Positions 1-62,731 of a stretch of DNA of 62,731 nt are shown piece after piece. A program made the translations under genes and the position numbers. The stretch's first letter is position 1; every line of letters begins with the position of its first letter. The notes under the pieces were generated by a model, which saw only the letters and a program-made list of their open reading frames with translations, was not told the DNA's origin and searched no databases. The stretch is from a virus: positions 1 to 62,731 of the IMG/VR virus record IMGVR_UViG_3300007513_000035; one strand, 5' to 3'.

Positions 1-1375
1 CATCTTCTTCAGCTACAGCGACAGCAGACGGTTCAACAGCTCGGGCAGTAGGTTGAACATTTGGATCATACCGATCCAGATTTGACGGATCAAGAGTGAC
101 AGATGGTTCATAGTATCCGTTGCTTACAAACTCCTCGGGCGGCACTCCTTCATCATACCAGTATGCCTTTTGAGAATCCCAGTCATCTATAAGGTGAGCA
201 AGAAGCATGATTCTCCGCGGAACGGCTGTTACCGGCCCTAGTGTTAGAATATCACGAGCAATGCCGGCAAGACCAGACGACCCAGGCTCTGATCCGGGGG
301 CACCGGTTATATCTTCCGCCTCACCCTGTGCAACATCACCGATAAACTTGGTAATAGGTTCAAGAATAACAGACGTCTTTGCAGAAGCTCCAATGCCTCT
401 TCCTCCTAATCCTGTCCATTTTCCTATTTTTGCTCCAGACCTAGCAGCACTAGCCGCTCCGGCTGGTAAGCTAGCCCCTGCAGAAGCCAGCTCTCTCGAT
501 GCTCTTTGAAAACCCGTCGCCGCTCCTTTTATATTCTTCAACCCTCTCCAGGCTTCCCATGAAGCCTTTCCAAACTTAAGTCTTCCAATATTTGATAATA
601 TACTAATGCCTGCTGATCCTAACTCAGTTGCCCCCGGATCTGGAATTGCTTCAAGAGATCTCTGGACGAAGTCTATAAGGTCTTCAATAAGATTGTCAAG
701 GTCATCTTCAAGAGCTTCTCTTCCGGAGTCTGTTCCTCCGGATCTTAAAAAAGCTGATATGTCTGATTGGGACTTATTTAGTGTATCTCTAAGCTGCTTA
801 ACATTCCATCCGGCAAAAGTTGCAGCAGCAAAATCTCCGATAACAGGAACAGTGCCAATGAGTGCAGCACCGACATCTCCGACTATATCACCGCCAATAT
901 CGAGAGCAGCATCTGCCCAATCACTACCGCCGCCGGGAAGAACTCTTAGCTCTGAAATATTTTGATCATCTAGCAGCGCTTGAGAAAGGCTAGGTCTTTT
1001 CACTTTATAATCTCCCTCGCTAACAGAAGAATTTCCCCTGGCTCGTCGAGCCACTCTAGAATATCTAGGTAGCTTTCTTGTAAAAGGCAATACGTAATCA
1101 TCTATATTATATGTATCTTCATCTTCCTCTTCTTGCTCGGGAAACATTGAAAACTCTCTGTCGTCAACCGTATATCCCTTGTTAACTGTAGAAAGCCTGG
1201 ATGAAAATCCAGAATCAGCAGACATGCTAGGTGAGCCGCCTGAATCTCTATAGAAAGGATATCGCCTAGGGCGACCTAGCTTATAGGATCCGTCTCCGCC
1301 GCCGATGGCTCCCGCAACTGGAATTCCAGTTATGGTCGCTGAGGATCTTTGTGTAGTGCTTTTATCTTTAGCCAT
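1..1375 (-). CDS. Unknown virion-associated protein candidate, 3' end outside window
   Basis: An uninterrupted reading frame of 458 codons starts at the ATG at 1375 and runs off the left edge with no stop, so the C-terminus is missing. I do not recognise the family. The N-terminal 140 residues are polar, with an acidic stretch (EQEEEDEDTYN) near residues 80-90. Residues about 151-180 form a Gly/Ala-rich hydrophobic segment containing ALIGTVPVIGD, which could contact a membrane. A second Ala/Gly-rich stretch follows near residues 290-330. The 'PVIGD' hydrophobic pattern loosely recalls segments in front of toxin domains and in phage ejection proteins, but that is only a resemblance. The gene follows the exonuclease gene by 21 bases and is probably co-transcribed with it. 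Codon use matches its neighbours. That this is a real gene is well supported by the long frame and position; the function is open. Confidence 0.8.
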   Translation of the reverse strand, partial: MAKDKSTTQRSSATITGIPVAGAIGGGDGSYKLGRPRRYPFYRDSGGSPSMSADSGFSSRLSTVNKGYTVDDREFSMFPEQEEEDEDTYNIDDYVLPFTRKLPRYSRVARRARGNSSVSEGDYKVKRPSLSQALLDDQNISELRVLPGGGSDWADAALDIGGDIVGDVGAALIGTVPVIGDFAAATFAGWNVKQLRDTLNKSQSDISAFLRSGGTDSGREALEDDLDNLIEDLIDFVQRSLEAIPDPGATELGSAGISILSNIGRLKFGKASWEAWRGLKNIKGAATGFQRASRELASAGASLPAGAASAARSGAKIGKWTGLGGRGIGASAKTSVILEPITKFIGDVAQGEAEDITGAPGSEPGSSGLAGIARDILTLGPVTAVPRRIMLLAHLIDDWDSQKAYWYDEGVPPEEFVSNGYYEPSVTLDPSNLDRYDPNVQPTARAVEPSAVAVAEED

Positions 1376-1396
1376 ACAAATAAATATAAAGAAACA

Positions 1397-1990
1397 CTAG
1401 AAATTAAAATTATTAAGATGACCCTCAATAATCTTATAAAATACCACCCTGCAGTCTTCTGTATCAGTTAGAGATGAATGTGCTCTGTCTTGACTTATAT
1501 TGAAATGCTCTCTTAAAGCATTAAGATTCTGACGCTGGGATGGCAAGAATGTAAATGCAAGTGCACAGGTATCAATTGACGGATAGCCTATCTTAAAAAC
1601 TTTTTCCTCATTGCTGGCGCGGTTATTTCTATTTTCCTCAGCGTACCCATATCGCTTCAAGCACGCTTTGATATGCGACAGGTCAAACTGAATATTGTGT
1701 CCAACCAGCGGGCCCCACCTGATCCTGGAAATTATGTCGGGAGCGACCTCTTCAAACGCAGGTGCATCTGCCCACTCTTCTTCGTTGTAGTTGCATACTC
1801 TCAGCGCTTCCGGATCGGCAAACTCAAGCTCAATTGCTCTGGGTTTTATTTTTGTAGTCCAGACGTCTTGCTTTCCGCCTTCATGATCCGTGATTATTGT
1901 TATTTCAAGAATAGCACTTCTTTCAGAGTCTAAATGAGTAGTCTCAGTGTCTAAAAAGGTTACTGCCCTGCATGTTGATAAATTAGCCAT
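1397..1990 (-). CDS. DnaQ-like DEDDh 3'-5' exonuclease
   Basis: This 197-residue protein carries the full DEDDh exonuclease signature. Exo I has Asp14 and Glu16 in FLDTETTHLD, Exo II has Asp103 in VGHNIQFDLSHI, and Exo III has His171 and Asp176 in HSSLTDTEDC. Family members remove nucleotides from DNA 3' ends and usually proofread. It directly follows the family A polymerase gene (14 bases apart), and that polymerase is too short to hold its own exonuclease domain. The pair therefore probably works as a polymerase with proofreading supplied in trans; that is inference. The ATG at 1990 follows a purine-rich AGAGAGAGA ribosome site. A role in end trimming during recombination or host DNA breakdown is an alternative. 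The family call is firm; the partnership is likely. Confidence 0.9.
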   Translation of the reverse strand: MANLSTCRAVTFLDTETTHLDSERSAILEITIITDHEGGKQDVWTTKIKPRAIELEFADPEALRVCNYNEEEWADAPAFEEVAPDIISRIRWGPLVGHNIQFDLSHIKACLKRYGYAEENRNNRASNEEKVFKIGYPSIDTCALAFTFLPSQRQNLNALREHFNISQDRAHSSLTDTEDCRVVFYKIIEGHLNNFNF

Positions 1991-2003
1991 ATCTCTCTCT
2001 TTG

Positions 2004-3239
2004 TTATCTTATCTCTTCTATGGTTAGAGGAAACTTAGTTTTAAATTTTTTATTATAAACTCCAGACGCCACTATGTCTGAAATCTTTTTCATATCTTCA
2101 CCTGGGACATCAATGATGATAGAGTCATGAATCACGAATAAGGGTGTCACGCTAGTCCCTGATTGATTGAAAGAATCTAATAGATCTGAAAATCCCAATA
2201 AAGAAACATCAACCCCGGAAGACTGAATCTTATTGTTGATTAAAACGTGTGACTGACCTGATGATGGGATAATTTTTCTTCCATAAATGTTTTCTATATA
2301 TCCCTTTTCCATCATCTCACTTTTTAAAGATCTCCCCAGGGAAGATATTTTAAAATATTTTCTGACTTCTTTTAGGATTTCTAAAGATTTTATCTCTGAC
2401 AGGCCAGTTGATTCCCCCAGCCTGGTAGAAGATATCCCGAACATGGCTCCCAGGGTTGCTGTTTTGGCAACTTGTCTCGTAGTGTCACCCCCGAGCACCT
2501 TTTTACTAATGTATTCATATATGTCATCAGGAGGTGAAATACCCTCCGAAAGAAGCAAGATTCTAGGCTCAAGACTTGTAAAATCTATCTGAACTATTTT
2601 TCCATTTTTATGCCTAGATTTTATTATTCTTCTGAGATTTTTTCTCATTGTTAAAATATTTGGACCATCAGAGACAGTCAGCCTGCCTGTCACGGAAGAG
2701 GTCATGCTGTATGTGGGCTTTTGTGCCCACCCGTTCTTGTCGGGAGAAAAGCTTGCCAAAGATCTTATGCTAGAAAGATTGTCTTTTTCACTAGAGAGAT
2801 CTCTAAAAAGATCAACATCAATGGCAGCCTTTTTAAGGCTCAGAATTAAATTTCTACCTATTAGAAACTCTCTTCCATAGTATGTATCATCTACCACCTC
2901 AAAGACACACCAGAGCTGATCTAGAAGCCCAGATACAAAAGATTTAAATACTTCCGGAGGCAAAGATTTTTCCCAGTCAACATCTCCCTTGCATGTTCTT
3001 CCAACTTGATTCCAGGAGTTGATATATTTTTCACCAGGGGTGCCATCAACATCAATGTCTACAGCTTTTAAGACAGCATTCGCACATCGAAGAGTGATAT
3101 CTTCACCCCCAAACACCCAGGAGTCTGCTGGTATTGAGCTAGACCAGGCATAATAGCTAGATCTTTTATCGGCAATAAAGTGTCGATCCGACCCAAGAAG
3201 ATCTTTGTGAATGCAGACATGCATAACAGATAATATCAC
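2004..3239 (-). CDS. polA: Family A DNA polymerase, polymerase domain only
   Basis: This 411-residue protein has the Pol I-type motifs in order: TGRLT with PNILT (residues 184-197), motif A IDFTSLEPR with Asp219, motif B RQVAKTATLGAMFG (255-268) with Lys259, and motif C VIHDSIIID with His371-Asp372. Templated DNA synthesis is the expected activity. It lacks the 5' nuclease and the 3'-5' exonuclease of full Pol I; a separate exonuclease gene lies just downstream. The position matching E. coli Phe762 is Leu263, and that matching Tyr766 is Phe267. T4 itself uses a family B polymerase, so a family A enzyme in a T4-type virion background is noteworthy. The frame opens with GTG at 3239; the ATG at 3224 is an alternative, and neither has a good ribosome site. 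It sits 19 bases after the hub candidate gene. The N-terminal 170 residues are poorly conserved, so the exact start is uncertain. Confidence 0.93.
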   Translation of the reverse strand: MILSVMHVCIHKDLLGSDRHFIADKRSSYYAWSSSIPADSWVFGGEDITLRCANAVLKAVDIDVDGTPGEKYINSWNQVGRTCKGDVDWEKSLPPEVFKSFVSGLLDQLWCVFEVVDDTYYGREFLIGRNLILSLKKAAIDVDLFRDLSSEKDNLSSIRSLASFSPDKNGWAQKPTYSMTSSVTGRLTVSDGPNILTMRKNLRRIIKSRHKNGKIVQIDFTSLEPRILLLSEGISPPDDIYEYISKKVLGGDTTRQVAKTATLGAMFGISSTRLGESTGLSEIKSLEILKEVRKYFKISSLGRSLKSEMMEKGYIENIYGRKIIPSSGQSHVLINNKIQSSGVDVSLLGFSDLLDSFNQSGTSVTPLFVIHDSIIIDVPGEDMKKISDIVASGVYNKKFKTKFPLTIEEIR

Positions 3240-3258
3240 ATAAGATAAAGATGTTCAA

Positions 3259-6200
3259 TCATTCCAGCTCTCCCGGATCCTCTCCCTGGGCTCTGATGGC
3301 ATCGTCCCTAATAAGTTGCCTTAGTGATCTAAGATTTGTTAAAGAATCTTTTCGTATTCCTGAATTTATTGGGTATAGTGTCGCACTAGATTTAAACTCT
3401 CCGGCACGAATATTGTGAACAAGTCTTGTTATTCCATAAACTTGCTCGAGAGTGGTGCCTGTCCCCATGGATAAAAAATATTGTTGACCAAATGCTAGTA
3501 AGGGACACCCGATTGTGTTTAGTGTGATAGTAGCGGGAACAAGCTGAAGATCAGCTGCGATGGATGTATCTGACCCTTGATTCTGTTCTTCTGGAGAATC
3601 TGAGTCTCGGCGGCGTTGCTCATTTAAAATTGCCTCCATAATAATGGCATCAGCGATGGGACCAGAGGTTGATCCTCTAACGTCCAGGCTAATAATTCCG
3701 CTTGTATTTATTCCATATTTAAAGGAAGGAACAGAGTCTGTCACCCATTTCCGAGCAGCTGAAGGAGAGATACTAGACCTGACGACATCTATGCCGGCAT
3801 TGTTATCTGCATGAAAAGTGGCTCTGGACCCAAGTGCACTTCTTACGTTCTGGCTGGCTCTGGGAAGGTGCTGTGAATCAATGTATGTCGCCTCTGCTAC
3901 AGGGGACTGATTTAAAGACACCCTGGCGTCGTCTAAAGATCTTAGCAGAATATTTTGGGCGAGATGCGGTGTCTGTCGGGTGTCGACAACATGAAGTCTC
4001 ATAACTTTTGCAGAGGGTGTGGGGATAGATTGATCAGACCCAGCTCCGGCAGCTTTGACAGTTAAAACATCAATGATATATGCTATTGACGGCTCAATAA
4101 ACTCCCCTGCCACAGGACACCCGAGATTTCGTATCCTGTTAAAGAGAAAACTATCAAGCGCTGCATCTGGGATCTGAATATCATCAGCATCGCTGTCATC
4201 AGCACCTTCTTGAGCCTCCGCAGCGTCGGCCTCTTCTGATTCGACAGCTCGACAAACACCGTAGGGAGCAGCAGATGAAGATTCTAGAATCTCAGCCATC
4301 TCATCAAAAAGATCCCCAATATTAATACGCCTGCTTCTTCGATACTTATCCTTAAGTTTGTCCTCAAGGAGAGATAATTTGACAGGAAACTTAGCTATGT
4401 TGTGTCCCCAAAACGCACCAGCAGCGTGATTAAACGGATGAAAGAAAACCTGGACTTCATCATAATCCTGAGATGCTGCTATCGGATGAGCAATTAAAGC
4501 AAGAACGAGCTTTCCAAAAGAAACATATTTAGTTCTATCCTGGAACTGACTCGCAACACGGTTGTAGTCAGTATCTCCCGTGACAGGTATTGTTAAAAAA
4601 GGATCTTTCTCCACCATATCCGGCAATGACTTAAGAGCCTGGATCTTGGCATCTAAAATACCGAACATACTTCTGGGATCATCCGTGCCGGCGGTCTCAG
4701 CCCCCTCGAGTATTTCATCAAGTGAGGCGAGAATTTCAGCATAGCTGGCCGAGCTACCCTCTGCTGTCATCGCATTGATCTGGTTATTTATCTCTCGATA
4801 TAGGCTAGTCGGAAGATACATTGAAGCATCTGTCACATTACCATGCTTAAAAACAGCTGAAGGAAGGGCAGAAGGAGCTGTTGGATTCTCTCCGGTGGTC
4901 TGGGTTGCGTGAGCCTGTGTAATCGCTGCCCTGAGACTTTCAATCACGGCTTCGACATTTATTTGCTCACCCTCAGCAACCGTGTAATTATCAAATTTTT
5001 CCGAGGAAGCATTTTGAAGGATAACAGTAACATTAACCTGGCCATCTTGAGTAAATGTATAGTCTGACCTAACAAGAAAAAAGACCCCCCGCTGTCTCAT
5101 TGAATTTAAAAACCTGCCATACGTGTTATCTGATCCGGGATCTGAGTCTGGGTGAGACCATCCGTACTCAAGCAAAAACTCAGTTGTCTTATATACCCTG
5201 GGGGCAATTAATTGAGATATATCAGCAAGCCGAGATCGATCATGCAGGACCAGGTCAACCTTCACCTGAATTGTATAGATTGTCTCACTTCTCTGTGAAA
5301 GATGAGAGATTGTCATTCCTTTAAGGCTCATAAAGGGCCTTGATCGATCCAATATCTGCTCACCAGAAACTGGGTGATACCTGTCAGGCTCGGTAAGATC
5401 TATCAGCGACTGGGGCATGGTAAAGATATCCATTGTAGTATATGAAGAATCTAAAAGAAGCTCCTGAATCTCTGCCTCTTCGCCAGAATCAATGTCGCCG
5501 AGCATGCCGGAGGCTTCTCCCGCACTAATGATAGATGACATAGTGCCGCCCTCATTGATACCAACAATACCGGCTGCCGTGTCCGCAAAAACCTGGGGGA
5601 CTGATGATGCTAGCTTTCCTGCAACGGTGGTGTTCCCCTCATCTGGGTTGTATTCCGTCCCCAGAAATCTCATGATATTCATGCCAGATGTCTCCCTTCC
5701 GCCCTGCGTTCTGACTATCATGTCAATATAGGGGACACACCTGCTAAACTCCTGGGGAGGTATCCCGTTCATAAAAAATTCAGCTGAGGCAGCGTGTCTG
5801 ACAGCTGGACTGATCATTGGGTACTGAACAAGATGAGCAGAAAGACCTGGATTAATTTTTGTAGGAGATCCGATTGATGTGTTAACTGGGTCATTCACTT
5901 TGGCAGAAATGATACTTCTCATACTGTACGTATTAGTGTCGCTGAGCAGGGATGAATTGGCACTGTACCAACAGTTTGCATCACCCGTTGGCCAGGGCTC
6001 ATAGAATATCTTGTATGCTTTCGACAAGTCGAAAAGTTCTCGCATATTCTCATTCGTCATTATCGAAGGAGTGGTGGCTGCTCCATTATTCAAATTCAGA
6101 AGCTCTTGGATTACTCTTTTCATATCTGGGTCTGCCAGATCATTTTCCCATCGTGCTATGTAGCCCTCCGTTATTTCAGCCAGGCCTTCCATGCCCCTTT

Positions 6201-6372
6201 CCCGTGCTTCCGCAGCAGCTGCTGTAGATGCTGCAATAAGACGCTCGATGTGTTCTGTCTGCTGGGCAGACCTTCCTTCAATGCTGTTTGCAATTATTTT
6301 CTCCTGGGATGCGATATTGAAATACTTTAACATATTCATATCATCCAGGATTTGAATGGGATCTTCAGCCAA
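3259..6372 (-). CDS. Large tail protein, baseplate hub candidate
   Basis: The 1037-residue product is not firmly recognisable. Two parts suggest a baseplate hub or late-control-D-like role: a central region with TTEFLLEYGWSHP (about residue 395), and a C-terminal region reading GCPLLAFGQQYFLSMGTGTT followed by VYGITRLVHNIRAGEFKSSA, a pattern common in the last domain of hub proteins. It lies directly after the LysM baseplate gene, in the slot where P2-type phages carry gpD and where T4 uses gp27. The start is TTG at 6372, supported by AGGGAGG five bases upstream; the upstream gene stops at 6375. An acidic, low-complexity insert (near residues 720-735) separates the two halves. Virion function is very likely; hub identity is inference from position and the C-terminal pattern. 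Confidence 0.6.
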   Translation of the reverse strand: MAEDPIQILDDMNMLKYFNIASQEKIIANSIEGRSAQQTEHIERLIAASTAAAAEARERGMEGLAEITEGYIARWENDLADPDMKRVIQELLNLNNGAATTPSIMTNENMRELFDLSKAYKIFYEPWPTGDANCWYSANSSLLSDTNTYSMRSIISAKVNDPVNTSIGSPTKINPGLSAHLVQYPMISPAVRHAASAEFFMNGIPPQEFSRCVPYIDMIVRTQGGRETSGMNIMRFLGTEYNPDEGNTTVAGKLASSVPQVFADTAAGIVGINEGGTMSSIISAGEASGMLGDIDSGEEAEIQELLLDSSYTTMDIFTMPQSLIDLTEPDRYHPVSGEQILDRSRPFMSLKGMTISHLSQRSETIYTIQVKVDLVLHDRSRLADISQLIAPRVYKTTEFLLEYGWSHPDSDPGSDNTYGRFLNSMRQRGVFFLVRSDYTFTQDGQVNVTVILQNASSEKFDNYTVAEGEQINVEAVIESLRAAITQAHATQTTGENPTAPSALPSAVFKHGNVTDASMYLPTSLYREINNQINAMTAEGSSASYAEILASLDEILEGAETAGTDDPRSMFGILDAKIQALKSLPDMVEKDPFLTIPVTGDTDYNRVASQFQDRTKYVSFGKLVLALIAHPIAASQDYDEVQVFFHPFNHAAGAFWGHNIAKFPVKLSLLEDKLKDKYRRSRRINIGDLFDEMAEILESSSAAPYGVCRAVESEEADAAEAQEGADDSDADDIQIPDAALDSFLFNRIRNLGCPVAGEFIEPSIAYIIDVLTVKAAGAGSDQSIPTPSAKVMRLHVVDTRQTPHLAQNILLRSLDDARVSLNQSPVAEATYIDSQHLPRASQNVRSALGSRATFHADNNAGIDVVRSSISPSAARKWVTDSVPSFKYGINTSGIISLDVRGSTSGPIADAIIMEAILNEQRRRDSDSPEEQNQGSDTSIAADLQLVPATITLNTIGCPLLAFGQQYFLSMGTGTTLEQVYGITRLVHNIRAGEFKSSATLYPINSGIRKDSLTNLRSLRQLIRDDAIRAQGEDPGELE

Positions 6373-6374
6373 AG

Positions 6375-6671
6375 TTACCTCCCTGCGTATGCCAGAGCCT
6401 GGCCCAATTGTTTAGGTATTCTCAATGTTGTACCTGGCGGGACTTGAAGTCCCCAGCCGATTCCTGTTGCTGCTGCAATCACCCACCAGTAGGATCCGTC
6501 TCCATACATATCGGCAGCAATTGTGTCCAATCTCTCACCGCCCTTTAAATCTCTCACCACGACACTTAGGGCACCGTTCTGTGCAGCAAAAAAGAGAGAT
6601 GGCGAATGAAATGAACTTCCTCGCGCTGTGCCTCTCTCTATTTTCGGAGTATTTCCGTATCTTGATGGCAT
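6375..6671 (-). CDS. gp53: LysM-domain baseplate protein, gp53/gpX-like
   Basis: A 98-residue protein with one LysM-type fold at about residues 36-85; the core reads ERLDTIAADMYGDGSYWW and ends PPGTTLRIP. In contractile tails such small LysM proteins (T4 gp53, P2 gpX) clamp neighbouring baseplate wedges around the hub. T4 gp53 is about 196 residues, so this one is closer in size to gpX-type proteins. It sits between the large tube-initiator candidate and the hub candidate, the order seen in P2-like tails. The N-terminal 35 residues are basic and flexible. The ATG at 6671 comes three bases after the upstream stop. A peptidoglycan-binding role is a weaker alternative, because the context is clearly baseplate. 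Confidence 0.82.
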   Translation of the reverse strand: MPSRYGNTPKIERGTARGSSFHSPSLFFAAQNGALSVVVRDLKGGERLDTIAADMYGDGSYWWVIAAATGIGWGLQVPPGTTLRIPKQLGQALAYAGR

Positions 6672-6674
6672 TTT

Positions 6675-9600
6675 CTAATCCTCCACAATCTTCTTAGATT
6701 TAAATGTTAGGCGACCCTGGTTCCTAAATCCAAACTTGGATGCATGACCATTATCATCATACGGATCTCCTGCAATATATTCCATTGATCTTCCCACGTT
6801 GTAAACAGGTGCCCTGTTGAAACCCTGACTATCAAGTCCGGGCTGGATATCGTGAATCGGATTAAATCCTATCTCCACTTTTACAAACTTCGGTGCTCGA
6901 GAATTCCAGTCGGTCTCCCATGTAGTGGATCCGTCTATGTGCTTGATAGTAAGTCTTCTAACAAATCCCGCCAATCCTCGACCTCGAGAAGAATTAAATG
7001 CCTTGACAATAGGGTTGTCGTCAGAATTAAAAAACTGAGATGTGTCTGAGACGTTTAAATTAACAGTATCAGCTGGCACGCCAGCTGCAGTAGCAGCTTC
7101 ATTTGTTACAGCTTCAACAGCGGCGTTTAATGCGCCTCTTAGGCTTAGTGCTGGGAGCATAGCAATATTAAATATAAATGCCGGATCAGCGATAATATCT
7201 GAGTGATTGATATAAAAATGGCCCTTTAGCAAATATTTGAAAGGTGCTCCTAGATCTGTGCACACAACCTTGTAGACTGTCCGAGTCTTTCGCATGTTAT
7301 TAGAGGCAGAGCTTTTATCAATTGACTCCTCCATTCTCTCTAATATCATGCATCTCACGGGTCTGTTAAACCTGACCATCTGTGTGTCGCTACCTTTTTT
7401 CCACTTATAGGCTTTTCCATCTGTGGGCTTTAAGAAAACAACAGCAGGCGCTCGATATCCGTACCCGAATAACCCACCTCCACCGGCGCCGAGACCATCA
7501 ATAACGGAAGATATTGTAAAGGATTTGGGTGCTGCATTAACAACTGTGTCTGGATCCCTTAGTCTCTGTCCAATCACCTGCGTCAAGATAGGATTTCCAA
7601 AACCATTTACAAGAAACTGTGACACCAGCGCCCTACCTGCGCGGTTATCCAGCCAGCTAAGCCACGAGTGCTCACCGAGGAGCCCGAGCGGTGTTCCGTA
7701 TAGTGTTTGAAAAAAATCAAGCATATCTGCATCGAGAAGGTCGTTCAGCTTATCCATTGCGGCGCCCAATACCCCCGGGAGACTTGACCCAGCATCATCT
7801 CCTGCGTCGTTCCCCTTGAGATTAACTGCATGAGCAGTTCCTACACCAAAAATTCTAGCAAGATTGTACTTAGAATAGTTGGACTTAACAACGTCCCCTA
7901 CCCTCAATCTAATCATCGGAGAGGACTTAAGAACCTGACTAAAAGGTTGAATCCACTTCGATTCACCTGAAGTTACCTGTGTTCCTGCTCCATACTGGGG
8001 GTATACAAGAGTGACAAGCTTGTTTATCTTCCACCACATTTCATCAAAATCTTCCTGAGATGTAGCAGCAATAATAAAGCTGAGTCCGATGGTCCTGGCG
8101 GTATTATTATAGATCTGAACCGGATCCATCCTGCCGTAGCCCTTCACATCAGTATACTGGGGGCTGAACGTGTCTGTCAGCGTAGAGAGAAAGGCATGGA
8201 ATGCCAGAATTTCATTTGTCCGAAGGTCATGAAAATAAAACGGGCAATACTCAGCATCGAGTGTATTCTCAAGGCGTTCAACAACATCGCCTGGTATTCG
8301 CTGTCCTTCTCCTTCCATTCCGAGAGAAGTGTATGTCTTATCCCAAAGAGTTGTAGCCATCATTCCTTTTGCTGGGTTTGTTCCGAAACCGCCTGTGCCC
8401 AAATCGACTGTGGCTCTTAAAATTTCCCTAGGTAGCAAGTAGACTGAGGGAACTGAATTTCCCCTCCACGCTAGAGATGTAGTTGTGTTTCCTTCTGAGC
8501 TTCTGCTCTTTCCCACCCTGGTGGCAGGACCATCTGGAAGCTTGTCCACATTGAAATAGCTATTACCATCTTCCGTATTCTTAAGCGAAGTTCCCATACC
8601 AGCTGTCAATGAGATATCTCCAATTGAAGCTAAGTATCTAAAGAATCCAATTAGTTTATTAGACCCAAGGAGTTTAACAAGGTTCTCAACAGAGCTATAG
8701 TCTCCAAGTGCAGCACTTGCTGCCTGTTCAACAACACTGTCTACATTTTTCAATATTCCTCTGCAAACAGCAAGCCAGTATCCGGCAGAATTAGTAATCA
8801 TGTCGGCTGCCTTATTTTCTGCATCATTAAGCTGAGATCCTTCACGGCTTCCGAGACTGCTCAGGGTCGAAATATTAGAGTCAAACATTATTTCAATTCC
8901 CCTGTCTACACAATCGCTAAAGGGGGCTGATTGTGTTGGTATGAGGAGCAATCGATGAAGTGTTCGTATGTTTCGATCAACCTGATTCCCAAATGCTCCA
9001 TTCAAAAAGGGGCCCCGCCCCATTGGGACAGACTTAGCACTATCAAGAGATTCAATCACGTCAGACATCAATTTTTTTCCAAGAGCACTAACAGCAACAA
9101 GAGAAGCGATCGCCTGGGCAGAGACCACAGAGCTGGCACCCGGGTCATCAAACTTATTGTCCGGGGTGTAAACGGTTCCAAAAGAGGTGATATCCGCCTC
9201 GTCATCATTGTCAACCAAAAATGAACCCCTTCCGTTTCTATAGGATTCTCCAAGACCGCTTGTAGTGGGTGTTCCATACGCATTTTTAGATCTTAGCTTC
9301 TCAGTATCAATATTTTTTCTACCGGTAGCTATCTGTGTATTCTGATAGGACATGGCATACTCTGATGGGACTATTCCTTCGGGATCCCTGCTTGTGCCGG
9401 GTTTTTCACCATCTGTATCCCACCCGGCAGCTTTGGCCATCAGAGAGGCGGCCACATCTATGAGAGAATCATAGCTAAATGCGTCAGACTCATCTCCCTT
9501 GACATAGTCACCAAATTCCCGTTGCGGATACATTGTCTGATCTGAGTCAGCCTCTTTTGTAGTCTTCCCTTTTTCTGCGAAGGCGCGACTCGTCGGGGCA

Positions 9601-10175
9601 AATCTATTATAGGTCTCTAAGATCTCACTGGATTCCTTTACCACCTGAGACTCGAAGGTCGGGTTAGGAGTCCTGACAAGGCCAGATGTATCGAGTGCAG
9701 TTCCGAGATGTCCAAAACTTCCCCTCACACCGGGTAATAAATTATTCCCATCAGATCCCCCTATTTTGTCTATAATATCATCAGAAAACTTTCCACTGTT
9801 CGAATATTTTTCAAGCTCAAGTCCTCCGGTTTTATTTGAAGCAGCAAACACTGCCTGAGCGCCTGTATTTTCTGGCGGGGATAACGGATCACCTCTATTT
9901 GCAGTATCTGACTCGTAGTTTCCCCCTTTGAGTGGAAATTCATTGGGAGCGTACATGTTCATAACGTACTCCAGATAGTCTCCAATTAGACCTGTGTCAG
10001 AGTTTTCAAGATCAAGAAGCTCCAATTTAGAATTTGGATCAACAGTAAGATCATTATCGCTATACTGCTGCAAAAACTCGGGGTCACCGACACTATTTTT
10101 TAGATTAAAATTAATTGAATTCTTATCAGTTATGCCCTTGGAGTTTAAAAATTTACCAAGCTTCTCTCTTGCCAT
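6675..10175 (-). CDS. Large tail protein, tube-initiator (gpU/gp48/gp54-like) candidate
   Basis: The 1166-residue product is unfamiliar as a whole. The first 350 residues are polar and low in hydrophobic content. A better-structured middle (about residues 640-790) contains YCPFYFHDLRTNEILAFHAF, YGRMDPVQIYNNTART and DEMWWKINKLVTLVYPQYG, then a segment around RLRVGDVV. That layout of a DLRTNE strand, YGR..P and a Trp-rich helix fits the domains that cap or start the tail tube in several phage groups, but I cannot confirm it from sequence alone. Its place after the tape measure and before the LysM gene is the gpU slot of P2-like tails. The ATG at 10175 overlaps the preceding stop, indicating translational coupling. 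Virion structural role: strong; specific role: inference. Confidence 0.6.
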   Translation of the reverse strand: MAREKLGKFLNSKGITDKNSINFNLKNSVGDPEFLQQYSDNDLTVDPNSKLELLDLENSDTGLIGDYLEYVMNMYAPNEFPLKGGNYESDTANRGDPLSPPENTGAQAVFAASNKTGGLELEKYSNSGKFSDDIIDKIGGSDGNNLLPGVRGSFGHLGTALDTSGLVRTPNPTFESQVVKESSEILETYNRFAPTSRAFAEKGKTTKEADSDQTMYPQREFGDYVKGDESDAFSYDSLIDVAASLMAKAAGWDTDGEKPGTSRDPEGIVPSEYAMSYQNTQIATGRKNIDTEKLRSKNAYGTPTTSGLGESYRNGRGSFLVDNDDEADITSFGTVYTPDNKFDDPGASSVVSAQAIASLVAVSALGKKLMSDVIESLDSAKSVPMGRGPFLNGAFGNQVDRNIRTLHRLLLIPTQSAPFSDCVDRGIEIMFDSNISTLSSLGSREGSQLNDAENKAADMITNSAGYWLAVCRGILKNVDSVVEQAASAALGDYSSVENLVKLLGSNKLIGFFRYLASIGDISLTAGMGTSLKNTEDGNSYFNVDKLPDGPATRVGKSRSSEGNTTTSLAWRGNSVPSVYLLPREILRATVDLGTGGFGTNPAKGMMATTLWDKTYTSLGMEGEGQRIPGDVVERLENTLDAEYCPFYFHDLRTNEILAFHAFLSTLTDTFSPQYTDVKGYGRMDPVQIYNNTARTIGLSFIIAATSQEDFDEMWWKINKLVTLVYPQYGAGTQVTSGESKWIQPFSQVLKSSPMIRLRVGDVVKSNYSKYNLARIFGVGTAHAVNLKGNDAGDDAGSSLPGVLGAAMDKLNDLLDADMLDFFQTLYGTPLGLLGEHSWLSWLDNRAGRALVSQFLVNGFGNPILTQVIGQRLRDPDTVVNAAPKSFTISSVIDGLGAGGGGLFGYGYRAPAVVFLKPTDGKAYKWKKGSDTQMVRFNRPVRCMILERMEESIDKSSASNNMRKTRTVYKVVCTDLGAPFKYLLKGHFYINHSDIIADPAFIFNIAMLPALSLRGALNAAVEAVTNEAATAAGVPADTVNLNVSDTSQFFNSDDNPIVKAFNSSRGRGLAGFVRRLTIKHIDGSTTWETDWNSRAPKFVKVEIGFNPIHDIQPGLDSQGFNRAPVYNVGRSMEYIAGDPYDDNGHASKFGFRNQGRLTFKSKKIVED

Positions 10176-10453
10176 TATTCCTCACCCTCCTCACTAAGCT
10201 CGTCTTCATTGGAAAAAGTCGTGTACAGCGCTTCATCAGCAGCAGTGACCAGATCCATAACCTGTCCTTGATTAATTATATTATTCTTGAGATTTTTACC
10301 CAGTTCTTCAACTCTGCCGGTTATCAATTTGATGTGCTCATCTACCATAGGCTTTAGATGATCTGGGAGGCTGGCGTAGATCTTTTTAAACGCAGGGTGG
10401 CAGTAAATCTCATCTATCACTCTAAGTTGTCCCTGTGTCTGTTTTTCACCCAT
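10175..10453 (-). CDS. Small unknown tail-cluster protein
   Basis: This 92-residue, mostly helical protein has an acidic C-terminus (NEDELSEEGEE). It contains the segment HPAFKKIYASLPDHLKPMVD followed by a helix that could form a short coiled coil. I do not recognise the family. It starts with ATG at 10453, just after the tape-measure stop at 10457, and its end overlaps the start of the 1166-residue gene, so it is embedded in the tail operon. By position it may assist assembly of the tape-measure/tube-initiator complex; this is inference. Tight coupling to both neighbours and normal codon use support it as a real gene. Confidence 0.75.
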   Translation of the reverse strand: MGEKQTQGQLRVIDEIYCHPAFKKIYASLPDHLKPMVDEHIKLITGRVEELGKNLKNNIINQGQVMDLVTAADEALYTTFSNEDELSEEGEE

Positions 10454-10456
10454 ATT

Positions 10457-12850
10457 CTACAGTCTCTGCGTCAAGACTCCCTGGCCGCCGGAAATTGATC
10501 CGTTGGCAAGTGAAGCTATTAGATTACCCTTACCCTCATCAGTTAACTCAAGAGAAAGATTAATATTGATCGAAGGTGCATTCTCAGTGGCAGCTGTTAT
10601 TAGAGCCTGGCTAGCCTCATTCAACTTGGTTACAGCACCTGTTAGACTCACCTCGACAGGTGCCAGTGTGGGCACCTCGAGACTGAGTGCTGACAATCCG
10701 GTAAACTGGGATGCGATCTGAGCGCCTCTTGCGGCAATCTGTCCCTCGAGCTCAGATGTTGCCACACCAAACTCCTCGCGAATCCTATCTAAGGGAGAAA
10801 GGAATTCCCTAGCAGCCTCAGAGAGGTCAGATTCTGAAAGAGCATCAATGATTCCTTCGGTAAAGCGTAATCCAAATGGGCTTGGAGACTCGCCGAGGTA
10901 GCCATTCCCCTCAGCGACCCGATCCATATTGGCGAACAACTCACCGGCGGCTTGGGCGACTGATTCTGCAGAAGCTGGGGAATTTATGGCATCGGTCATA
11001 CCTTCGGCAAAGGCCAGGCCCGTATCTGTCCCCAGGGACATGCCAACGATATTTCTCCCGATCCCTTGAAGGCTCTCTGGGTCTAACGATATCTCCGCTG
11101 CAACACCTGTAACGTCCTCTCTTATATCACTAAAGAAGGTTCGCATGGATCCGGCGAGTTTTCCCATAGGGCTGGTTGGGTTTTCAGCATCGAGCTGCTC
11201 CGTGAGCACCCTGGCTGTCTCTTCACCCATCCCTCTACCAATCTCCTCTGCCACGGGTCGCATCTCAACTTCAAAGGTTAGGGCGAGACCGTCCATCTCA
11301 TCCTTCATCTGTCCCATAAAGCCTTCTGGCCCGGTCAGACCTTCTCGAATTCCAGCGAGTGTTCCCTCAGCCAGACTTCCCGGCACACTTCCCAGTGCAC
11401 CGGCAAACCTAACTGTCGAGTTTGCTGATCTTTCGGTATCCTCAGCGATGAGAGCCAGCTCACTCTGGGTCTGTGACATACCGGCCCGTATCTGAGCATC
11501 AGTAAATGCATCCCGAAACTGTTTAGCTGTCTGACCAATGGTTCTCTGAACCCTCGCCATGTCAGTATCGAAATCTCTGATCAGATCTTCCTGCGTATAT
11601 TCCTCAGCGCTGGGTCCCTCAGCAAGGGCATCCGCCTGGCCCGCCAGAATGTCTTCAATCTCCTGCACATCCTGAGCTGCCAGAATTCTCTGCATGTCTT
11701 CGACTTCTAGATTGTACTGAGAGGCTGTTGCCCTTGCCATTGCCAGGTTATCAGTAAAGTTCTCGGCTGTCACACCTGCATCAAGCATTGACGTTCGAAC
11801 CAGATCCATCATGTGGTGCTGGCCCTGGTTTGCCGCAGTCATGGCCTCAGTAACGTCAATATTAATCCCCATCAGGGCATTTAAGTTAGCAGCGGCCTGT
11901 GCTGCTCCTTCAAAGCTTTGAAACTGACCCACAACGCTAGAGAGAGACTGGAAGTCGAGGCCCATCTGGGAAAGCTGCGCTGATGCAGCAGCCATGGTTG
12001 ACTCTGTCATGTTACCAAAGTTTTTAACATCCTTGGTCATATCCACTACGTTGGCAGCGATAATCTTCGAGCTTACATCTGTAGCTCCCTCGGTAGCCTT
12101 GATAGTCCTGGCAACATTCATCAGCAGATCATCATTGGCCTCGCCTGTCATGTCAATCTGTCTCTGGACAAACAGCGCAGAATCTGCCTGGGAGATGTTC
12201 AGAGCCTTCATCGCAAGGGCTGTGCTCTCTGTCGTCTCTCGGGAGTCACCGGCGAGGAAAGCAACCGCATCCCTGTTGTCTTGTGCTATGCTGTGAAAGA
12301 GCTGGGAGAGTGCTGATTGATCTTCAAACAGATCAAACATCGTGAGGCTGGTTCCCTCAATACCTGTATAGAACTCCTCATACATCTCCCCCACAGCCCG
12401 GTTCGCCTCGGCAGCCTGCTTATTCGCACCCGTGGCATGTTCGTCTATGGCGCCAAAAGTACCACCAAATGCCTGCTGAATCTCAAAAAACTCCTCCCGC
12501 AAGGGACCGCCATGCGCTTGCATTATATCGAATAGACCTTCGACCTGGCTAAACATGGAATCAAGCATGCCCTTGGCCTGGCCGGCGACGCCGGATATTT
12601 CTTCAAACAGGCCCCCAGCGATTCCCACGGTGTCGCCTGAGTCCACTCCGGTGGCCAGACTAGCCAGTGAGAGACCCCCTAGGGCGGCCCCGGCTGCCAA
12701 AAGACCCATCTCTAGCTTCCGAGCGTCGGTGGTAGCCGACGCCATCTGGGTCTGATAATCACCTAGCTCTTCAGTGAGCGTTCTATACTGCGTCGTGAGG
12801 GTTCCCACCGCATCAACTGCTTCATCAGTCTGGGTTCTATATGCGCCCAT
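10457..12850 (-). CDS. Tape measure protein (start uncertain)
   Basis: This is the best tape-measure candidate: at least 797 residues, helical, Ala/Gln/Glu-rich, with a hydrophobic segment LAAGAALGGLSLASLATG near residues 51-68. It lies after the tube and tail-chaperone genes and before the baseplate genes. Tape measure proteins fill the tube lumen and set tail length. The usual rule of about 0.15 nm per residue would give roughly 120 nm. The first ATG (12850) has no ribosome site. The same frame stays open upstream to the TAA at 12952-12950, encoding an acidic/Ala-rich stretch with the reading EEDEPDADADAAARSQQTLA, and a GAGGA ribosome-like site lies at 12960-12956. No ATG, GTG or TTG occurs in that extension, so the true start may be non-standard. 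The gene is clearly richer in GC than its neighbours. Confidence 0.8.
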   Translation of the reverse strand: MGAYRTQTDEAVDAVGTLTTQYRTLTEELGDYQTQMASATTDARKLEMGLLAAGAALGGLSLASLATGVDSGDTVGIAGGLFEEISGVAGQAKGMLDSMFSQVEGLFDIMQAHGGPLREEFFEIQQAFGGTFGAIDEHATGANKQAAEANRAVGEMYEEFYTGIEGTSLTMFDLFEDQSALSQLFHSIAQDNRDAVAFLAGDSRETTESTALAMKALNISQADSALFVQRQIDMTGEANDDLLMNVARTIKATEGATDVSSKIIAANVVDMTKDVKNFGNMTESTMAAASAQLSQMGLDFQSLSSVVGQFQSFEGAAQAAANLNALMGINIDVTEAMTAANQGQHHMMDLVRTSMLDAGVTAENFTDNLAMARATASQYNLEVEDMQRILAAQDVQEIEDILAGQADALAEGPSAEEYTQEDLIRDFDTDMARVQRTIGQTAKQFRDAFTDAQIRAGMSQTQSELALIAEDTERSANSTVRFAGALGSVPGSLAEGTLAGIREGLTGPEGFMGQMKDEMDGLALTFEVEMRPVAEEIGRGMGEETARVLTEQLDAENPTSPMGKLAGSMRTFFSDIREDVTGVAAEISLDPESLQGIGRNIVGMSLGTDTGLAFAEGMTDAINSPASAESVAQAAGELFANMDRVAEGNGYLGESPSPFGLRFTEGIIDALSESDLSEAAREFLSPLDRIREEFGVATSELEGQIAARGAQIASQFTGLSALSLEVPTLAPVEVSLTGAVTKLNEASQALITAATENAPSININLSLELTDEGKGNLIASLANGSISGGQGVLTQRL

Positions 12851-12987
12851 GGAAACAACGGCGGCATCCAGCTCTTCAGCTAAAGTTTGTTGAGATCGCG
12901 CGGCAGCGTCGGCGTCGGCGTCTGGTTCGTCTTCTTCGACCGTTCTAAATTAAAATCCTCAATAATAAGTATTATGAAAACAAATTA

Positions 12988-13236
12988 TCAAGTAAACCTT
13001 CTTAATTTAGCGGGAACCTGGGCTCTATCTTTTCCTGTTAGCGCTCTGATGTCTGCCGTGTTATCACTAGCAGATTTTGAAGATCCTGTGCCTTTGATCT
13101 CTTTAATGATCCTGTCTATGAACCAGGACCTGTATCTAATAGGAATATTTCGACACTCTATGTATGACATTCCTAAATAATATTGGAGTAAGAAGAATTG
13201 CTCGAGACACAACTCCCTATAGTCACTCCCCAGGCC
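12988..13236 (-). CDS. Tail-assembly chaperone downstream frame (likely frameshift-fused)
   Basis: This is a short frame with LCLEQFFLLQYYLGMSYIEC and a helix ending RYRSWFIDRIIKEIKG, followed by a Lys/Ala-rich tail. It sits between the gp26-like zinc protein and the tape measure, where phages commonly encode the second part of a tail-assembly chaperone made by frameshifting (lambda G-GT and many others). The only possible independent starts are TTG at 13212, with AGGGAG directly touching it, and ATG at 13170, with AGGA one base away; both spacings are poor. The frame is open upstream without a stop through the T7 run of the gp26-like gene (13243-13237), and switching into it needs +1 or -2. 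I therefore annotate it as the extension of that gene. Sequence support is good; proof would be peptide data. Confidence 0.65.
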   Translation of the reverse strand, partial: GLGSDYRELCLEQFFLLQYYLGMSYIECRNIPIRYRSWFIDRIIKEIKGTGSSKSASDNTADIRALTGKDRAQVPAKLRRFT

Positions 13237-14083
13237 AAAAAAACCCGGTTCCCAACGGTAGCTGAATCTTAGAGGTATCTCCGCAACTATTACACTCTAG
13301 AGTCGTGGACATATCAACACCGGGTTCGTGATCCGTCATGTATGTCCTCAATTTTCTAGAGTCAAGTGCTGGCATATTATTAACAAAAGTCTTAATCTTG
13401 TTGCGATCTGTAATCCCGTCTACAGATAACACAGTCTTCTCTAATCGTCTCGTCACTGTACTCTCTGTTTTCATATCGGGTAATAACAGTCGCATCTTCT
13501 CAGCTTCTGCTGCCATCTCCTCTTCGTCAGCTCCCGTCAGGAACTTAAACTCCACTTTTTTCTTTGTTACCGGAAGGGTAAACTCAAATCTATTTTCTCC
13601 CTCTACTGCAGGCTCTATTTCAAGAGGTTTAATCCCGAGGTCAGCAAGGTTAAACTCATGGGATGTCGATGTATTGCACTTCGGGCACATCGCACGAGTT
13701 GTATATGTTTGTCCGTACCCCGTAATTCTAATTGCAATCATTACGGCGTTTCTATCCCCTACAATGAGATCTCTAGATCTAATACTGTCATCAATCAGGC
13801 ATGACTCAATTAGCTCGGTAATAACCGTACCTTTTCTAAGAAGTGCACGCGAGGTTAAAATATCTTCCTCTCTGGCAGTCATTGCTCTAATGTCAACAGT
13901 TTTAGCGCTATATAGCGGGCTATCGGGTGGGTAGATCATCCCTTGTGACGGGACCGGAACTGTCTCAACAGGAACCTCCCACCCAAAGTCATCTCTCATG
14001 ACATTTACCCTTGGTATCGAGTCATTCCCCGCAGCAGGTCCGCCAAATATTTCATTTCTCGGTCTGGTGTCTTCGCTAGACAA
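13223..14083 (-). CDS. gp26: T4 gp26-like baseplate/tail-assembly protein with zinc-binding Cys pairs
   Basis: A 286-residue protein resembling the T4 baseplate family that includes gp26. It has two Cys pairs, CPKC (133-136) and CNSC (264-267), which together look like a split zinc ribbon. The N-terminal half contains the family-like SQGMIYPPDSPLY and the helix MTAREEDILTSRALLRKG. In T4-like and other contractile phages these proteins are encoded just before the tape measure and act in hub or tape-measure assembly. The start is TTG at 14083 with AAGGG upstream. Near the 3' end the gene reads GGG TTT TTT TGG and stops eight residues after a seven-T run. That run lies where a frameshift into the next frame would make a longer fusion protein. 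The family call is good; T4 gp26's own role is structural, while a chaperone role here is inferred. Confidence 0.75.
   Translation of the reverse strand: MSSEDTRPRNEIFGGPAAGNDSIPRVNVMRDDFGWEVPVETVPVPSQGMIYPPDSPLYSAKTVDIRAMTAREEDILTSRALLRKGTVITELIESCLIDDSIRSRDLIVGDRNAVMIAIRITGYGQTYTTRAMCPKCNTSTSHEFNLADLGIKPLEIEPAVEGENRFEFTLPVTKKKVEFKFLTGADEEEMAAEAEKMRLLLPDMKTESTVTRRLEKTVLSVDGITDRNKIKTFVNNMPALDSRKLRTYMTDHEPGVDMSTTLECNSCGDTSKIQLPLGTGFFWPGE
13235..13243 (-). other. Candidate programmed frameshift site (T7 slippery run)
   Basis: On the minus strand seven consecutive T residues (13243-13237) followed by GG lie just before the stop of the gp26-like gene. Codons in the gene frame are TTT TTT TGG; the downstream frame reads TTT TTT GGC and is open for about 80 more codons. 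The change required is +1 or -2. Phage Mu is a known case of a -2 shift at the same place in the tail gene order. No strong downstream hairpin was evident by eye. Confidence 0.5.
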
Positions 14084-14100
14084 ATCAATACCCTTGCTTT

Positions 14101-14152
14101 AATAATCTTATTAGGAGAAGATTATTTGTAAAATATTTTTGAATATTTACAA
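14101..14152 (-). repeat. Two adjacent inverted repeats between tube and gp26-like genes
   Basis: The 86-base gap after the tail tube gene holds two hairpin-forming repeats. One is perfect: nine base pairs at 14101-14109 with 14118-14126, loop of eight. The other pairs about 14126-14137 with 14142-14152 and has one bulged base; on the minus strand it is preceded by a T-rich stretch. Both are AT-rich. They may weaken read-through or protect the 3' end of the abundant tube and sheath transcripts. No classical T-tract follows, so I do not call a terminator. Confidence 0.5.
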
Positions 14153-14169
14153 AAAAGATTAAAAACAAA

Positions 14170-14661
14170 TTAGTACTGAAGAACGCAATTATCAATTCTC
14201 AGCTGAAGATCAATTGCCATCGGTGTAGTCGCATCGCTGTAGTCTAAATCTTGAAAATTTGCACTTTTTATCATACAACCTTTCATGTCCCAAAGCTCAA
14301 CAACAGTTCCAACGGGATCAAGTAGCTTAAGCTGACAATCTCTCTTATAGAAATCTGCGTAACCAGCGCGGCCAGAAACAGACTCATAGTGAGTTCTAAT
14401 CCATTCCATTACCTGTTGTGCCCCAGATGGCGCAATCGGATCATGTAAAGAAACTCGAACTTCTCCAAAAGTCATCTTTCCGTTAAGATAACGAATGGCG
14501 TTAATGAAGTCTATTTTAATCTCATCAAATTGAAACGTTGGTCTTTGAGCAGTCTTCATTAAGAAAGCGTCAACTCCCTCTATTTGAAAAATCCACCGAT
14601 ATTTTCTCTTTGGCTCAAATTTATTAGGAAGCATTTCGCTAACTGATAAGGTAGTTGCCAT
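14170..14661 (-). CDS. gp19: Tail tube protein gp19
   Basis: At 163 residues it equals the length of T4 gp19. The sequence reads as a typical tube subunit: NKFEPKRKYRWIFQIEGVDA near the N-terminus, the central beta hairpin region RYLNGKMTFGEVRVSLHDP, and a C-terminus with AIDLQLRIDNCVLQY. Hexamers stack to form the inner tube through which DNA passes. It follows the second sheath gene, and only one tube gene is present despite two sheath genes. The ATG at 14661 has a good ribosome site (AGGAG). The downstream gap carries inverted repeats. Strong call from motif content, size and order. Confidence 0.92.
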   Translation of the reverse strand: MATTLSVSEMLPNKFEPKRKYRWIFQIEGVDAFLMKTAQRPTFQFDEIKIDFINAIRYLNGKMTFGEVRVSLHDPIAPSGAQQVMEWIRTHYESVSGRAGYADFYKRDCQLKLLDPVGTVVELWDMKGCMIKSANFQDLDYSDATTPMAIDLQLRIDNCVLQY

Positions 14662-14704
14662 GTTAATTTCTCCTGTATATCCTTATATATTCATCAAACT
14701 TACT

Positions 14705-17700
14705 TTAAACGTTATCAAATGCATCTGAACCTGCATTACTTAGCACAAAATCAAGAGAGATGAACTCTGCAGTCCTGGTGGGCTGCAAGAATATCTTACC
14801 TCGAATTGTGTTATTCTCTACGTCGGCCTGAGTCGTCGTAGATGTATCAATTATAACCTTGTACCTATCCACACCACTTAACTCCTGAATGGATTGCATA
14901 ATGGGATTAACAAGATCATTAAATCTGGCCAGTGTCTCCTCTCTGTTCGGTTCAAAAAGAAGTGAGTTTGCAATCTGTCTCACAGATCTTCTAACCTCAA
15001 TCAACAACCTTCTAACATTTACTCTGTCAAGTGAAGTTGCAGCCTGCAATAGCGTTTTCTGCCCCCAGACTACGAGAGGTTGTCCTGGGAAGTCCGTAAG
15101 AGGATTAATATCTGAAGAATAAAGATCATCAAGATTATCTCTTGAGAGGTCTACCGTAGCAAACAGCATGTTTGATAAGGCACCCCTTGTGAATCCGGCG
15201 GGAGCAAACCAGGGATGCCCAACCGAGTCGTTAAGTCCAAATGCACCGAGAACACCTACAGACGGGGGAACCTGAATATTTGATTTAGTTTCTGGATCAA
15301 CCATGACAAGATCTGGGAAATAAGCGGCAGCAAAAGACGTGTTCAGTGCTCTGTTATTGAAATCTTGAACTGTATAGGTCACGTCAACGGTCTGTGCTGT
15401 TCCTGTCACGACAGTGTTAAGTGTGTCTCTCTCTTCAATATCCATAATATACAGGGTATCAAATCTACTTTCTACAGAGCTAATTGCGTAATCAGTCACT
15501 GCTGTGTCTCTTATCCCGGGTATTGCTAGCAACTTAATACTAACATCTGAAGTATTGCCCATTATATCTATTGCCTTTCTATACGCGGCAACTGTAGGTC
15601 CTGCGACACCCCCTTGATTAGTAGAATCATCTATCTCCCTCTTTGCTGCGGCATCCACCAGTTTGCTAGTGTCTTCATTGAATATTCTTGTTCCGTCGAA
15701 GCCGCCCTGCATTATGGTTGTGAATCTGGTAAATTTCCTATTTCCAGGTGTCTTAAGATCTTCAGCCTTGAAAGCTCTAGTAAATCCAGTTCCGTCGGCG
15801 CCGGACTTATCATCTGCAACGCTTCCTCGCCTAACATAAGAAGCTGATAGCCATTCGTCGACGTCAGCGAGACCGTCAGACCCTGTTCTAACTCTTATCT
15901 TCTCCAGGGAGAATTCATTGTAATGAAAACGATCACAGTCTCTTACGATTCCATTTGAATCGGCCACTCCTGCATTGTTACCTTCAATAAAATTAATATT
16001 TGAGGTTTGCATTCTTGCAAAATACTTGGTCCGGCTTGGAAGGTCTGTTCTGACAAAGCCCAGATTGTTTGGCTGGGTAGGATCAGCCTTTTGTTCAAAC
16101 TGAACTCCCCAGTGAAGCCTAGCGTTGAGATCCTTTTCGGGAGCTAAGCCCGTGTAAATATTCTCTCTATATGCAATAGGCGGCGGAGTCGCTCTGTTAA
16201 TTGTATCCTGAGAATCTCTAGATCCTGACAGATACTCCTTGAAAGCATCCACCTTCAAAGAAGTTACATTTGTCCCGCTCATAAGAGTATTCGATCCGGA
16301 GGTTATGATGTGATCTGGACCCCTGAAGCCCATTGGCAAGGCAGAGATAGGAACCTTTCCAAGAGTAACCTCGGGCGCCATTTCAACTCGTATCCTAGTG
16401 GAGGCATTCGGATAATCACCCTGCACCACAAGCCTCTGTGCCCTGGTTGCTTTATCAAAATCAAAGAATGTACTTTGGTCACCAATAATTCTTGCAATAT
16501 ACCTGTCATCTGTCGGGTCTAGTGACAATCCAGAATATGTCTCAAGGGCTTCTCGGGTAGCGTCAGTATCCCCAAAAGATCTAACAACCACATCAAATGT
16601 GGCAGGAATCGTAGCATCTGTCGGCATGCTTAGATTTTGTATTGATATCTTGTATTGTGTGTTAGGTTCTGCACCGTCCGACCTGGCATGTATTCTAAAT
16701 AGATTTTTCCTAGTTGAGCCGAAAGTTTGAGATGTAAAGAAGGGGGTTCTTGCAGATGCATATCTGTCTCGGAAGCCTTCATAGTCCGGGGTTGTCGTTG
16801 TATTTCCTGTATTCCTGTCTAGTGTGCTGTATGTAATGAAGGCAATCGGCTGTTCAGCAGATCCGCACTCCCGAACAACACCCGACCCTGTGGGAACCGC
16901 CAGGCCTGGGTCGATATCATAGTGAGAATAAAGAAGATGGCCCCTCTTTTCATATTTTAGTGGATCCTTATTAAGAACTTTAGAAATATAATTTCCAGCA
17001 CCCGGATCAAAAGAAGCAGTGATAAAGCTTCTATAGTTTTCATCAGGATTATCAAGGTGACCATTTAAAAGAAGAACAAACTCCTGCTGGGCATTAGCAA
17101 TCTTAACTGTTCCTGTCAAGTCTCCTCTCTGTGGCCAGCCGGAGGATCCTTCATCACCTGCAACAAGTGTTGGAGGTCCTACAGCATGAGCCTGACCGGT
17201 CTCTACAGTCATTCCAATCGGTGTGTTATTGTAAGCGGTGCCGTGGACAATAGCAGAGGCTGAAAGGGCTGGAACAACGCCAGAGGGCGTCATAAGAACA
17301 CCTCTAATGATTGCCGATGCTGTGTGGAAACCCTGAATTCCAGCAGAGCTGAAGATTGTGCTTCCTGCAGACTCAGACATGTAGCATCCCAGGAAGTATG
17401 TTCTACCTAAAGGTCCTCCTGATGCAGCGTAGGGGTTCGCAGAAATCATACCGTTTAGTCCAATCTGTTGATCTCCAACAATGAAGCCTGCATTGGTAAC
17501 AGTTCCGTCTGTAGCCCTCTGCTTTCCATCACCACACCCCAGGACCCTGACATAAGTTAGTGATTGGGACCTTTCAAGCCACTCTCTAGCAGCTAAAGGT
17601 CCAAATATCTCTCCGTTAGACGGACCAAATCTATTGACAAATTCCTGATATGATCCCACAGTCACTGGAACAAAAGCTGGTCCGCTTTGGGCAGTTCCAA

Positions 17701-17797
17701 TTACTCCGGCAGGAACACCTGAAGGAGACGTCGGTGATGCAAACGTAAGATCAACCTCTGTTGAAGAGACTCCGGCACTTCTTCCTGATAATGGCAT
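14705..17797 (-). CDS. gp18: Tail sheath protein gp18, second paralogue
   Basis: This 1030-residue sheath protein is homologous to the next gene upstream. The N-terminal region has GVPAGVIGTAQSGPAFVPVT followed by EFVNRFGPSNGEIFGPLAAR. The C-terminal region has LDRVNVRRLLIEVRRSVRQI and ends with a PTRTAEFISLDF strand, as in the conserved sheath core. T4 gp18 is about 659 residues, so roughly 370 extra residues lie in the middle, probably surface domains. It contracts around the tube to drive infection. It follows the first paralogue by 39 bases and precedes the tube gene. The ATG at 17797 has a GGAG site. Both copies look intact, so this is a maintained duplication rather than a decaying one. 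Confidence 0.93.
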   Translation of the reverse strand: MPLSGRSAGVSSTEVDLTFASPTSPSGVPAGVIGTAQSGPAFVPVTVGSYQEFVNRFGPSNGEIFGPLAAREWLERSQSLTYVRVLGCGDGKQRATDGTVTNAGFIVGDQQIGLNGMISANPYAASGGPLGRTYFLGCYMSESAGSTIFSSAGIQGFHTASAIIRGVLMTPSGVVPALSASAIVHGTAYNNTPIGMTVETGQAHAVGPPTLVAGDEGSSGWPQRGDLTGTVKIANAQQEFVLLLNGHLDNPDENYRSFITASFDPGAGNYISKVLNKDPLKYEKRGHLLYSHYDIDPGLAVPTGSGVVRECGSAEQPIAFITYSTLDRNTGNTTTTPDYEGFRDRYASARTPFFTSQTFGSTRKNLFRIHARSDGAEPNTQYKISIQNLSMPTDATIPATFDVVVRSFGDTDATREALETYSGLSLDPTDDRYIARIIGDQSTFFDFDKATRAQRLVVQGDYPNASTRIRVEMAPEVTLGKVPISALPMGFRGPDHIITSGSNTLMSGTNVTSLKVDAFKEYLSGSRDSQDTINRATPPPIAYRENIYTGLAPEKDLNARLHWGVQFEQKADPTQPNNLGFVRTDLPSRTKYFARMQTSNINFIEGNNAGVADSNGIVRDCDRFHYNEFSLEKIRVRTGSDGLADVDEWLSASYVRRGSVADDKSGADGTGFTRAFKAEDLKTPGNRKFTRFTTIMQGGFDGTRIFNEDTSKLVDAAAKREIDDSTNQGGVAGPTVAAYRKAIDIMGNTSDVSIKLLAIPGIRDTAVTDYAISSVESRFDTLYIMDIEERDTLNTVVTGTAQTVDVTYTVQDFNNRALNTSFAAAYFPDLVMVDPETKSNIQVPPSVGVLGAFGLNDSVGHPWFAPAGFTRGALSNMLFATVDLSRDNLDDLYSSDINPLTDFPGQPLVVWGQKTLLQAATSLDRVNVRRLLIEVRRSVRQIANSLLFEPNREETLARFNDLVNPIMQSIQELSGVDRYKVIIDTSTTTQADVENNTIRGKIFLQPTRTAEFISLDFVLSNAGSDAFDNV

Positions 17798-17836
17798 TAT
17801 TTAATTCTCCAAATCTTATGTATATAACTATATAAT

Positions 17837-20800
17837 TTATTCAAAGCTCACTCCAGAATTTGCAATAATGAAGTCAATTGCTATGAATTCAACCGCTCGA
17901 GTCGGAACTATTCTGATCTGACCGTTTAGTTTGTTGGCTTCAATGTCAGCCTGTGAATTATTTGATTCGTCCATAGTTACTTGAAACTGATCTACACCTT
18001 GTTGACTTTGAATGGTTGCTAGAAGAGGTGTTATCTGAGATACGAACTTATTTCTCATCGTTGGGGTGTTTTGCTCGAAGACGTAGTTGTTTGCCACATC
18101 TTCAACGAGGCGTTTTACCTCTAGTAGCATTCTTCTAACATTTACTCTATCCAGGGCAGACCTGGCCTGTTGCAAAGTTTTTTGTCCAAATATAACAAAC
18201 CCGGCATTCGGGAATGATGCTATCGGATTAATCTTTGCGTCATAAAGATCATCCCTATCTGCCTTATTTAGTCTCACGCCTACATTGACAACATCGGTAA
18301 GAGCCGCCCTGTTGAAACCAGCGGGTGCAAACCAGGGATAAGAAACGGAATCATTGAATCCCAGGGCACTTAGCGCTGCAATAGATGACGGACAAGCCAC
18401 GACTCTTCCGGTGTCTGTATCCCTCAAAGAAATGTCTGGGTAGTAAACAGCTGCAAAATTATTATCAGCGCCTCTTGACTGAAATTGCTCACGTGTAGCT
18501 TCAGTATCGGGTCTCTTACCATCATTATCAAATATTCTATCTAAATTAGATGTATAGGATGGAATATCCATCAGATATATTGCTCTTCCGTAATCACTTA
18601 GCCTAGAGAGAGCGTAGTTTGTAACAAATGGATCTCTCTGGCCGGGAATAGCGAGTATATTGACTCTGCTAACCATGGGGTCGGTCATTACTTTAATAGC
18701 TGACCTATAGGAATTAACGTAGTTATTGGTTTTACCAATACCGGCCGTAAAGGCTTCTCCTCTGGTAGATGAGTACCTGTACATACCAATGTCTAGGGTA
18801 GAGTTAGCTTTTCCTGTAGCTGCAGATGAGCATGCACGATCATTTAGGTAAAACATATCTGGATCAAGAATATTAACTCCGTCAAAACCGCCGTGGAAAA
18901 TATTGGTAAATTTATTAAACTCTGAGAATTTATTAAAATATACCGAAGAGGTTAGCTGAACCAGAGATAAGAGTGACAACCTTCCTGTAGAGACTCCGTC
19001 ATTAATTGTTCCATCTGTGGCTGTGCTGGTACTATTTCTAATATATGCTGCCCCTCTCATGTGCTCTGCAGCAGAAGAAGTTAGATAGGCCCAGACTGCC
19101 CTTGTAACGTTGGCCTTGGTATTTTTATTGTCCCCAAGAGCTACCTTAGCTAGAGTAAATTTATTATTACTATGCTCATCAGCAAGAGAACCTGTTGTAA
19201 GAACATCCAGACCGCCAAAACCTAGAAATTTTGTATAAGATCTAACCAGGGGATTAACTTCATCACTAGCATTTGGATTAAGTATGGCATTTGAAAGAGA
19301 TCCGGTTCTTGGAACTCGAGTTGTTTTAACCCCCCAGTAATACCTGGCATCTGTGAGCTCTTGTATTCCCGGATAGCCTATAAAGCCGGTTTCTTCACTA
19401 ACATTTCCTTTTGTACACTTGAATGTAAGCGGAAGTGGGGGAAGAACAGAGGAGGATAGGGGTGTGGCAGCATTTACAGTATTGGCACCGCTTAGATGTA
19501 ACCTTGCAGATCCTCTTGGCATGACTGCGCCCTGGATAGTCTCATTAAGAGTCTTTGGAACTGGGAGACCTTTAAACCCGAATGGTAGAGCCTGGGGCGG
19601 GAGATCACCTCTCGCAACATCCCTGTTCATTACAACTCTAATTCGTGAAGAGACATTTGGATATTTTCCAGAAATGACCACTCTTCTCTCTTTTTCCACT
19701 CCGGCATCAAAGTTATAATATGCCTTAAAATCTCCAATCTTCTTGGCAATATAATTTTCATCTGTCGGATCTAATGTGCAGTTTCCATACTGTTCTAATA
19801 TCTGTATGTTCGTATCACTATCTTCAAAATTTCTAACCAAAACTGTAAAGGTTCCATACGGATTTTTAGGATCTGTGGATTTTTTAATGTTGGATATTGA
19901 AACTTTAAATCTATCGTTTACAACTGCGCCATCACTTATTGTCTCGAAGCTAAAGAGACTATATTCCTTTCCTGATGCGATTCCTCCAAAAGGTTGGGAT
20001 ATAAAGTCTGTGGTCTTAGCCGGTCGGAATCTTGTATCAAACCTTCCGTATAGATCCTGGTATGCAATACTAGCGATCGGATTGCTAACCAGGCTCCCAG
20101 AGGCAATTCCCACAGCCTTGTTTCCTGTGTTGGTAAAGACTGAAGCCACCTCTTCTTCAACTGCAAAGTCACCATAAAGAAGATGCTCCTCAGTCTGAAA
20201 TTTAGTAGGATCTGTATTTAGAATGTTCCCTATATACGCATCATCAGACGGATTAAGAGAGGCAGTAAGTATTCTTACTCCCGCCTGGCCTTCGTCAGTT
20301 CCATAGGATGAACCAGCTGAGCTAGAAAGTACAATCTTAAACTTTTTGAACATTCCGCTTGACGGGTCTTGGTTGACACCGGCAACTTCGGGTCTTGGGT
20401 CATTGGAAGAAAACTTAGCAGCATCAAGGACCTCCATGTTTGTCCCTGTGGCCAGGAACACCATCCCTCTAACAAGATGGACAAGATTGCTACTTGTAGC
20501 CAAATCAAATGTAGCGTTATCAGAAAACTGAGGATAAGCGATTCCTTCTGCGCCGGATATGTAATGGGTGGCAACAATGAATTTTACACCACCTGGCGTT
20601 CGCTGACCGCTGTGGGTGGATTCACCATCACCAGCAATGACAGTGAAGCCTGAGTTTTTTACATATCCATACAGACGAGTGGCTTCAAAATCTGCTGCTG
20701 TTTCATTTGTTCCTGCCCCCAGAACCCTTATGAATGTGGCCGCAGTCCTATTCTTAAGGAACTCTTTAACGGCAAACGGACCAAACTGGTTCTTGTCTGG

Positions 20801-20983
20801 ATTTGACTCTCCAAACCTGTTTACAAAATCACTAAAAGATCCAATAGTAACTGGGACAAATGCGGGCCCCATCTGAGACGCGCCTATTATTCCTGCCGGT
20901 ACACCAGTTATTTCCGATTCTCTTTCAGACAGATCTATCTCTGTCTCAAAGAACCCTGGTGATCTAAATACCTGTTCAGCCAT
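17837..20983 (-). CDS. gp18: Tail sheath protein gp18, first paralogue
   Basis: This 1048-residue contractile sheath subunit has the N-terminal pattern GVPAGIIGASQMGPAFVPVT, then DFVNRFGESNPDKNQFGPFA. The C-terminal core has LDRVNVRRMLLEVKRLVEDV and the final strand PTRAVEFIAIDFIIANSG. Those regions align closely with the downstream paralogue, while the middle differs more. It lies immediately after the gp15-like gene, matching T4-type order (13, 14, 15, 18, 19). The two products may alternate, mix, or occupy different parts of the tail; the sequence does not decide. The start is ATG at 20983 with AAGGAGA upstream. It is much larger than T4 gp18. Confidence 0.93.
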   Translation of the reverse strand: MAEQVFRSPGFFETEIDLSERESEITGVPAGIIGASQMGPAFVPVTIGSFSDFVNRFGESNPDKNQFGPFAVKEFLKNRTAATFIRVLGAGTNETAADFEATRLYGYVKNSGFTVIAGDGESTHSGQRTPGGVKFIVATHYISGAEGIAYPQFSDNATFDLATSSNLVHLVRGMVFLATGTNMEVLDAAKFSSNDPRPEVAGVNQDPSSGMFKKFKIVLSSSAGSSYGTDEGQAGVRILTASLNPSDDAYIGNILNTDPTKFQTEEHLLYGDFAVEEEVASVFTNTGNKAVGIASGSLVSNPIASIAYQDLYGRFDTRFRPAKTTDFISQPFGGIASGKEYSLFSFETISDGAVVNDRFKVSISNIKKSTDPKNPYGTFTVLVRNFEDSDTNIQILEQYGNCTLDPTDENYIAKKIGDFKAYYNFDAGVEKERRVVISGKYPNVSSRIRVVMNRDVARGDLPPQALPFGFKGLPVPKTLNETIQGAVMPRGSARLHLSGANTVNAATPLSSSVLPPLPLTFKCTKGNVSEETGFIGYPGIQELTDARYYWGVKTTRVPRTGSLSNAILNPNASDEVNPLVRSYTKFLGFGGLDVLTTGSLADEHSNNKFTLAKVALGDNKNTKANVTRAVWAYLTSSAAEHMRGAAYIRNSTSTATDGTINDGVSTGRLSLLSLVQLTSSVYFNKFSEFNKFTNIFHGGFDGVNILDPDMFYLNDRACSSAATGKANSTLDIGMYRYSSTRGEAFTAGIGKTNNYVNSYRSAIKVMTDPMVSRVNILAIPGQRDPFVTNYALSRLSDYGRAIYLMDIPSYTSNLDRIFDNDGKRPDTEATREQFQSRGADNNFAAVYYPDISLRDTDTGRVVACPSSIAALSALGFNDSVSYPWFAPAGFNRAALTDVVNVGVRLNKADRDDLYDAKINPIASFPNAGFVIFGQKTLQQARSALDRVNVRRMLLEVKRLVEDVANNYVFEQNTPTMRNKFVSQITPLLATIQSQQGVDQFQVTMDESNNSQADIEANKLNGQIRIVPTRAVEFIAIDFIIANSGVSFE

Positions 20984-21040
20984 TTAGAAATCTCCTTGTC
21001 TTTCTACATTAATAAGTATCGTCTTCTTACTCAAATATCA

Positions 21041-22234
21041 TTAAGTTAGGGTTTCTAAATCAACTACTTCTCTCGCGCTGATGGTGGACTCACCTGATCG
21101 CTGATTTCTAGTCTTAACCCTGAGGAGTCTTTTCCTGCTTTCTCCGGTAAAAGGATCTTCTATTAGTTCAGGAACAGCAGCTCCATCTTGGCCCCTAGCG
21201 AGAGGAACCCTTCCCTGATTGTCTGTCACTTCTACATCACTAAGAATAAATCTATCAATATTAGCACTATTATCAGGAGTTTTTCCATCAAGCTCTATTT
21301 TTCCACTTGTTTGATTTATTACAAACTCTATTTCGGGAGCAGAGATAAATTTTCTATATGGGCTTGGAAGACCGGGCTGGTTAGGCGCAATTAAAAATGC
21401 GGGAACATCCATTGAAAAGCTATATCTAATAATTCTCTCATTGCTAGAGTAATCTTCAAAATTGTCTCCTGTACTTAAATTTCCCTTTATATATCCAACA
21501 AACTGATAGCCGCTATCAGACTCTATTTGAAATTCCATCCCTTGCCCGCTAAAATTTGACATTATAACCTCAATAAGCTGATTCATATTAAGTGTATATT
21601 GTGTCCAAAATGTTATTTCATATTGTGCTAAAAAGAATTCTGGGTAAGGAATTGTAATTATTTCAAAAATATTCTTTGATATCTTTGGATCAAGCATCTC
21701 TCCTGTCGACTCTATTTGATAAGAAATATTTGGTCCGTTTCGCCTAGAAGCCAGGGTCCCTGGGAGCGCTTCATTTCCTGGGTAGATAACGTCCTGAGAA
21801 AAGTTTTCCCTGCTGGCAACATTTTTCTGATTTTTTATACTTAGCTTGTTTATAATGTTTTGATATGATCTATCTCTATCAGATAGACGTCTTTTGACTG
21901 TGTAGCTAGCCTGATCTCTTATTGAAATTGCTGTTCCGTACCCAGCCAGGCCTGGAGAAATATCAATTGATTTTCTTGCAATTGCTATGACAGGTAAAAT
22001 TAAAGCACCGTTTCTATCTCTAATTGGCTGGCGTCTTCTTGTTAAAGCAAATCTTTCTCCTGCAGCAAAAACTACAGGCACTTTAGTAGTTTTTTCATTA
22101 ACCTGTACTTCAAGCTTGAGCTTTTTATCAAATAAATTAAATATAGCCCTATCTACGTCTTCTATTCCGCACGGAGGAATAAAAAAATCTTCAGGAACAT
22201 TAGTCCCTTCATATCCCGTATCAATCTTACTCAT
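21041..22234 (-). CDS. gp15: Tail sheath stabiliser/terminator gp15
   Basis: A 397-residue protein matching the T4 gp15 family by order and by the conserved core YEITFWTQYTLNMNQLIEVI near residue 205, followed by GYQFVGYIKGNLS and RIIRYSFSMDVPAFLIAPNQ. gp15 caps the head-proximal end of the tail and connects sheath and neck. It is longer than T4 gp15 (272 residues) by a C-terminal polar extension from about residue 310. It lies 12 bases after the gp14-like gene and 57 bases before the first sheath gene. The ATG at 22234 is the natural start. Confidence is good from both sequence pattern and gene order. Confidence 0.85.
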   Translation of the reverse strand: MSKIDTGYEGTNVPEDFFIPPCGIEDVDRAIFNLFDKKLKLEVQVNEKTTKVPVVFAAGERFALTRRRQPIRDRNGALILPVIAIARKSIDISPGLAGYGTAISIRDQASYTVKRRLSDRDRSYQNIINKLSIKNQKNVASRENFSQDVIYPGNEALPGTLASRRNGPNISYQIESTGEMLDPKISKNIFEIITIPYPEFFLAQYEITFWTQYTLNMNQLIEVIMSNFSGQGMEFQIESDSGYQFVGYIKGNLSTGDNFEDYSSNERIIRYSFSMDVPAFLIAPNQPGLPSPYRKFISAPEIEFVINQTSGKIELDGKTPDNSANIDRFILSDVEVTDNQGRVPLARGQDGAAVPELIEDPFTGESRKRLLRVKTRNQRSGESTISAREVVDLETLT

Positions 22235-22245
22235 CTAATTTCCCC

Positions 22246-22926
22246 CTATTCATCGTAAAAAGAAGACCCTTTTCCTCCGTCAAAACCGGGAACATCGCCC
22301 GCTCCGTCAGGTGAAACCTCAGCTGGTTCAGAAATGGGCTTGTCTAGGACACCCGTCTCCTGAAGATCTCTCCTATCTCCTGTTGGACCCAGCCTATTTC
22401 TACCGTATCCCCTCTGCTGAACAAAATCTCTCTGAATTGCATCATCATCACTATACTCTATGCTTGTGGGTCCAAATACAACTGATTCGAACTGTCCTTT
22501 CCTTGCCTGTTTTCCTGTAATTGTAACAAACGATTTATATTCAATCTCTCCAAAAATTGTATCAGAATCAGGAATTTGAACAACTTCAAAAAATACCGCT
22601 CCGTAGCTAAAAAAATCGCCTTCTTGAATATTGATACCTTTATCAATTAAATCTTTTTTCTGAATATATGCTTCTATTCCAAAAAACTCTTCACTTCCGA
22701 ACTTGTTTGTTCTAATTTCTTGAGGCTCATACTTAACAAGTGCCTCTATCTCTATCGGGTTATCAAATATTTTTGTAACTGATTCTTCATATACATCGTG
22801 GACATTTGACTTTTCTTCAGATATGGGAAAAAAATATATCTTTTGTCCAATGACATCTTTGACAATCTCTTTTCCAATATCGTTTATTAAATTTATTTCT
22901 CTTTGCGTTATAAAAAGTCTGGACAT
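22246..22926 (-). CDS. gp14: Neck protein gp14
   Basis: This 226-residue protein lies between the gp13- and gp15-like genes, which is the gp14 position in T4-type phages. It reads LINDIGKEIVKDVIGQKIYF near the N-terminus, then EGDFFSYGAVFFEVVQIPD in a central beta-rich region, as in neck gp14 proteins. It ends in a Gly/Asp-rich flexible tail. In T4, gp14 with gp13 seals the packaged head and joins the tail. It is separated from the gp13 stop by five bases. The family is assigned from position plus the central pattern, so I hold it slightly below its neighbours. Confidence 0.8.
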   Translation of the reverse strand: MSRLFITQREINLINDIGKEIVKDVIGQKIYFFPISEEKSNVHDVYEESVTKIFDNPIEIEALVKYEPQEIRTNKFGSEEFFGIEAYIQKKDLIDKGINIQEGDFFSYGAVFFEVVQIPDSDTIFGEIEYKSFVTITGKQARKGQFESVVFGPTSIEYSDDDAIQRDFVQQRGYGRNRLGPTGDRRDLQETGVLDKPISEPAEVSPDGAGDVPGFDGGKGSSFYDE

Positions 22927-22931
22927 CTAGT

Positions 22932-24104
22932 CTACCCCATGAAAATTGCCTTGCCATTTGGCATAGGAACAAACTTTAACTGTTTATTTATAGACTCTGC
23001 TCTTGCAGCTTGGGTCTCCATTAGCTTATCATATGTCATTGTCTCAAGCATTTCTTTCAAAGAAGTCTTTAGCTTATCTTTGTCCTCCCTCCCCTGGGTT
23101 ATTAAGCCTTCTCCGTTTAGTGTTAGAGTAGCACCGGGTATCGGTATATTTCCAAACTTAGATCTAACAAGGCCGAGCTGCTCTCTGCTTAGGGCAAGAG
23201 CATACTGTCTTATCCATTGTCGACCTATGCTGTTAAGCCTATTGTATATCAATCTCCCGAAAGGAACATTTGACAAGTTGCTTACACCATGGATAGTCTG
23301 GTCTTCATATGAAGGGCTAAGCGGGTTGGGTCTAAACCTTATTTTAACCCAAAGCTTTCTAGCATCGTCACCGGTCGGTGTTGGATAAATTCTAAGATTT
23401 GTACCGGCCATTTCATAAGAATAGTTTGACCTTCTAACTCTATTAGAAATATCTAGCTGTCCAGCCCTAAGAATATCTTCAAACACAGGAAGAACATAGA
23501 ATATTGTTTCTGGTGTAAAAGATTCAAAACTAAACTCATTATTAAGATAATTTATTGCCGAAGTTGTGTCAAAAAACCTATATGCTGCCTGTGGGCTAAA
23601 GTGGAAAACTTCCATTACCCTCATTTTAGTCTGAGGGTTTGAGTTACTAGCAGAGTTAAACAGGACTCCCCCAGCAGCGTCTTTTAACTCACTATACAGA
23701 TCATAATCCTGACGACCTTTTTGTAGATTAACGCTTCCTGATATAAAATTATAAGATCCTCCCTGGCCTGCCTCCATGGCATAAGGTTCTGCGAATCTTG
23801 TAAGATACTCTAGGTTCTCTCTTGGGTATTTATCATTTGATCCTGACAAGCTCCCGGTTGAAGCACCTAAAAATTGAACAAGCTGAGACTTTGCTTGATA
23901 TTGATTTAGTACACTTCCGTATTCAAGAAGTGATTCTTCTAAATTTCCCCATATTTGTTTTTTCGTAAGCTCTACAGATAGAATATCATCACCGAGCCTT
24001 CTTTTCACAAAAGTGACTATCGCATTTGCTTCTCTTTGGAAGTCAGTATCTTCATCAAAGAATCCGAAAGGTGTAGGCTTTGTTGTGTCAGCAAAGGTTG
24101 CCAT
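22932..24104 (-). CDS. gp13: Neck (head completion) protein gp13
   Basis: A 390-residue protein with the gp13-type pattern. The N-terminal helix region holds FVKRRLGDDILSVELTKKQI. The C-terminal segment reads WIRQYALALSREQLGLVRSK and IPIPGATLTLNGEGLI, then a coiled helix before the end. gp13 binds the portal after packaging and recruits gp14. T4 gp13 is about 309 residues; the extra length is in the middle. It is the first gene of the neck block, after a 113-base gap, and starts with ATG at 24104 behind a GGAG site. The gap suggests its own promoter, but no convincing one was found. Confidence 0.87.
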   Translation of the reverse strand: MATFADTTKPTPFGFFDEDTDFQREANAIVTFVKRRLGDDILSVELTKKQIWGNLEESLLEYGSVLNQYQAKSQLVQFLGASTGSLSGSNDKYPRENLEYLTRFAEPYAMEAGQGGSYNFISGSVNLQKGRQDYDLYSELKDAAGGVLFNSASNSNPQTKMRVMEVFHFSPQAAYRFFDTTSAINYLNNEFSFESFTPETIFYVLPVFEDILRAGQLDISNRVRRSNYSYEMAGTNLRIYPTPTGDDARKLWVKIRFRPNPLSPSYEDQTIHGVSNLSNVPFGRLIYNRLNSIGRQWIRQYALALSREQLGLVRSKFGNIPIPGATLTLNGEGLITQGREDKDKLKTSLKEMLETMTYDKLMETQAARAESINKQLKFVPMPNGKAIFMG

Positions 24105-24217
24105 TTACAATTAGTCTCCAATAAAGCTTCATATACAATATATATGCAAAAACATGACAGGATACAAACAAAACTAAGAATGACTAACAAAACTAACAGA
24201 TGTCAAAGAATAGCAGC
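24105..24217 (-). promoter_or_regulatory. 113-base gap upstream of the neck genes, candidate promoter region
   Basis: This is one of the larger gene-free gaps. On the minus strand it carries a TTGACA hexamer at 24206-24201 and an AT-rich CATATATAT stretch nearer gp13. The hexamer at 17-base spacing from TTGACA is TCATTC, a poor -10 box, so a sigma70 promoter is only a suggestion. A GGAG ribosome site lies before the gp13 ATG. Confidence 0.25.
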
Positions 24218-24478
24218 CTATGATTTCTTTGATTTTCTAGTCTTGTCCTGAGAACTTGACTTCTTTGGCTCTTCTTGTACTGCGGGTGCTTTTTTTTCCT
24301 CAACAGGCTTCTTCTTTTCTTTTGTTTTTTCCGGAACCCTTGCAACAAGCTTCGGCTCAGGAGCGCTGGGTAGCTCTTCAGGGACAGCTTCCTCGGAAGG
24401 TGCGGCCTTTTTATCTTTTATTAATCGTCCCTTTTCGTCTAGCTTTACGTTTCTTAAAATAGCTCTTCTACTTGGCAT
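24218..24478 (-). CDS. Small Lys/Glu/Pro-rich protein
   Basis: An 86-residue, highly charged protein starting MPSRRAILRNVKLDEKGRLI, followed by alternating Lys/Glu/Pro/Ala runs and ending SSSQDKTRKSKKS. It is probably disordered and basic, which could suit DNA or capsid-interior binding; that is inference, and no family is recognised. The start is set at the ATG at 24478, because AGGAGAG lies just upstream, rather than at the ATG at 24526, which has no such site. It lies between the second terminator and the neck genes. Low-complexity proteins of this sort can be spurious, but the ribosome site and minus-strand placement favour a real gene. Confidence 0.65.
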   Translation of the reverse strand: MPSRRAILRNVKLDEKGRLIKDKKAAPSEEAVPEELPSAPEPKLVARVPEKTKEKKKPVEEKKAPAVQEEPKKSSSQDKTRKSKKS

Positions 24479-24551
24479 GATACTCTCCTGTGTAGCCTCA
24501 TCTATACATATTATAGAAAATTTCAATTACTTAAGATTTAGAGAGCTAAGT

Positions 24552-24579
24552 AAAAGAGCGACCCGGAGGTCGCTCTTTA
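24552..24579 (-). terminator. Rho-independent terminator after the decoration-like gene
   Basis: A perfect 11-base-pair stem pairs 24553-24563 with 24568-24578 around a four-base loop; on the minus strand it ends in TTTTAC. It lies 25 bases past the stop of the decoration-like gene. The T-run is short, but the GC-rich stem (GAGCGACC) is strong and stands out from the AT-rich surroundings. Confidence 0.75.
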
Positions 24580-24604
24580 GAGTATTTATCGATTTTTTTA
24601 ACGA

Positions 24605-25084
24605 TCAGACGCCGCCACCTGAGCCTCTTCCGAACTTTTGCTTAGAAAGAGTCGGTGCAACAGCTCCGGAAACAGCAAGCACACAGTACTTGTTACCATC
24701 ACTGATCATCGTAACCTGGCTACCAGAAGCTGCCTCGAGTGTAATCTTAACAGCTGTTGCCTGATCCACACCAGAGAAGGCTGCAGCATTTCTAAAGTTA
24801 CCATAGAAAGGTGCTTTCTTATCTCCCCAGGCACTTGATCCTGTAACAACATTTGCGTTAGCATCGCCGTTTCTAATGATAAACATTTGACCTGGAACAT
24901 CTGATGCAAGCGGCATTGTGACATTAACTGCTCCGCCTGCAGTTACAGTATATAGCCCGCCTTGTGATACAGTAAAAGCTGCTGACTTTCCTGAAACAGT
25001 TAGGGTTGGTGTGGTTTCAAATTCGAGACCTTTTCCCGGAGATTGAACCAAACCCTTTGAGTTGGTTATTTTTACTTTTGGCAT
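24605..25084 (-). CDS. Putative capsid decoration or accessory head protein
   Basis: This 159-residue protein is beta-rich, with alternating Thr/Val/Gly strands and a Gly-rich end (RGSGGGV). It starts MPKVKITNSKGLVQSPGKGL. I do not recognise a named family. It is encoded right after the major capsid gene but is separated from it by a terminator, so it has its own transcription unit with another terminator behind it. That arrangement, a small beta-rich product and a near-ideal ribosome site (AAGGAGG five bases before the ATG at 25084) suggest a highly made virion protein such as a head decoration. A longer frame from 25126 exists but ignores this ribosome site. Function is inference from position and composition. 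Confidence 0.75.
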   Translation of the reverse strand: MPKVKITNSKGLVQSPGKGLEFETTPTLTVSGKSAAFTVSQGGLYTVTAGGAVNVTMPLASDVPGQMFIIRNGDANANVVTGSSAWGDKKAPFYGNFRNAAAFSGVDQATAVKITLEAASGSQVTMISDGNKYCVLAVSGAVAPTLSKQKFGRGSGGGV

Positions 25085-25130
25085 AATTTCCTCCTTATGA
25101 GATTTCAGTTCGCAAGATTCCGACACGCTG

Positions 25131-25182
25131 GCGAGGTCAGCCTTATGCTATGTGCCGGGCCTAATAGTAAGTAGGACCTCGC
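25131..25182 (-). ncRNA. Structured leader upstream of the decoration-like gene
   Basis: The 140-base gap between the capsid terminator and the next gene holds a perfect 8-base-pair GC-rich inverted repeat, 25131-25138 with 25175-25182, closing a 36-base interior with further short complementary stretches. It lies about 47 bases before the ATG at 25084 and its composition differs from the AT-rich neighbours. It does not match a tRNA: there is no T-loop or CCA-like end. It may be a 5' untranslated structure that stabilises or controls an abundant transcript. This is a sequence observation; the function is unknown. Confidence 0.45.
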
Positions 25183-25210
25183 TCTTGAAAAGCTGTGTTC
25201 TTAAAAAATA

Positions 25211-25248
25211 AAAGTAAAAAAAAAGAGGCACCTCGAAAGGTGCCCCTT
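25211..25248 (-). terminator. Rho-independent terminator after the major capsid gene
   Basis: A 7-base-pair stem (25227-25233 with 25238-25244, core AGGTGCC/GGCACCT) with a four-base loop is followed on the minus strand by CTCTTTTTTTTTAC, a long T-run. It starts 23 bases after the capsid stop codon. This is a textbook terminator for the most abundant virion transcript. Confidence 0.93.
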
Positions 25249-25270
25249 AATGATTATATGAATTAATCTA

Positions 25271-27190
25271 TTAGATTATATTCATATCCAGGCAGGTAAC
25301 GGTACCGTAGAAGTCACCGCGAACCATCTTCTTGCCGTAGCGAGTCATCACGCCCTTGCGGGGTGTGAAGTCTTCCGGCTGGAAGATAGTAGGAGTGACA
25401 ATCAGCGGAACGTATGGTGCGTATACGTACCCTGTCTCGAGGTAAGAACCTCCCTTGTATCCAACCAGAACCTTGTTGCGTGGGAAGTAGGGATCCTTGT
25501 AAACCGTGAAACGGTTGCTAAGGGATCCAACTGACGCTGCACCCAAGGTGAATGGGCTGGAAACCTGTCCCTGTCCATCAAGGCTGTAGTTCGGCTTGTA
25601 AAGAACCGAAGCTTCAAAGATGGTGGAGACATCAGGTGAGGTGACGATGAAGTTCGCCGAGCCTCTAAGGGTCTTACGATGGATGGCATTAGCAACATCG
25701 ATGATTGTCTCAACGAGTGTCTCGTACCATTCTCTGACCGTACCGGTGAACTGTGGACCTGTAGCAAGAGTGCTAGTAAGATCCTGGACCCGTCCAGTTT
25801 CCTTGTTAACGAACTTACCAGGTGCACGTGACCAGTAGTAGTTGGCACCGACTGCCTCTGTAAGAAGATCATTGAGAATCTCACGATCGATTTCCAGTGC
25901 AATCTGCTCGGAGAGGATCTGAGTAAGCTCGACCTCAGCGTCAAGGCTGTGGTAAGCGTTAAGATCCTGAGCGAGCTCGGGTGACCAGCGAGCGCGAAGC
26001 TTACGGGTAACCGCGGTGACCGCGATGGATTCGATCTTGATATCGATCTCTGGGATAGCCGGACTACCGCTACTGCTTTGTGCAGTGCTGAAATCAGACT
26101 CAAAGGTCGGAATGGTTAGTGCTGAACCGTCGTTACCATCAATGCTCAGCGTCGGTGAAACGACATATGATGCAGTGAAAGGTTGACCCCACAGTGAGCT
26201 CGGGGCACCAGCTCTGTTACCAGAACCGGAAACGATTACCAGAAGAGCAGCATTATTTGTGTCTCTCTTGACGAAAGGATCGGCTACGAATCCACCAGCT
26301 GAGGTATAAGTACCAAGCTGATTAAGTCGACGAACGTTAAGAAGGTTAGATCCTCCCTGAACAGCGGAGCTAATATTATCATACTGAAGATCAACATTTG
26401 ACCAAAGTCCAATCTGCTTCACCTGAGTAAGATCTGCATCAGCAGGCATTGAACTCAGGTTAAGGAATACAGCTCGGAAATCCTCTTCAATAACACCATC
26501 AGTACCATCGCCTACAATTAGAGATGTAACCTGAGGGTCAAACTGAAGAAGCTTAGCATCAGAACCGGTAGCATGCAATGCACGCTGGCCAATTGAGGAC
26601 TGCTGTCCGTAAGCTCCTGAAGCCGCAACTGTAAGAGCGTTAGATGTGCTGTGAACAAGCGAGTAGCCAGTTCCAGCGAGGTCATATTGACCACCAACTG
26701 CTAGAGATCCTGATCGGACACCCTTGCCGGTCGGAGAGTTATAGATGGACTGGCCTTTTGAGTAGACCTGTGCATCATAACTTCCAGCTGCCCCAGCTAG
26801 AGTTGAATCACCACCTCGATCGGTGCCGTATGTGTAATCCAGATAGAAAAGCAGGCCGGATGGCAAGCTCATTGGCTGAATTGAAACGAGCTCGTTGGCG
26901 ATGAGGCCTCCGAATACTCTTCGAACGATTGGGAACGCAATGTTGGTGAATCCACGGACATCTCCTGAAGATGTTCCGCCGGCTCCACCTGTTCCCAGAC
27001 TGTTTTGCTCCCGAAGAAGCTGCGCTGCCTGATTTTCAAGCAACATAGACATGTTCTCGCGACTTTGTCCCTCCATACCTCGGAGGAGTCCAGTACGAGA
27101 CCACTTTTCAACCAACCTCTGGTTCGCAACGCCCATGTGACGTTGTCGAATTCCTTCAGTTAGCTGGTCTAACGTGAATGACTTGCTCAT
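25271..27190 (-). CDS. gp23: Major capsid protein gp23
   Basis: A 639-residue protein of the T4 gp23 family. The N-terminal helix has ENMSMLLENQAAQLLREQNS, followed by AFPIVRRVFGGLIANELVSI and PMSLPSGLLFYLDYTYGT, which closely match marine T4-like capsid proteins from memory. gp23 forms the HK97-fold capsid lattice. The likely maturation cleavage is after Glu61 in LLRE, matching the gp21 rule (Leu/Ile-X-Glu) and close to T4's cut after about residue 65. It is longer than T4 gp23 (521), with extra sequence after residue about 140. The ATG at 27190 has AAAGGAG. It ends before a strong terminator and follows the scaffold gene. Composition is GC-richer than the flanks. Confidence 0.96.
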   Translation of the reverse strand: MSKSFTLDQLTEGIRQRHMGVANQRLVEKWSRTGLLRGMEGQSRENMSMLLENQAAQLLREQNSLGTGGAGGTSSGDVRGFTNIAFPIVRRVFGGLIANELVSIQPMSLPSGLLFYLDYTYGTDRGGDSTLAGAAGSYDAQVYSKGQSIYNSPTGKGVRSGSLAVGGQYDLAGTGYSLVHSTSNALTVAASGAYGQQSSIGQRALHATGSDAKLLQFDPQVTSLIVGDGTDGVIEEDFRAVFLNLSSMPADADLTQVKQIGLWSNVDLQYDNISSAVQGGSNLLNVRRLNQLGTYTSAGGFVADPFVKRDTNNAALLVIVSGSGNRAGAPSSLWGQPFTASYVVSPTLSIDGNDGSALTIPTFESDFSTAQSSSGSPAIPEIDIKIESIAVTAVTRKLRARWSPELAQDLNAYHSLDAEVELTQILSEQIALEIDREILNDLLTEAVGANYYWSRAPGKFVNKETGRVQDLTSTLATGPQFTGTVREWYETLVETIIDVANAIHRKTLRGSANFIVTSPDVSTIFEASVLYKPNYSLDGQGQVSSPFTLGAASVGSLSNRFTVYKDPYFPRNKVLVGYKGGSYLETGYVYAPYVPLIVTPTIFQPEDFTPRKGVMTRYGKKMVRGDFYGTVTCLDMNII

Positions 27191-27231
27191 GTTAATTCTC
27201 CTTTATTTTTTTTAGCAGTTTGCAAGATGTA

Positions 27232-28707
27232 CTAACTTTGTTTAATTCCCGCTAAAGCTGCCCACCTATCAACCTCTCCTGTAGCAGAGCTACCGGGTGA
27301 GACTGAAGCGCGACCAACAGCACGAGATGAGGAACCCACTTTTCTCATTCGGGATTCAGAAAGAGATTTCTTTCTTTTATTTCCGACTGAAAGGCTCTCA
27401 GTTAGGCTTCTGTATAATAGCTTGACTTCTCTTAAGTTATTAGCTTTGTCAAGAGCCTCAATAATAGCACGTCTCTTTGTCGGAGTCATGCTATGGCTCT
27501 GTAAAAGCTTATTAACGTAAAGAAGCTTTGCATTAAACAGGTTCATCTCGGTCAACTGCTCACGAAGTGTTCCAACGGCACCTCTGTATTCGGCAATTTT
27601 CCCAGAAAGAGCTCGATTCTTACGGCTCTCTTTTCTCAGAGCTTTTCGAAGATGCCTGGTCTCCGAAAGCTTGTTTAAATCGGTATCTCTCCAGTCAAGG
27701 GCATCTTTCTCGGCCTTTCCGCCGCCGAAGTGATGGGCCATTGCTTTGGCCTCGCCCTCCTTAAGAGATTTTCTCATTCTTGCTATTTCTTGTTTTAGCA
27801 TTCTCGGGTCTATGTCAAAGACCTCATCAAGAGATTCTTCTTCAGCATCATCGACAACCTCAAGATCAGCCTCGTCCTCGGGCATGTCTAAGTCTAGATC
27901 ATCAAGATCCCCCTCTCCCTCCATGCCCTCTTCTCCCTCTTCATCGAGAAGAGTTAGTGTAAAATCTTCTGCAGAAATCTGAGACGCTACTTCTTCGTCA
28001 ATATCAAGATCCAGCCTAAAAGCAATTTCTTTCAGCATATCATCGAGATCAAGCTCAGACAAGTCACCTTCGCCCTCATCTTCATATACCTCTGACTCTA
28101 GCTGGTCCTTGACTCCGTGCATATATGCCTCTTCAGGCTCCTCTCCGTGCTCTGCCTCATTAAGTGCAGTTCTGAATGCACGAGAAAGATCATCGAGATC
28201 AATTTCATAAAGTGTGTCATTAGACATCTGGTTGTTCTCCTGAATTGTAGATGTATCAATATCTATTACATCGTTTGGTAAGTTATTTGAATCTTTGCTT
28301 AGATTTTTTGCTATTTCTAATATTTTTTGTCTATCTCTGTTTGAAAGCGAAGTAAAAGATTCTCCTAAGGCTGAGATCATAACCTTTTCGATCTCTGTTT
28401 TATTAGAAGGGATTTCAACATCACCAATATCAGCCTCTCTCATTAGATTCATTAGAGAGCTAAGTGCAGTTTCATCAAGAACCACCTCTTCTTCATCTGA
28501 TTCGGTTTCTTCATCTGACTCAAAAATGGCGCCTGAAATAAAGCTATCTTTACTATCTGAGGTGTTTTCTCTCACCAGCTGATCTTCTATAAACTTTCTT
28601 ATTCTTGGGGTTACGGCTTCAATAATCGCATTTTTTGCATTTTTTTCGGCAACTTCTCTAAGTTGTTTTGCATCAGCAATTGCTTCATCGTAAAGTGAAT
28701 TTGACAT
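27232..28707 (-). CDS. gp22: Prohead core/scaffold protein, gp22-like
   Basis: This 491-residue protein precedes the capsid gene, the T4 gp22 position. The N-terminal helix (ADAKQLREVAEKNAKNAIIE) and the C-terminal third, with LRKALRKESRKNRALSGKIA and a long coiled coil, flank a very acidic middle made of Glu/Asp runs (about residues 195-300). That is typical of scaffold cores, which are later degraded by the prohead protease. It is larger than T4 gp22 (269). The start is ATG at 28707. The match is by position and composition more than by alignable motifs, as usual for scaffolds. It lies 82 bases after the 214-residue gene and 42 bases before gp23. Confidence 0.8.
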   Translation of the reverse strand: MSNSLYDEAIADAKQLREVAEKNAKNAIIEAVTPRIRKFIEDQLVRENTSDSKDSFISGAIFESDEETESDEEEVVLDETALSSLMNLMREADIGDVEIPSNKTEIEKVMISALGESFTSLSNRDRQKILEIAKNLSKDSNNLPNDVIDIDTSTIQENNQMSNDTLYEIDLDDLSRAFRTALNEAEHGEEPEEAYMHGVKDQLESEVYEDEGEGDLSELDLDDMLKEIAFRLDLDIDEEVASQISAEDFTLTLLDEEGEEGMEGEGDLDDLDLDMPEDEADLEVVDDAEEESLDEVFDIDPRMLKQEIARMRKSLKEGEAKAMAHHFGGGKAEKDALDWRDTDLNKLSETRHLRKALRKESRKNRALSGKIAEYRGAVGTLREQLTEMNLFNAKLLYVNKLLQSHSMTPTKRRAIIEALDKANNLREVKLLYRSLTESLSVGNKRKKSLSESRMRKVGSSSRAVGRASVSPGSSATGEVDRWAALAGIKQS

Positions 28708-28788
28708 ATTTTTGTCCCACCTCTTATTTAAATATTAACTATTAAGTAAAACTACACGGATCAAAGTAAAATATAGAAAATAAAATAA

Positions 28789-29433
28789 TCAAAATCCAGC
28801 CTCAGACAAGACTTTTTTTATTTTATTCCTAGTTTTTATAATCGCTCTGACAGAAGGATCAGGAATTTCATCAGTGCTAAAGACCCTGATTTCATCATCC
28901 TCTATCGCTTGTGGAATTCTAGATGTTCCGTATTGAGTTCCTGATTTTCTTCCCGGAGCTGTTCTATAGGCAAAAGAATTAGAAGTTCCGCCAACAGCAG
29001 GTCCAGAAAAACCTTTATAAAGACTTTTAAACGGAATTGGTGACATTGATCCATGAATAGAATCTCCTTTTCTAACAGGAGTGCTACCCATCTCTCTAAG
29101 GGAAGCTATATCCAGCCTCTGCCCAGAAACAAATCCGGCCCGGTCTGCCCGCTGGGATCTTACCGGGTCATCAGTCACATACCCAGCGCCTGCTTTGTTT
29201 GTCAGCCTGTTAGAAAGATTGAAGTCAGAAAGACCGTGCTGATCTATAAATTCATCAATATCGAAAAGAAAATCATCATCATCGCCCACTGATTCTTCAG
29301 TGTAGGGGTATGTCTTCTCTCTAGAATATTCTGAGCCTAGCCCTTTTGCCTTGGTTGTGGCGTACCCGCCACCCACATTGGAATCGCCACCCGTTAGGGG
29401 CCTATAGTACTCAGATATTCTATATTTGGGCAT
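28789..29433 (-). CDS. Unknown head-cluster protein
   Basis: A 214-residue, mostly polar protein starting MPKYRISEYYRPLTGGDSNV. It has an acidic patch with DDDDFLFDIDEFIDQHGLSD near residue 50 and a Lys/Arg-rich helical end (IIKTRNKIKKVLSEAGF). I do not recognise it. It lies in a run of five small genes between the protease and scaffold. Its start overlaps the stop of the preceding gene by one base (TGATG), so the genes are coupled. By place it could be a prohead core component or internal head protein that is cut on maturation; that is inference. Confidence 0.75.
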   Translation of the reverse strand: MPKYRISEYYRPLTGGDSNVGGGYATTKAKGLGSEYSREKTYPYTEESVGDDDDFLFDIDEFIDQHGLSDFNLSNRLTNKAGAGYVTDDPVRSQRADRAGFVSGQRLDIASLREMGSTPVRKGDSIHGSMSPIPFKSLYKGFSGPAVGGTSNSFAYRTAPGRKSGTQYGTSRIPQAIEDDEIRVFSTDEIPDPSVRAIIKTRNKIKKVLSEAGF

Positions 29434-29930
29434 CAGACCAGGCCGTCTGACCCAGCATAAGACTTACCGCTTAATAGTTCACCAACTGTCTGAGCTGATA
29501 CCTCAGGAGAAGTTGTACTAGGGCTAATTGATCCCCCCAGCCCAGATCCATACTGGGGCCTGCTCCGCATATCACCGGTAAATGCAGGCTGCTCGCCTGT
29601 GTCATCAGGAGATGAAGGGTTGGGCGTCCAGGGAGTCGAGGGAAGTCCGAGCCCGCCGGTCTCGACATCAAGTAAATTAGGAGCATCTGTATAGTTTAAA
29701 TCAACTGTCCCAAAAAAATGGCCACCATCATTAATAATTCCTTTTTCGACGTCAGCGTATGAAGAGTCGATACCTTGTAAAAGAATCTGCTGGATTTTTT
29801 CCACGTTGTCTGGGCTGTAGTCTGTGCTGTACGTGGGAGTTTGAGGAAATGCAGCGTCTAAGTTTTGTTGATCTCTTGATCCTTTTCCAAAGTTAGAAGT
29901 TTTTCCAAGATGAGGTTCTGTGGTTGCCAT
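29433..29930 (-). CDS. Unknown head-cluster protein
   Basis: This 165-residue, Gly/Ser/Pro-rich protein is probably disordered; it contains DNVEKIQQILLQGIDSSYAD as its only clear helix, near residue 45. No family is recognised. Its stop overlaps the next start and its start (ATG 29930) touches the stop of the preceding basic protein, so it belongs to one translation-coupled block. A minor prohead-core role is possible, but nothing in the sequence shows it directly. Confidence 0.75.
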   Translation of the reverse strand: MATTEPHLGKTSNFGKGSRDQQNLDAAFPQTPTYSTDYSPDNVEKIQQILLQGIDSSYADVEKGIINDGGHFFGTVDLNYTDAPNLLDVETGGLGLPSTPWTPNPSSPDDTGEQPAFTGDMRSRPQYGSGLGGSISPSTTSPEVSAQTVGELLSGKSYAGSDGLV

Positions 29931-30193
29931 TATAGGTCTCCTAGTATGTTCTTAGCGAGAGCCTTTCTATGCTTAACAATTTTATCAAGCTGCTTTCTTA
30001 TTTTGGCTTCTCTTATTTTTAACGCCTTGGCGTAATCAACTTTTTTCTCTAACGTGTCTGCAAGTTTGTCGGCATCAACTTCTCTTGCCTTGGTCTTGGG
30101 CTTGCTAGCCTCAAGAACCCTTTCAATTTTTTTCTTCTCTTGAAGGACTATCCTCTTTAAAAGAGAAGGAGTTAATTTCTTAATTTTGGCCAT
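29930..30193 (-). CDS. Small basic helical protein
   Basis: An 87-residue Lys-rich protein (LKRIVLQEKKKIERVLEA near residue 12, and repeated Lys/Arg/Ala heptads to the end), likely one long coiled coil. T4 encodes small highly charged core proteins (gp67, gp68) in the same part of the head cluster, so a comparable scaffold-core role is plausible; this rests on position and composition only. The start is ATG at 30193. The gap of 50 bases before it holds no obvious signal. Confidence 0.7.
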   Translation of the reverse strand: MAKIKKLTPSLLKRIVLQEKKKIERVLEASKPKTKAREVDADKLADTLEKKVDYAKALKIREAKIRKQLDKIVKHRKALAKNILGDL

Positions 30194-30243
30194 CTTTGTC
30201 TCCGCGGGAAAGATCTAATATATGTATTATCTCAAAAAGAAAT

Positions 30244-30723
30244 TTATGGCCTGTTTTTTGGTGTTGAAAATGCCAGCTCAGCCCAATTGTTTGCAGATCC
30301 TCCAAAAAGATCCATCGGGTCAGAGTTTGCAACTTCCCTGGCAGCGGTGTCACCCTGCGCGTGAGACGACATTCCTCGCTGGCTCTCAGCGGTGATTTGC
30401 TCCTGAAGTGTGGTCCTCGCTGTATCCTCAAGTATAGATGATAAAACGCTATCATCTGTCATGCTACTTACTGTACTAGAAACCCTTTGATCAAAACTAG
30501 ATTTTTCTGTGTCATCTGATCTTGGCTCAAAGCTAACGTGATCTAAAGAAGGTCTTCTGTTATTTCTAGATGGAGATTTTGTTTGTGAATATTTTCCAGG
30601 ATGTCTTTTTGTCCTTGACTCTTGAAGAGCTGTCACGCTTCCTTCCGAGAGGCCTTCACTCAATATCTCTATAAGACACTCTTTAACAACACTTTTGAGA
30701 CCTGATCTCGTGATTCTTTTCAC
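30244..30723 (-). CDS. Unknown head-cluster protein
   Basis: A 159-residue protein starting with a basic helix (KRITRSGLKSVVKECLIEIL), then Ser/Arg/Asp-rich, probably flexible sequence. I do not recognise it. The start is GTG at 30723, overlapping the preceding stop by one base (TAGTG), which supports the rare start codon. It could be a small internal or core protein of the prohead. Short N-terminal helices of the form 'KECLIEILSEGL' occur in other phage proteins of the region between protease and scaffold, but I cannot name the family. Confidence 0.7.
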   Translation of the reverse strand: MKRITRSGLKSVVKECLIEILSEGLSEGSVTALQESRTKRHPGKYSQTKSPSRNNRRPSLDHVSFEPRSDDTEKSSFDQRVSSTVSSMTDDSVLSSILEDTARTTLQEQITAESQRGMSSHAQGDTAAREVANSDPMDLFGGSANNWAELAFSTPKNRP

Positions 30724-31193
30724 TATCCTACACCCTTCCAGCCATTGCTCGCTGATAAAATTGGAAAATTAGAAGCATTGATTGTGGTTAATCCGGCAAT
30801 TAAAGAAAAGCCGGTAGACCCACCGTCTCCAAGAAGAAACACCTCTTTGCATCTAACATCAAATGTCTTCGTTGCTTCAGCATTCGCACTTGCAGATCCT
30901 GTTGGAATTAAAAAATAATTCCTGTGCTGATGTGAACTCTTTGTTCCTCCGTTATGATTCTCGCCCGGTGCAAAAGATCCTGAATATGAAAAAGCAAGTC
31001 GCAAATCATTGGCACCTGTGTTTCTAATAGTTAGATATTTTGTCACATACGGAAACTTAATGTTGATCGGATCTGCAGCAGTTCCTGCTGTGGGAACATC
31101 AGAAAGTGTAGCTGAGCTGGTCACATATGGTACCGCAGAAGTCTGGTAAGCTGGAACGTAGCTAGCCCCAGGAGAGGGTGGTTTTATAGGCAT
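30723..31193 (-). CDS. Unknown beta-rich head-cluster protein
   Basis: This 156-residue protein looks like a single beta-sandwich: KFPYVTKYLTIRNTGANDLR is followed by Gly/Ser/Thr-rich strands (FSYSGSFAPGENHN, TKTFDVRCKEVFLLGDGGST). The pattern 'ITIRNTG.NDLRLAFS' is common in small capsid-surface or fibre-anchor domains. It may be a head vertex, decoration or neck-fibre component, but the role is not shown. The ATG at 31193 overlaps the protease stop by one base (TAATG). It is probably made with the protease. Confidence 0.75.
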   Translation of the reverse strand: MPIKPPSPGASYVPAYQTSAVPYVTSSATLSDVPTAGTAADPINIKFPYVTKYLTIRNTGANDLRLAFSYSGSFAPGENHNGGTKSSHQHRNYFLIPTGSASANAEATKTFDVRCKEVFLLGDGGSTGFSLIAGLTTINASNFPILSASNGWKGVG

Positions 31194-31807
31194 TACTTAT
31201 CCCATCCTAATATTTCATTAAATATTCTATCAATCTTGTCAGTCTTAGTAAAAGTATTATCTAATTCTCTTCTACTAACTGTTTTTCCCTCTGCCATCAT
31301 AAAGGCACCGGGTGTTGAGGGCTCAGAGACCATATCAAAACAAATTAGCTGAAAGTCTTCTTGAACTACGTCAGTATCCCCCTGTCTCTTTGTAGATCCA
31401 ACACCCCTTGAAGATACCCCGAGAGTCACGCCAGATTCAACTAGACTTTTTAATATTTTTCCACTAGGGGTATCAAGAAGTTCAATTGTCCCATATACAG
31501 TATCTCCCTGCATATGAGCATCTCTAATTATGTGAGAAACATTTTTTAATTCAACAACTGAAGTATCTGGATGATCACACTCACCTAGGGCTCTGCTTTC
31601 TCTTATAAATTTTTGATAATTTTGAAGCTCTCTCTCAAGAATTGCCCTAGGGTATATTCTTCCGTTCTGGTTTAGTGTATCTGACTTTTGAATTGGACCT
31701 TTTAAAAATATTTTTCCATTATTAGTTTTTTTAGATTCATTTATTTGATCAGGACTATACTGAAGTGGCATCCATTCTGTCAAAAGCTTTAAGTCTTTTT
31801 TACTCAT
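31193..31807 (-). CDS. gp21: Prohead core protease gp21
   Basis: A 204-residue serine protease of the T4 gp21 (peptidase S51/U9-like) family. The hallmark GECDHP holds the catalytic His at residue 79. The nucleophile is in GVSSRG (Ser132 or Ser133). The N-terminal part shows LNQNGRIYPRAILERELQNY, a standard signature. It cuts scaffold and capsid N-termini (Leu/Ile-X-Glu) before DNA packaging. The ATG at 31807 overlaps the upstream stop by four bases (ATGA). The order portal, intervening protein, protease, scaffold, capsid matches T4-like phages, except that five extra genes lie before the scaffold. Confidence 0.94.
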   Translation of the reverse strand: MSKKDLKLLTEWMPLQYSPDQINESKKTNNGKIFLKGPIQKSDTLNQNGRIYPRAILERELQNYQKFIRESRALGECDHPDTSVVELKNVSHIIRDAHMQGDTVYGTIELLDTPSGKILKSLVESGVTLGVSSRGVGSTKRQGDTDVVQEDFQLICFDMVSEPSTPGAFMMAEGKTVSRRELDNTFTKTDKIDRIFNEILGWDK

Positions 31808-32652
31808 TTTGACTCCATTATTTCTTGGCTTAATTGTGATATAGTTAAAAATTTAGAAATTGAACTATCATTAATTTTTCTATAATCCAGGTCTTTAATA
31901 TTAACTCTTACTCTTTCGATTTTTTCAAGAAGGACTTCATTATCGGTTTCCTTTTCAAAATAATCTAAATCACGGGCTGTTTTTTCTGATATTTCTTTTA
32001 ATAATCTAGAAGTTTTTTCTGTATCTCCCGAAGAAGAAGAGAAGACATAGGACCGTACTATCATTTTTTGCTCTTTGCTTAGAGTGTCCCCGTACCTGGT
32101 GTTCAATTTCTCCATCATTAGTTTAGATATTAGGTGATCAACATTTTCAGATACATGATTTTCTATTTTCTCGTTTTTCTTTTCTGCCAGAAGCCTTTCA
32201 ACAACCTTGCTCTCATATTCAACCATTTTAGCAAGACTCGAGTGATCGTTTTTTCTCCACTCATTTAAAAGAGTTTGAATTGTTGCATAGGATTTATAGT
32301 CAGGAATTCTTCTATAATAAAAGTCTTTATCTTTTAGTTTGTGATTAATATCTTTAATCAAGAGAGACTTTTCTTTATTTAAAGCCCTGGTGTTGTATCT
32401 TCTAGATGCTGCTTTCGCCTCAGACAAAATTCCTGCTGCAATAGCAGTGTCACTAACTGTTGAATTTGCTAAAGCATTAAAAAGTCTAAACTCTTTATAA
32501 AGCTCTGTATCGGAAGAGAACCTTTTATCTAAAATATCTAAAGCACACTGTGCCGTTTCTGTCTTCCCTTCTATGAGGAAATTAGAAACAGACCTCAAGA
32601 GAAGCTCGTAAATTATTCCTACATTTCTTTTTTTATTATGAGTTTTTGGCAT
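31804..32652 (-). CDS. Conserved protein between portal and protease
   Basis: A 282-residue, entirely helical, basic protein: NVGIIYELLLRSVSNFLIEG, then ALDILDKRFSSDTELYKEFR, and YATIQTLLNEWRKNDHSSLA. From memory this looks like a protein conserved in marine T4-like myoviruses that is always encoded between gp20 and gp21; the T4 counterpart slot holds gp67 and gp68. A prohead-core or assembly function is therefore likely, but no activity is known to me. The ATG at 32652 overlaps the portal stop (TAATG), and its end overlaps the protease start. Confident as a gene; function inferred from place. Confidence 0.8.
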   Translation of the reverse strand: MPKTHNKKRNVGIIYELLLRSVSNFLIEGKTETAQCALDILDKRFSSDTELYKEFRLFNALANSTVSDTAIAAGILSEAKAASRRYNTRALNKEKSLLIKDINHKLKDKDFYYRRIPDYKSYATIQTLLNEWRKNDHSSLAKMVEYESKVVERLLAEKKNEKIENHVSENVDHLISKLMMEKLNTRYGDTLSKEQKMIVRSYVFSSSSGDTEKTSRLLKEISEKTARDLDYFEKETDNEVLLEKIERVRVNIKDLDYRKINDSSISKFLTISQLSQEIMESK

Positions 32653-34673
32653 TAATCAACCTCTTTGTCAGACTCCACTAAAATTTGGCTTCTTGGAATA
32701 TTTATTCTTTTCTCAAGAGATTTTAAGGTGGATTTTACCTCTCCGGTCATTTTAGTCTGCTGTCCTATCTTTTGATCTAAAAAGTTTTGTATAAAACTAG
32801 CATCTTCTTCAAAGAATTTATTCTTCCCGAGTGACCTTAGGTCATAATTTAAATTCTTCATCCCGGTCGGGTCACCGCTGACAGAGTCATCATTATTTTT
32901 TCGATCATGGGTGGTTAGCCTGAGATGGTCTACATCTGACTCAGACTTCTTCCTCCGGGATCTATTGTAAAGAGATCTCTCTAGCTGGTCTTCATCGTCT
33001 TCATCATCTTCATCATCTTCAGTGCCTGAAGACTCTGATAGCCTGGCAAACATATCCACAGTATTTTGGGCACGAATCGGGGCATTTTCATCTTCTATTG
33101 AAAAAGAAGTCAGATCGTCGACGAAGGATCTATCTGATATTAGATTTAGCCCGCTCAAAGCCCCGCTTTCGTCTTCAGCAAGGGCAGGCTCTGGCTCCTC
33201 GAGGTCGGGCTCTTCTCCAAAATCATCTTCGCCGGGAGGAGGGGCTTCAGGCGCTTCCCCCCCACTTTCTGCTGGGAGAGCAGCTGATTCAACCTTAAGA
33301 TCAAACAATTTGTCATCATAAACACCCGAAGATACACTAGATATCTCAGCGTCAGAAAGACCAAGTATATTTTTTCTAATCCACTCTCTATCTACCATGC
33401 TCTCTGGGACAGTCCCGGCTATCTCAAACCTTGATCTAAATAGCTCTAGCTTTTGCTGCTGGGCAATAGTCGATGGATTGGAGAGCTGAAGGTCGAAATC
33501 TAGTAAATCCTCTCCCTCGAATCCGTTGGAAAACAAGTGTATGATAGCGACCTTATTAAGCTCAGACAACACAGTTCTTTGAATTCTATGTATAGATCTA
33601 CTAAATCTAATATCTTCCTGGGAAAGTGTTGCTTTTGCCCCTAGACCTTCATCATATCCAAGATAAGCCTTGGGTATTTTTAAAGCAGAAAAAAGTTTTT
33701 TCTGAATATATTCAACATCCTCGATGGCCGTGGCGTTTTGTCCTCCCGGAAGGGTATCTATCTTTGTTCCTGTCTCCCCGCCTCGAACTGGAAGATAATA
33801 ATCTTCGTCTACTGAAAGTGGGTTATATCTTAGATCAACTCTTCCTGTATCTCTGTCTAAAACTTGACTTCTTTTTAAGCTAGTCTGAACTTGCTCCATG
33901 TACCCTGGTATATCTTCCGGGGGGACATTACCTACATCAATATAGAAAACTCGGCGCTCCGGAGATCTAACAACTCGATAAACAAGCATTGCATCTTCAA
34001 CAAGAATTAACTGTCGCCAGATCCGACGGGCTGACTCTAGCACAGAAGAGCCGTACGGTAGAAACGCATCATTTCCCAAAAGCCTAAAATGAGAAATTTG
34101 CCAATTCTCAAGAACCTGATTACCCTGAGTTACCCACCTAAATCTAACAGCAAGTGGATCTTCTGGGTCAAATCCTTCTTCTCTCTCTATTTCATTTACC
34201 GGGATCGGATAGGCACTTATAACCCCAAACTCAGGAGAAACATCATTAAACAAAAAGAAGTCACCATACTTTACAAGATTTCTAGTCCACCCAGTTAGAT
34301 TAAATTCAACATTCAAAGTATCATAAAAAAGATCATCAAGCAATGACTGTATTTTGGGATTATCTGAATGTATATGAAGAACCTGCCCCTTTTCATCTGA
34401 AGCAGCTACTTCTTCAGAATAGATGTCTAGGGCAGAGCTTATTTCAGGAGTATATTCCATCTCACTAAAGTCTGAATACCTTGCCATCCTGTCGTAGGTG
34501 CCATATGCACTCATTGCTGTGTTATAAACGTGACTTTGGGTTTTTTTAAATACTTCAAGTGCTGATGAAGGTCCCTTTGAATTCTCAAAGTCTTTGACCC
34601 TTCTCTTTACAACTGGTCCGCTTCTAAATAAGAGCGTTAATTTTTTGAATAGGCTTTCGCTAGATTCAGCCAT
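32652..34673 (-). CDS. gp20: Portal protein gp20
   Basis: This 673-residue portal of the T4 gp20 type includes FSEMEYTPEISSALDIYSEE near residue 68, ILVEDAMLVYRVVRSPERR (about 220-240), and DIRFSRSIHRIQRTVLSELN (about 350). Twelve copies form the ring at the head vertex for DNA entry and exit. It is about 150 residues longer than T4 gp20 (524) because of an acidic, Pro-rich C-terminal extension (about 460-590) with long Asp/Glu runs; that tail is likely disordered and could bind other head proteins. The ATG at 34673 follows AGGAG and, further up, a promoter-like motif. The gene sits right after the terminase gene. Confidence 0.95.
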   Translation of the reverse strand: MAESSESLFKKLTLLFRSGPVVKRRVKDFENSKGPSSALEVFKKTQSHVYNTAMSAYGTYDRMARYSDFSEMEYTPEISSALDIYSEEVAASDEKGQVLHIHSDNPKIQSLLDDLFYDTLNVEFNLTGWTRNLVKYGDFFLFNDVSPEFGVISAYPIPVNEIEREEGFDPEDPLAVRFRWVTQGNQVLENWQISHFRLLGNDAFLPYGSSVLESARRIWRQLILVEDAMLVYRVVRSPERRVFYIDVGNVPPEDIPGYMEQVQTSLKRSQVLDRDTGRVDLRYNPLSVDEDYYLPVRGGETGTKIDTLPGGQNATAIEDVEYIQKKLFSALKIPKAYLGYDEGLGAKATLSQEDIRFSRSIHRIQRTVLSELNKVAIIHLFSNGFEGEDLLDFDLQLSNPSTIAQQQKLELFRSRFEIAGTVPESMVDREWIRKNILGLSDAEISSVSSGVYDDKLFDLKVESAALPAESGGEAPEAPPPGEDDFGEEPDLEEPEPALAEDESGALSGLNLISDRSFVDDLTSFSIEDENAPIRAQNTVDMFARLSESSGTEDDEDDEDDEDQLERSLYNRSRRKKSESDVDHLRLTTHDRKNNDDSVSGDPTGMKNLNYDLRSLGKNKFFEEDASFIQNFLDQKIGQQTKMTGEVKSTLKSLEKRINIPRSQILVESDKEVD

Positions 34674-34682
34674 GTGAAATAA

Positions 34683-34703
34683 CTCCTAGATAAATTATAC
34701 ACA
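34683..34703 (-). promoter_or_regulatory. Promoter-like element and ribosome site before the portal gene
   Basis: On the minus strand the 50-base gap reads GTGTATAATTTATCTAGGAG. It carries TATAATTTAT (34699-34690), resembling either a -10 box or a phage late box (TATAAATA), followed at once by the portal ribosome site. A near-identical element precedes the 246-residue structural gene at 46271-46253. Repetition supports a regulatory role, but no start site is known. Confidence 0.4.
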
Positions 34704-34723
34704 AATACATATAAAGCAGTAAA

Positions 34724-36334
34724 TCAATCAATCAACCAATCGAAATCTCCGCCTGGTGATTTCCATCTTTTTTGTCCATTCTTTTGGCTGCTTTCTCCTG
34801 ATTGATTTCTATTGATTGATTTTCCATCTTGAGATTTGTTCGCTGTTAATCCACCAGGAAAGTCATCATAAGTTTTTCTATCAACCCTCATTGACTTTAA
34901 CATGGCGTCTGTAAGAGCCCTCGAGTCTCTTGAAACACCGCTCGTAGTATCACAAATCCAAGATCCGATTGCCAGGCTCATGACCAGGTCGTCATTGTAC
35001 CCTCTCATAGCCTGTGCCTTGTTCCCCTTCCAGATAAAAGTTTTTATTTCATCATAAAATCTAGAAGAGTATGATAAAAGTTGCTTATTGCGAATCATCT
35101 CTTCGAGCTTTGTAAGAATCATACCCCTAGATTTTCCACTAGTTGTAAATCCTGCATTGTCTTGATTTTTTGTCGGAACATAGTCTCCCAAATAAGTCCC
35201 TCTTTTTGCGTAATAAAGTTTGGGATATGATAGATCTTTTAGTCTGAGTATGGTAGCATATCCATAGCTGTTGTTTTCGGGACATAAAAGAGCATTATTA
35301 TATTTTCTACCAACTTCGTTTAAAATTTCAGCAAATCTGTCAGGAGGAACTTTTCCCTTATATTCTGCTGATATTTCACCCGTTTGTTCATCTATTACAT
35401 GAAATGCTGAATAGTCTTTCGAATCTCCCCTTGAAATATCAGCTGAAATTACATACTCCTTTCCGGGGACTGGGTGTCCCCATACCCAAATATTTTTATC
35501 GAATCCCCACCTATCGGACGGAGGTCTTATCATATTAAAAAGCCACGACATATCATCGTCATTTATAAAATTTTCCCCAGAAGATGCGAAATCACACAAA
35601 AACTCTTGAGATATCTGCCTTTTAGAGAAGTTTTTTGTTTCTTTTTCAAACCACTCCTGATCTCTTTCTGGATGAACGTGCCATGGAAGCTTTATTCCCT
35701 TGAATTCGTTTAAACCTGCCTCAGCATCTGTATAAAGCTTATAGTACTGACCTCCAACTCCGTTGGGGGTTGACAATACAATTGCCCGTCCGCCTGTGGA
35801 GAGTGTAGGATACAGACCCATCCACAATTCATCAAAGTTTCTGACAAATGCAGCTTCATCAATTATTAGGAGAGACAGAGCTTCAGAGCGGCCAGCATCA
35901 TCTGATGTGGGTATTGCTTTTATTGATGATCCGTGACTAAATTCTATTAGCTGCTTATTATTGCTTGTAATTTCAGGAAGCATGAGCCACCCGGGTATGT
36001 TCCTCAGTATAGTTTTAACTTTTTTAATAAAGTTTTGTGCAACACTTAGCTTAGTGGCAATAATCAGTATGTTTTTATCTTTTTGAAAAAGAACCATCCA
36101 GGTCGCAAAAGCAGCAACAAGTGTGGACATTCCTAGCTGTCTAGATTTCAATATTATAGAAAACCTGTGATCTATAAATGTCTCAACACACTCATCTTGA
36201 AAAGAGAATGTGTCAAAAGGAATTAACCCTCTAACCGGATGCTGTATTTTACAGTAATTCTTAAAGAAATAATTTGGGTCTTTTCCACACTGAACTATCT
36301 CTTTTATTTGTCGACTTTTATTATAGGTCGCCAT
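34724..36334 (-). CDS. gp17: Terminase large subunit gp17
   Basis: A 536-residue DNA-packaging motor of the T4 gp17 type. Walker A is SRQLGMST (64-71), Walker B LLIIDE (155-160) and motif III STPNG (188-192). The C-terminal RNase H-like nuclease has VISADISRGD (about 295), CPENNSYG and YNDDLVMSLA. It cuts concatemers and pumps DNA through the portal using ATP. The end carries a polar Ser/Lys/Gln-rich tail. The ATG at 36334 overlaps the preceding stop (TAATG). The small terminase partner is not identifiable; the preceding 126-residue gene is only a positional candidate. The length is close to T4's 610, slightly shorter. Confidence 0.96.
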   Translation of the reverse strand: MATYNKSRQIKEIVQCGKDPNYFFKNYCKIQHPVRGLIPFDTFSFQDECVETFIDHRFSIILKSRQLGMSTLVAAFATWMVLFQKDKNILIIATKLSVAQNFIKKVKTILRNIPGWLMLPEITSNNKQLIEFSHGSSIKAIPTSDDAGRSEALSLLIIDEAAFVRNFDELWMGLYPTLSTGGRAIVLSTPNGVGGQYYKLYTDAEAGLNEFKGIKLPWHVHPERDQEWFEKETKNFSKRQISQEFLCDFASSGENFINDDDMSWLFNMIRPPSDRWGFDKNIWVWGHPVPGKEYVISADISRGDSKDYSAFHVIDEQTGEISAEYKGKVPPDRFAEILNEVGRKYNNALLCPENNSYGYATILRLKDLSYPKLYYAKRGTYLGDYVPTKNQDNAGFTTSGKSRGMILTKLEEMIRNKQLLSYSSRFYDEIKTFIWKGNKAQAMRGYNDDLVMSLAIGSWICDTTSGVSRDSRALTDAMLKSMRVDRKTYDDFPGGLTANKSQDGKSINRNQSGESSQKNGQKRWKSPGGDFDWLID

Positions 36335-36714
36335 TACTCCACTCTATATGTGGTAGTTCTCCTGTAATAGGCGTTTCTTTTTGGAGAATAGGCAGACTGA
36401 GTAATCATTTCTAAGCTATCATTTGTACCCAGCTGCTTTACCTTGATGGGCCTTCCAGCTTCTTTTTTAAATCTAGATTTTAAACTCTTCATAAAGCTAT
36501 TTGTAACTTGTGTTGATTGTTCCTCGTTCATCTCTCTTACCGCCTTATCATGATAGCCGCTAGGGAGTGTGGCAATGGTAATGTATTTACACTCTAAAAT
36601 ATCACCACCCAGAGAAGCCTTTACAGACATAGTGGGTGACATTTTTGTTGACCAGTCTCCCCAGGTATCATTTAGTATTTGACCAAGTATATTGACTTCT
36701 GCTGAATTTAACAT
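36334..36714 (-). CDS. Small protein upstream of terminase, unknown
   Basis: A 126-residue protein reading VNILGQILNDTWGDWSTKMS near the start and ending in a Tyr/Arg-rich strand (RNAYYRRTTTYRVE). T4 encodes its small terminase gp16 just before gp17, so position allows that role. However, I see no coiled coil or helix-turn-helix of the kind small terminases have, and the sequence looks alpha/beta. I leave function open. It is translationally coupled to terminase (shared TAATG), begins with ATG at 36714 and has AAGGAG upstream. Confidence 0.7.
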   Translation of the reverse strand: MLNSAEVNILGQILNDTWGDWSTKMSPTMSVKASLGGDILECKYITIATLPSGYHDKAVREMNEEQSTQVTNSFMKSLKSRFKKEAGRPIKVKQLGTNDSLEMITQSAYSPKRNAYYRRTTTYRVE

Positions 36715-36742
36715 GAAAGTCTCCTTATTATAACTATTCTAA

Positions 36743-36997
36743 TTATATCATAAAACCCAGGGGGAGAGCTTTTCTTTTTTTAATTTCTTCTGCAACTTCT
36801 TCATCGCTGGGCCTCCAGCCCATCTTGTATTCATCACGTCGAGATTCAACCCATCTAATCCTGCATTTCTCACAGCACCCGTACTCATCAGAAGAAATTA
36901 TATCTAAGGAATTAACCAATATAAAATCACATATTCCACATGATACTCTTCCCTTATTAAAATTTTTTGGCTTTACTATTGTAACTTTCTCAATCAT
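36743..36997 (-). CDS. Small zinc-binding protein
   Basis: An 84-residue protein with CGIC (20-23) and CCEKC (41-45), a four-Cys zinc site like a treble clef, followed by a basic helix with RRDEYKMGWRPSDEEVAEEI. I do not recognise it. It lies between the Mre11-Rad50 fusion and the terminase group. The start is placed at the ATG at 36997, which comes just after the upstream stop at 37002; a longer frame from 37048 would overlap the fusion gene and has no ribosome site. It could bind DNA or RNA, or serve as a small adaptor; the zinc fold is seen, the role is not. Confidence 0.7.
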   Translation of the reverse strand: MIEKVTIVKPKNFNKGRVSCGICDFILVNSLDIISSDEYGCCEKCRIRWVESRRDEYKMGWRPSDEEVAEEIKKRKALPLGFMI

Positions 36998-37001
36998 AGT
37001 C

Positions 37002-40000
37002 TTATTTCGTATACACTCTTGAATCTTTTCCCTTTTTAGTAATATCAATTACATTGTCAACAACGTCTTTAACAGCATCGACATGTGATATAATTAAAAT
37101 ATTTTTAAAATGCTTCTTTAAAGATATTAAAAGTCTATTACAAGCTTCTACGTTTGTATCGTCTAGAGATCCAAACCCTTCATCTATAATTAGCATGTCA
37201 CATTTGGGCAAAGAAGATACGTTTATTAAAGCAACCCTGATAGCTAGTGAGGAAATCATTTTCTCCATTCCGGACGCAAGCTCTATGACCCTTTTAGAGT
37301 CTCCATAATTAATATAGATATCCATTGCGTTAGAGTTTAAATCTGCCTCTAGTTCAACTGTAAAACCAACTGTATTTTGCAAAATCTTAGATATTTCCGA
37401 ATTAATAACAGGCAAGTAAGAGTTAATTATCTGAAGTGGGATTCCTTTTTTAGAAACTGCCTGACTAAGTAAATTGTAAGCATGCCACTCTTTCTTTATT
37501 TTATCATATGTCTTTTTTTCTTCTCTCACCTTAAGCAACTCACTCTTGTCTGTTCCTACTTTTTGAGCATGTGACATTCTTATAGAATCCAGCTCAGATA
37601 TTTTCTTATTCATCTCAGAAAGACTGATCTTCATTTTTTCAAGTGAAATATCACTAGTATCCCTCTTTTTATCTTCCATTTCTTTTAGAATCTTTCTACC
37701 CTCAGATAAATTCTCAGATAGTTGCTCCACTAAAGATTCTTTCTCTCTTTTCTGAGACGTTATTGTTACTAGGGCTATTTGAATTTCTGATTCTTTTTTT
37801 AGAATTTTTTCATATTTTTCAATATTTTCTTCTATTTTATCACCCAATATTTTAGAAAGAAGATTTTCAGTCAGTGTTAAATTTTTAAGATTTTCTTCTA
37901 CTTTTTTTCTCTGTTCTTGTATTTTTTTCTTATTTTCATGAGAATCTTTGATAAATTTACAAGTTGGAAAATTATCACCACACGGAACTTCTCGTAACTT
38001 TTTTAAAGATTTTTCTTGCTGGGATAGTAAAACATGCTCCCTTTGATAATCACTTTTTATTTTAATTACACTCTTTTCCAAATCTCTTTTTGACGCAAGC
38101 TTTTCTCTCATCTCTTCGATAGAAAACTGACTTTTTAATTCTCTAATTTTAGAAATCTTTTCCCTATTAGACTCAACCCGAATCATCAGGCTAGAAAGTA
38201 AATTTAATTCTTTTTCTAGGTTTTCTTTAAGATTTTTAATATTTTCTTTCTGTATATCTACGTCTACTTGAGTAATGTCTCCAGAATTTTCATGTGACGC
38301 TATTTCTAACTGAATTTTTGATGCTTTCGATCTAGTTTTTTCTAAATTTTGCTCAAGCCTTCTAATCTTTGCCTGTATATTTTTTATTGATCTAGAGAGG
38401 TTGTAAGAAAGCACTCCCCAATCTCTATCTGGAATATTTTTCATTTGGGCTCTTGATATTATCAAGTCTTCTTTGACATGAGACTCCATTTGATCAAAAA
38501 CATTTAAATCCAAAAACTTAGAAAGAATTAGTTTTCGCTGTGTCGCTCTTTCTTTAATAAAATTGTTCATTTGCCCTTGAGAGGAGAGGGACGTTAATAG
38601 GAAATCTTCAGAAGTTCCAATTCTCTTTCTTGTGACTTTTTCTGTCTCTCTTCTTTGCTCTTCAGTCAGATCTCTTACAATTTCTCCATCACTGTCAATT
38701 TCATATAAATTTAATTGAGTTACAGCACTAACCTCTCCCCTTCTATTTTCGTGCTTGACCGACTGCCTTTCTATTCGAAGATTCTTCCCGCTTACACACA
38801 AGTCTATCGCTGTTTTACAGTGACCTTTTCTGCTATTGATTATATGCAAGTTTTTTATCGGACCCCGATCTGTAGTATTAAAAAGTGCATACATTAGGGT
38901 CCCAACTATCGAAGATTTTCCAGACCTGTTTTTTCCAAATATTCCGGTTATACCCTTAAAAGAATTAAAGTCTATTCTATTATTCTTTCCATAGGTGAAC
39001 ATATTATCAAAAGCAATGTTTTTAATTGACCACTTTACATTTCTTAGAGACTCTTCGGTGTTTGATATTCTTGAGAAATATTTCTTAATTAAAATTTCTA
39101 ACTCATCCCACGACTGACTAGAAAGGTCAGAATTTTTATAAAATTCTTTAACTAAGGAAACGTGTGTATTCACATCTCTTAGGTCTTCTTTAAATATCTT
39201 GCTGTCTCCAACATTGATCTCAGAAAGATCAACAGACTGATCTATCTTATAGACAACTTCATGCGCCCTCATAGTCTCTTTGAGCTCTGTGTGAAGATGA
39301 ATTATATCTGACTGAGGTATAGAATAATCTGATCTTACTCGGTATCTTGCCCCCGGTAAGATATCTTCTACTTGCTCCAGCGTTTCCCTAGCAGACCCGA
39401 ACCAGTCAATTGTCACAAACGGGTGGTCGTGAGGAACTTCATAAAAAGTTACATCAAAATCGTCTTTTCCTCTAATGTCCCAAAATAAAAACCCCTTTCC
39501 GGGATCTTCCCCGTAGTTCTGCTGGATGGTAGAGCCACAATATGCTATTTTTCTATCTTCTGTCAAAAACTGGCAGGTGTGAATATCTCCAAGGAGAGCA
39601 TAATCATATTCTCTAAAAAACTCAGCCTCGACTTCTCCTTCAATCGACCAGTCAGAGTCAGTAGTCGAACCTCTTACACCGCCATGAAATAAGGCAATAT
39701 TAATATCTTCCTCTACAGGCTTGATATTTTTCCATCCCGCTTCATCAAAGCAAGAGAAAACACACCAATTAAACCCGGGAATTCCAGTCGGGTAGATACC
39801 AGAATCTTTATATAAGAACAGGCGGGGATTATCTAGCGCAGAAATGATAGGGGATATTGCATCCTGCCTATCTTTGTTCATAATCAGCCCGTCATGATTT
39901 CCCAATATTATGTGAGTAGGGGCAATGCTGGCAAGATTTTTAAACCATTCCTGAAGACTGTCGACTAGTTCAGGAGATATTCCCTGTGTTTTAGAATGAA

Positions 40001-40136
40001 CAATATCCCCTCCAACATAAATAACATCGGGAGATAAATCCCTAGACATTTCAAAAAATCTTTCAAAAGACCTTTTATACTCTTCGTGTCTACTTAGGCC
40101 CCTCCAGTGAATATCAGCAATATGAACTATTTTCAT
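37002..40136 (-). CDS. Mre11-Rad50 fusion nuclease-ATPase (SbcD-SbcC, gp47-gp46)
   Basis: This 1044-residue single chain contains both subunits of the recombination nuclease that T4 and bacteria encode separately. Residues 1 to about 330 are the Mre11/SbcD phosphoesterase: ADIH (Asp8, His10), GGD (Asp44), GNHD (Asn80, His81), HGG (His151) and GDIH (Asp184, His186). Residues about 370-1044 are the Rad50/SbcC part: Walker A GKNRSGKS (401-408), Q-loop SLSSQGQMNNF (about 516-526), two long coiled-coil arms, a hook-like CGDNFPTC (719-726), signature ELASGMEKMISS, and Walker B MLIIDE (981-986). No stop, start or frameshift separates the halves. It processes DNA ends for recombination-dependent replication. 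The hook is Cys-X6-Cys rather than CPxC, so zinc hooking may be altered. Confidence 0.95.
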   Translation of the reverse strand: MKIVHIADIHWRGLSRHEEYKRSFERFFEMSRDLSPDVIYVGGDIVHSKTQGISPELVDSLQEWFKNLASIAPTHIILGNHDGLIMNKDRQDAISPIISALDNPRLFLYKDSGIYPTGIPGFNWCVFSCFDEAGWKNIKPVEEDINIALFHGGVRGSTTDSDWSIEGEVEAEFFREYDYALLGDIHTCQFLTEDRKIAYCGSTIQQNYGEDPGKGFLFWDIRGKDDFDVTFYEVPHDHPFVTIDWFGSARETLEQVEDILPGARYRVRSDYSIPQSDIIHLHTELKETMRAHEVVYKIDQSVDLSEINVGDSKIFKEDLRDVNTHVSLVKEFYKNSDLSSQSWDELEILIKKYFSRISNTEESLRNVKWSIKNIAFDNMFTYGKNNRIDFNSFKGITGIFGKNRSGKSSIVGTLMYALFNTTDRGPIKNLHIINSRKGHCKTAIDLCVSGKNLRIERQSVKHENRRGEVSAVTQLNLYEIDSDGEIVRDLTEEQRRETEKVTRKRIGTSEDFLLTSLSSQGQMNNFIKERATQRKLILSKFLDLNVFDQMESHVKEDLIISRAQMKNIPDRDWGVLSYNLSRSIKNIQAKIRRLEQNLEKTRSKASKIQLEIASHENSGDITQVDVDIQKENIKNLKENLEKELNLLSSLMIRVESNREKISKIRELKSQFSIEEMREKLASKRDLEKSVIKIKSDYQREHVLLSQQEKSLKKLREVPCGDNFPTCKFIKDSHENKKKIQEQRKKVEENLKNLTLTENLLSKILGDKIEENIEKYEKILKKESEIQIALVTITSQKREKESLVEQLSENLSEGRKILKEMEDKKRDTSDISLEKMKISLSEMNKKISELDSIRMSHAQKVGTDKSELLKVREEKKTYDKIKKEWHAYNLLSQAVSKKGIPLQIINSYLPVINSEISKILQNTVGFTVELEADLNSNAMDIYINYGDSKRVIELASGMEKMISSLAIRVALINVSSLPKCDMLIIDEGFGSLDDTNVEACNRLLISLKKHFKNILIISHVDAVKDVVDNVIDITKKGKDSRVYTK

Positions 40137-40188
40137 TCTAAGTCACCCGATGATATATTGTGAAATATATAAAAAATCATTTAAAAAC

Positions 40189-41157
40189 CTAAACCAGTGA
40201 GCCGCTTTCTATTGATCTTATTTTATCTAAAATAAAACTATTTCTAGACCAAATGCTGGCCTCACTACTCTTTTTAATAAAGTCTTCTTTTGTCATTTCA
40301 CCGACGTCTGAATATTCTCCTAGTTCTAAAATTCTAACACGACAGCTGTATTCCGAAAGAAGTTTAGCAATGGCGTGAGACTTTTTATTCATATCACTAT
40401 CAAGACATAAGAGAACGGGAGTTTTATGATGAGCTACCTTAGAAAATAAAATACTTTCCTCTGACAACCTAGACCCGAGGAGACAAGTAGAATTATATCC
40501 CGATTTTAATAAATCGAACGGTCCTTCTACTATGGCAAGCTCTTTTTTCCAATCAATGTTTATTTCATTAAAAACTATGCGCTGCTTATTAACTGGACAG
40601 TTGATATACTTCACTCTAGACCCGCTATCAATCCCGCGTGCTACAAAAAAATTAATATCACCAAGTGAATCAAAAGAAGGAAAAATAACTCTTCTTCTAA
40701 ATCTTTTTAGCTGGGATGTTCCAATTTTATAATACCACATGTCTCTCTCAGTCACACCTCTATTTTTTAAATAAAGTAGACATGCCCTCATGTCAGGATC
40801 TCTCGGGTTGATATCGTCTATTATTAATCTAAAATCTTCTGGAAGTCTAGCTTCCGCTTCCTCGATACTTTCTTTTAGTGTTTTTCGATATAAATCTACA
40901 GCAAATTTTTGACAATACTCTTCTACAAAGTGAGACATGTCAAACTTTCTTAATATGGGAACAAGTGTCTTTCCCCTTAGATCACAAACCCAGCAATGAC
41001 ACTGGCCTGTCTCAACATTTATAGAAAATTTCTTTTTACTCTTACTGTTGCATGCTGGACATGAGACGGCTACATTAATACCATCCCTTGCCCTAGATAT
41101 TTCTCCAAAAACTTTTTTAATAAAAGTCACTCTTTCATGAGTAGAGGTGACAGGCAT
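40189..41157 (-). CDS. DnaG-like primase with TOPRIM domain
   Basis: A 322-residue primase. The N-terminal zinc site has CPAC (33-36) and CHCWVC (53-58). The TOPRIM core includes AIVEGPFDLLKSG with Glu211, LCLDSD with Asp253 and Asp255, and SDVGEM with Asp284. It makes RNA primers for the lagging strand, probably loaded by a helicase not present in this window. It is short, lacking the C-terminal helicase-binding domain of bacterial DnaG, much like T4 gp61. It sits between the resolvase and the Mre11-Rad50 fusion in a small DNA-metabolism island. The ATG at 41157 is used. Confidence 0.9.
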   Translation of the reverse strand: MPVTSTHERVTFIKKVFGEISRARDGINVAVSCPACNSKSKKKFSINVETGQCHCWVCDLRGKTLVPILRKFDMSHFVEEYCQKFAVDLYRKTLKESIEEAEARLPEDFRLIIDDINPRDPDMRACLLYLKNRGVTERDMWYYKIGTSQLKRFRRRVIFPSFDSLGDINFFVARGIDSGSRVKYINCPVNKQRIVFNEINIDWKKELAIVEGPFDLLKSGYNSTCLLGSRLSEESILFSKVAHHKTPVLLCLDSDMNKKSHAIAKLLSEYSCRVRILELGEYSDVGEMTKEDFIKKSSEASIWSRNSFILDKIRSIESGSLV

Positions 41158-41193
41158 ATTTTATATTACTAAACACTTCGAGCAATGTTCAAA

Positions 41194-41748
41194 TTAAGAT
41201 CCCGCAACATAAGAGGCAGTGGCAATAACAAGTGCATCTGAAATATCGTAACATCCTGGATGATTTATGGTTTGTCCTTTTCTTGGTCCACTTTTTAGAA
41301 TTTTTTCTGGCCACCTGTAGTCTGAATCTCTAATTTCTTCCTTTGCCCATTCAAAAACTTGTTCCTTTATAGGGGGACCTCCCTTAGATTTTCTAATAAC
41401 CTTAATTCCCGCATTCTTTCTCGCAGAATTAACATTTATAAATTCTGGAAATATTCCGGTCTTTTTAAAAACGATATATGATAAAATTCCATTAAACCTA
41501 GAAAGAGAGGAAAGAGTGTGTGCTGAAGAAAATCCTGACCGAAATGATTGCAAGTTTTGCTCAATTCCAATTTTAGTAATCTTATTTTGAAGCACTAGCT
41601 TTTCTATAGCTTTCTCAGCCTCTGATGCCTTTCTGAATATACATTTGTATGAAGCTAATGGTATGTATCCTGCACTGTTAAAGGTGCCATCTGGGTTCAA
41701 CAGACACCACCCAGTGCAGCTCGTAGATATGTCCAAGCCTAGTATCAA
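41194..41748 (-). CDS. RuvC-like Holliday junction resolvase
   Basis: A 184-residue RNase H-fold nuclease with Asp6 in ILGLDISTSCTGWCL, Glu63 in KIGIEQNLQSF, and Asp168/Asp171 in GCYDISDALVIA: the four acidic residues of the RuvC family. It would cut branched DNA before packaging, the job done in T4 by the unrelated gp49. The start codon is TTG at 41748, immediately after the upstream stop (TAATTG), which supports coupling to the LamG gene. No normal ribosome site is evident. A role in recombination with the Mre11-Rad50 fusion nearby is likely. Confidence 0.88.
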   Translation of the reverse strand: MILGLDISTSCTGWCLLNPDGTFNSAGYIPLASYKCIFRKASEAEKAIEKLVLQNKITKIGIEQNLQSFRSGFSSAHTLSSLSRFNGILSYIVFKKTGIFPEFINVNSARKNAGIKVIRKSKGGPPIKEQVFEWAKEEIRDSDYRWPEKILKSGPRKGQTINHPGCYDISDALVIATASYVAGS

Positions 41749-44163
41749 TTAAAAATCCATCTTTATTTTAAATAATAACTTATCTGACGATCTTTTGACA
41801 ACGGGTTGAGAAATATTTGCTTTCATAATTACGTTTAAATTATCATCATGAATATTGACTTGATCAATATAGACAAATTTAGACCCTGTATCATTTGCCT
41901 CCAAAGATGCAGATAGGGGGATATAATTTGAATTTGAAGAAGAGTTAGCTTGATTCGATTCAGCAAAGCAGTTTAAAGTTGTAACATAAACATTGTGTGT
42001 ACCCTCCAGGTCAACTTCAAATTGATTTTTTCCAAAAAACATAAGATGAGGGGATTTGATAATTCCAAGACCTTCATTATAAAAAATATTTCCTATATTA
42101 TTCCAAAAAGCCTGATCAGTTTGACAATCTGCCCTATAGAGTCCCCCAGATCCATCATCTTTAATTTTAATTGAAATCTTTTCACCCGAACCGGTAATAG
42201 ATTTATCTTCAGTAATAAAAGATCTAGTTTTTATTGTTTCACTATAAAACATGCTAGGAATATTAAAAATAGTTATCTGATTAGAAGACGAATCCTTAAG
42301 TCTTTGAAGAATTGATAGATACGTACCATTCCACTCTTTTGTAATATTTTCTGGATATGGGCTTGAGCATTTTTCTAAAAAGCTTCCTGCCGCCTGTGTG
42401 TCTAAGAAAAATCCGCTTACTAAATCTTTTATTGATATAACAGAGATGTCAAATCCTCCCGTATCACTTACATAATAGCTCAGAGGAGACGAAGACCCTA
42501 GAAATGACTCAGATCCTGATGCCAATATGCTAAAGCTTGGAAAAAACAATCCGTTGTCATTCGGAAGTATCGTCAAATTTCTCTTTCTATTGGAGGCAGT
42601 AGCATATAGAATTTCATTCATTGACGAGCCTGTAGCAAGCGGATTTGACTCTGGCGTCAGGTTTAAAAGTCTTGGATATTTTCCGTTTATAAATTCTCTA
42701 GTAAAATTTTCTAAATTTATGAGATGTCCAAATGTACTAAATGCAGTGAACACATTAAAGGGTGTGTTTGTTGAAGTGTGAATTATCTGATCAGTTGTAA
42801 CAAAGACATCTCTTTCGGGTGTCTCTTTTACAAAGAAGGGTGGAACATAAAAAATCAAATCTGTAAAATCAGAAGGACCTGTAAAAGAACCGGAGTAAAT
42901 AACACTATCATCTATGTAAGTGTTATAGATTTTTAATTCGTGAACCTCTGAATTTAAAGGGTGATTAAAAGAATATGAAGCAGGATCTGATGAATGTCCT
43001 GGTGCTTTTGAAACTCCATACTGACTTGCAGCACTGCTATTAAAAAATGCCGAAAGAGCAGACAATCCGCTGTTTACTCCTTCATAATAATTTCCAATAC
43101 ACAGAGCATCGGGCTCATTTGAAATTACTGACAGCGATGCTTGTGAAGCTATTGAACTAGAAGGGACAACAAATCTTGTCTCTAGATTGTCAATGTGTAT
43201 GCTACCCGTTCCCTGGTTTATTTTATCAGTTCCCCATCTTACAGTCACGTGATGCCATCTGTTTTTAGTCAAAGAATTATCAGATGATAGAAATATCAAA
43301 TCTTCAGGGAATGATCTTTCGTTATTTCCGACAGATAGATCAATCTTTGAAGGAGAAATGTCAGCACTGTGACTAAGCTGAAGAAGCATTCTAAACTTAT
43401 CTGATCTGTTTAGAGAATCTGCACTACTTCCTGTCACAAGGGACAAGGCGAAGGTTGATGATAGGTGAAAAATTGTCCCTGCTTTAAAATCTTTTCCTGT
43501 AGGTACGTTAGATACAATATCATAGTCGTTTTGATATCTTGGGTTGATCCAAAAATCCATAGAGAAAGCACCTGGAGGTGTATAGGGAGCACTGATATAA
43601 GGATTACCATCAATATCATTCGATGCAGTAAAATTGGGATAAAGCAAGACTGAGTCTGATGGAACAAGAGATGAAGTAAAAAAGTTTAAAGTATGATAAT
43701 TTGTGTAAGACATGTTACAGTTATTGTAATCAACCCTGTAGCACTCCATTAAATTGTTTACTATGTAGTTTTTTAAATTTGTAGACTTTGTAAATTTAGG
43801 AGTAGGTACAACTCTTTTTATTTGAAACTCTGTGTTGTTTATGGGATCTTCAGGAATTGAACCAATTGTGTTCATATACGAATCAACTAGATCAAATACA
43901 TCAGTTCCCGGTAACCCATCATAAATTGCCTGCTTTACGTTTGACGATGCTCTTTGCATAGGGTCGAGCTGGGAAGGATCGTCATCTACGAACGTTCCAA
44001 GAGAGCTAGACAAAATATCTATGCTCTTAATAGAGTCTGAGGTTTTTCCCAGCAACGGGACAGATCCTGTCACACCTAGAGAAGAAGAGATAAACTTCTG
44101 CGGAGCATGTGTTGTTAGGGTAACTAGCTCTAATAGGTCTGGTGTAAATTCAGAAAGTGACAC
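41749..44163 (-). CDS. LamG/concanavalin-fold virion surface protein
   Basis: An 804-residue protein with a LamG-like sandwich at about residues 170-430: SVLLYPNFTASNDIDGNPYI, FSMDFWINPRY, LSKNRW-type turn NRWHHVTVRWG and GSIHIDNLETRFVV. Such folds commonly bind sugars, so a host-surface or decoration role is plausible. The rest is beta-rich and unrecognised. Its last 40 residues (ending SSDKLLFKIKMDF) align without gaps with the end of the next gene's product, suggesting a common attachment domain. The ATG at 44163 has AGG upstream (CTGGAAGG). It is the last gene of the large structural block before the DNA-metabolism island. Confidence 0.72.
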   Translation of the reverse strand: MSLSEFTPDLLELVTLTTHAPQKFISSSLGVTGSVPLLGKTSDSIKSIDILSSSLGTFVDDDPSQLDPMQRASSNVKQAIYDGLPGTDVFDLVDSYMNTIGSIPEDPINNTEFQIKRVVPTPKFTKSTNLKNYIVNNLMECYRVDYNNCNMSYTNYHTLNFFTSSLVPSDSVLLYPNFTASNDIDGNPYISAPYTPPGAFSMDFWINPRYQNDYDIVSNVPTGKDFKAGTIFHLSSTFALSLVTGSSADSLNRSDKFRMLLQLSHSADISPSKIDLSVGNNERSFPEDLIFLSSDNSLTKNRWHHVTVRWGTDKINQGTGSIHIDNLETRFVVPSSSIASQASLSVISNEPDALCIGNYYEGVNSGLSALSAFFNSSAASQYGVSKAPGHSSDPASYSFNHPLNSEVHELKIYNTYIDDSVIYSGSFTGPSDFTDLIFYVPPFFVKETPERDVFVTTDQIIHTSTNTPFNVFTAFSTFGHLINLENFTREFINGKYPRLLNLTPESNPLATGSSMNEILYATASNRKRNLTILPNDNGLFFPSFSILASGSESFLGSSSPLSYYVSDTGGFDISVISIKDLVSGFFLDTQAAGSFLEKCSSPYPENITKEWNGTYLSILQRLKDSSSNQITIFNIPSMFYSETIKTRSFITEDKSITGSGEKISIKIKDDGSGGLYRADCQTDQAFWNNIGNIFYNEGLGIIKSPHLMFFGKNQFEVDLEGTHNVYVTTLNCFAESNQANSSSNSNYIPLSASLEANDTGSKFVYIDQVNIHDDNLNVIMKANISQPVVKRSSDKLLFKIKMDF

Positions 44164-44190
44164 GTTGCCTTCCAGGAAATCTATGAAGGC

Positions 44191-45489
44191 TTAGAAATCC
44201 AATCTTACTCGGAATGTTAAGTCCTTCTCATCATTTTTTTCAATGGGTCTACTTAGCTTAGCCACGGCCATGAGCTCATTTTTAGGGTTATATAGGCATA
44301 CGGAAGTAACAAAGGTAAATGGTTTCTGTCTAGCCTCTTCTCCAGGATCTATAACAACAATTCTTCCAGACTCCTTGTCTTTAAAAGTTGGATTGGAGGA
44401 TAAATTAAACTCATCTGCTGAAGCACGACAGAAAATAAGGGTAGAATGAATCTCGGTGACATTTTGAAATGTTACTGCTGTATTTGTAGCGCTTCCGAAC
44501 CTACAGGTCGCAATATGATCGATAATATCGTCAATGGAGGCAGATACAACCAGATCAGGAATAAATCTTGCCTGAGCGTTTGAAGCACCCCCGAGTGATG
44601 GTGATCCAACCACTGTCTGTCCCGCAGCATAGTCGGCACCTGCTGTGCTATTCATAGCACCGATGACACCCGAAACATGCTCGGTTCCAGAGATTATCTT
44701 TTTTAAATCTAGCAGGGCCACTCCTTGCTCATAAAATAACAAGCCAACATTCCTAGAGGTGTCTGCTGAATCAACAAGGTTTGCAACTTCTCCCCCACCC
44801 GGAGCAAACTGAGCATATCCAGATGCCCCGACATCTGTGTAGATCTTGGATCCTGATACTGACGTAACATTCAGATTGGCCTGCAGGGCATTAGAAACTA
44901 CACCAGATCCGGGTTTTGCTGCATTGTTAGAAGGGTCATGTGATGCACTTTGAAAAAATTTCATTGCGTAGGTCTCCTTCTTAATGCTATCTCTAGAGAA
45001 TAGTCTCTTAAAGCATATGAAAAGAGCTTCATCAACACCATCGGAATCTGTTACAAGTACACCAGATTTTTTTATTTTATTAGCAAAAAAAGGTGTGGTA
45101 AATCTAGCCTCTGCATCCTTCATAAGTAGCTGGGCAAACTGTTTGTAAACATTCACCTTTTCTCTCATCATGAGAGATCCAGATCCAAAAAGAGGCTTTC
45201 CAGATGTATCAATTCCAGTTCTAGATCCCGTAACCGTTTGGCTTCCAGAATACAAGCCAAATGCAAGATCTAAAACCTGATTTGATGTTTGCAAAGAATG
45301 ATCCTGATCAAAAACTGTTTGAAACATAGAGGATGTCACGCCAGGGCCGACCCCGCCTGTAACAAATACTTGATATTTTTTTCTTGTTGTCGATCCTGAA
45401 ATATCTTCCTGAACTACATCGACCAGCTGGTTTAGAAATGATCTTCCCTCTTTGATATCAGCAGGAGAAAGCTGTTTGAACGTTGACAT
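44191..45489 (-). CDS. Virion structural protein, baseplate-peripheral candidate
   Basis: A 432-residue protein with NVTEIHSTLIFCRASADEFN and a C-terminal domain FTFVTSVCLYNPKNELMAVA followed by KLSRPIEKNDEKDLTFRVRLDF. That end is shared with the LamG protein encoded just downstream. The middle is Gly/Ala/Ser-rich, like fibre or sleeve proteins. No named family is recognised, though similar C-termini occur in marine phage structural genes as I recall. It probably attaches at the baseplate or a tail whisker. The ATG at 45489 follows a short gap after the 246-residue gene. Confidence 0.75.
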   Translation of the reverse strand: MSTFKQLSPADIKEGRSFLNQLVDVVQEDISGSTTRKKYQVFVTGGVGPGVTSSMFQTVFDQDHSLQTSNQVLDLAFGLYSGSQTVTGSRTGIDTSGKPLFGSGSLMMREKVNVYKQFAQLLMKDAEARFTTPFFANKIKKSGVLVTDSDGVDEALFICFKRLFSRDSIKKETYAMKFFQSASHDPSNNAAKPGSGVVSNALQANLNVTSVSGSKIYTDVGASGYAQFAPGGGEVANLVDSADTSRNVGLLFYEQGVALLDLKKIISGTEHVSGVIGAMNSTAGADYAAGQTVVGSPSLGGASNAQARFIPDLVVSASIDDIIDHIATCRFGSATNTAVTFQNVTEIHSTLIFCRASADEFNLSSNPTFKDKESGRIVVIDPGEEARQKPFTFVTSVCLYNPKNELMAVAKLSRPIEKNDEKDLTFRVRLDF

Positions 45490-45503
45490 TATTTAATTCT
45501 CAC

Positions 45504-46244
45504 TTATACTTTATTAACCAGGCAGTTGAGGGTACTAACTTCACCAGTTGTCAGCCCCATTATCTTGATCACACCGCGCGCCTGATCGGTAGCTGTAGCT
45601 ATATTCATTGCCTTGCCTACTGAGCTTGCTCCCTTGTATCTGTTTGAATCCTGAAGCTGGGGGGAGAGTCCTATCTGGAGTGAGAGCTTTCCACCCCCTT
45701 CTGTGGATGTTCCCGTGGCACCTATTCTATATTCTGCAATACCTTGCTCATCTACAGTGGGAGAGTGTGCTCCTTGTAATTGAAATTGATCAGCTCTCAT
45801 TCTTACAACAAAAATGTTATCTCTAAGGTCTGGTGAAATTGCTGCACCTCCTGGATTTTTCTGAGTAACTTCAATCTCTTGTAAAATTCCAGCTCTATCA
45901 GTTGAAAAGGTTAGCTCTTTGCTAGTTTCTGAAAAGGCCGCGCCGGCTATGGAGTGTCCCGGCAGATTTGTGTGTATTTGACTTGAGGCGCTTCTAAGGT
46001 GGAATTTACAAGAAATTCCTCGATTAGTATTTGCCTCCATAATTGGTGTTAATTTTTCAATATATTCCTTTCCTATCACTCTGCCATACTGCCTTATTAG
46101 ATTGTATTGTATTTCATCATCAGTTAAAGCAAATTTGGTAATTTGAAATGATCCGTTGAATCTAGCAAGCGATGCTCTTCCCTGCGTGGTAAGAACCGCG
46201 TCTAGTATAATCGTATTAGTGGAATGATCTAATAATCCGCCCAT
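45504..46244 (-). CDS. Virion structural protein with LD..LDAVLT..G N-terminal domain
   Basis: A 246-residue protein starting MGGLLDHSTNTIILDAVLTT, followed by GRASLARFNGSFQITKFALT and DDEIQYNLI. Proteins with this N-terminal domain are frequent in marine T4-like phages as structural genes, to my recollection. The same opening recurs in the 336-residue gene of this window. The role is unknown; it probably forms part of the baseplate periphery or a fibre base. The ATG at 46244 is preceded by AGGAG and a TATAAT-like motif, and a 108-base gap lies upstream. Confidence 0.75.
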   Translation of the reverse strand: MGGLLDHSTNTIILDAVLTTQGRASLARFNGSFQITKFALTDDEIQYNLIRQYGRVIGKEYIEKLTPIMEANTNRGISCKFHLRSASSQIHTNLPGHSIAGAAFSETSKELTFSTDRAGILQEIEVTQKNPGGAAISPDLRDNIFVVRMRADQFQLQGAHSPTVDEQGIAEYRIGATGTSTEGGGKLSLQIGLSPQLQDSNRYKGASSVGKAMNIATATDQARGVIKIMGLTTGEVSTLNCLVNKV

Positions 46245-46252
46245 ATCTTAAA

Positions 46253-46352
46253 CTCCTAGAATTAATTATACAGTAAGTGAAAACATAAAGTAAACTTGAT
46301 ACAATAAATTCAATCACTGTCCCTTGTTGCAAAAAATAAACCAGCCTTATAT
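46253..46352 (-). promoter_or_regulatory. Gap with promoter-like motif upstream of the 246-residue gene
   Basis: One of the larger gaps in the structural block (108 bases). On the minus strand it has CTGTATAATTAATTCTAGGAGT; TATAATTAAT lies at 46270-46261 and the ribosome site follows. The same motif-and-ribosome-site combination appears before the portal gene. A late or sigma70-like promoter is suggested by the repeat and the gap, not demonstrated. Confidence 0.4.
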
Positions 46353-48419
46353 TTAATCAGCAATCTCTGAAAATAGATCTGTCCAGTCTATCATTCCCGA
46401 CCCACCTTTGACAGGAGAGTATTCAGCTTTACTGTATCTGCCAGAATCAAGAGGTAATGTTTGAATCTTGGGACCTCCGCTAGACTGGACAGTTTCTTCT
46501 GATGTTTGCTTCTCTCGATCAGATACATGTATCTCTACAATCTTTGACTGCTGTAAATCACAGTTTAACACCGTCATATAGTATGAGGGATTCTCTTGAT
46601 CAACTCTAAGAAAGCTTAAATCATTACCATCCTCGTCATATAGTGTAAGATACTCTGGGTCAAGAAATACTGCTATTCTATCGTCACCCGAGCTCTTTAT
46701 TGTATCTTCAAAAAGATCATCTAAGATATAAAGATTTGGATATGGTTTCGGTGCGCCTGGAGCCGAGACTCTTGATAAAGTAATTTTATTCTTAAATATA
46801 TCAAATCCAACTTGAAACTGCTCTGAGTAATTGGAAGATAATCCGTGAGCATCAATGGCACACACAGCATAGATAGGTAATTTACCGCCAGAGAGTCTAT
46901 CTTTAGAAGCTTCTCTATCGATATAATACGACACACCCGCTCTCATTTTTTTTACGAGACGATGGTCAACATTCTCACCAGAGCTTTGTTTAAGCATAGA
47001 GTCATCAAAATCGTACTCTGACATCAAAGTAAATGGTTCTAAAATAGAGAATCTTTTAAATATCTGAAACTTTTTTATATCTTGTTGTGTATTAACAGGA
47101 AATCCCCACGAGAACATCAGATGATCAGCATCGTAATTATATACAAAATCAACATCATCTGGGGGAGGCGGTGGAACCAAATCGATGCAATTAACAATCG
47201 TAGTTACGCCCCGGGAGGCTATTAAAGTTCTGGCCACATAGCAACCAGACGTCTTGGATCCGTCACTAGCAATTTCAAGAGCTTCAAACTGAGTTAAAGC
47301 AACTGATCTTACTTTATACTGATAGGTAGCCCCATACTTTACATTTGGATCTATAAATGATGTAGAGCTTTGATCTTCAACTATAATAGGCTCATGCCTT
47401 ATCATCTTTCCGCTAGCAAGTAGTTCAGTTTTTTCAACATAGTACCCTGCTAAAACTGACCTTTCATCATATTTGCCGCCAATCTCTGTGTCATCAGGAG
47501 GAAGAGGCCCTATTATCTCTATGGGTGTGATAGAATTAACGTAATCATCATATGACACTGATCCCGGATTTGAATTTATAACAGCAGCATTCTGTGCATT
47601 TGCCGCATTTCCAACTAGGCTTTTTATTTCTTCTGAAAAAACTCCGACAGATCCCTCACTCGACCCTCTCATAACTGTTCCTGCAAAAAGATTATTTAAG
47701 CTAAAGCTAATCTCTAGAGATTTTGGTCCAAAGAAAGTTTCATTAATCAGATCCTCTCCGTCCCGGGCTGTATGAATATACCCATCAGATAAAATATGGG
47801 AAAGAGCCTGGGTTGTCTTTTCATTTAGAGGTTCATCAGGGTTAACAAATCCAACCTCAGAATAAAACTTATTACTACCAACATCATTTGTAATAACTGC
47901 CCAAAGCTTTTCGGGACTAAACCTCTCTATAGTTCCGCTAGCTAATGTATAAAACTTATTATCTAAATTGACATCCTTTAGATGTACTGCACTAAAAGAT
48001 CCATTAGTTATTGCTTCTTCAAATAGAAGACTATTTTTATTATTTTCAATACTAACATTGCTGTTTAAAGATGTCATCTCATCAGGGGGTATTGGTAGAG
48101 AATCCTGAATTGTAGTATTTTTTCCAATACTTCCGGCATCTTTCGACATCTCGGGCTTTTTCCAAGAAATTCTAGCAAATCTAGGAATATTATCCCTTAG
48201 CGTTAAAAATCTTTTTTCATAGTTCTCCGTAGTCTTCGGATCTATAAAAATAGAAGCACCATCACTATTCACAGCTTCATTTCTCATGAAAAAATTATAA
48301 AAGAACTCAGACCCTATGTCTTCTGGCTCAGGAATATCAATAACCGTGACCGGATTAGAGGGTAGAGAAGTCTCACCTGCGATAGACTTTTCTATTATTA
48401 CTGAGTCTGAAGTTGCCAT
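46353..48419 (-). CDS. Virion protein with fibronectin-III-like repeats
   Basis: A 688-residue protein in which at least two stretches look like FN3 sandwiches: one around SFIDPNVKYGATYQYKVRSV (about residue 355), and one around DADHLMFSWGFPVNTQQDIK with KFQIFKRFS (about 420-455). These domains are common in tail fibres, where they give elasticity or weak sugar binding. The N-terminus (residues 1-100) carries RFARISWKKPEMS, a pattern of structural attachment regions. No named family. It lies between the 1724-residue protein and the gap before the 246-residue gene. The ATG at 48419 has a weak AGGAT site. Confidence 0.68.
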   Translation of the reverse strand: MATSDSVIIEKSIAGETSLPSNPVTVIDIPEPEDIGSEFFYNFFMRNEAVNSDGASIFIDPKTTENYEKRFLTLRDNIPRFARISWKKPEMSKDAGSIGKNTTIQDSLPIPPDEMTSLNSNVSIENNKNSLLFEEAITNGSFSAVHLKDVNLDNKFYTLASGTIERFSPEKLWAVITNDVGSNKFYSEVGFVNPDEPLNEKTTQALSHILSDGYIHTARDGEDLINETFFGPKSLEISFSLNNLFAGTVMRGSSEGSVGVFSEEIKSLVGNAANAQNAAVINSNPGSVSYDDYVNSITPIEIIGPLPPDDTEIGGKYDERSVLAGYYVEKTELLASGKMIRHEPIIVEDQSSTSFIDPNVKYGATYQYKVRSVALTQFEALEIASDGSKTSGCYVARTLIASRGVTTIVNCIDLVPPPPPDDVDFVYNYDADHLMFSWGFPVNTQQDIKKFQIFKRFSILEPFTLMSEYDFDDSMLKQSSGENVDHRLVKKMRAGVSYYIDREASKDRLSGGKLPIYAVCAIDAHGLSSNYSEQFQVGFDIFKNKITLSRVSAPGAPKPYPNLYILDDLFEDTIKSSGDDRIAVFLDPEYLTLYDEDGNDLSFLRVDQENPSYYMTVLNCDLQQSKIVEIHVSDREKQTSEETVQSSGGPKIQTLPLDSGRYSKAEYSPVKGGSGMIDWTDLFSEIAD

Positions 48420-48444
48420 AGTAATTAAATATCCTATTTTTTAG

Positions 48445-51400
48445 TTAAAACAAACCTGTTAAATTTGTCGTCTGTGTCTGGTATCCAGCCCCATAAGAAG
48501 TATGAAACTCAAACATTGACAAGTTTGATTCTATCGAAGATGCCCCTGCGCCTGCGGAAATTGCGCTTCCCATCGACGAAAGTCCTGCACGACTTGTCAT
48601 TGTCTCATATGATATTCCATAAGATAACTGGGTAGTCGATAAAGATGACTCTGGTGTGTAAGCGGCAATCTGAGAGCTTATATCCATTCCCGCGAGCCCG
48701 GAGGACAAGCCAGTGTTAAAGATTTCAGAATCTACCCCAGATATAGAATCTATTCCAGAAGAAAATGCTGCCCCTATCTGGGTTTCAAACCCTCTCAGCA
48801 TTGTGTCTGTGCTTATAGTTTCACCAATACTAGACTCGACCAGCGACCCTGGCTGGAACAGACCAGTGCCGGTGGTGAAGTCTTCAAGCTCTTTCGTTCT
48901 AAAAGAATCTGTGACATCAAGATTTTCAAGTGCCTGGTTTTGGATCTCCTTTATCATATCTGACGGAGACATGTCGATCAAGCCACCTGTAATATCATCT
49001 AGCATTTTGTCAAGCATTTCCTTCATATCTACCTGATTATTTAAAAAAGTCTCTGTTTCTTCTGCAATGCTTCCGTAAAACTTGGGACAAACAACTGATC
49101 TATCAAACATCTCCTGCACTTCGTCAGATTTGTAAGCGCTATTATCAAGCATAGGCTGTATTTTCTCTATCATGTCTCCTACCTGAGATTTAAGCAAGTC
49201 TGGATCCTGCGCATAAATTTCCCCTATTGCATCCGGTGGCATCATTTCTATGGGAGTTGTTTCGATAGTCCCTGAATCTTCCCCAAGCATCCCGCCGTCC
49301 AATGATTCTTCAAGTGAAGCATCTCCGGTGTCACTGTCATCCGTGTAATCATATTCTTCATCTGGGGCATACTGGACAGGTTGATAAAGCTCAACTGTAA
49401 CAAAATAATCATTATACGAGGCATTAAGTCCAGAATTATATGAAAAAATAGGTGCTGTTGCTTGCTCAGCTGAAAAATCAACCCAATACGGATTAGCATC
49501 TATTACTCCTCCCCCGGATGTGGCACTGCTGGTCTTGGATCCACCTGTGCTTGAACTATCATCAGAAAGCTGATATTCTTCAAAGGAATCTTCGTCAATT
49601 AGTACATTAAAGACTCTATCAAATGACATGGCATTAACAACTCTATCCCTATAGTTTTCTCTAGCAAAAGGATAGGATATCTCGCATAGCTTTCTAAGAT
49701 AGTCAATATCTTTAGCGCTTCTAGCGTCCCCTACTTTCTGCCTAGAAGAGAGGAAATCTACAAAACCACTGTAAATATCAGATGTCAACGGATCTGGGAA
49801 GCTATCAAATCCCTTATTTTTAAACTGAAAAACATGCTCATTCACGTCAATATCAGAAACTAATTTTAGATAATTTCTTAGACCGTAGTTTACCAAATGA
49901 TTGGTAATTAAAGCTTTTATCATCTCTTCAGACTGGGCTGTCCCCCCAACCCCTTCTATAGACTCATTGTGACCCATGTCAGTGACACCTGAACCCGCTC
50001 CGTCGTCAGTTTCAATAAATGCCCACGGATACACAGACTTGGCGTGGGTACTGAGAGCAAGATCGCTTCCTAGTTTAATAAGTGCTCCTGTCCCAGGCTC
50101 CAGGTTCAAAGATCCGTCTTCATGTATAATACTAAGCTTAGAAAAAGCCACTCTTTTGGATATTTCCAGCAAGCCTGATGTGGGAACAGACCTTCCGATT
50201 TCATTCTGAAACGGTAGGATAAATAACCCAGGATCAAATAGGAAAGTCTTGGGCTTATAGGCTGAAAAGTCTTTTTGAAGATTTCTCTTATATACTTTTA
50301 CCTTGACAAGAGAATATCTTGAAAGAATCGCAGAGCCCCCTAGACCAAACATACTTTCAGCATTGGTGCCGTCTTCCAGGTGTCCTGTAAAATATTCTTT
50401 TCCAAACTCTGAAATACCATTAAAATCAAGCTGCAATCTTAATTCTTCGATAATTTTAGCTGGAAGGCCAATTGTAAGTATTTTTCGCTTCTTGCCAGGA
50501 GCTCCGAGAAAAGGAGACTGTTGAAGGATTCTTTTTGTGATCATACAATCTCCTGGGCTAAGCAGCTTTCCTCCCGGAAAGAGAGTATTGTAATCTCCTG
50601 AATTACTTAAAGAATAATACATTGCTGACATTGTCTGAATCTGCTCGGGAGATAGCAGGGAGAGAGTATGGTTTGATGTATCTCTTCTAATTGATTGAAA
50701 CAGCGCTCTTGCTGCTGTGTTAGTAAGTGTTACATCAACATCCACGCCCATTTGTGGATAGCTTGATATATACCCGGCTAAAAGACCGGCAGCTTGATTG
50801 AGCTTTTCTCGAGCTGCATCAAAGGAGTAGCCAACCACTCTCAAAACTCTAGCGATATTGCTAATCGCTGTGTCTTGATTCATAAGATTTCCCATTATGT
50901 CGAATATACTTCTCCTGATGGTTTCAGAATACTCAGCGGTTATTTCAGACTCTCCTCCGATCGGCGGATCTGATGAAACCATCCCGCCCCCGGTGTAGGT
51001 GGGAATCGACGAGATTGCAGAGACCAGGCTGTCTATGTGGGAAGTAAAAACATCTATCCTAATTCTATTTAAAAAATATGTAGTAGTATGCTCTTGACCC
51101 AGGAATCCATATCCATCGACACCGTACGGTAGCTGTGTCTCTCTTTCATATCCTGTGTTAGCAATTTTAACTGGCATATATTCATTGATTATTTCTTTAC
51201 ATATCTCTGTGGCAATCATAGCCTGATGAATGTGTCTAAACTGAAATGTACTTTGTTGAAGAACTGAGGTATAAGATGTGGTTCCCGCCTGGGCAAGTCC
51301 ATGAGTTTCATCAATAAAATTATCAACTGCTGTGCATATTCTACCAAATAGACACTCATTATCGTTGAGAGCCAGCATTAATGCCATTCCCCATCCGCTC

Positions 51401-53619
51401 GTGAGACCCTCTCCGACTGTAGACCCCTGAGTAATAGTTGGAAATGTTTCTATAGTTCCCGTATATTCTTTATATTTTTCGTATGTGTTGATAATAAAGG
51501 AAGTAAAAGTGCTATCTGAATCAATCAGGCCTGTGCTAGAATATCCAGGAACATTTATCTCTGTGGAGAGTAATGTAGCTTTATTGTGAACAACGTTGGC
51601 CAGATCCACCATGGAATCTATTAGATCCCGATCCCTAGCACCGACTTCACTAATATAGTCAAGAACATTGTCATGATAAAATCTATATTGGGATGAGCTG
51701 GGATCAGATGCACTAGACGGTACTGATCCAATCTCATCTACGGGTGCCGATGATATCGGCGACAGAGTGGGATAGCTGTATCCGACAGGGGAGGCATGAT
51801 GCATCTTATAGTTCATCATAAATCTGGCAAGTCTATACCCTACATCAGGATCATCAGCCATAGATAAAATGGCAAGCTGTGCAGCATCTAATCCAGTTGT
51901 GGGTCTTTCTTCAAAATATGACGAAAGTTCAGAAAGTAAAGATTTTAAAAAAACTAGATTTGTCGTAGGGGTATCATCCGGAGACCCATAAAGAAGCCTA
52001 TTCACTCCCCACGGGATACTTGCTGTATAGTTTCTAACGCCAGTAGAAAAATAATGAAAAGGACTAACCATTGAAGCCAAAAAAGATTCCATTGTAGCAG
52101 ACGATCCAGAATCCTCATGGGCATCAGAAATATTTTTAGTAAAAAAAGATAATCCTGACTGGTATCTTTTCTCGGGAGATATCTTATCGGTTGATTCAAA
52201 TGGTAGAACTGTTGAAGCGTCGCCGGTATGGGACGATCTGGTAGATTTTAAAACAGACACTGCGCTGGCGCCGGTTTTTCCAGAATATTCAAAACAATCT
52301 CCCGAAGGAGATCCGATTGCCCTTGATAAAATATTTTTTATTGAACCCTCCATTCCCCTGGGAATCTCAGATACAGTTGGATCTCCTGCTGATACAAACT
52401 GTGCCATTTCTTCATTTTCAGGAAAACTAGAAGTATCGTAGCCACCAACACTAAAAATAGTAGTTCCCGGGATAGCTTCCCTGTGAGTAGATAGATTGCT
52501 CTTAAAGACAGAATCTCTGTTGACAAAATGTGATAAAAGAGATATTCTTTTAACTGAGTTGGTAGGAAGGGAAGAGATAAAATCCATATAATCTTGAAAC
52601 GAATAATCCTCGGGATTTCCGCCATAATATGAAAAATTCTCAGCAGTTGCTATATTTACTATTTTTTCTAAAGATAATCTTATTGGAAGAAAAGCTTTTG
52701 ATATACTTGTATCAACAAGAAAGGGATCCCGACTAGACAAGGCTGCAGTTCTCCCGAGCTGTACACTTGGCTGATCAAGTAAAGACGGATCAGCGTTTTG
52801 AATTATAGAACTTAAATCTTGAAGAAGCTGGTTGTATACTTTTGTATTTGAAAATGTTGAAAAAATATCGGAATCAAAATACAGATAATCTCTAAAAAAA
52901 TCAGACATCGATATTCCGGGAAGTATTGTTCTTAAAAGAGACTCCTGAACTGAATATTCAATCGGGAGAAAATAACCAGAGTGTGCTTCTACTTCTGTGG
53001 TATCTGTTCGCGCTACTCCCCCGGGTATAGTGTATGACTTTAAATCCTGGGCCATCTCAATTGCAGATATAGCTTGATACATAACATTATAGTATTTTAT
53101 AACGTTAGCTGCCACGTCCTGTTGTGTTGTATCATACATTCTTTCAAGCGAAAGAGTTGTGCTGCCCTCATTTTGAGAAATAAACTCAGACATCTCATTT
53201 TTAAAAGCTTCCATTTTAAGGTTCATAGACTGAACCTGTAAATCTGCGAGCTCGGCAGTTACAGTAGGTAATATAGCAGCAGAACTTAGGGCTTTCTTTA
53301 CATCGTCAGCTTTTTGAGCTCTCAGTCTGCCGCTTTGCTGAGCCGATTCTAAGCCGCTGGGGTCATCTGTGTATAAAGGTAAAAAATCAAAGCAAGATAT
53401 TATCTCAGGTTTCTGGCTGTTGATTCCAACCTCAGCGTGTGCAGACTCCTCAGTGCTGTAAGAAAAAGCTTCTTTCATCATGCCAGAAGTATTTCGCTTA
53501 GAATAATCTGCCGCTGATGTAATGTCAGCAACTTTTGCAGTGCTTCCAGCAGTGCTGGACGCTTTTTTTGCTTGAACTGAAAGCTGGGCGGATCCGCCTT
53601 TTGATATCTTGAATGGCAT
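48445..53619 (-). CDS. Giant virion structural protein, 1724 residues
   Basis: The largest gene in the window. The product is polar, Ser/Asp/Glu-rich, with long helical stretches and no domain I can name. The N-terminus is SAADYSKRNTSGMMKEAFSY; a middle part has CMITKRILQQSPFLGAPGKK followed by RKILTIGLPAKIIEELRLQL; the C-terminal 250 residues are Ser/Gly/Thr-rich with acidic patches (YDYTDDSDTGDASLEESLDG). Position within the surface-protein block suggests a large baseplate arm, tail whisker or head fibre. It has no Walker motif or hydrolase signature that I can see, so I do not call it an RNA polymerase or enzyme. The ATG at 53619 is used. Confidence 0.7.
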   Translation of the reverse strand: MPFKISKGGSAQLSVQAKKASSTAGSTAKVADITSAADYSKRNTSGMMKEAFSYSTEESAHAEVGINSQKPEIISCFDFLPLYTDDPSGLESAQQSGRLRAQKADDVKKALSSAAILPTVTAELADLQVQSMNLKMEAFKNEMSEFISQNEGSTTLSLERMYDTTQQDVAANVIKYYNVMYQAISAIEMAQDLKSYTIPGGVARTDTTEVEAHSGYFLPIEYSVQESLLRTILPGISMSDFFRDYLYFDSDIFSTFSNTKVYNQLLQDLSSIIQNADPSLLDQPSVQLGRTAALSSRDPFLVDTSISKAFLPIRLSLEKIVNIATAENFSYYGGNPEDYSFQDYMDFISSLPTNSVKRISLLSHFVNRDSVFKSNLSTHREAIPGTTIFSVGGYDTSSFPENEEMAQFVSAGDPTVSEIPRGMEGSIKNILSRAIGSPSGDCFEYSGKTGASAVSVLKSTRSSHTGDASTVLPFESTDKISPEKRYQSGLSFFTKNISDAHEDSGSSATMESFLASMVSPFHYFSTGVRNYTASIPWGVNRLLYGSPDDTPTTNLVFLKSLLSELSSYFEERPTTGLDAAQLAILSMADDPDVGYRLARFMMNYKMHHASPVGYSYPTLSPISSAPVDEIGSVPSSASDPSSSQYRFYHDNVLDYISEVGARDRDLIDSMVDLANVVHNKATLLSTEINVPGYSSTGLIDSDSTFTSFIINTYEKYKEYTGTIETFPTITQGSTVGEGLTSGWGMALMLALNDNECLFGRICTAVDNFIDETHGLAQAGTTSYTSVLQQSTFQFRHIHQAMIATEICKEIINEYMPVKIANTGYERETQLPYGVDGYGFLGQEHTTTYFLNRIRIDVFTSHIDSLVSAISSIPTYTGGGMVSSDPPIGGESEITAEYSETIRRSIFDIMGNLMNQDTAISNIARVLRVVGYSFDAAREKLNQAAGLLAGYISSYPQMGVDVDVTLTNTAARALFQSIRRDTSNHTLSLLSPEQIQTMSAMYYSLSNSGDYNTLFPGGKLLSPGDCMITKRILQQSPFLGAPGKKRKILTIGLPAKIIEELRLQLDFNGISEFGKEYFTGHLEDGTNAESMFGLGGSAILSRYSLVKVKVYKRNLQKDFSAYKPKTFLFDPGLFILPFQNEIGRSVPTSGLLEISKRVAFSKLSIIHEDGSLNLEPGTGALIKLGSDLALSTHAKSVYPWAFIETDDGAGSGVTDMGHNESIEGVGGTAQSEEMIKALITNHLVNYGLRNYLKLVSDIDVNEHVFQFKNKGFDSFPDPLTSDIYSGFVDFLSSRQKVGDARSAKDIDYLRKLCEISYPFARENYRDRVVNAMSFDRVFNVLIDEDSFEEYQLSDDSSSTGGSKTSSATSGGGVIDANPYWVDFSAEQATAPIFSYNSGLNASYNDYFVTVELYQPVQYAPDEEYDYTDDSDTGDASLEESLDGGMLGEDSGTIETTPIEMMPPDAIGEIYAQDPDLLKSQVGDMIEKIQPMLDNSAYKSDEVQEMFDRSVVCPKFYGSIAEETETFLNNQVDMKEMLDKMLDDITGGLIDMSPSDMIKEIQNQALENLDVTDSFRTKELEDFTTGTGLFQPGSLVESSIGETISTDTMLRGFETQIGAAFSSGIDSISGVDSEIFNTGLSSGLAGMDISSQIAAYTPESSLSTTQLSYGISYETMTSRAGLSSMGSAISAGAGASSIESNLSMFEFHTSYGAGYQTQTTNLTGLF

Positions 53620-53660
53620 CTTATTTCTCTATGTCTTTTCTTTCTATAATTATCACTAAA

Positions 53661-56600
53661 TTAAATTTCCGGGTATTGATATGATCCAGCGTTAGAAGTT
53701 GAAAGAGCATTGGGCAAATCTTTTGAAACAGACACGGCATGCAAATCCTCAGGATAGATCGTAATAGATCCTGCAGAAAAAGCAGTCCCTTTCTTGTAGT
53801 TAATATCCACAGGAATTATTGAATAGGAGACAGTTCCCGGTCTCGATCTTGAAAAGGGGTCTACTATAGAATATTTCCCCTTGCTTGGATTGTTATGTGC
53901 TGATAAAGAAACACTTGAGTTACCATATCTTGTCTCCTGTATTAGAAAATGATCTATATTTTTATTATCTCTGACAGACCATTCAATAATAACGTTCCCG
54001 TCAGACCTTGCTCGACACGATGCTTTTGTAACTGTAGGTATACTATTATCAGAAAGGTCTACAGTAACAGTCGAATACAGGCCGGTTCTTCCTGTTTCGA
54101 TTTCTTGTGCTGTGGAGGGCTTGGGGGTAACCAGGGTTCCAGCCTCTAGGCCCCGTCCGATCGTTCTTGGATTAAAAAACTTATCTGGTCGATTTGGATT
54201 TTTTGGATCAGGGGTTAGCCCAGTATTTGCATCATTTGTAAAAGTTAAGTCGTTTTTGTTTCTTTCCTTCATCAAATTTATCTCTGACGCCGCCTTTCTC
54301 AATGTTGTCCTATCAGAGGATCTCCCTTGATCTTCTCTAAACATAGCATTATCGATAATGGTTCCTATATCTCCTGAAACAGCTTCAATTATATATCGAT
54401 ATTTTTTACCTATTTGCGGAGGTGATATATTAGTTCCTATATCTCCCCTATCAATAAAAACATCAGAATCTTCGTCTCCGGTACCCCCTGAAGGGAAAAA
54501 TCCCAAATATGCGGTACCTCCTGTTGTCTCATCTAGTCTTGTAATTAAAACCCCTGTTATCTGATTGGCCTTTTGAATTAAGTCTGGAATCATGTCGATC
54601 TTCTCCTTAGAGGCTCCAGACGAACTTATTATTTTTGAAATAAAAACATCCTGATCTGTAGAAATCTTTGTTGATATCGGTATTGCAACATTAGAATACG
54701 ACGGAGAGGCTCCTCTTAAAGATGTGGGATTCTTTACTGATAAAGAAATGTCCCCAGAAGACAAAATATATTCTAAAATAGTAGAAGTTGGATTTATTGC
54801 TGTTATTCCGCCAAAAGACATCGACGATAGTGTATATTCATATGTGTGCCCGTCCTGAACTGAGCCGTCAATGAAAGTTACTGAATCCCCAGTATTCACA
54901 AACTGATGCTGATCTGTAAACGAGACGGGTGTAAAATCACTTTCAAATAGAGATAAATTTCTTCTCAATAGCTGTAAAGACTGAGAGCCTCCTCTTATAT
55001 TTGTTGCAGTTACCTCCACCCTTCTCTTTGAATTTATTATTGCATACAAAGACGCAGAGAAAGAATGGGGGCGCAAAACTTTTCCAAACGCATCTTCTGG
55101 CTGAGAAACTGTAGATCCAAAATTGGAAGATTTTCTATTTTTTGTCTTAGCTATTGCCCTGTAAATAATAGGAGAACTTGTTTCAGCAGAATGATCAATA
55201 AAAAATGACCCCTCAGACGAAGATATGCTGATATCAGTTATTTTTTCCCAAGGGTTTTCTTTTGAATATTGAAAATCTCTAGTTACATACCTAGCGTACA
55301 CCTCTATTCCATCAGCCTTTTTATCAACTTGTTTTATTTCTAAAGTAACAATACCTCCCGGTCGAGAAGAAGAGGTGATCATAGGAGGCTCAACAGGAAT
55401 GTCTTGCTCAGTCAATATTGTTCTCATGGGTATTTCAAAATCATAATCCTGGACAACTTTTCCCCCTATTGTATATACAGAAATATTTCCATATACTGTA
55501 TTATAAGATGAAACATATGCGCTATTGATAGGGATCATCTGAGAAACAGTTGCATATGTTGCAGCTTCCTGTGATGCTACGGGAAAAGTGTGACCAATAG
55601 GAATGTCATTATAGTCTATTATTTCTGAATTTGTAATAAGGTTAAACGCATTCTTTATGGCAATCTGGCTATTAGATAATTTGATCTGCTTTTTGCTTGA
55701 GCTCTTTATGTTTTCTTCGGCTCTGGATGAATTTTTTATTCCCACGGTAGAATTAATTCCCGTGTCGACGACAGGTAAAATTAAGGCTGATTTTGCAGGA
55801 TCTATCCTGTCGATGGAAATAGAGTTATAGCAAGCGTCTTCATATAAAATTTTTCCAATATCAGATCCTTTATTTATATTTCTAGTAGAAAATTTATCTG
55901 TAGAAAGAGTAGAAGATCCCTGCGCGGCTATCATGGATATCGGGTCGTTAATATCTGGAACACTATTATAATATCCAAGATCTAAGAAAATATTTTTACT
56001 TTGATCACCCAGTGCAGAGCGATTATAATCGCCCTCAGCTGAATATGGGTATCCTCCATTATTTGTCAAAGACTCTAAGTCTAAATCAGGATTATTTTTC
56101 CTCGAATTGTTTGTAAATAAAACTCTCGCTGAGGATCCGTCAGTTCTAATAGAGACTGAAGGTAGTTTTTTAGATTTTTTCTGAACGCTTTGATTTCCAG
56201 ATTTTATCATTTTTATATTTTCTCTGGCACCGTATGAAACCTTTGCGCTACTTATTCCCGCATATCCGGGAGACCCCGCCTTTTCATCTGCTTTTCTGTC
56301 TATAAATTTTTGAATATTTTCTTTTTTTCCAGACCGACTGTAAAAAGGGTCGAGAAGATTGTAGGAGATATTTAAATTTTTATTACCAGAAAAGCTTACG
56401 CCTGACATTTTCTTTCCATACGCGCTTGTCTTTGTGTTAGAATTAGCCGCTCTAATATTTGCATTCAGAGATTGTATATCCCTGGCTGTCTGCCTGGTGG
56501 GAGAAAATTTTATTTTTGGAGATGACACTGAAAATTTCACGTCTGATAATGTTAAAATAATATCAGAGATCCCTACTGGGGGTGCACCCGCTTGATCAAC

Positions 56601-56723
56601 CCTGTAGGTTATGTTTAAAACATGCGACTTTCCTCCCGTAGTTTTTCCAGGAAGTGAGCCAGCGTGAGAAACACTAACCGATTTAATGTAAGAGACCAGC
56701 TTTTTCTTATTTTTAAATATCAT
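53661..56723 (-). CDS. Virion protein with fibronectin-III-like domains
   Basis: A 1020-residue protein. The first 130 residues are strand-rich with HVLNITYRVDQAGAPPVGIS. Two regions look like FN3 folds: VTLEIKQVDKKADGIEVYAR with IIYRAIAKTKNR (about 455-525), and ASCRARSDGNVIIEWSVRDN with DHFLIQETRYGNSS (about 905-945). The ATG at 56723 is chosen because it overlaps the upstream stop (TGATG); a TTG one codon earlier is less likely. This is probably a tail-fibre or whisker component; the exact place is unknown. Low-complexity Ser/Lys stretches join the domains. Confidence 0.7.
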   Translation of the reverse strand: MIFKNKKKLVSYIKSVSVSHAGSLPGKTTGGKSHVLNITYRVDQAGAPPVGISDIILTLSDVKFSVSSPKIKFSPTRQTARDIQSLNANIRAANSNTKTSAYGKKMSGVSFSGNKNLNISYNLLDPFYSRSGKKENIQKFIDRKADEKAGSPGYAGISSAKVSYGARENIKMIKSGNQSVQKKSKKLPSVSIRTDGSSARVLFTNNSRKNNPDLDLESLTNNGGYPYSAEGDYNRSALGDQSKNIFLDLGYYNSVPDINDPISMIAAQGSSTLSTDKFSTRNINKGSDIGKILYEDACYNSISIDRIDPAKSALILPVVDTGINSTVGIKNSSRAEENIKSSSKKQIKLSNSQIAIKNAFNLITNSEIIDYNDIPIGHTFPVASQEAATYATVSQMIPINSAYVSSYNTVYGNISVYTIGGKVVQDYDFEIPMRTILTEQDIPVEPPMITSSSRPGGIVTLEIKQVDKKADGIEVYARYVTRDFQYSKENPWEKITDISISSSEGSFFIDHSAETSSPIIYRAIAKTKNRKSSNFGSTVSQPEDAFGKVLRPHSFSASLYAIINSKRRVEVTATNIRGGSQSLQLLRRNLSLFESDFTPVSFTDQHQFVNTGDSVTFIDGSVQDGHTYEYTLSSMSFGGITAINPTSTILEYILSSGDISLSVKNPTSLRGASPSYSNVAIPISTKISTDQDVFISKIISSSGASKEKIDMIPDLIQKANQITGVLITRLDETTGGTAYLGFFPSGGTGDEDSDVFIDRGDIGTNISPPQIGKKYRYIIEAVSGDIGTIIDNAMFREDQGRSSDRTTLRKAASEINLMKERNKNDLTFTNDANTGLTPDPKNPNRPDKFFNPRTIGRGLEAGTLVTPKPSTAQEIETGRTGLYSTVTVDLSDNSIPTVTKASCRARSDGNVIIEWSVRDNKNIDHFLIQETRYGNSSVSLSAHNNPSKGKYSIVDPFSRSRPGTVSYSIIPVDINYKKGTAFSAGSITIYPEDLHAVSVSKDLPNALSTSNAGSYQYPEI

Positions 56724-57733
56724 CAATCTATAATTATTGTAAAAATATTAACAAACGTAGGTATTCCTGACTTTGTTAAAAATATCTTTCCGGCAAAGAA
56801 AATATTTTGAGTAGATTTCTTAAGATTAGTTCTAAATTGTCCAAAATTTATAACATCTAGTTTTTTAAGTGTACTCTGTTCACCATTCGATTCAAATATC
56901 TGAATTACCAGGTTATTATCCTCAGATGTGTTATCAAATTCCAAAATACTGACGGGTTTTGACTCTCCGTTCTTTTTAACTGTCTTTCCAAGAGTTTTTG
57001 TAGCTTTTCCTGTAAGCTCTTCAATGATGTCGGAAAATTTCATATTTGGAAATTGTCTTAGATCTTTAAATTCTCCCATCAAGGTGGCCACTGGTTTTCC
57101 CCTGCTTGTTTTTGAAGGGAGGGACTTGTTAATCGGGGGTAAAAATGCAAAATTAACAACATGTCCCAATCTCTTGTCTAGAAAAAGGGGCTCTATTTCA
57201 TCAACGTATGCAGATGTTTTATCTGTAGCTTTGATGGGAGTAAATTGACTAATATTAAAATTAATCTTTTCTCTTGTAAGTCGAAACTCCTCATCATCTT
57301 TGTCCTCCAGATCATCTCCGATCAGATCTAGTTTGTTAAAATTTTCAAGAGTTCCGCTTAGTAAATCTCTTGACAAAGAAGAAAATTCTGAAGATCCTGA
57401 TATCAAGATATTCTCACCCTTGCCTGAGCCAGAGAGAACCTTTGTATAAAGAGCATCACCGTTTAAAGTTAAAGGGCCGCCATCATATCTAACAAGCTGA
57501 CCGGAATCATCAGATTCTAAAACTATTATATCTCTTTTTTGACTAAATGCTTCGAAATACACGCGATCAGATGCATCAGATGACCCGCTGGCAGAATCAA
57601 ACTCATAAAAAGACCTCCCGTCAGAAAAAGAAATAAATCTTGGGATAAGATTCCCAGCAGCAATTTGACGCTTTCCCTCTGAGGTTATGACTATGTCTAA
57701 AACTCTTGATTTGCTATCTAAAATTCCTGCCAT
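56723..57733 (-). CDS. Virion structural protein, paralogous N-terminus to the 246-residue protein
   Basis: A 336-residue protein starting MAGILDSKSRVLDIVITSEG, then KRQIAAGNLIPRFISFSDGR. This resembles the opening of the 246-residue protein (LD.S....LD.V.T..G), suggesting a shared attachment domain. The rest is different and acidic in the middle (DLIGDDLEDKDDEEFRLTR). It is coupled to the FN3 gene by a TGATG overlap, so the two products may form one assembly. I cannot name the family. The start is ATG at 57733. Confidence 0.75.
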   Translation of the reverse strand: MAGILDSKSRVLDIVITSEGKRQIAAGNLIPRFISFSDGRSFYEFDSASGSSDASDRVYFEAFSQKRDIIVLESDDSGQLVRYDGGPLTLNGDALYTKVLSGSGKGENILISGSSEFSSLSRDLLSGTLENFNKLDLIGDDLEDKDDEEFRLTREKINFNISQFTPIKATDKTSAYVDEIEPLFLDKRLGHVVNFAFLPPINKSLPSKTSRGKPVATLMGEFKDLRQFPNMKFSDIIEELTGKATKTLGKTVKKNGESKPVSILEFDNTSEDNNLVIQIFESNGEQSTLKKLDVINFGQFRTNLKKSTQNIFFAGKIFLTKSGIPTFVNIFTIIID

Positions 57734-57755
57734 GTTAGTAATTATCTCTCTTGCG

Positions 57756-60700
57756 TTAATCTGTGTAAGGTATAGAAGAAGAAGCTATAATGCTAATATT
57801 TCTAGACTGCGTTGGTTTTTTAACCTGTGATCCATATGTGTCTGAGGTACCAGAATCTCTTTCTTTTTGAACTATGTGATCCGGATCCATTGCCTGGTTT
57901 GTCAAGATCTGGACAAATTTTATTTCTATCGGACCGGGGGTCCCGTCGTTCAAACCTGATTTATAAAATTTGGCGTAAGGTCTTTGCTCAAGCATATCTC
58001 TAAACTGTCCAAAACTATCTCTTCTGTAAACTGCAGAAGAATAATGAGGCCTATAGTTTAAAACACCATATTTCATTCCAGATGCCCCTTTTAAAGAATG
58101 CCTAATTTTAGTGGCGGATGGCAGGCCATCTGTGGGTGCGAAATCCCAGCCCCTGGAAAAAAGAACTCTCGAAATGTCTTCAGGGTCAGTAAGGTCAATC
58201 AGGATATTTCCCCCGAGAGGTTTTCCATAACTAATCTTAGTAAAATCTATTGGATTTCTAGTCGGATTGCCCTGATATGGATAAGGTAGAGAAGACGAAA
58301 CTTCAGATAAAAATGTTCCAGTTAAATAGGGCATTCTAGGGTCGGTGTTTGTGACGTCTACCGCAAACTCTACCCTATTTTTCGGAGCATTGTACCTCCT
58401 GTTTGGGGGGATTGAAAATCTTGATGTATATTCCAAAATGCTAGGCATAACAGTATCCCAGAATCGCTCTGTCCCATCGGAAAGTCTAACTCCCCGCAAA
58501 AGAGAGCCTGTAATTCCCGTGGTCCCACCAGAAAAAGATCCCACTATCTTTCTTCCTAAAACAACTTTGGTTGGACCAAGAATTTCGGTATCAGCGTTCC
58601 TAGAGACAAGACCGTGAACAGAGGCACCAGGGGGAGACTCATACGTCAAATCAATATATGTGCCTGTTAGCGCGCTAGGTAAATCAATATCAAACTGGTC
58701 GGTTATTGTCATGTCTTGCTGAATTGTGCTATGGACATTATCAGATGTGAGCTGCTGATTTAAAGACATGTTAGAGATGCCTGCACCGTTTCTAAGAAGA
58801 GATCCGAAAAATGTTATAGAGGCAGGACCCGTAGTGATAGTTAGTCTTGAGCCTGTAAGCCCAGTCGTCATTGTCCCGCTAGCAATTCCTGGCCCGCCGC
58901 CCGCCATGCCTACTGCGGTTCCCATAGCTGCGTCCATCCCGAAAACAAGCTTATCACCAGGAAGTAATAAATAGGGTGACTCAATAGTGGAAGCTCCGCC
59001 AACCATGACGCCGTATTCATTAGTCTCAGGATTTGATATTCCGCCGTAGCCTTCTGTTACCCTAGGGTCAAAAACCTCTACGGGTAGCTGGACGGCGGTG
59101 ATACTTTCAGCCTCTATGTTTACAAAAGTCTGATTTGTTTGAGTCTTTCCATAGCTGGCACTAATTCCAATTTTTCCCGTATATTTTGAAGGAGCCGGAG
59201 AGAAGTCTTTTTTAGAAGATAAAATAGCATATGAACCACTCTCTTGCATAAAGGGAAGAGCACTAGAGCCCCCCGGCCAGTAGTGAAAAATCTCCATACC
59301 TCCAACATTAACATTTTCTGGCTTTGCAGCGGCTGGTTCATCAAAGGCTCTTGGCGTAATACTTCTTCCCGAAAGCCTTTTATTAAAAAAGCTTGGAGTA
59401 AGATCAAGTCTTACAGAACCCGAGTAGACACCAGTCTTCTCCTGCGTATCAGGTGTGCCGTTATCAGGCTGGATTGTAATTCCAAAGTTGTGAGAAAATG
59501 AAGGCGTATTTATAGGCTCAAATGTCCTTGTGGTAAGTGAATTTCTTTCACAGATAGTGTCATTATAAAATGTCATAGCCCCGCTGCACACGAGAAATCT
59601 TTCACTGCCGGATACATCGAACTTACTATCTATAGCATGTCTTGGATGAGTCCTGTTTGCCTGTCGATATATAAAGAAAACATAATCATCCTGATCTCTT
59701 GAGGCATCCAGGGTAAGGTTGCCGGCTGCATCTTGTACCTTTATCTTTCTTTGAGCTGTAATGGGCAAGTTGACAGCTATTTTTTCTAAAACAAAAGGGT
59801 GATCAATATATTCAGACATTGAAATAGTCTGGCTGCCGGTAGCATGATATTTTGTGGAAAATGGTGCAAAACTTGTTACTGTGGGCGTACCGATAGCACC
59901 GTACCCAAGGTCTTTACTTTGTGTTTCATCATCAGGTACAAAGTGAAAGCTTGGCCTAAACTGCATCGGAAAGCTATTGGTGCCTGAGTGGATTTGTCTT
60001 CTAGCATTTTGTGAAAAATTAGAGAGAACAGACTGACAAGCAAAGTCAAAATGAACCGGATTTCCTGTAGCGGGGTCGGTTAAGCCAATCTGGTCCCATT
60101 TTTTAGTACTAAAGTTATAATAGCAAAATCCTGTTATATCGTTTCCGTTAAATTCCCCAGAAGGATCAGCAACATCAAGCTTGGCTTTTACTCTTTTTGT
60201 AAAAACTCTATTTTCATTTGTACTAATATCTACTTTAAAAGAAATCTTACTATCAAGCTTAGATCTTAGTCCGTCAAAAGAAATAACAGTTCCCGTATGA
60301 TAAAAGCTAGAAGTCCCAATATAGATTCTATCATCTGAGAATGGTTTTGGCTCTTCTTCATTTACAAAGTGATTAGTTGAAGATATCCATCTAAAATTTC
60401 GACCATCAGCACCGAGTGTGTGATATCCCATTCTAATATTGTGCATTAAAATATCATCAGATATTCCCAGCTGTATGCTGGCTGTGGTAAATAAATCTGA
60501 TTCGATATTTGGGCTACTAGAGAACGGGCCAAATTTATCTAGCTGGGAAGATGAAAGAAGCTTTACTGGATATTGAACGAGACCCATATCTGACTGATCG
60601 CTTGAGCTGCTCAAAAAATGAATTATATACGTGTCATCAAAAGACTTGTATGCCTTTCCTCTCCTGTCGGGGTCTGCTGTCGAAAGTGTCGACGGATATC

Positions 60701-60791
60701 TTCCAGGGACATTGTCAATGGCTCTGGAATTAATCCTGGGAGATAGGTTTGTAATTCCAGATAGTGTGCTTGATCCGCTAATAACAGGCAT
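57756..60791 (-). CDS. Large virion structural protein, unknown
   Basis: A 1011-residue beta-rich protein with many Ser/Thr/Gly residues. Recognisable pieces are FRPSFHFVPDDETQSKDLGY, LTPSFFNKRLSGRS, and a C-terminal YGVLNYRPHYSSAVYRRDSF with RDMLEQRPYAKFYK. The last pattern occurs, to my recollection, in large structural proteins of marine myoviruses, but no function is known to me. It is tightly packed with its neighbours: its stop is 22 bases before the next ATG. A role in the outer baseplate or tail fibres is likely from the neighbourhood. Confidence 0.72.
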   Translation of the reverse strand: MPVISGSSTLSGITNLSPRINSRAIDNVPGRYPSTLSTADPDRRGKAYKSFDDTYIIHFLSSSSDQSDMGLVQYPVKLLSSSQLDKFGPFSSSPNIESDLFTTASIQLGISDDILMHNIRMGYHTLGADGRNFRWISSTNHFVNEEEPKPFSDDRIYIGTSSFYHTGTVISFDGLRSKLDSKISFKVDISTNENRVFTKRVKAKLDVADPSGEFNGNDITGFCYYNFSTKKWDQIGLTDPATGNPVHFDFACQSVLSNFSQNARRQIHSGTNSFPMQFRPSFHFVPDDETQSKDLGYGAIGTPTVTSFAPFSTKYHATGSQTISMSEYIDHPFVLEKIAVNLPITAQRKIKVQDAAGNLTLDASRDQDDYVFFIYRQANRTHPRHAIDSKFDVSGSERFLVCSGAMTFYNDTICERNSLTTRTFEPINTPSFSHNFGITIQPDNGTPDTQEKTGVYSGSVRLDLTPSFFNKRLSGRSITPRAFDEPAAAKPENVNVGGMEIFHYWPGGSSALPFMQESGSYAILSSKKDFSPAPSKYTGKIGISASYGKTQTNQTFVNIEAESITAVQLPVEVFDPRVTEGYGGISNPETNEYGVMVGGASTIESPYLLLPGDKLVFGMDAAMGTAVGMAGGGPGIASGTMTTGLTGSRLTITTGPASITFFGSLLRNGAGISNMSLNQQLTSDNVHSTIQQDMTITDQFDIDLPSALTGTYIDLTYESPPGASVHGLVSRNADTEILGPTKVVLGRKIVGSFSGGTTGITGSLLRGVRLSDGTERFWDTVMPSILEYTSRFSIPPNRRYNAPKNRVEFAVDVTNTDPRMPYLTGTFLSEVSSSLPYPYQGNPTRNPIDFTKISYGKPLGGNILIDLTDPEDISRVLFSRGWDFAPTDGLPSATKIRHSLKGASGMKYGVLNYRPHYSSAVYRRDSFGQFRDMLEQRPYAKFYKSGLNDGTPGPIEIKFVQILTNQAMDPDHIVQKERDSGTSDTYGSQVKKPTQSRNISIIASSSIPYTD

Positions 60792-61793
60792 TTACTTCTT
60801 AAGACCTCCGAATGCAACTGAATCTGTTCCTTCGTCAGCATTGTTGTAAACAAAACCTGCTGTGGCAGATTTTCTAAGATAATTTGTCATCCCAGTATCA
60901 CTCGCAGCGTTCCTAGGGAAATCTGTAACCGTACCATCCGACTCTGTTATAAATAAAAGAGATGATGTCATATTGACCAGCACATGATACTGTCTAGAAA
61001 GAAATGAATCATCAAAATACGCTGTTCTTCTTTTATTTGCAGAGGTAAATCCGGGTATAGCCAGACCATCAACGAGAATTTCAGGGGCTGTAGATCCTGT
61101 AAGGAAAGATCCTGCGAATATGTTTTGCGCATCTTCAAAATGATCTACTTCAGTAGGTGGGTATCTATTCACAAACTGTAAAATTAAATCTGTACCTTTT
61201 GTTCTACTGCTGTTCCCATCTATTAGATCACCCTTTATTGAATTTGCAACAAAGGGAACTTCAGCTGCTCTAAACATCGTCCCTAGCATTCTAATAGAAA
61301 GTGGCTCTATGACACCATCCATCTGGTCAGGATCTTTCCATGCAGGATCGAAAAGAACGACTGGATACATGGAATCTTCAGATCCTGTCAAATAATTTAC
61401 AGGATCCCACCTGCCCGTTGAATCATCAAATGGAACTTTTTCATCTTTAAAAAGCTTGGGTTGTCCAAAAATCCTTTGCTCAGAAAAATATTCTCTATCA
61501 AATACGTTAAACCCGTGATCAGAAATTCTCCATGTTAGGTTTTCTCCAAACGTTTTTATATTTGTGTGTATTCCCTGCCTTATCGGATCTATAAGTCTGG
61601 TATCAATACCCTCGCTTCCGGAAACTCTTTTAGATGTTACAAGCAATCCAGATCTAAGGTTTGGCATTAAAGAAGATGCAATTGATCCAGAAACAGGGTT
61701 ATCACCAAAAGAGTTAGATACTTTTACATTTAGGCCGAACCTATCCTCGAAAGGCGTCATGAGATCTATAGTTGCTGGATTTTTATAAGTCAT
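60792..61793 (-). CDS. Virion structural protein, unknown
   Basis: A 333-residue protein with NSFGDNPVSGSIASSLMPNL near the start, RWDPVNYLTGSEDSMYPVVL in the middle, and RQYHVLVNMTSSLLFITESD near the C-terminus. It is beta-rich and not recognised. It is translated just after the LamG-containing gene (stop at 61797, start at 61793) and directly before the 1011-residue gene (adjacent at 60791/60792), so these three are one coupled set. It probably joins surface proteins to the tail or baseplate. Confidence 0.72.
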   Translation of the reverse strand: MTYKNPATIDLMTPFEDRFGLNVKVSNSFGDNPVSGSIASSLMPNLRSGLLVTSKRVSGSEGIDTRLIDPIRQGIHTNIKTFGENLTWRISDHGFNVFDREYFSEQRIFGQPKLFKDEKVPFDDSTGRWDPVNYLTGSEDSMYPVVLFDPAWKDPDQMDGVIEPLSIRMLGTMFRAAEVPFVANSIKGDLIDGNSSRTKGTDLILQFVNRYPPTEVDHFEDAQNIFAGSFLTGSTAPEILVDGLAIPGFTSANKRRTAYFDDSFLSRQYHVLVNMTSSLLFITESDGTVTDFPRNAASDTGMTNYLRKSATAGFVYNNADEGTDSVAFGGLKK

Positions 61794-61796
61794 TTC

Positions 61797-62731
61797 TTAA
61801 TACTTCTTTAGTCTGCCTACAGCTATTTCGGGTTGTTTTTCTGGTTGATCTTGGTCTCTTCTTCGAGGCTTGTCTGGGCGTCCTTGTCTTTCATAAAGTT
61901 CCAGAAAATGGTACATAAATTTGTTTCTTTCAAGAACGTGTGATTCAATGACAAAATTTATTCCAAAATAATTAGTCTTTTTAGGAATAAGCTGGTCGAT
62001 TATTTCACCCATTGCATCATCAAACCATTTAAAAAACTCAAAAAAGTGTTTTAAATTTATTTTTCTCTCTAGCCGATTAAAATAAACCTTTCTGGCTTGA
62101 ACTATCTCTGGATAATCTTCTATGAAAAGTCTGTTAGCCTGGCCCATTGCATCATCGAAAAAATCTAATGTGCTAAATATGTTCATAATATCCTCATCAA
62201 GTGCCATTGTAGATGATATGTCTATGCTAAATCGAGCATCGTCTTGTGGTTCCTCAGATTTTACAATATTATACAGCGGTGCCTCAACGACGTAACTGTC
62301 ATCGATTTCGTCGTTAGTTGTAATAAAGCTTCTAGGTCGAACCTTATTGTCTGTTTGCAAGATATCAAACTTAGGAGAAAGGTGGCTATAGTAAAAAGTT
62401 TTGGGCTTTATAACCTGTTTTGAAGATTCAAAACCAGAAACAGTCCCTGATATCCCGTTCTGAGAAAAATCAATTATTGATATGTTTCCGCTAGAGTTTG
62501 ACGATGTTATTTCTTGGTCAGTTGAGAGATCTATTCTCAGCCTGTTAAATGCACCTGTTCGATGAGTATGAAAGTTAAAGTTAGTCCTGGGATCATTGAC
62601 ACCGACTGACTTGAAATTTAAAACATGATCTTTCCATTCTAGAAAGTTTAATCCCTTAGACCAGAATCTAATTTGTGAAACTTGTCCGCCAAACTCTGTT
62701 TCTCTTCCTATTTCGGAAGAAGCAGTAGAAT
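61797..62731 (-). CDS. LamG-like virion protein, 5' end outside window
   Basis: The frame is open from the right edge of the window to the stop at 61797, about 310 codons, so the N-terminus is missing. The visible part opens in the C-terminal portion of a LamG/concanavalin sandwich: FGGQVSQIRFWSKGLNFLEW, LNFKSVGVNDPRTNFNFHTH and FNRLRIDLSTDQEI. It then has a polar linker and a helical C-terminal part with DDAMGQANRLFIEDYPEIVQ and FFKWFDDAMGEIIDQLI, ending in a Lys/Arg/Asp-rich tail. A TTG at 62360 is inside the gene and not its start. LamG modules often bind glycans, so host or surface adhesion is possible. Confidence 0.82.
   Translation of the reverse strand, partial: STASSEIGRETEFGGQVSQIRFWSKGLNFLEWKDHVLNFKSVGVNDPRTNFNFHTHRTGAFNRLRIDLSTDQEITSSNSSGNISIIDFSQNGISGTVSGFESSKQVIKPKTFYYSHLSPKFDILQTDNKVRPRSFITTNDEIDDSYVVEAPLYNIVKSEEPQDDARFSIDISSTMALDEDIMNIFSTLDFFDDAMGQANRLFIEDYPEIVQARKVYFNRLERKINLKHFFEFFKWFDDAMGEIIDQLIPKKTNYFGINFVIESHVLERNKFMYHFLELYERQGRPDKPRRRDQDQPEKQPEIAVGRLKKY

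Follow-up and report, generated by a model that had tools for sequence, protein, structure and literature searches.

Genetic organization of the locus

The window, that is the whole stretch of 62,731 nucleotides of viral DNA analysed here (IMG/VR record IMGVR_UViG_3300007513_000035), carries on its minus strand an open reading frame at positions 37002..40136 that comprises 1044 codons from an ATG start to the stop codon without an internal stop. Frame, Pfam and PHROG matches and sequence motifs identify it as a gene for a single-chain fusion of Mre11 and Rad50 (SbcD and SbcC). The original prediction, which gave no strand, had placed both halves in one frame, and this is correct, as the frame is unbroken and both domains are matched by Pfam and PHROG. 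The N-terminal half is a calcineurin-like phosphoesterase (Pfam Metallophos, residues 1-187, E 1.9e-13), and the Rad50-type ATPase N-lobe is matched by Pfam AAA_23 (residues 377-645, E 1.5e-9). The match to Pfam SbcC_Walker_B at residues 948-1003 stayed below its cut-off, and the SbcC-like phrog_77 covers residues 313-1041 (E 2.4e-52). The deduced protein contains the phosphoesterase motif residues D8/H10, D44, N80-H81, H151 and G-D184-I-H186 as well as the ATPase motifs Walker A (GKNRSGKSS), Q-loop (Q520), signature (ASGMEK) and Walker B (IIDEG) and the residue H1018; in an alignment of 52 homologues the key catalytic and ATPase residues are invariant.

The fusion gene is flanked by conserved neighbours, all located on the minus strand: a DnaG-like primase gene immediately upstream (40189..41157; Pfam, PHROG and locus comparison), a gene for a RuvC-like Holliday junction resolvase (41194..41748; PHROG and locus comparison) and, downstream, the gene encoding the terminase large subunit (34724..36334; Pfam, PHROG and locus comparison). 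The conserved order is RuvC-primase-fusion-terminase-portal. Among 103 compared loci, many of which are short, homologues of the primase were detected in 92, of the terminase in 82, of the portal protein in 79 and of the resolvase in 70, and these homologues always share the strand of the fusion gene. Accordingly, the fusion gene belongs to a recombination and replication block that adjoins the packaging genes; the portal, terminase and head proteins of this phage are of the T4 type. Further upstream, in the region 41749-62360, a PHROG search with nine large frames of the minus strand, one of them specifying 1724 amino acids, gave no match.

Domain structure of the fused protein

An AlphaFold2 model of the monomer, based on an alignment of 52 sequences, reached a mean pLDDT of 83.9 and a pTM of 0.51; the latter value makes the relative placement of the domains unreliable. 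The modelled order along the chain is nuclease, capping domain, helix-loop-helix, a linker of about nine residues, ATPase head and coiled coil. The Mre11/SbcD-like phosphoesterase domain (39423..40136, minus strand as all features below) spans residues 1-238 with an approximate boundary and is supported by Pfam, by the model and by PDB fold matches to SbcD and Mre11. It is followed by a predicted capping domain (residues 239-298, 39243..39422) with a strand-helix-helix-strand arrangement in the AlphaFold2 secondary structure and a match to the SbcD nuclease and cap structure 7dog. A modelled helix-loop-helix (residues 322-358, 39063..39173) occupies the position expected for the Rad50-binding element of Mre11, with a layout as in PMC3175470, and the linker comprises residues 359-367 (39036..39062) in the model and is collinear in the homologues.

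The Rad50 head is composed of an N-lobe (residues 368-544, 38505..39035), with Walker A at residues 401-409 and Q520 in the Q-loop, and a C-lobe (residues 895-1044 and the stop codon, 37002..37454) that contains the signature, Walker B (LIIDEG), the D-loop and the His switch; both lobes are assigned from Pfam, alignment and model. In between, the model predicts a coiled coil with a descending arm (residues 545-716, 37989..38504) and a returning arm (residues 730-894, 37455..37949), both long helical arms showing short breaks. The hook apex at residues 717-729 (37950..37988) was assigned from the alignment and contains C719-x6-C726 (PCGDNFPTCKF), which probably binds zinc. A fold search of the PDB with the model placed structures of Rad50 and of Mre11/SbcD at the top, followed by other ATPases of the SMC type. 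Among viral proteins, the best fold matches came from Tupanvirus, Harvfovirus, Yasminevirus and Catovirus; they are long 'DNA repair' proteins with 1200-1370 aligned columns and represent full-length fusions of Mimivirus-like giant viruses.

Conservation of the fusion

A scan of IMG/VR with the window protein detected related sequence in 171 stretches; the 80 best ones were retained, and two further scans with distant relatives added 30 loci, giving a combined set of 110. Both halves are present in one frame at 109 of these 110 viral loci, some of which are cut by a contig end, so that the question raised by the original prediction, whether homologues are split or fused, is answered in favour of fusion. 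Fifteen of the loci did not fit the motif pattern used for sorting, but each of them contains one frame of more than 1000 amino acids with both halves (for instance L112 with 1243 amino acids). In L111, the sole exception, the break lies near residues 191-197, that is within the nuclease domain and away from the joint.

The possibility that a sequencing or assembly error deleted a stop and a start codon and thereby merged two separate genes had been placed by the original prediction at residues 330-370, and none of the 110 loci is split near there. All 52 aligned rows are collinear across the joint (residues 300-372), without a stop and with gap runs of at most two residues, and the joint is partly conserved, R320 and W369 being nearly invariant. 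The fused loci come from many independent metagenomes, and fusion is likewise found in an annotated protein of 1066 amino acids in the record of phage Mel-JY01 and at two loci from bacterial genome bins. A comparable error may exist elsewhere, as in Listeria phage LMTA-57 an unusual basic joint immediately precedes MFTFKKVKIKNF, which resembles a native SbcC start. For the window, the collinear joint rules out chance or a chimera, and the fusion shared by the homologues together with this joint excludes such an error, the probability of which we regard as practically nil.

An internal translation start would yield an additional, separate Rad50-like subunit and a ratio of the two halves other than 1:1. 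A GTG at codon 322 lies close to the joint, but it lacks a convincing upstream ribosome-binding site, residue 322 is not conserved among the homologues and the next start, ATG 379, falls inside the first strand region of the ATPase, so that this reading appears very improbable. No second copy of either half was found within this record, which is itself a fragment, and separate SbcC and SbcD genes may be located elsewhere in the genome.

Motif V of the nuclease and the hook of the coiled coil

The original prediction had credited the fusion with all phosphoesterase motifs. The motifs are present, but motif V (residues 183-186, 39579..39590), as defined by the alignment, reads GDIH in the window protein as compared with GHIH in E. 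coli SbcD and GHFH in T4 gp47, and is thus not canonical, Asp184 replacing the first, metal-ligating His of GHxH. Since motif V has Asp at the place of a metal-binding His, the activity or the metal preference of the fusion may differ from that of SbcD. D184 occupies this position in all 52 aligned homologues, which could be taken to mean that the nuclease half is altered or dead and that the protein mainly serves as a DNA-tethering ATPase. On the other hand, Asp is able to bind metal, the remaining metal-site residues D8, H10, D44, N80, H151 and H186 together with H81 are invariant in the 52 homologues, which indicates selection for catalysis, and the same change is found in Mimivirus R555, whose Asp242 corresponds to Pyrococcus His206 (PMC3175470). 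We therefore consider it improbable that the protein, with an altered or inactive nuclease half, serves mainly as a tether.

With respect to the hook, C719 and C726 are both present, by alignment column, in 50 of the 52 homologues and C726 in all 52, with a slightly different spacing in a few rows. The hook is mostly C-x6-C in the lineage of the window, whereas T4, E. coli, Mel-JY01 and pT24 have CxxC. The titles and abstracts of the literature searched contained no description of a C-x6-C hook, although one may have been published elsewhere. A rather unlikely, more far-reaching proposal is that the fused viral clade, with GDxH and, in this lineage, the C-x6-C hook, represents a biochemically distinct nuclease with another metal or cleavage preference or with ATP gating in cis, and hence more than a covalent SbcCD.

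Comparison with known Mre11-Rad50 systems

Fusions of this type were described in 2011 by Yoshida, Claverie and Ogata (PMC3175470), who reported Mimivirus R555 as an Mre11-Rad50 fusion along with twelve further ones from bacteria, plasmids, eukaryotes and Bacillus phage 0305phi8-36. In the same work, it was argued that the Mre11 C-terminus lies near enough to the Rad50 N-terminus for a linker of 9-12 residues, and R555-like homologues were found to be abundant in aquatic metagenomes, some marine ones being inferred to be phage-derived and sharing their scaffolds with primase genes. The novelty implied by the original prediction consequently does not hold, as many fused homologues exist and the class has been on record since 2011. 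The window protein is a well-conserved further example of this class, the fusion itself is unsurprising, and such fusions are common in aquatic phages.

The window protein shares with the R555 class an N-terminal Mre11-like phosphoesterase and a C-terminal Rad50-like ATPase on one polypeptide, the retained cap and helix-loop-helix with a short linker ahead of the Rad50 part, as far as the model indicates, the Asp in motif V, and an aquatic viral distribution that partly concerns inferred phages with primase-like genes on the same scaffolds. It differs from R555 in its length (1044 versus 1351 amino acids), in its phage rather than giant-virus genome and in the C-x6-C hook of its lineage. The likeness is drawn from the published description and from fold matches to related giant-virus proteins, not from the R555 sequence itself.

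The separate subunits named by the original prediction (gp47 and gp46, SbcD and SbcC) were confirmed for T4 and E. coli, since both systems have separate genes. T4 gp47/gp46 combines the same two activities as the fusion, and the window encodes a T4-like portal protein and terminase, but the T4 genes are separated by two small genes. SbcD and SbcC of E. coli have domains homologous to those of the fusion, according to PDB sequence and fold matches, and are encoded by two overlapping genes. Separate subunits, a GHxH motif V and a CxxC hook are thus traits of the canonical SbcCD and gp46-gp47 systems that are absent from the window protein.

Proposed function of the fusion

Domain content and order, conserved active-site residues, conservation of the fusion and the gene neighbourhood are established here, and we assign a probability of about 0.9 to the reading that the gene encodes a phage-borne Mre11-Rad50 (SbcDC) in a single chain, which belongs with the R555-like fusions and acts as a DNA-end machine like SbcCD or gp47-gp46. 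By homology with these complexes, two chains would most likely form a dimer joined by the nuclease domains, by the heads in their ATP-bound state and by the hook of the coiled coil, which would result in the same machine of two nucleases and two ATPases. Head engagement driven by ATP would gate the access of DNA ends to the nuclease, which may trim or nick phage DNA ends and generate 3' ends, so that recombination-dependent replication and break repair could begin. In these processes, the fusion may work in one module with the primase and the RuvC-like resolvase.

The canonical complex consists of two Mre11 and two Rad50 subunits, a ratio of 1:1. The forced 1:1 ratio that the original prediction named is trivially enforced by the fusion, but it is no new constraint, since the canonical complex already has it. 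What the fusion guarantees is the co-production of both halves. The nuclease may contact either the ATPase of its own chain (in cis) or that of the dimer partner (in trans). The class has been represented chiefly by Mimivirus and by short metagenome reads, and to these the window protein adds a clean phage member in full length. The alignment supplies GDxH and the C-x6-C hook as testable family-specific features, and the one-gene, one-chain form would ease expression and mutation of the Mre11-Rad50 machine.

Phylogeny and related fusions

Of the 25 rows in a tree, the 20 viral or viral-like ones with GDxH cluster in one group (support 100/99) with three sub-lineages, represented by the window protein, Mel-JY01 and L084. 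Outside this group, on very long branches, are the five outgroup rows, which comprise T4, E. coli, Yersinia phage YerA41, LMTA-57 and a bacterial pair that is split. The grouping suggests a single origin of the fusion, which the long outgroup branches leave short of proof. Giant-virus sequences were left out of the tree and were compared with the window protein through fold matches alone. Motif V of L091 reads GHVH.

Among cultured phages, fusions occur in Microcystis phage Mel-JY01 and Tenacibaculum phage pT24, and Listeria phage LMTA-57 carries one as well. The Mel-JY01 protein (WWT39521.1, 'AAA domain containing protein') is a one-chain fusion with GDIH and, as in the window, a primase-like gene upstream; it is about 29-33% identical to the window protein, has a CxxC hook and differs in its remaining neighbours. 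The fusion of pT24 comprises 1310 amino acids and contains GDIH. LMTA-57 (L085:2917-5946) encodes a canonical-type fusion of 1009 amino acids with GHYH and a CPTC hook; its joint looks as if the end of SbcD had been run together with the native start of SbcC and is possibly due to a frameshift or sequencing error. In YerA41 (L124:2905-5942), the nuclease and part of the ATPase form a frame of 827 amino acids, and the next gene specifies a 'DNA repair ATPase' of 185 amino acids. The matches from bacterial bins, L086 and L087, have the same phage neighbours as the window fusion and are most simply explained as contigs of phages or prophages.

In an uncultured 484-kb phage (LR756508.1, L083:2944-7166), about 1 kb interrupts the fused gene right after GDIH and holds a frame of 305 amino acids, whose Cys pairs resemble those of a zinc ribbon and which may encode a homing endonuclease. 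No intron family of Rfam scored above threshold in the interrupted gene. At the same site, after GDIHKMQYM, a short extra stretch breaks the gene of the window-lineage relative L111 (L111:2983-6223), leaving a frame of 860 amino acids and a 5' fragment whose acidic tail is a little like that of L083. Since both genes are broken there, the site after GDIH may be a recurrent point of insertion or splitting.
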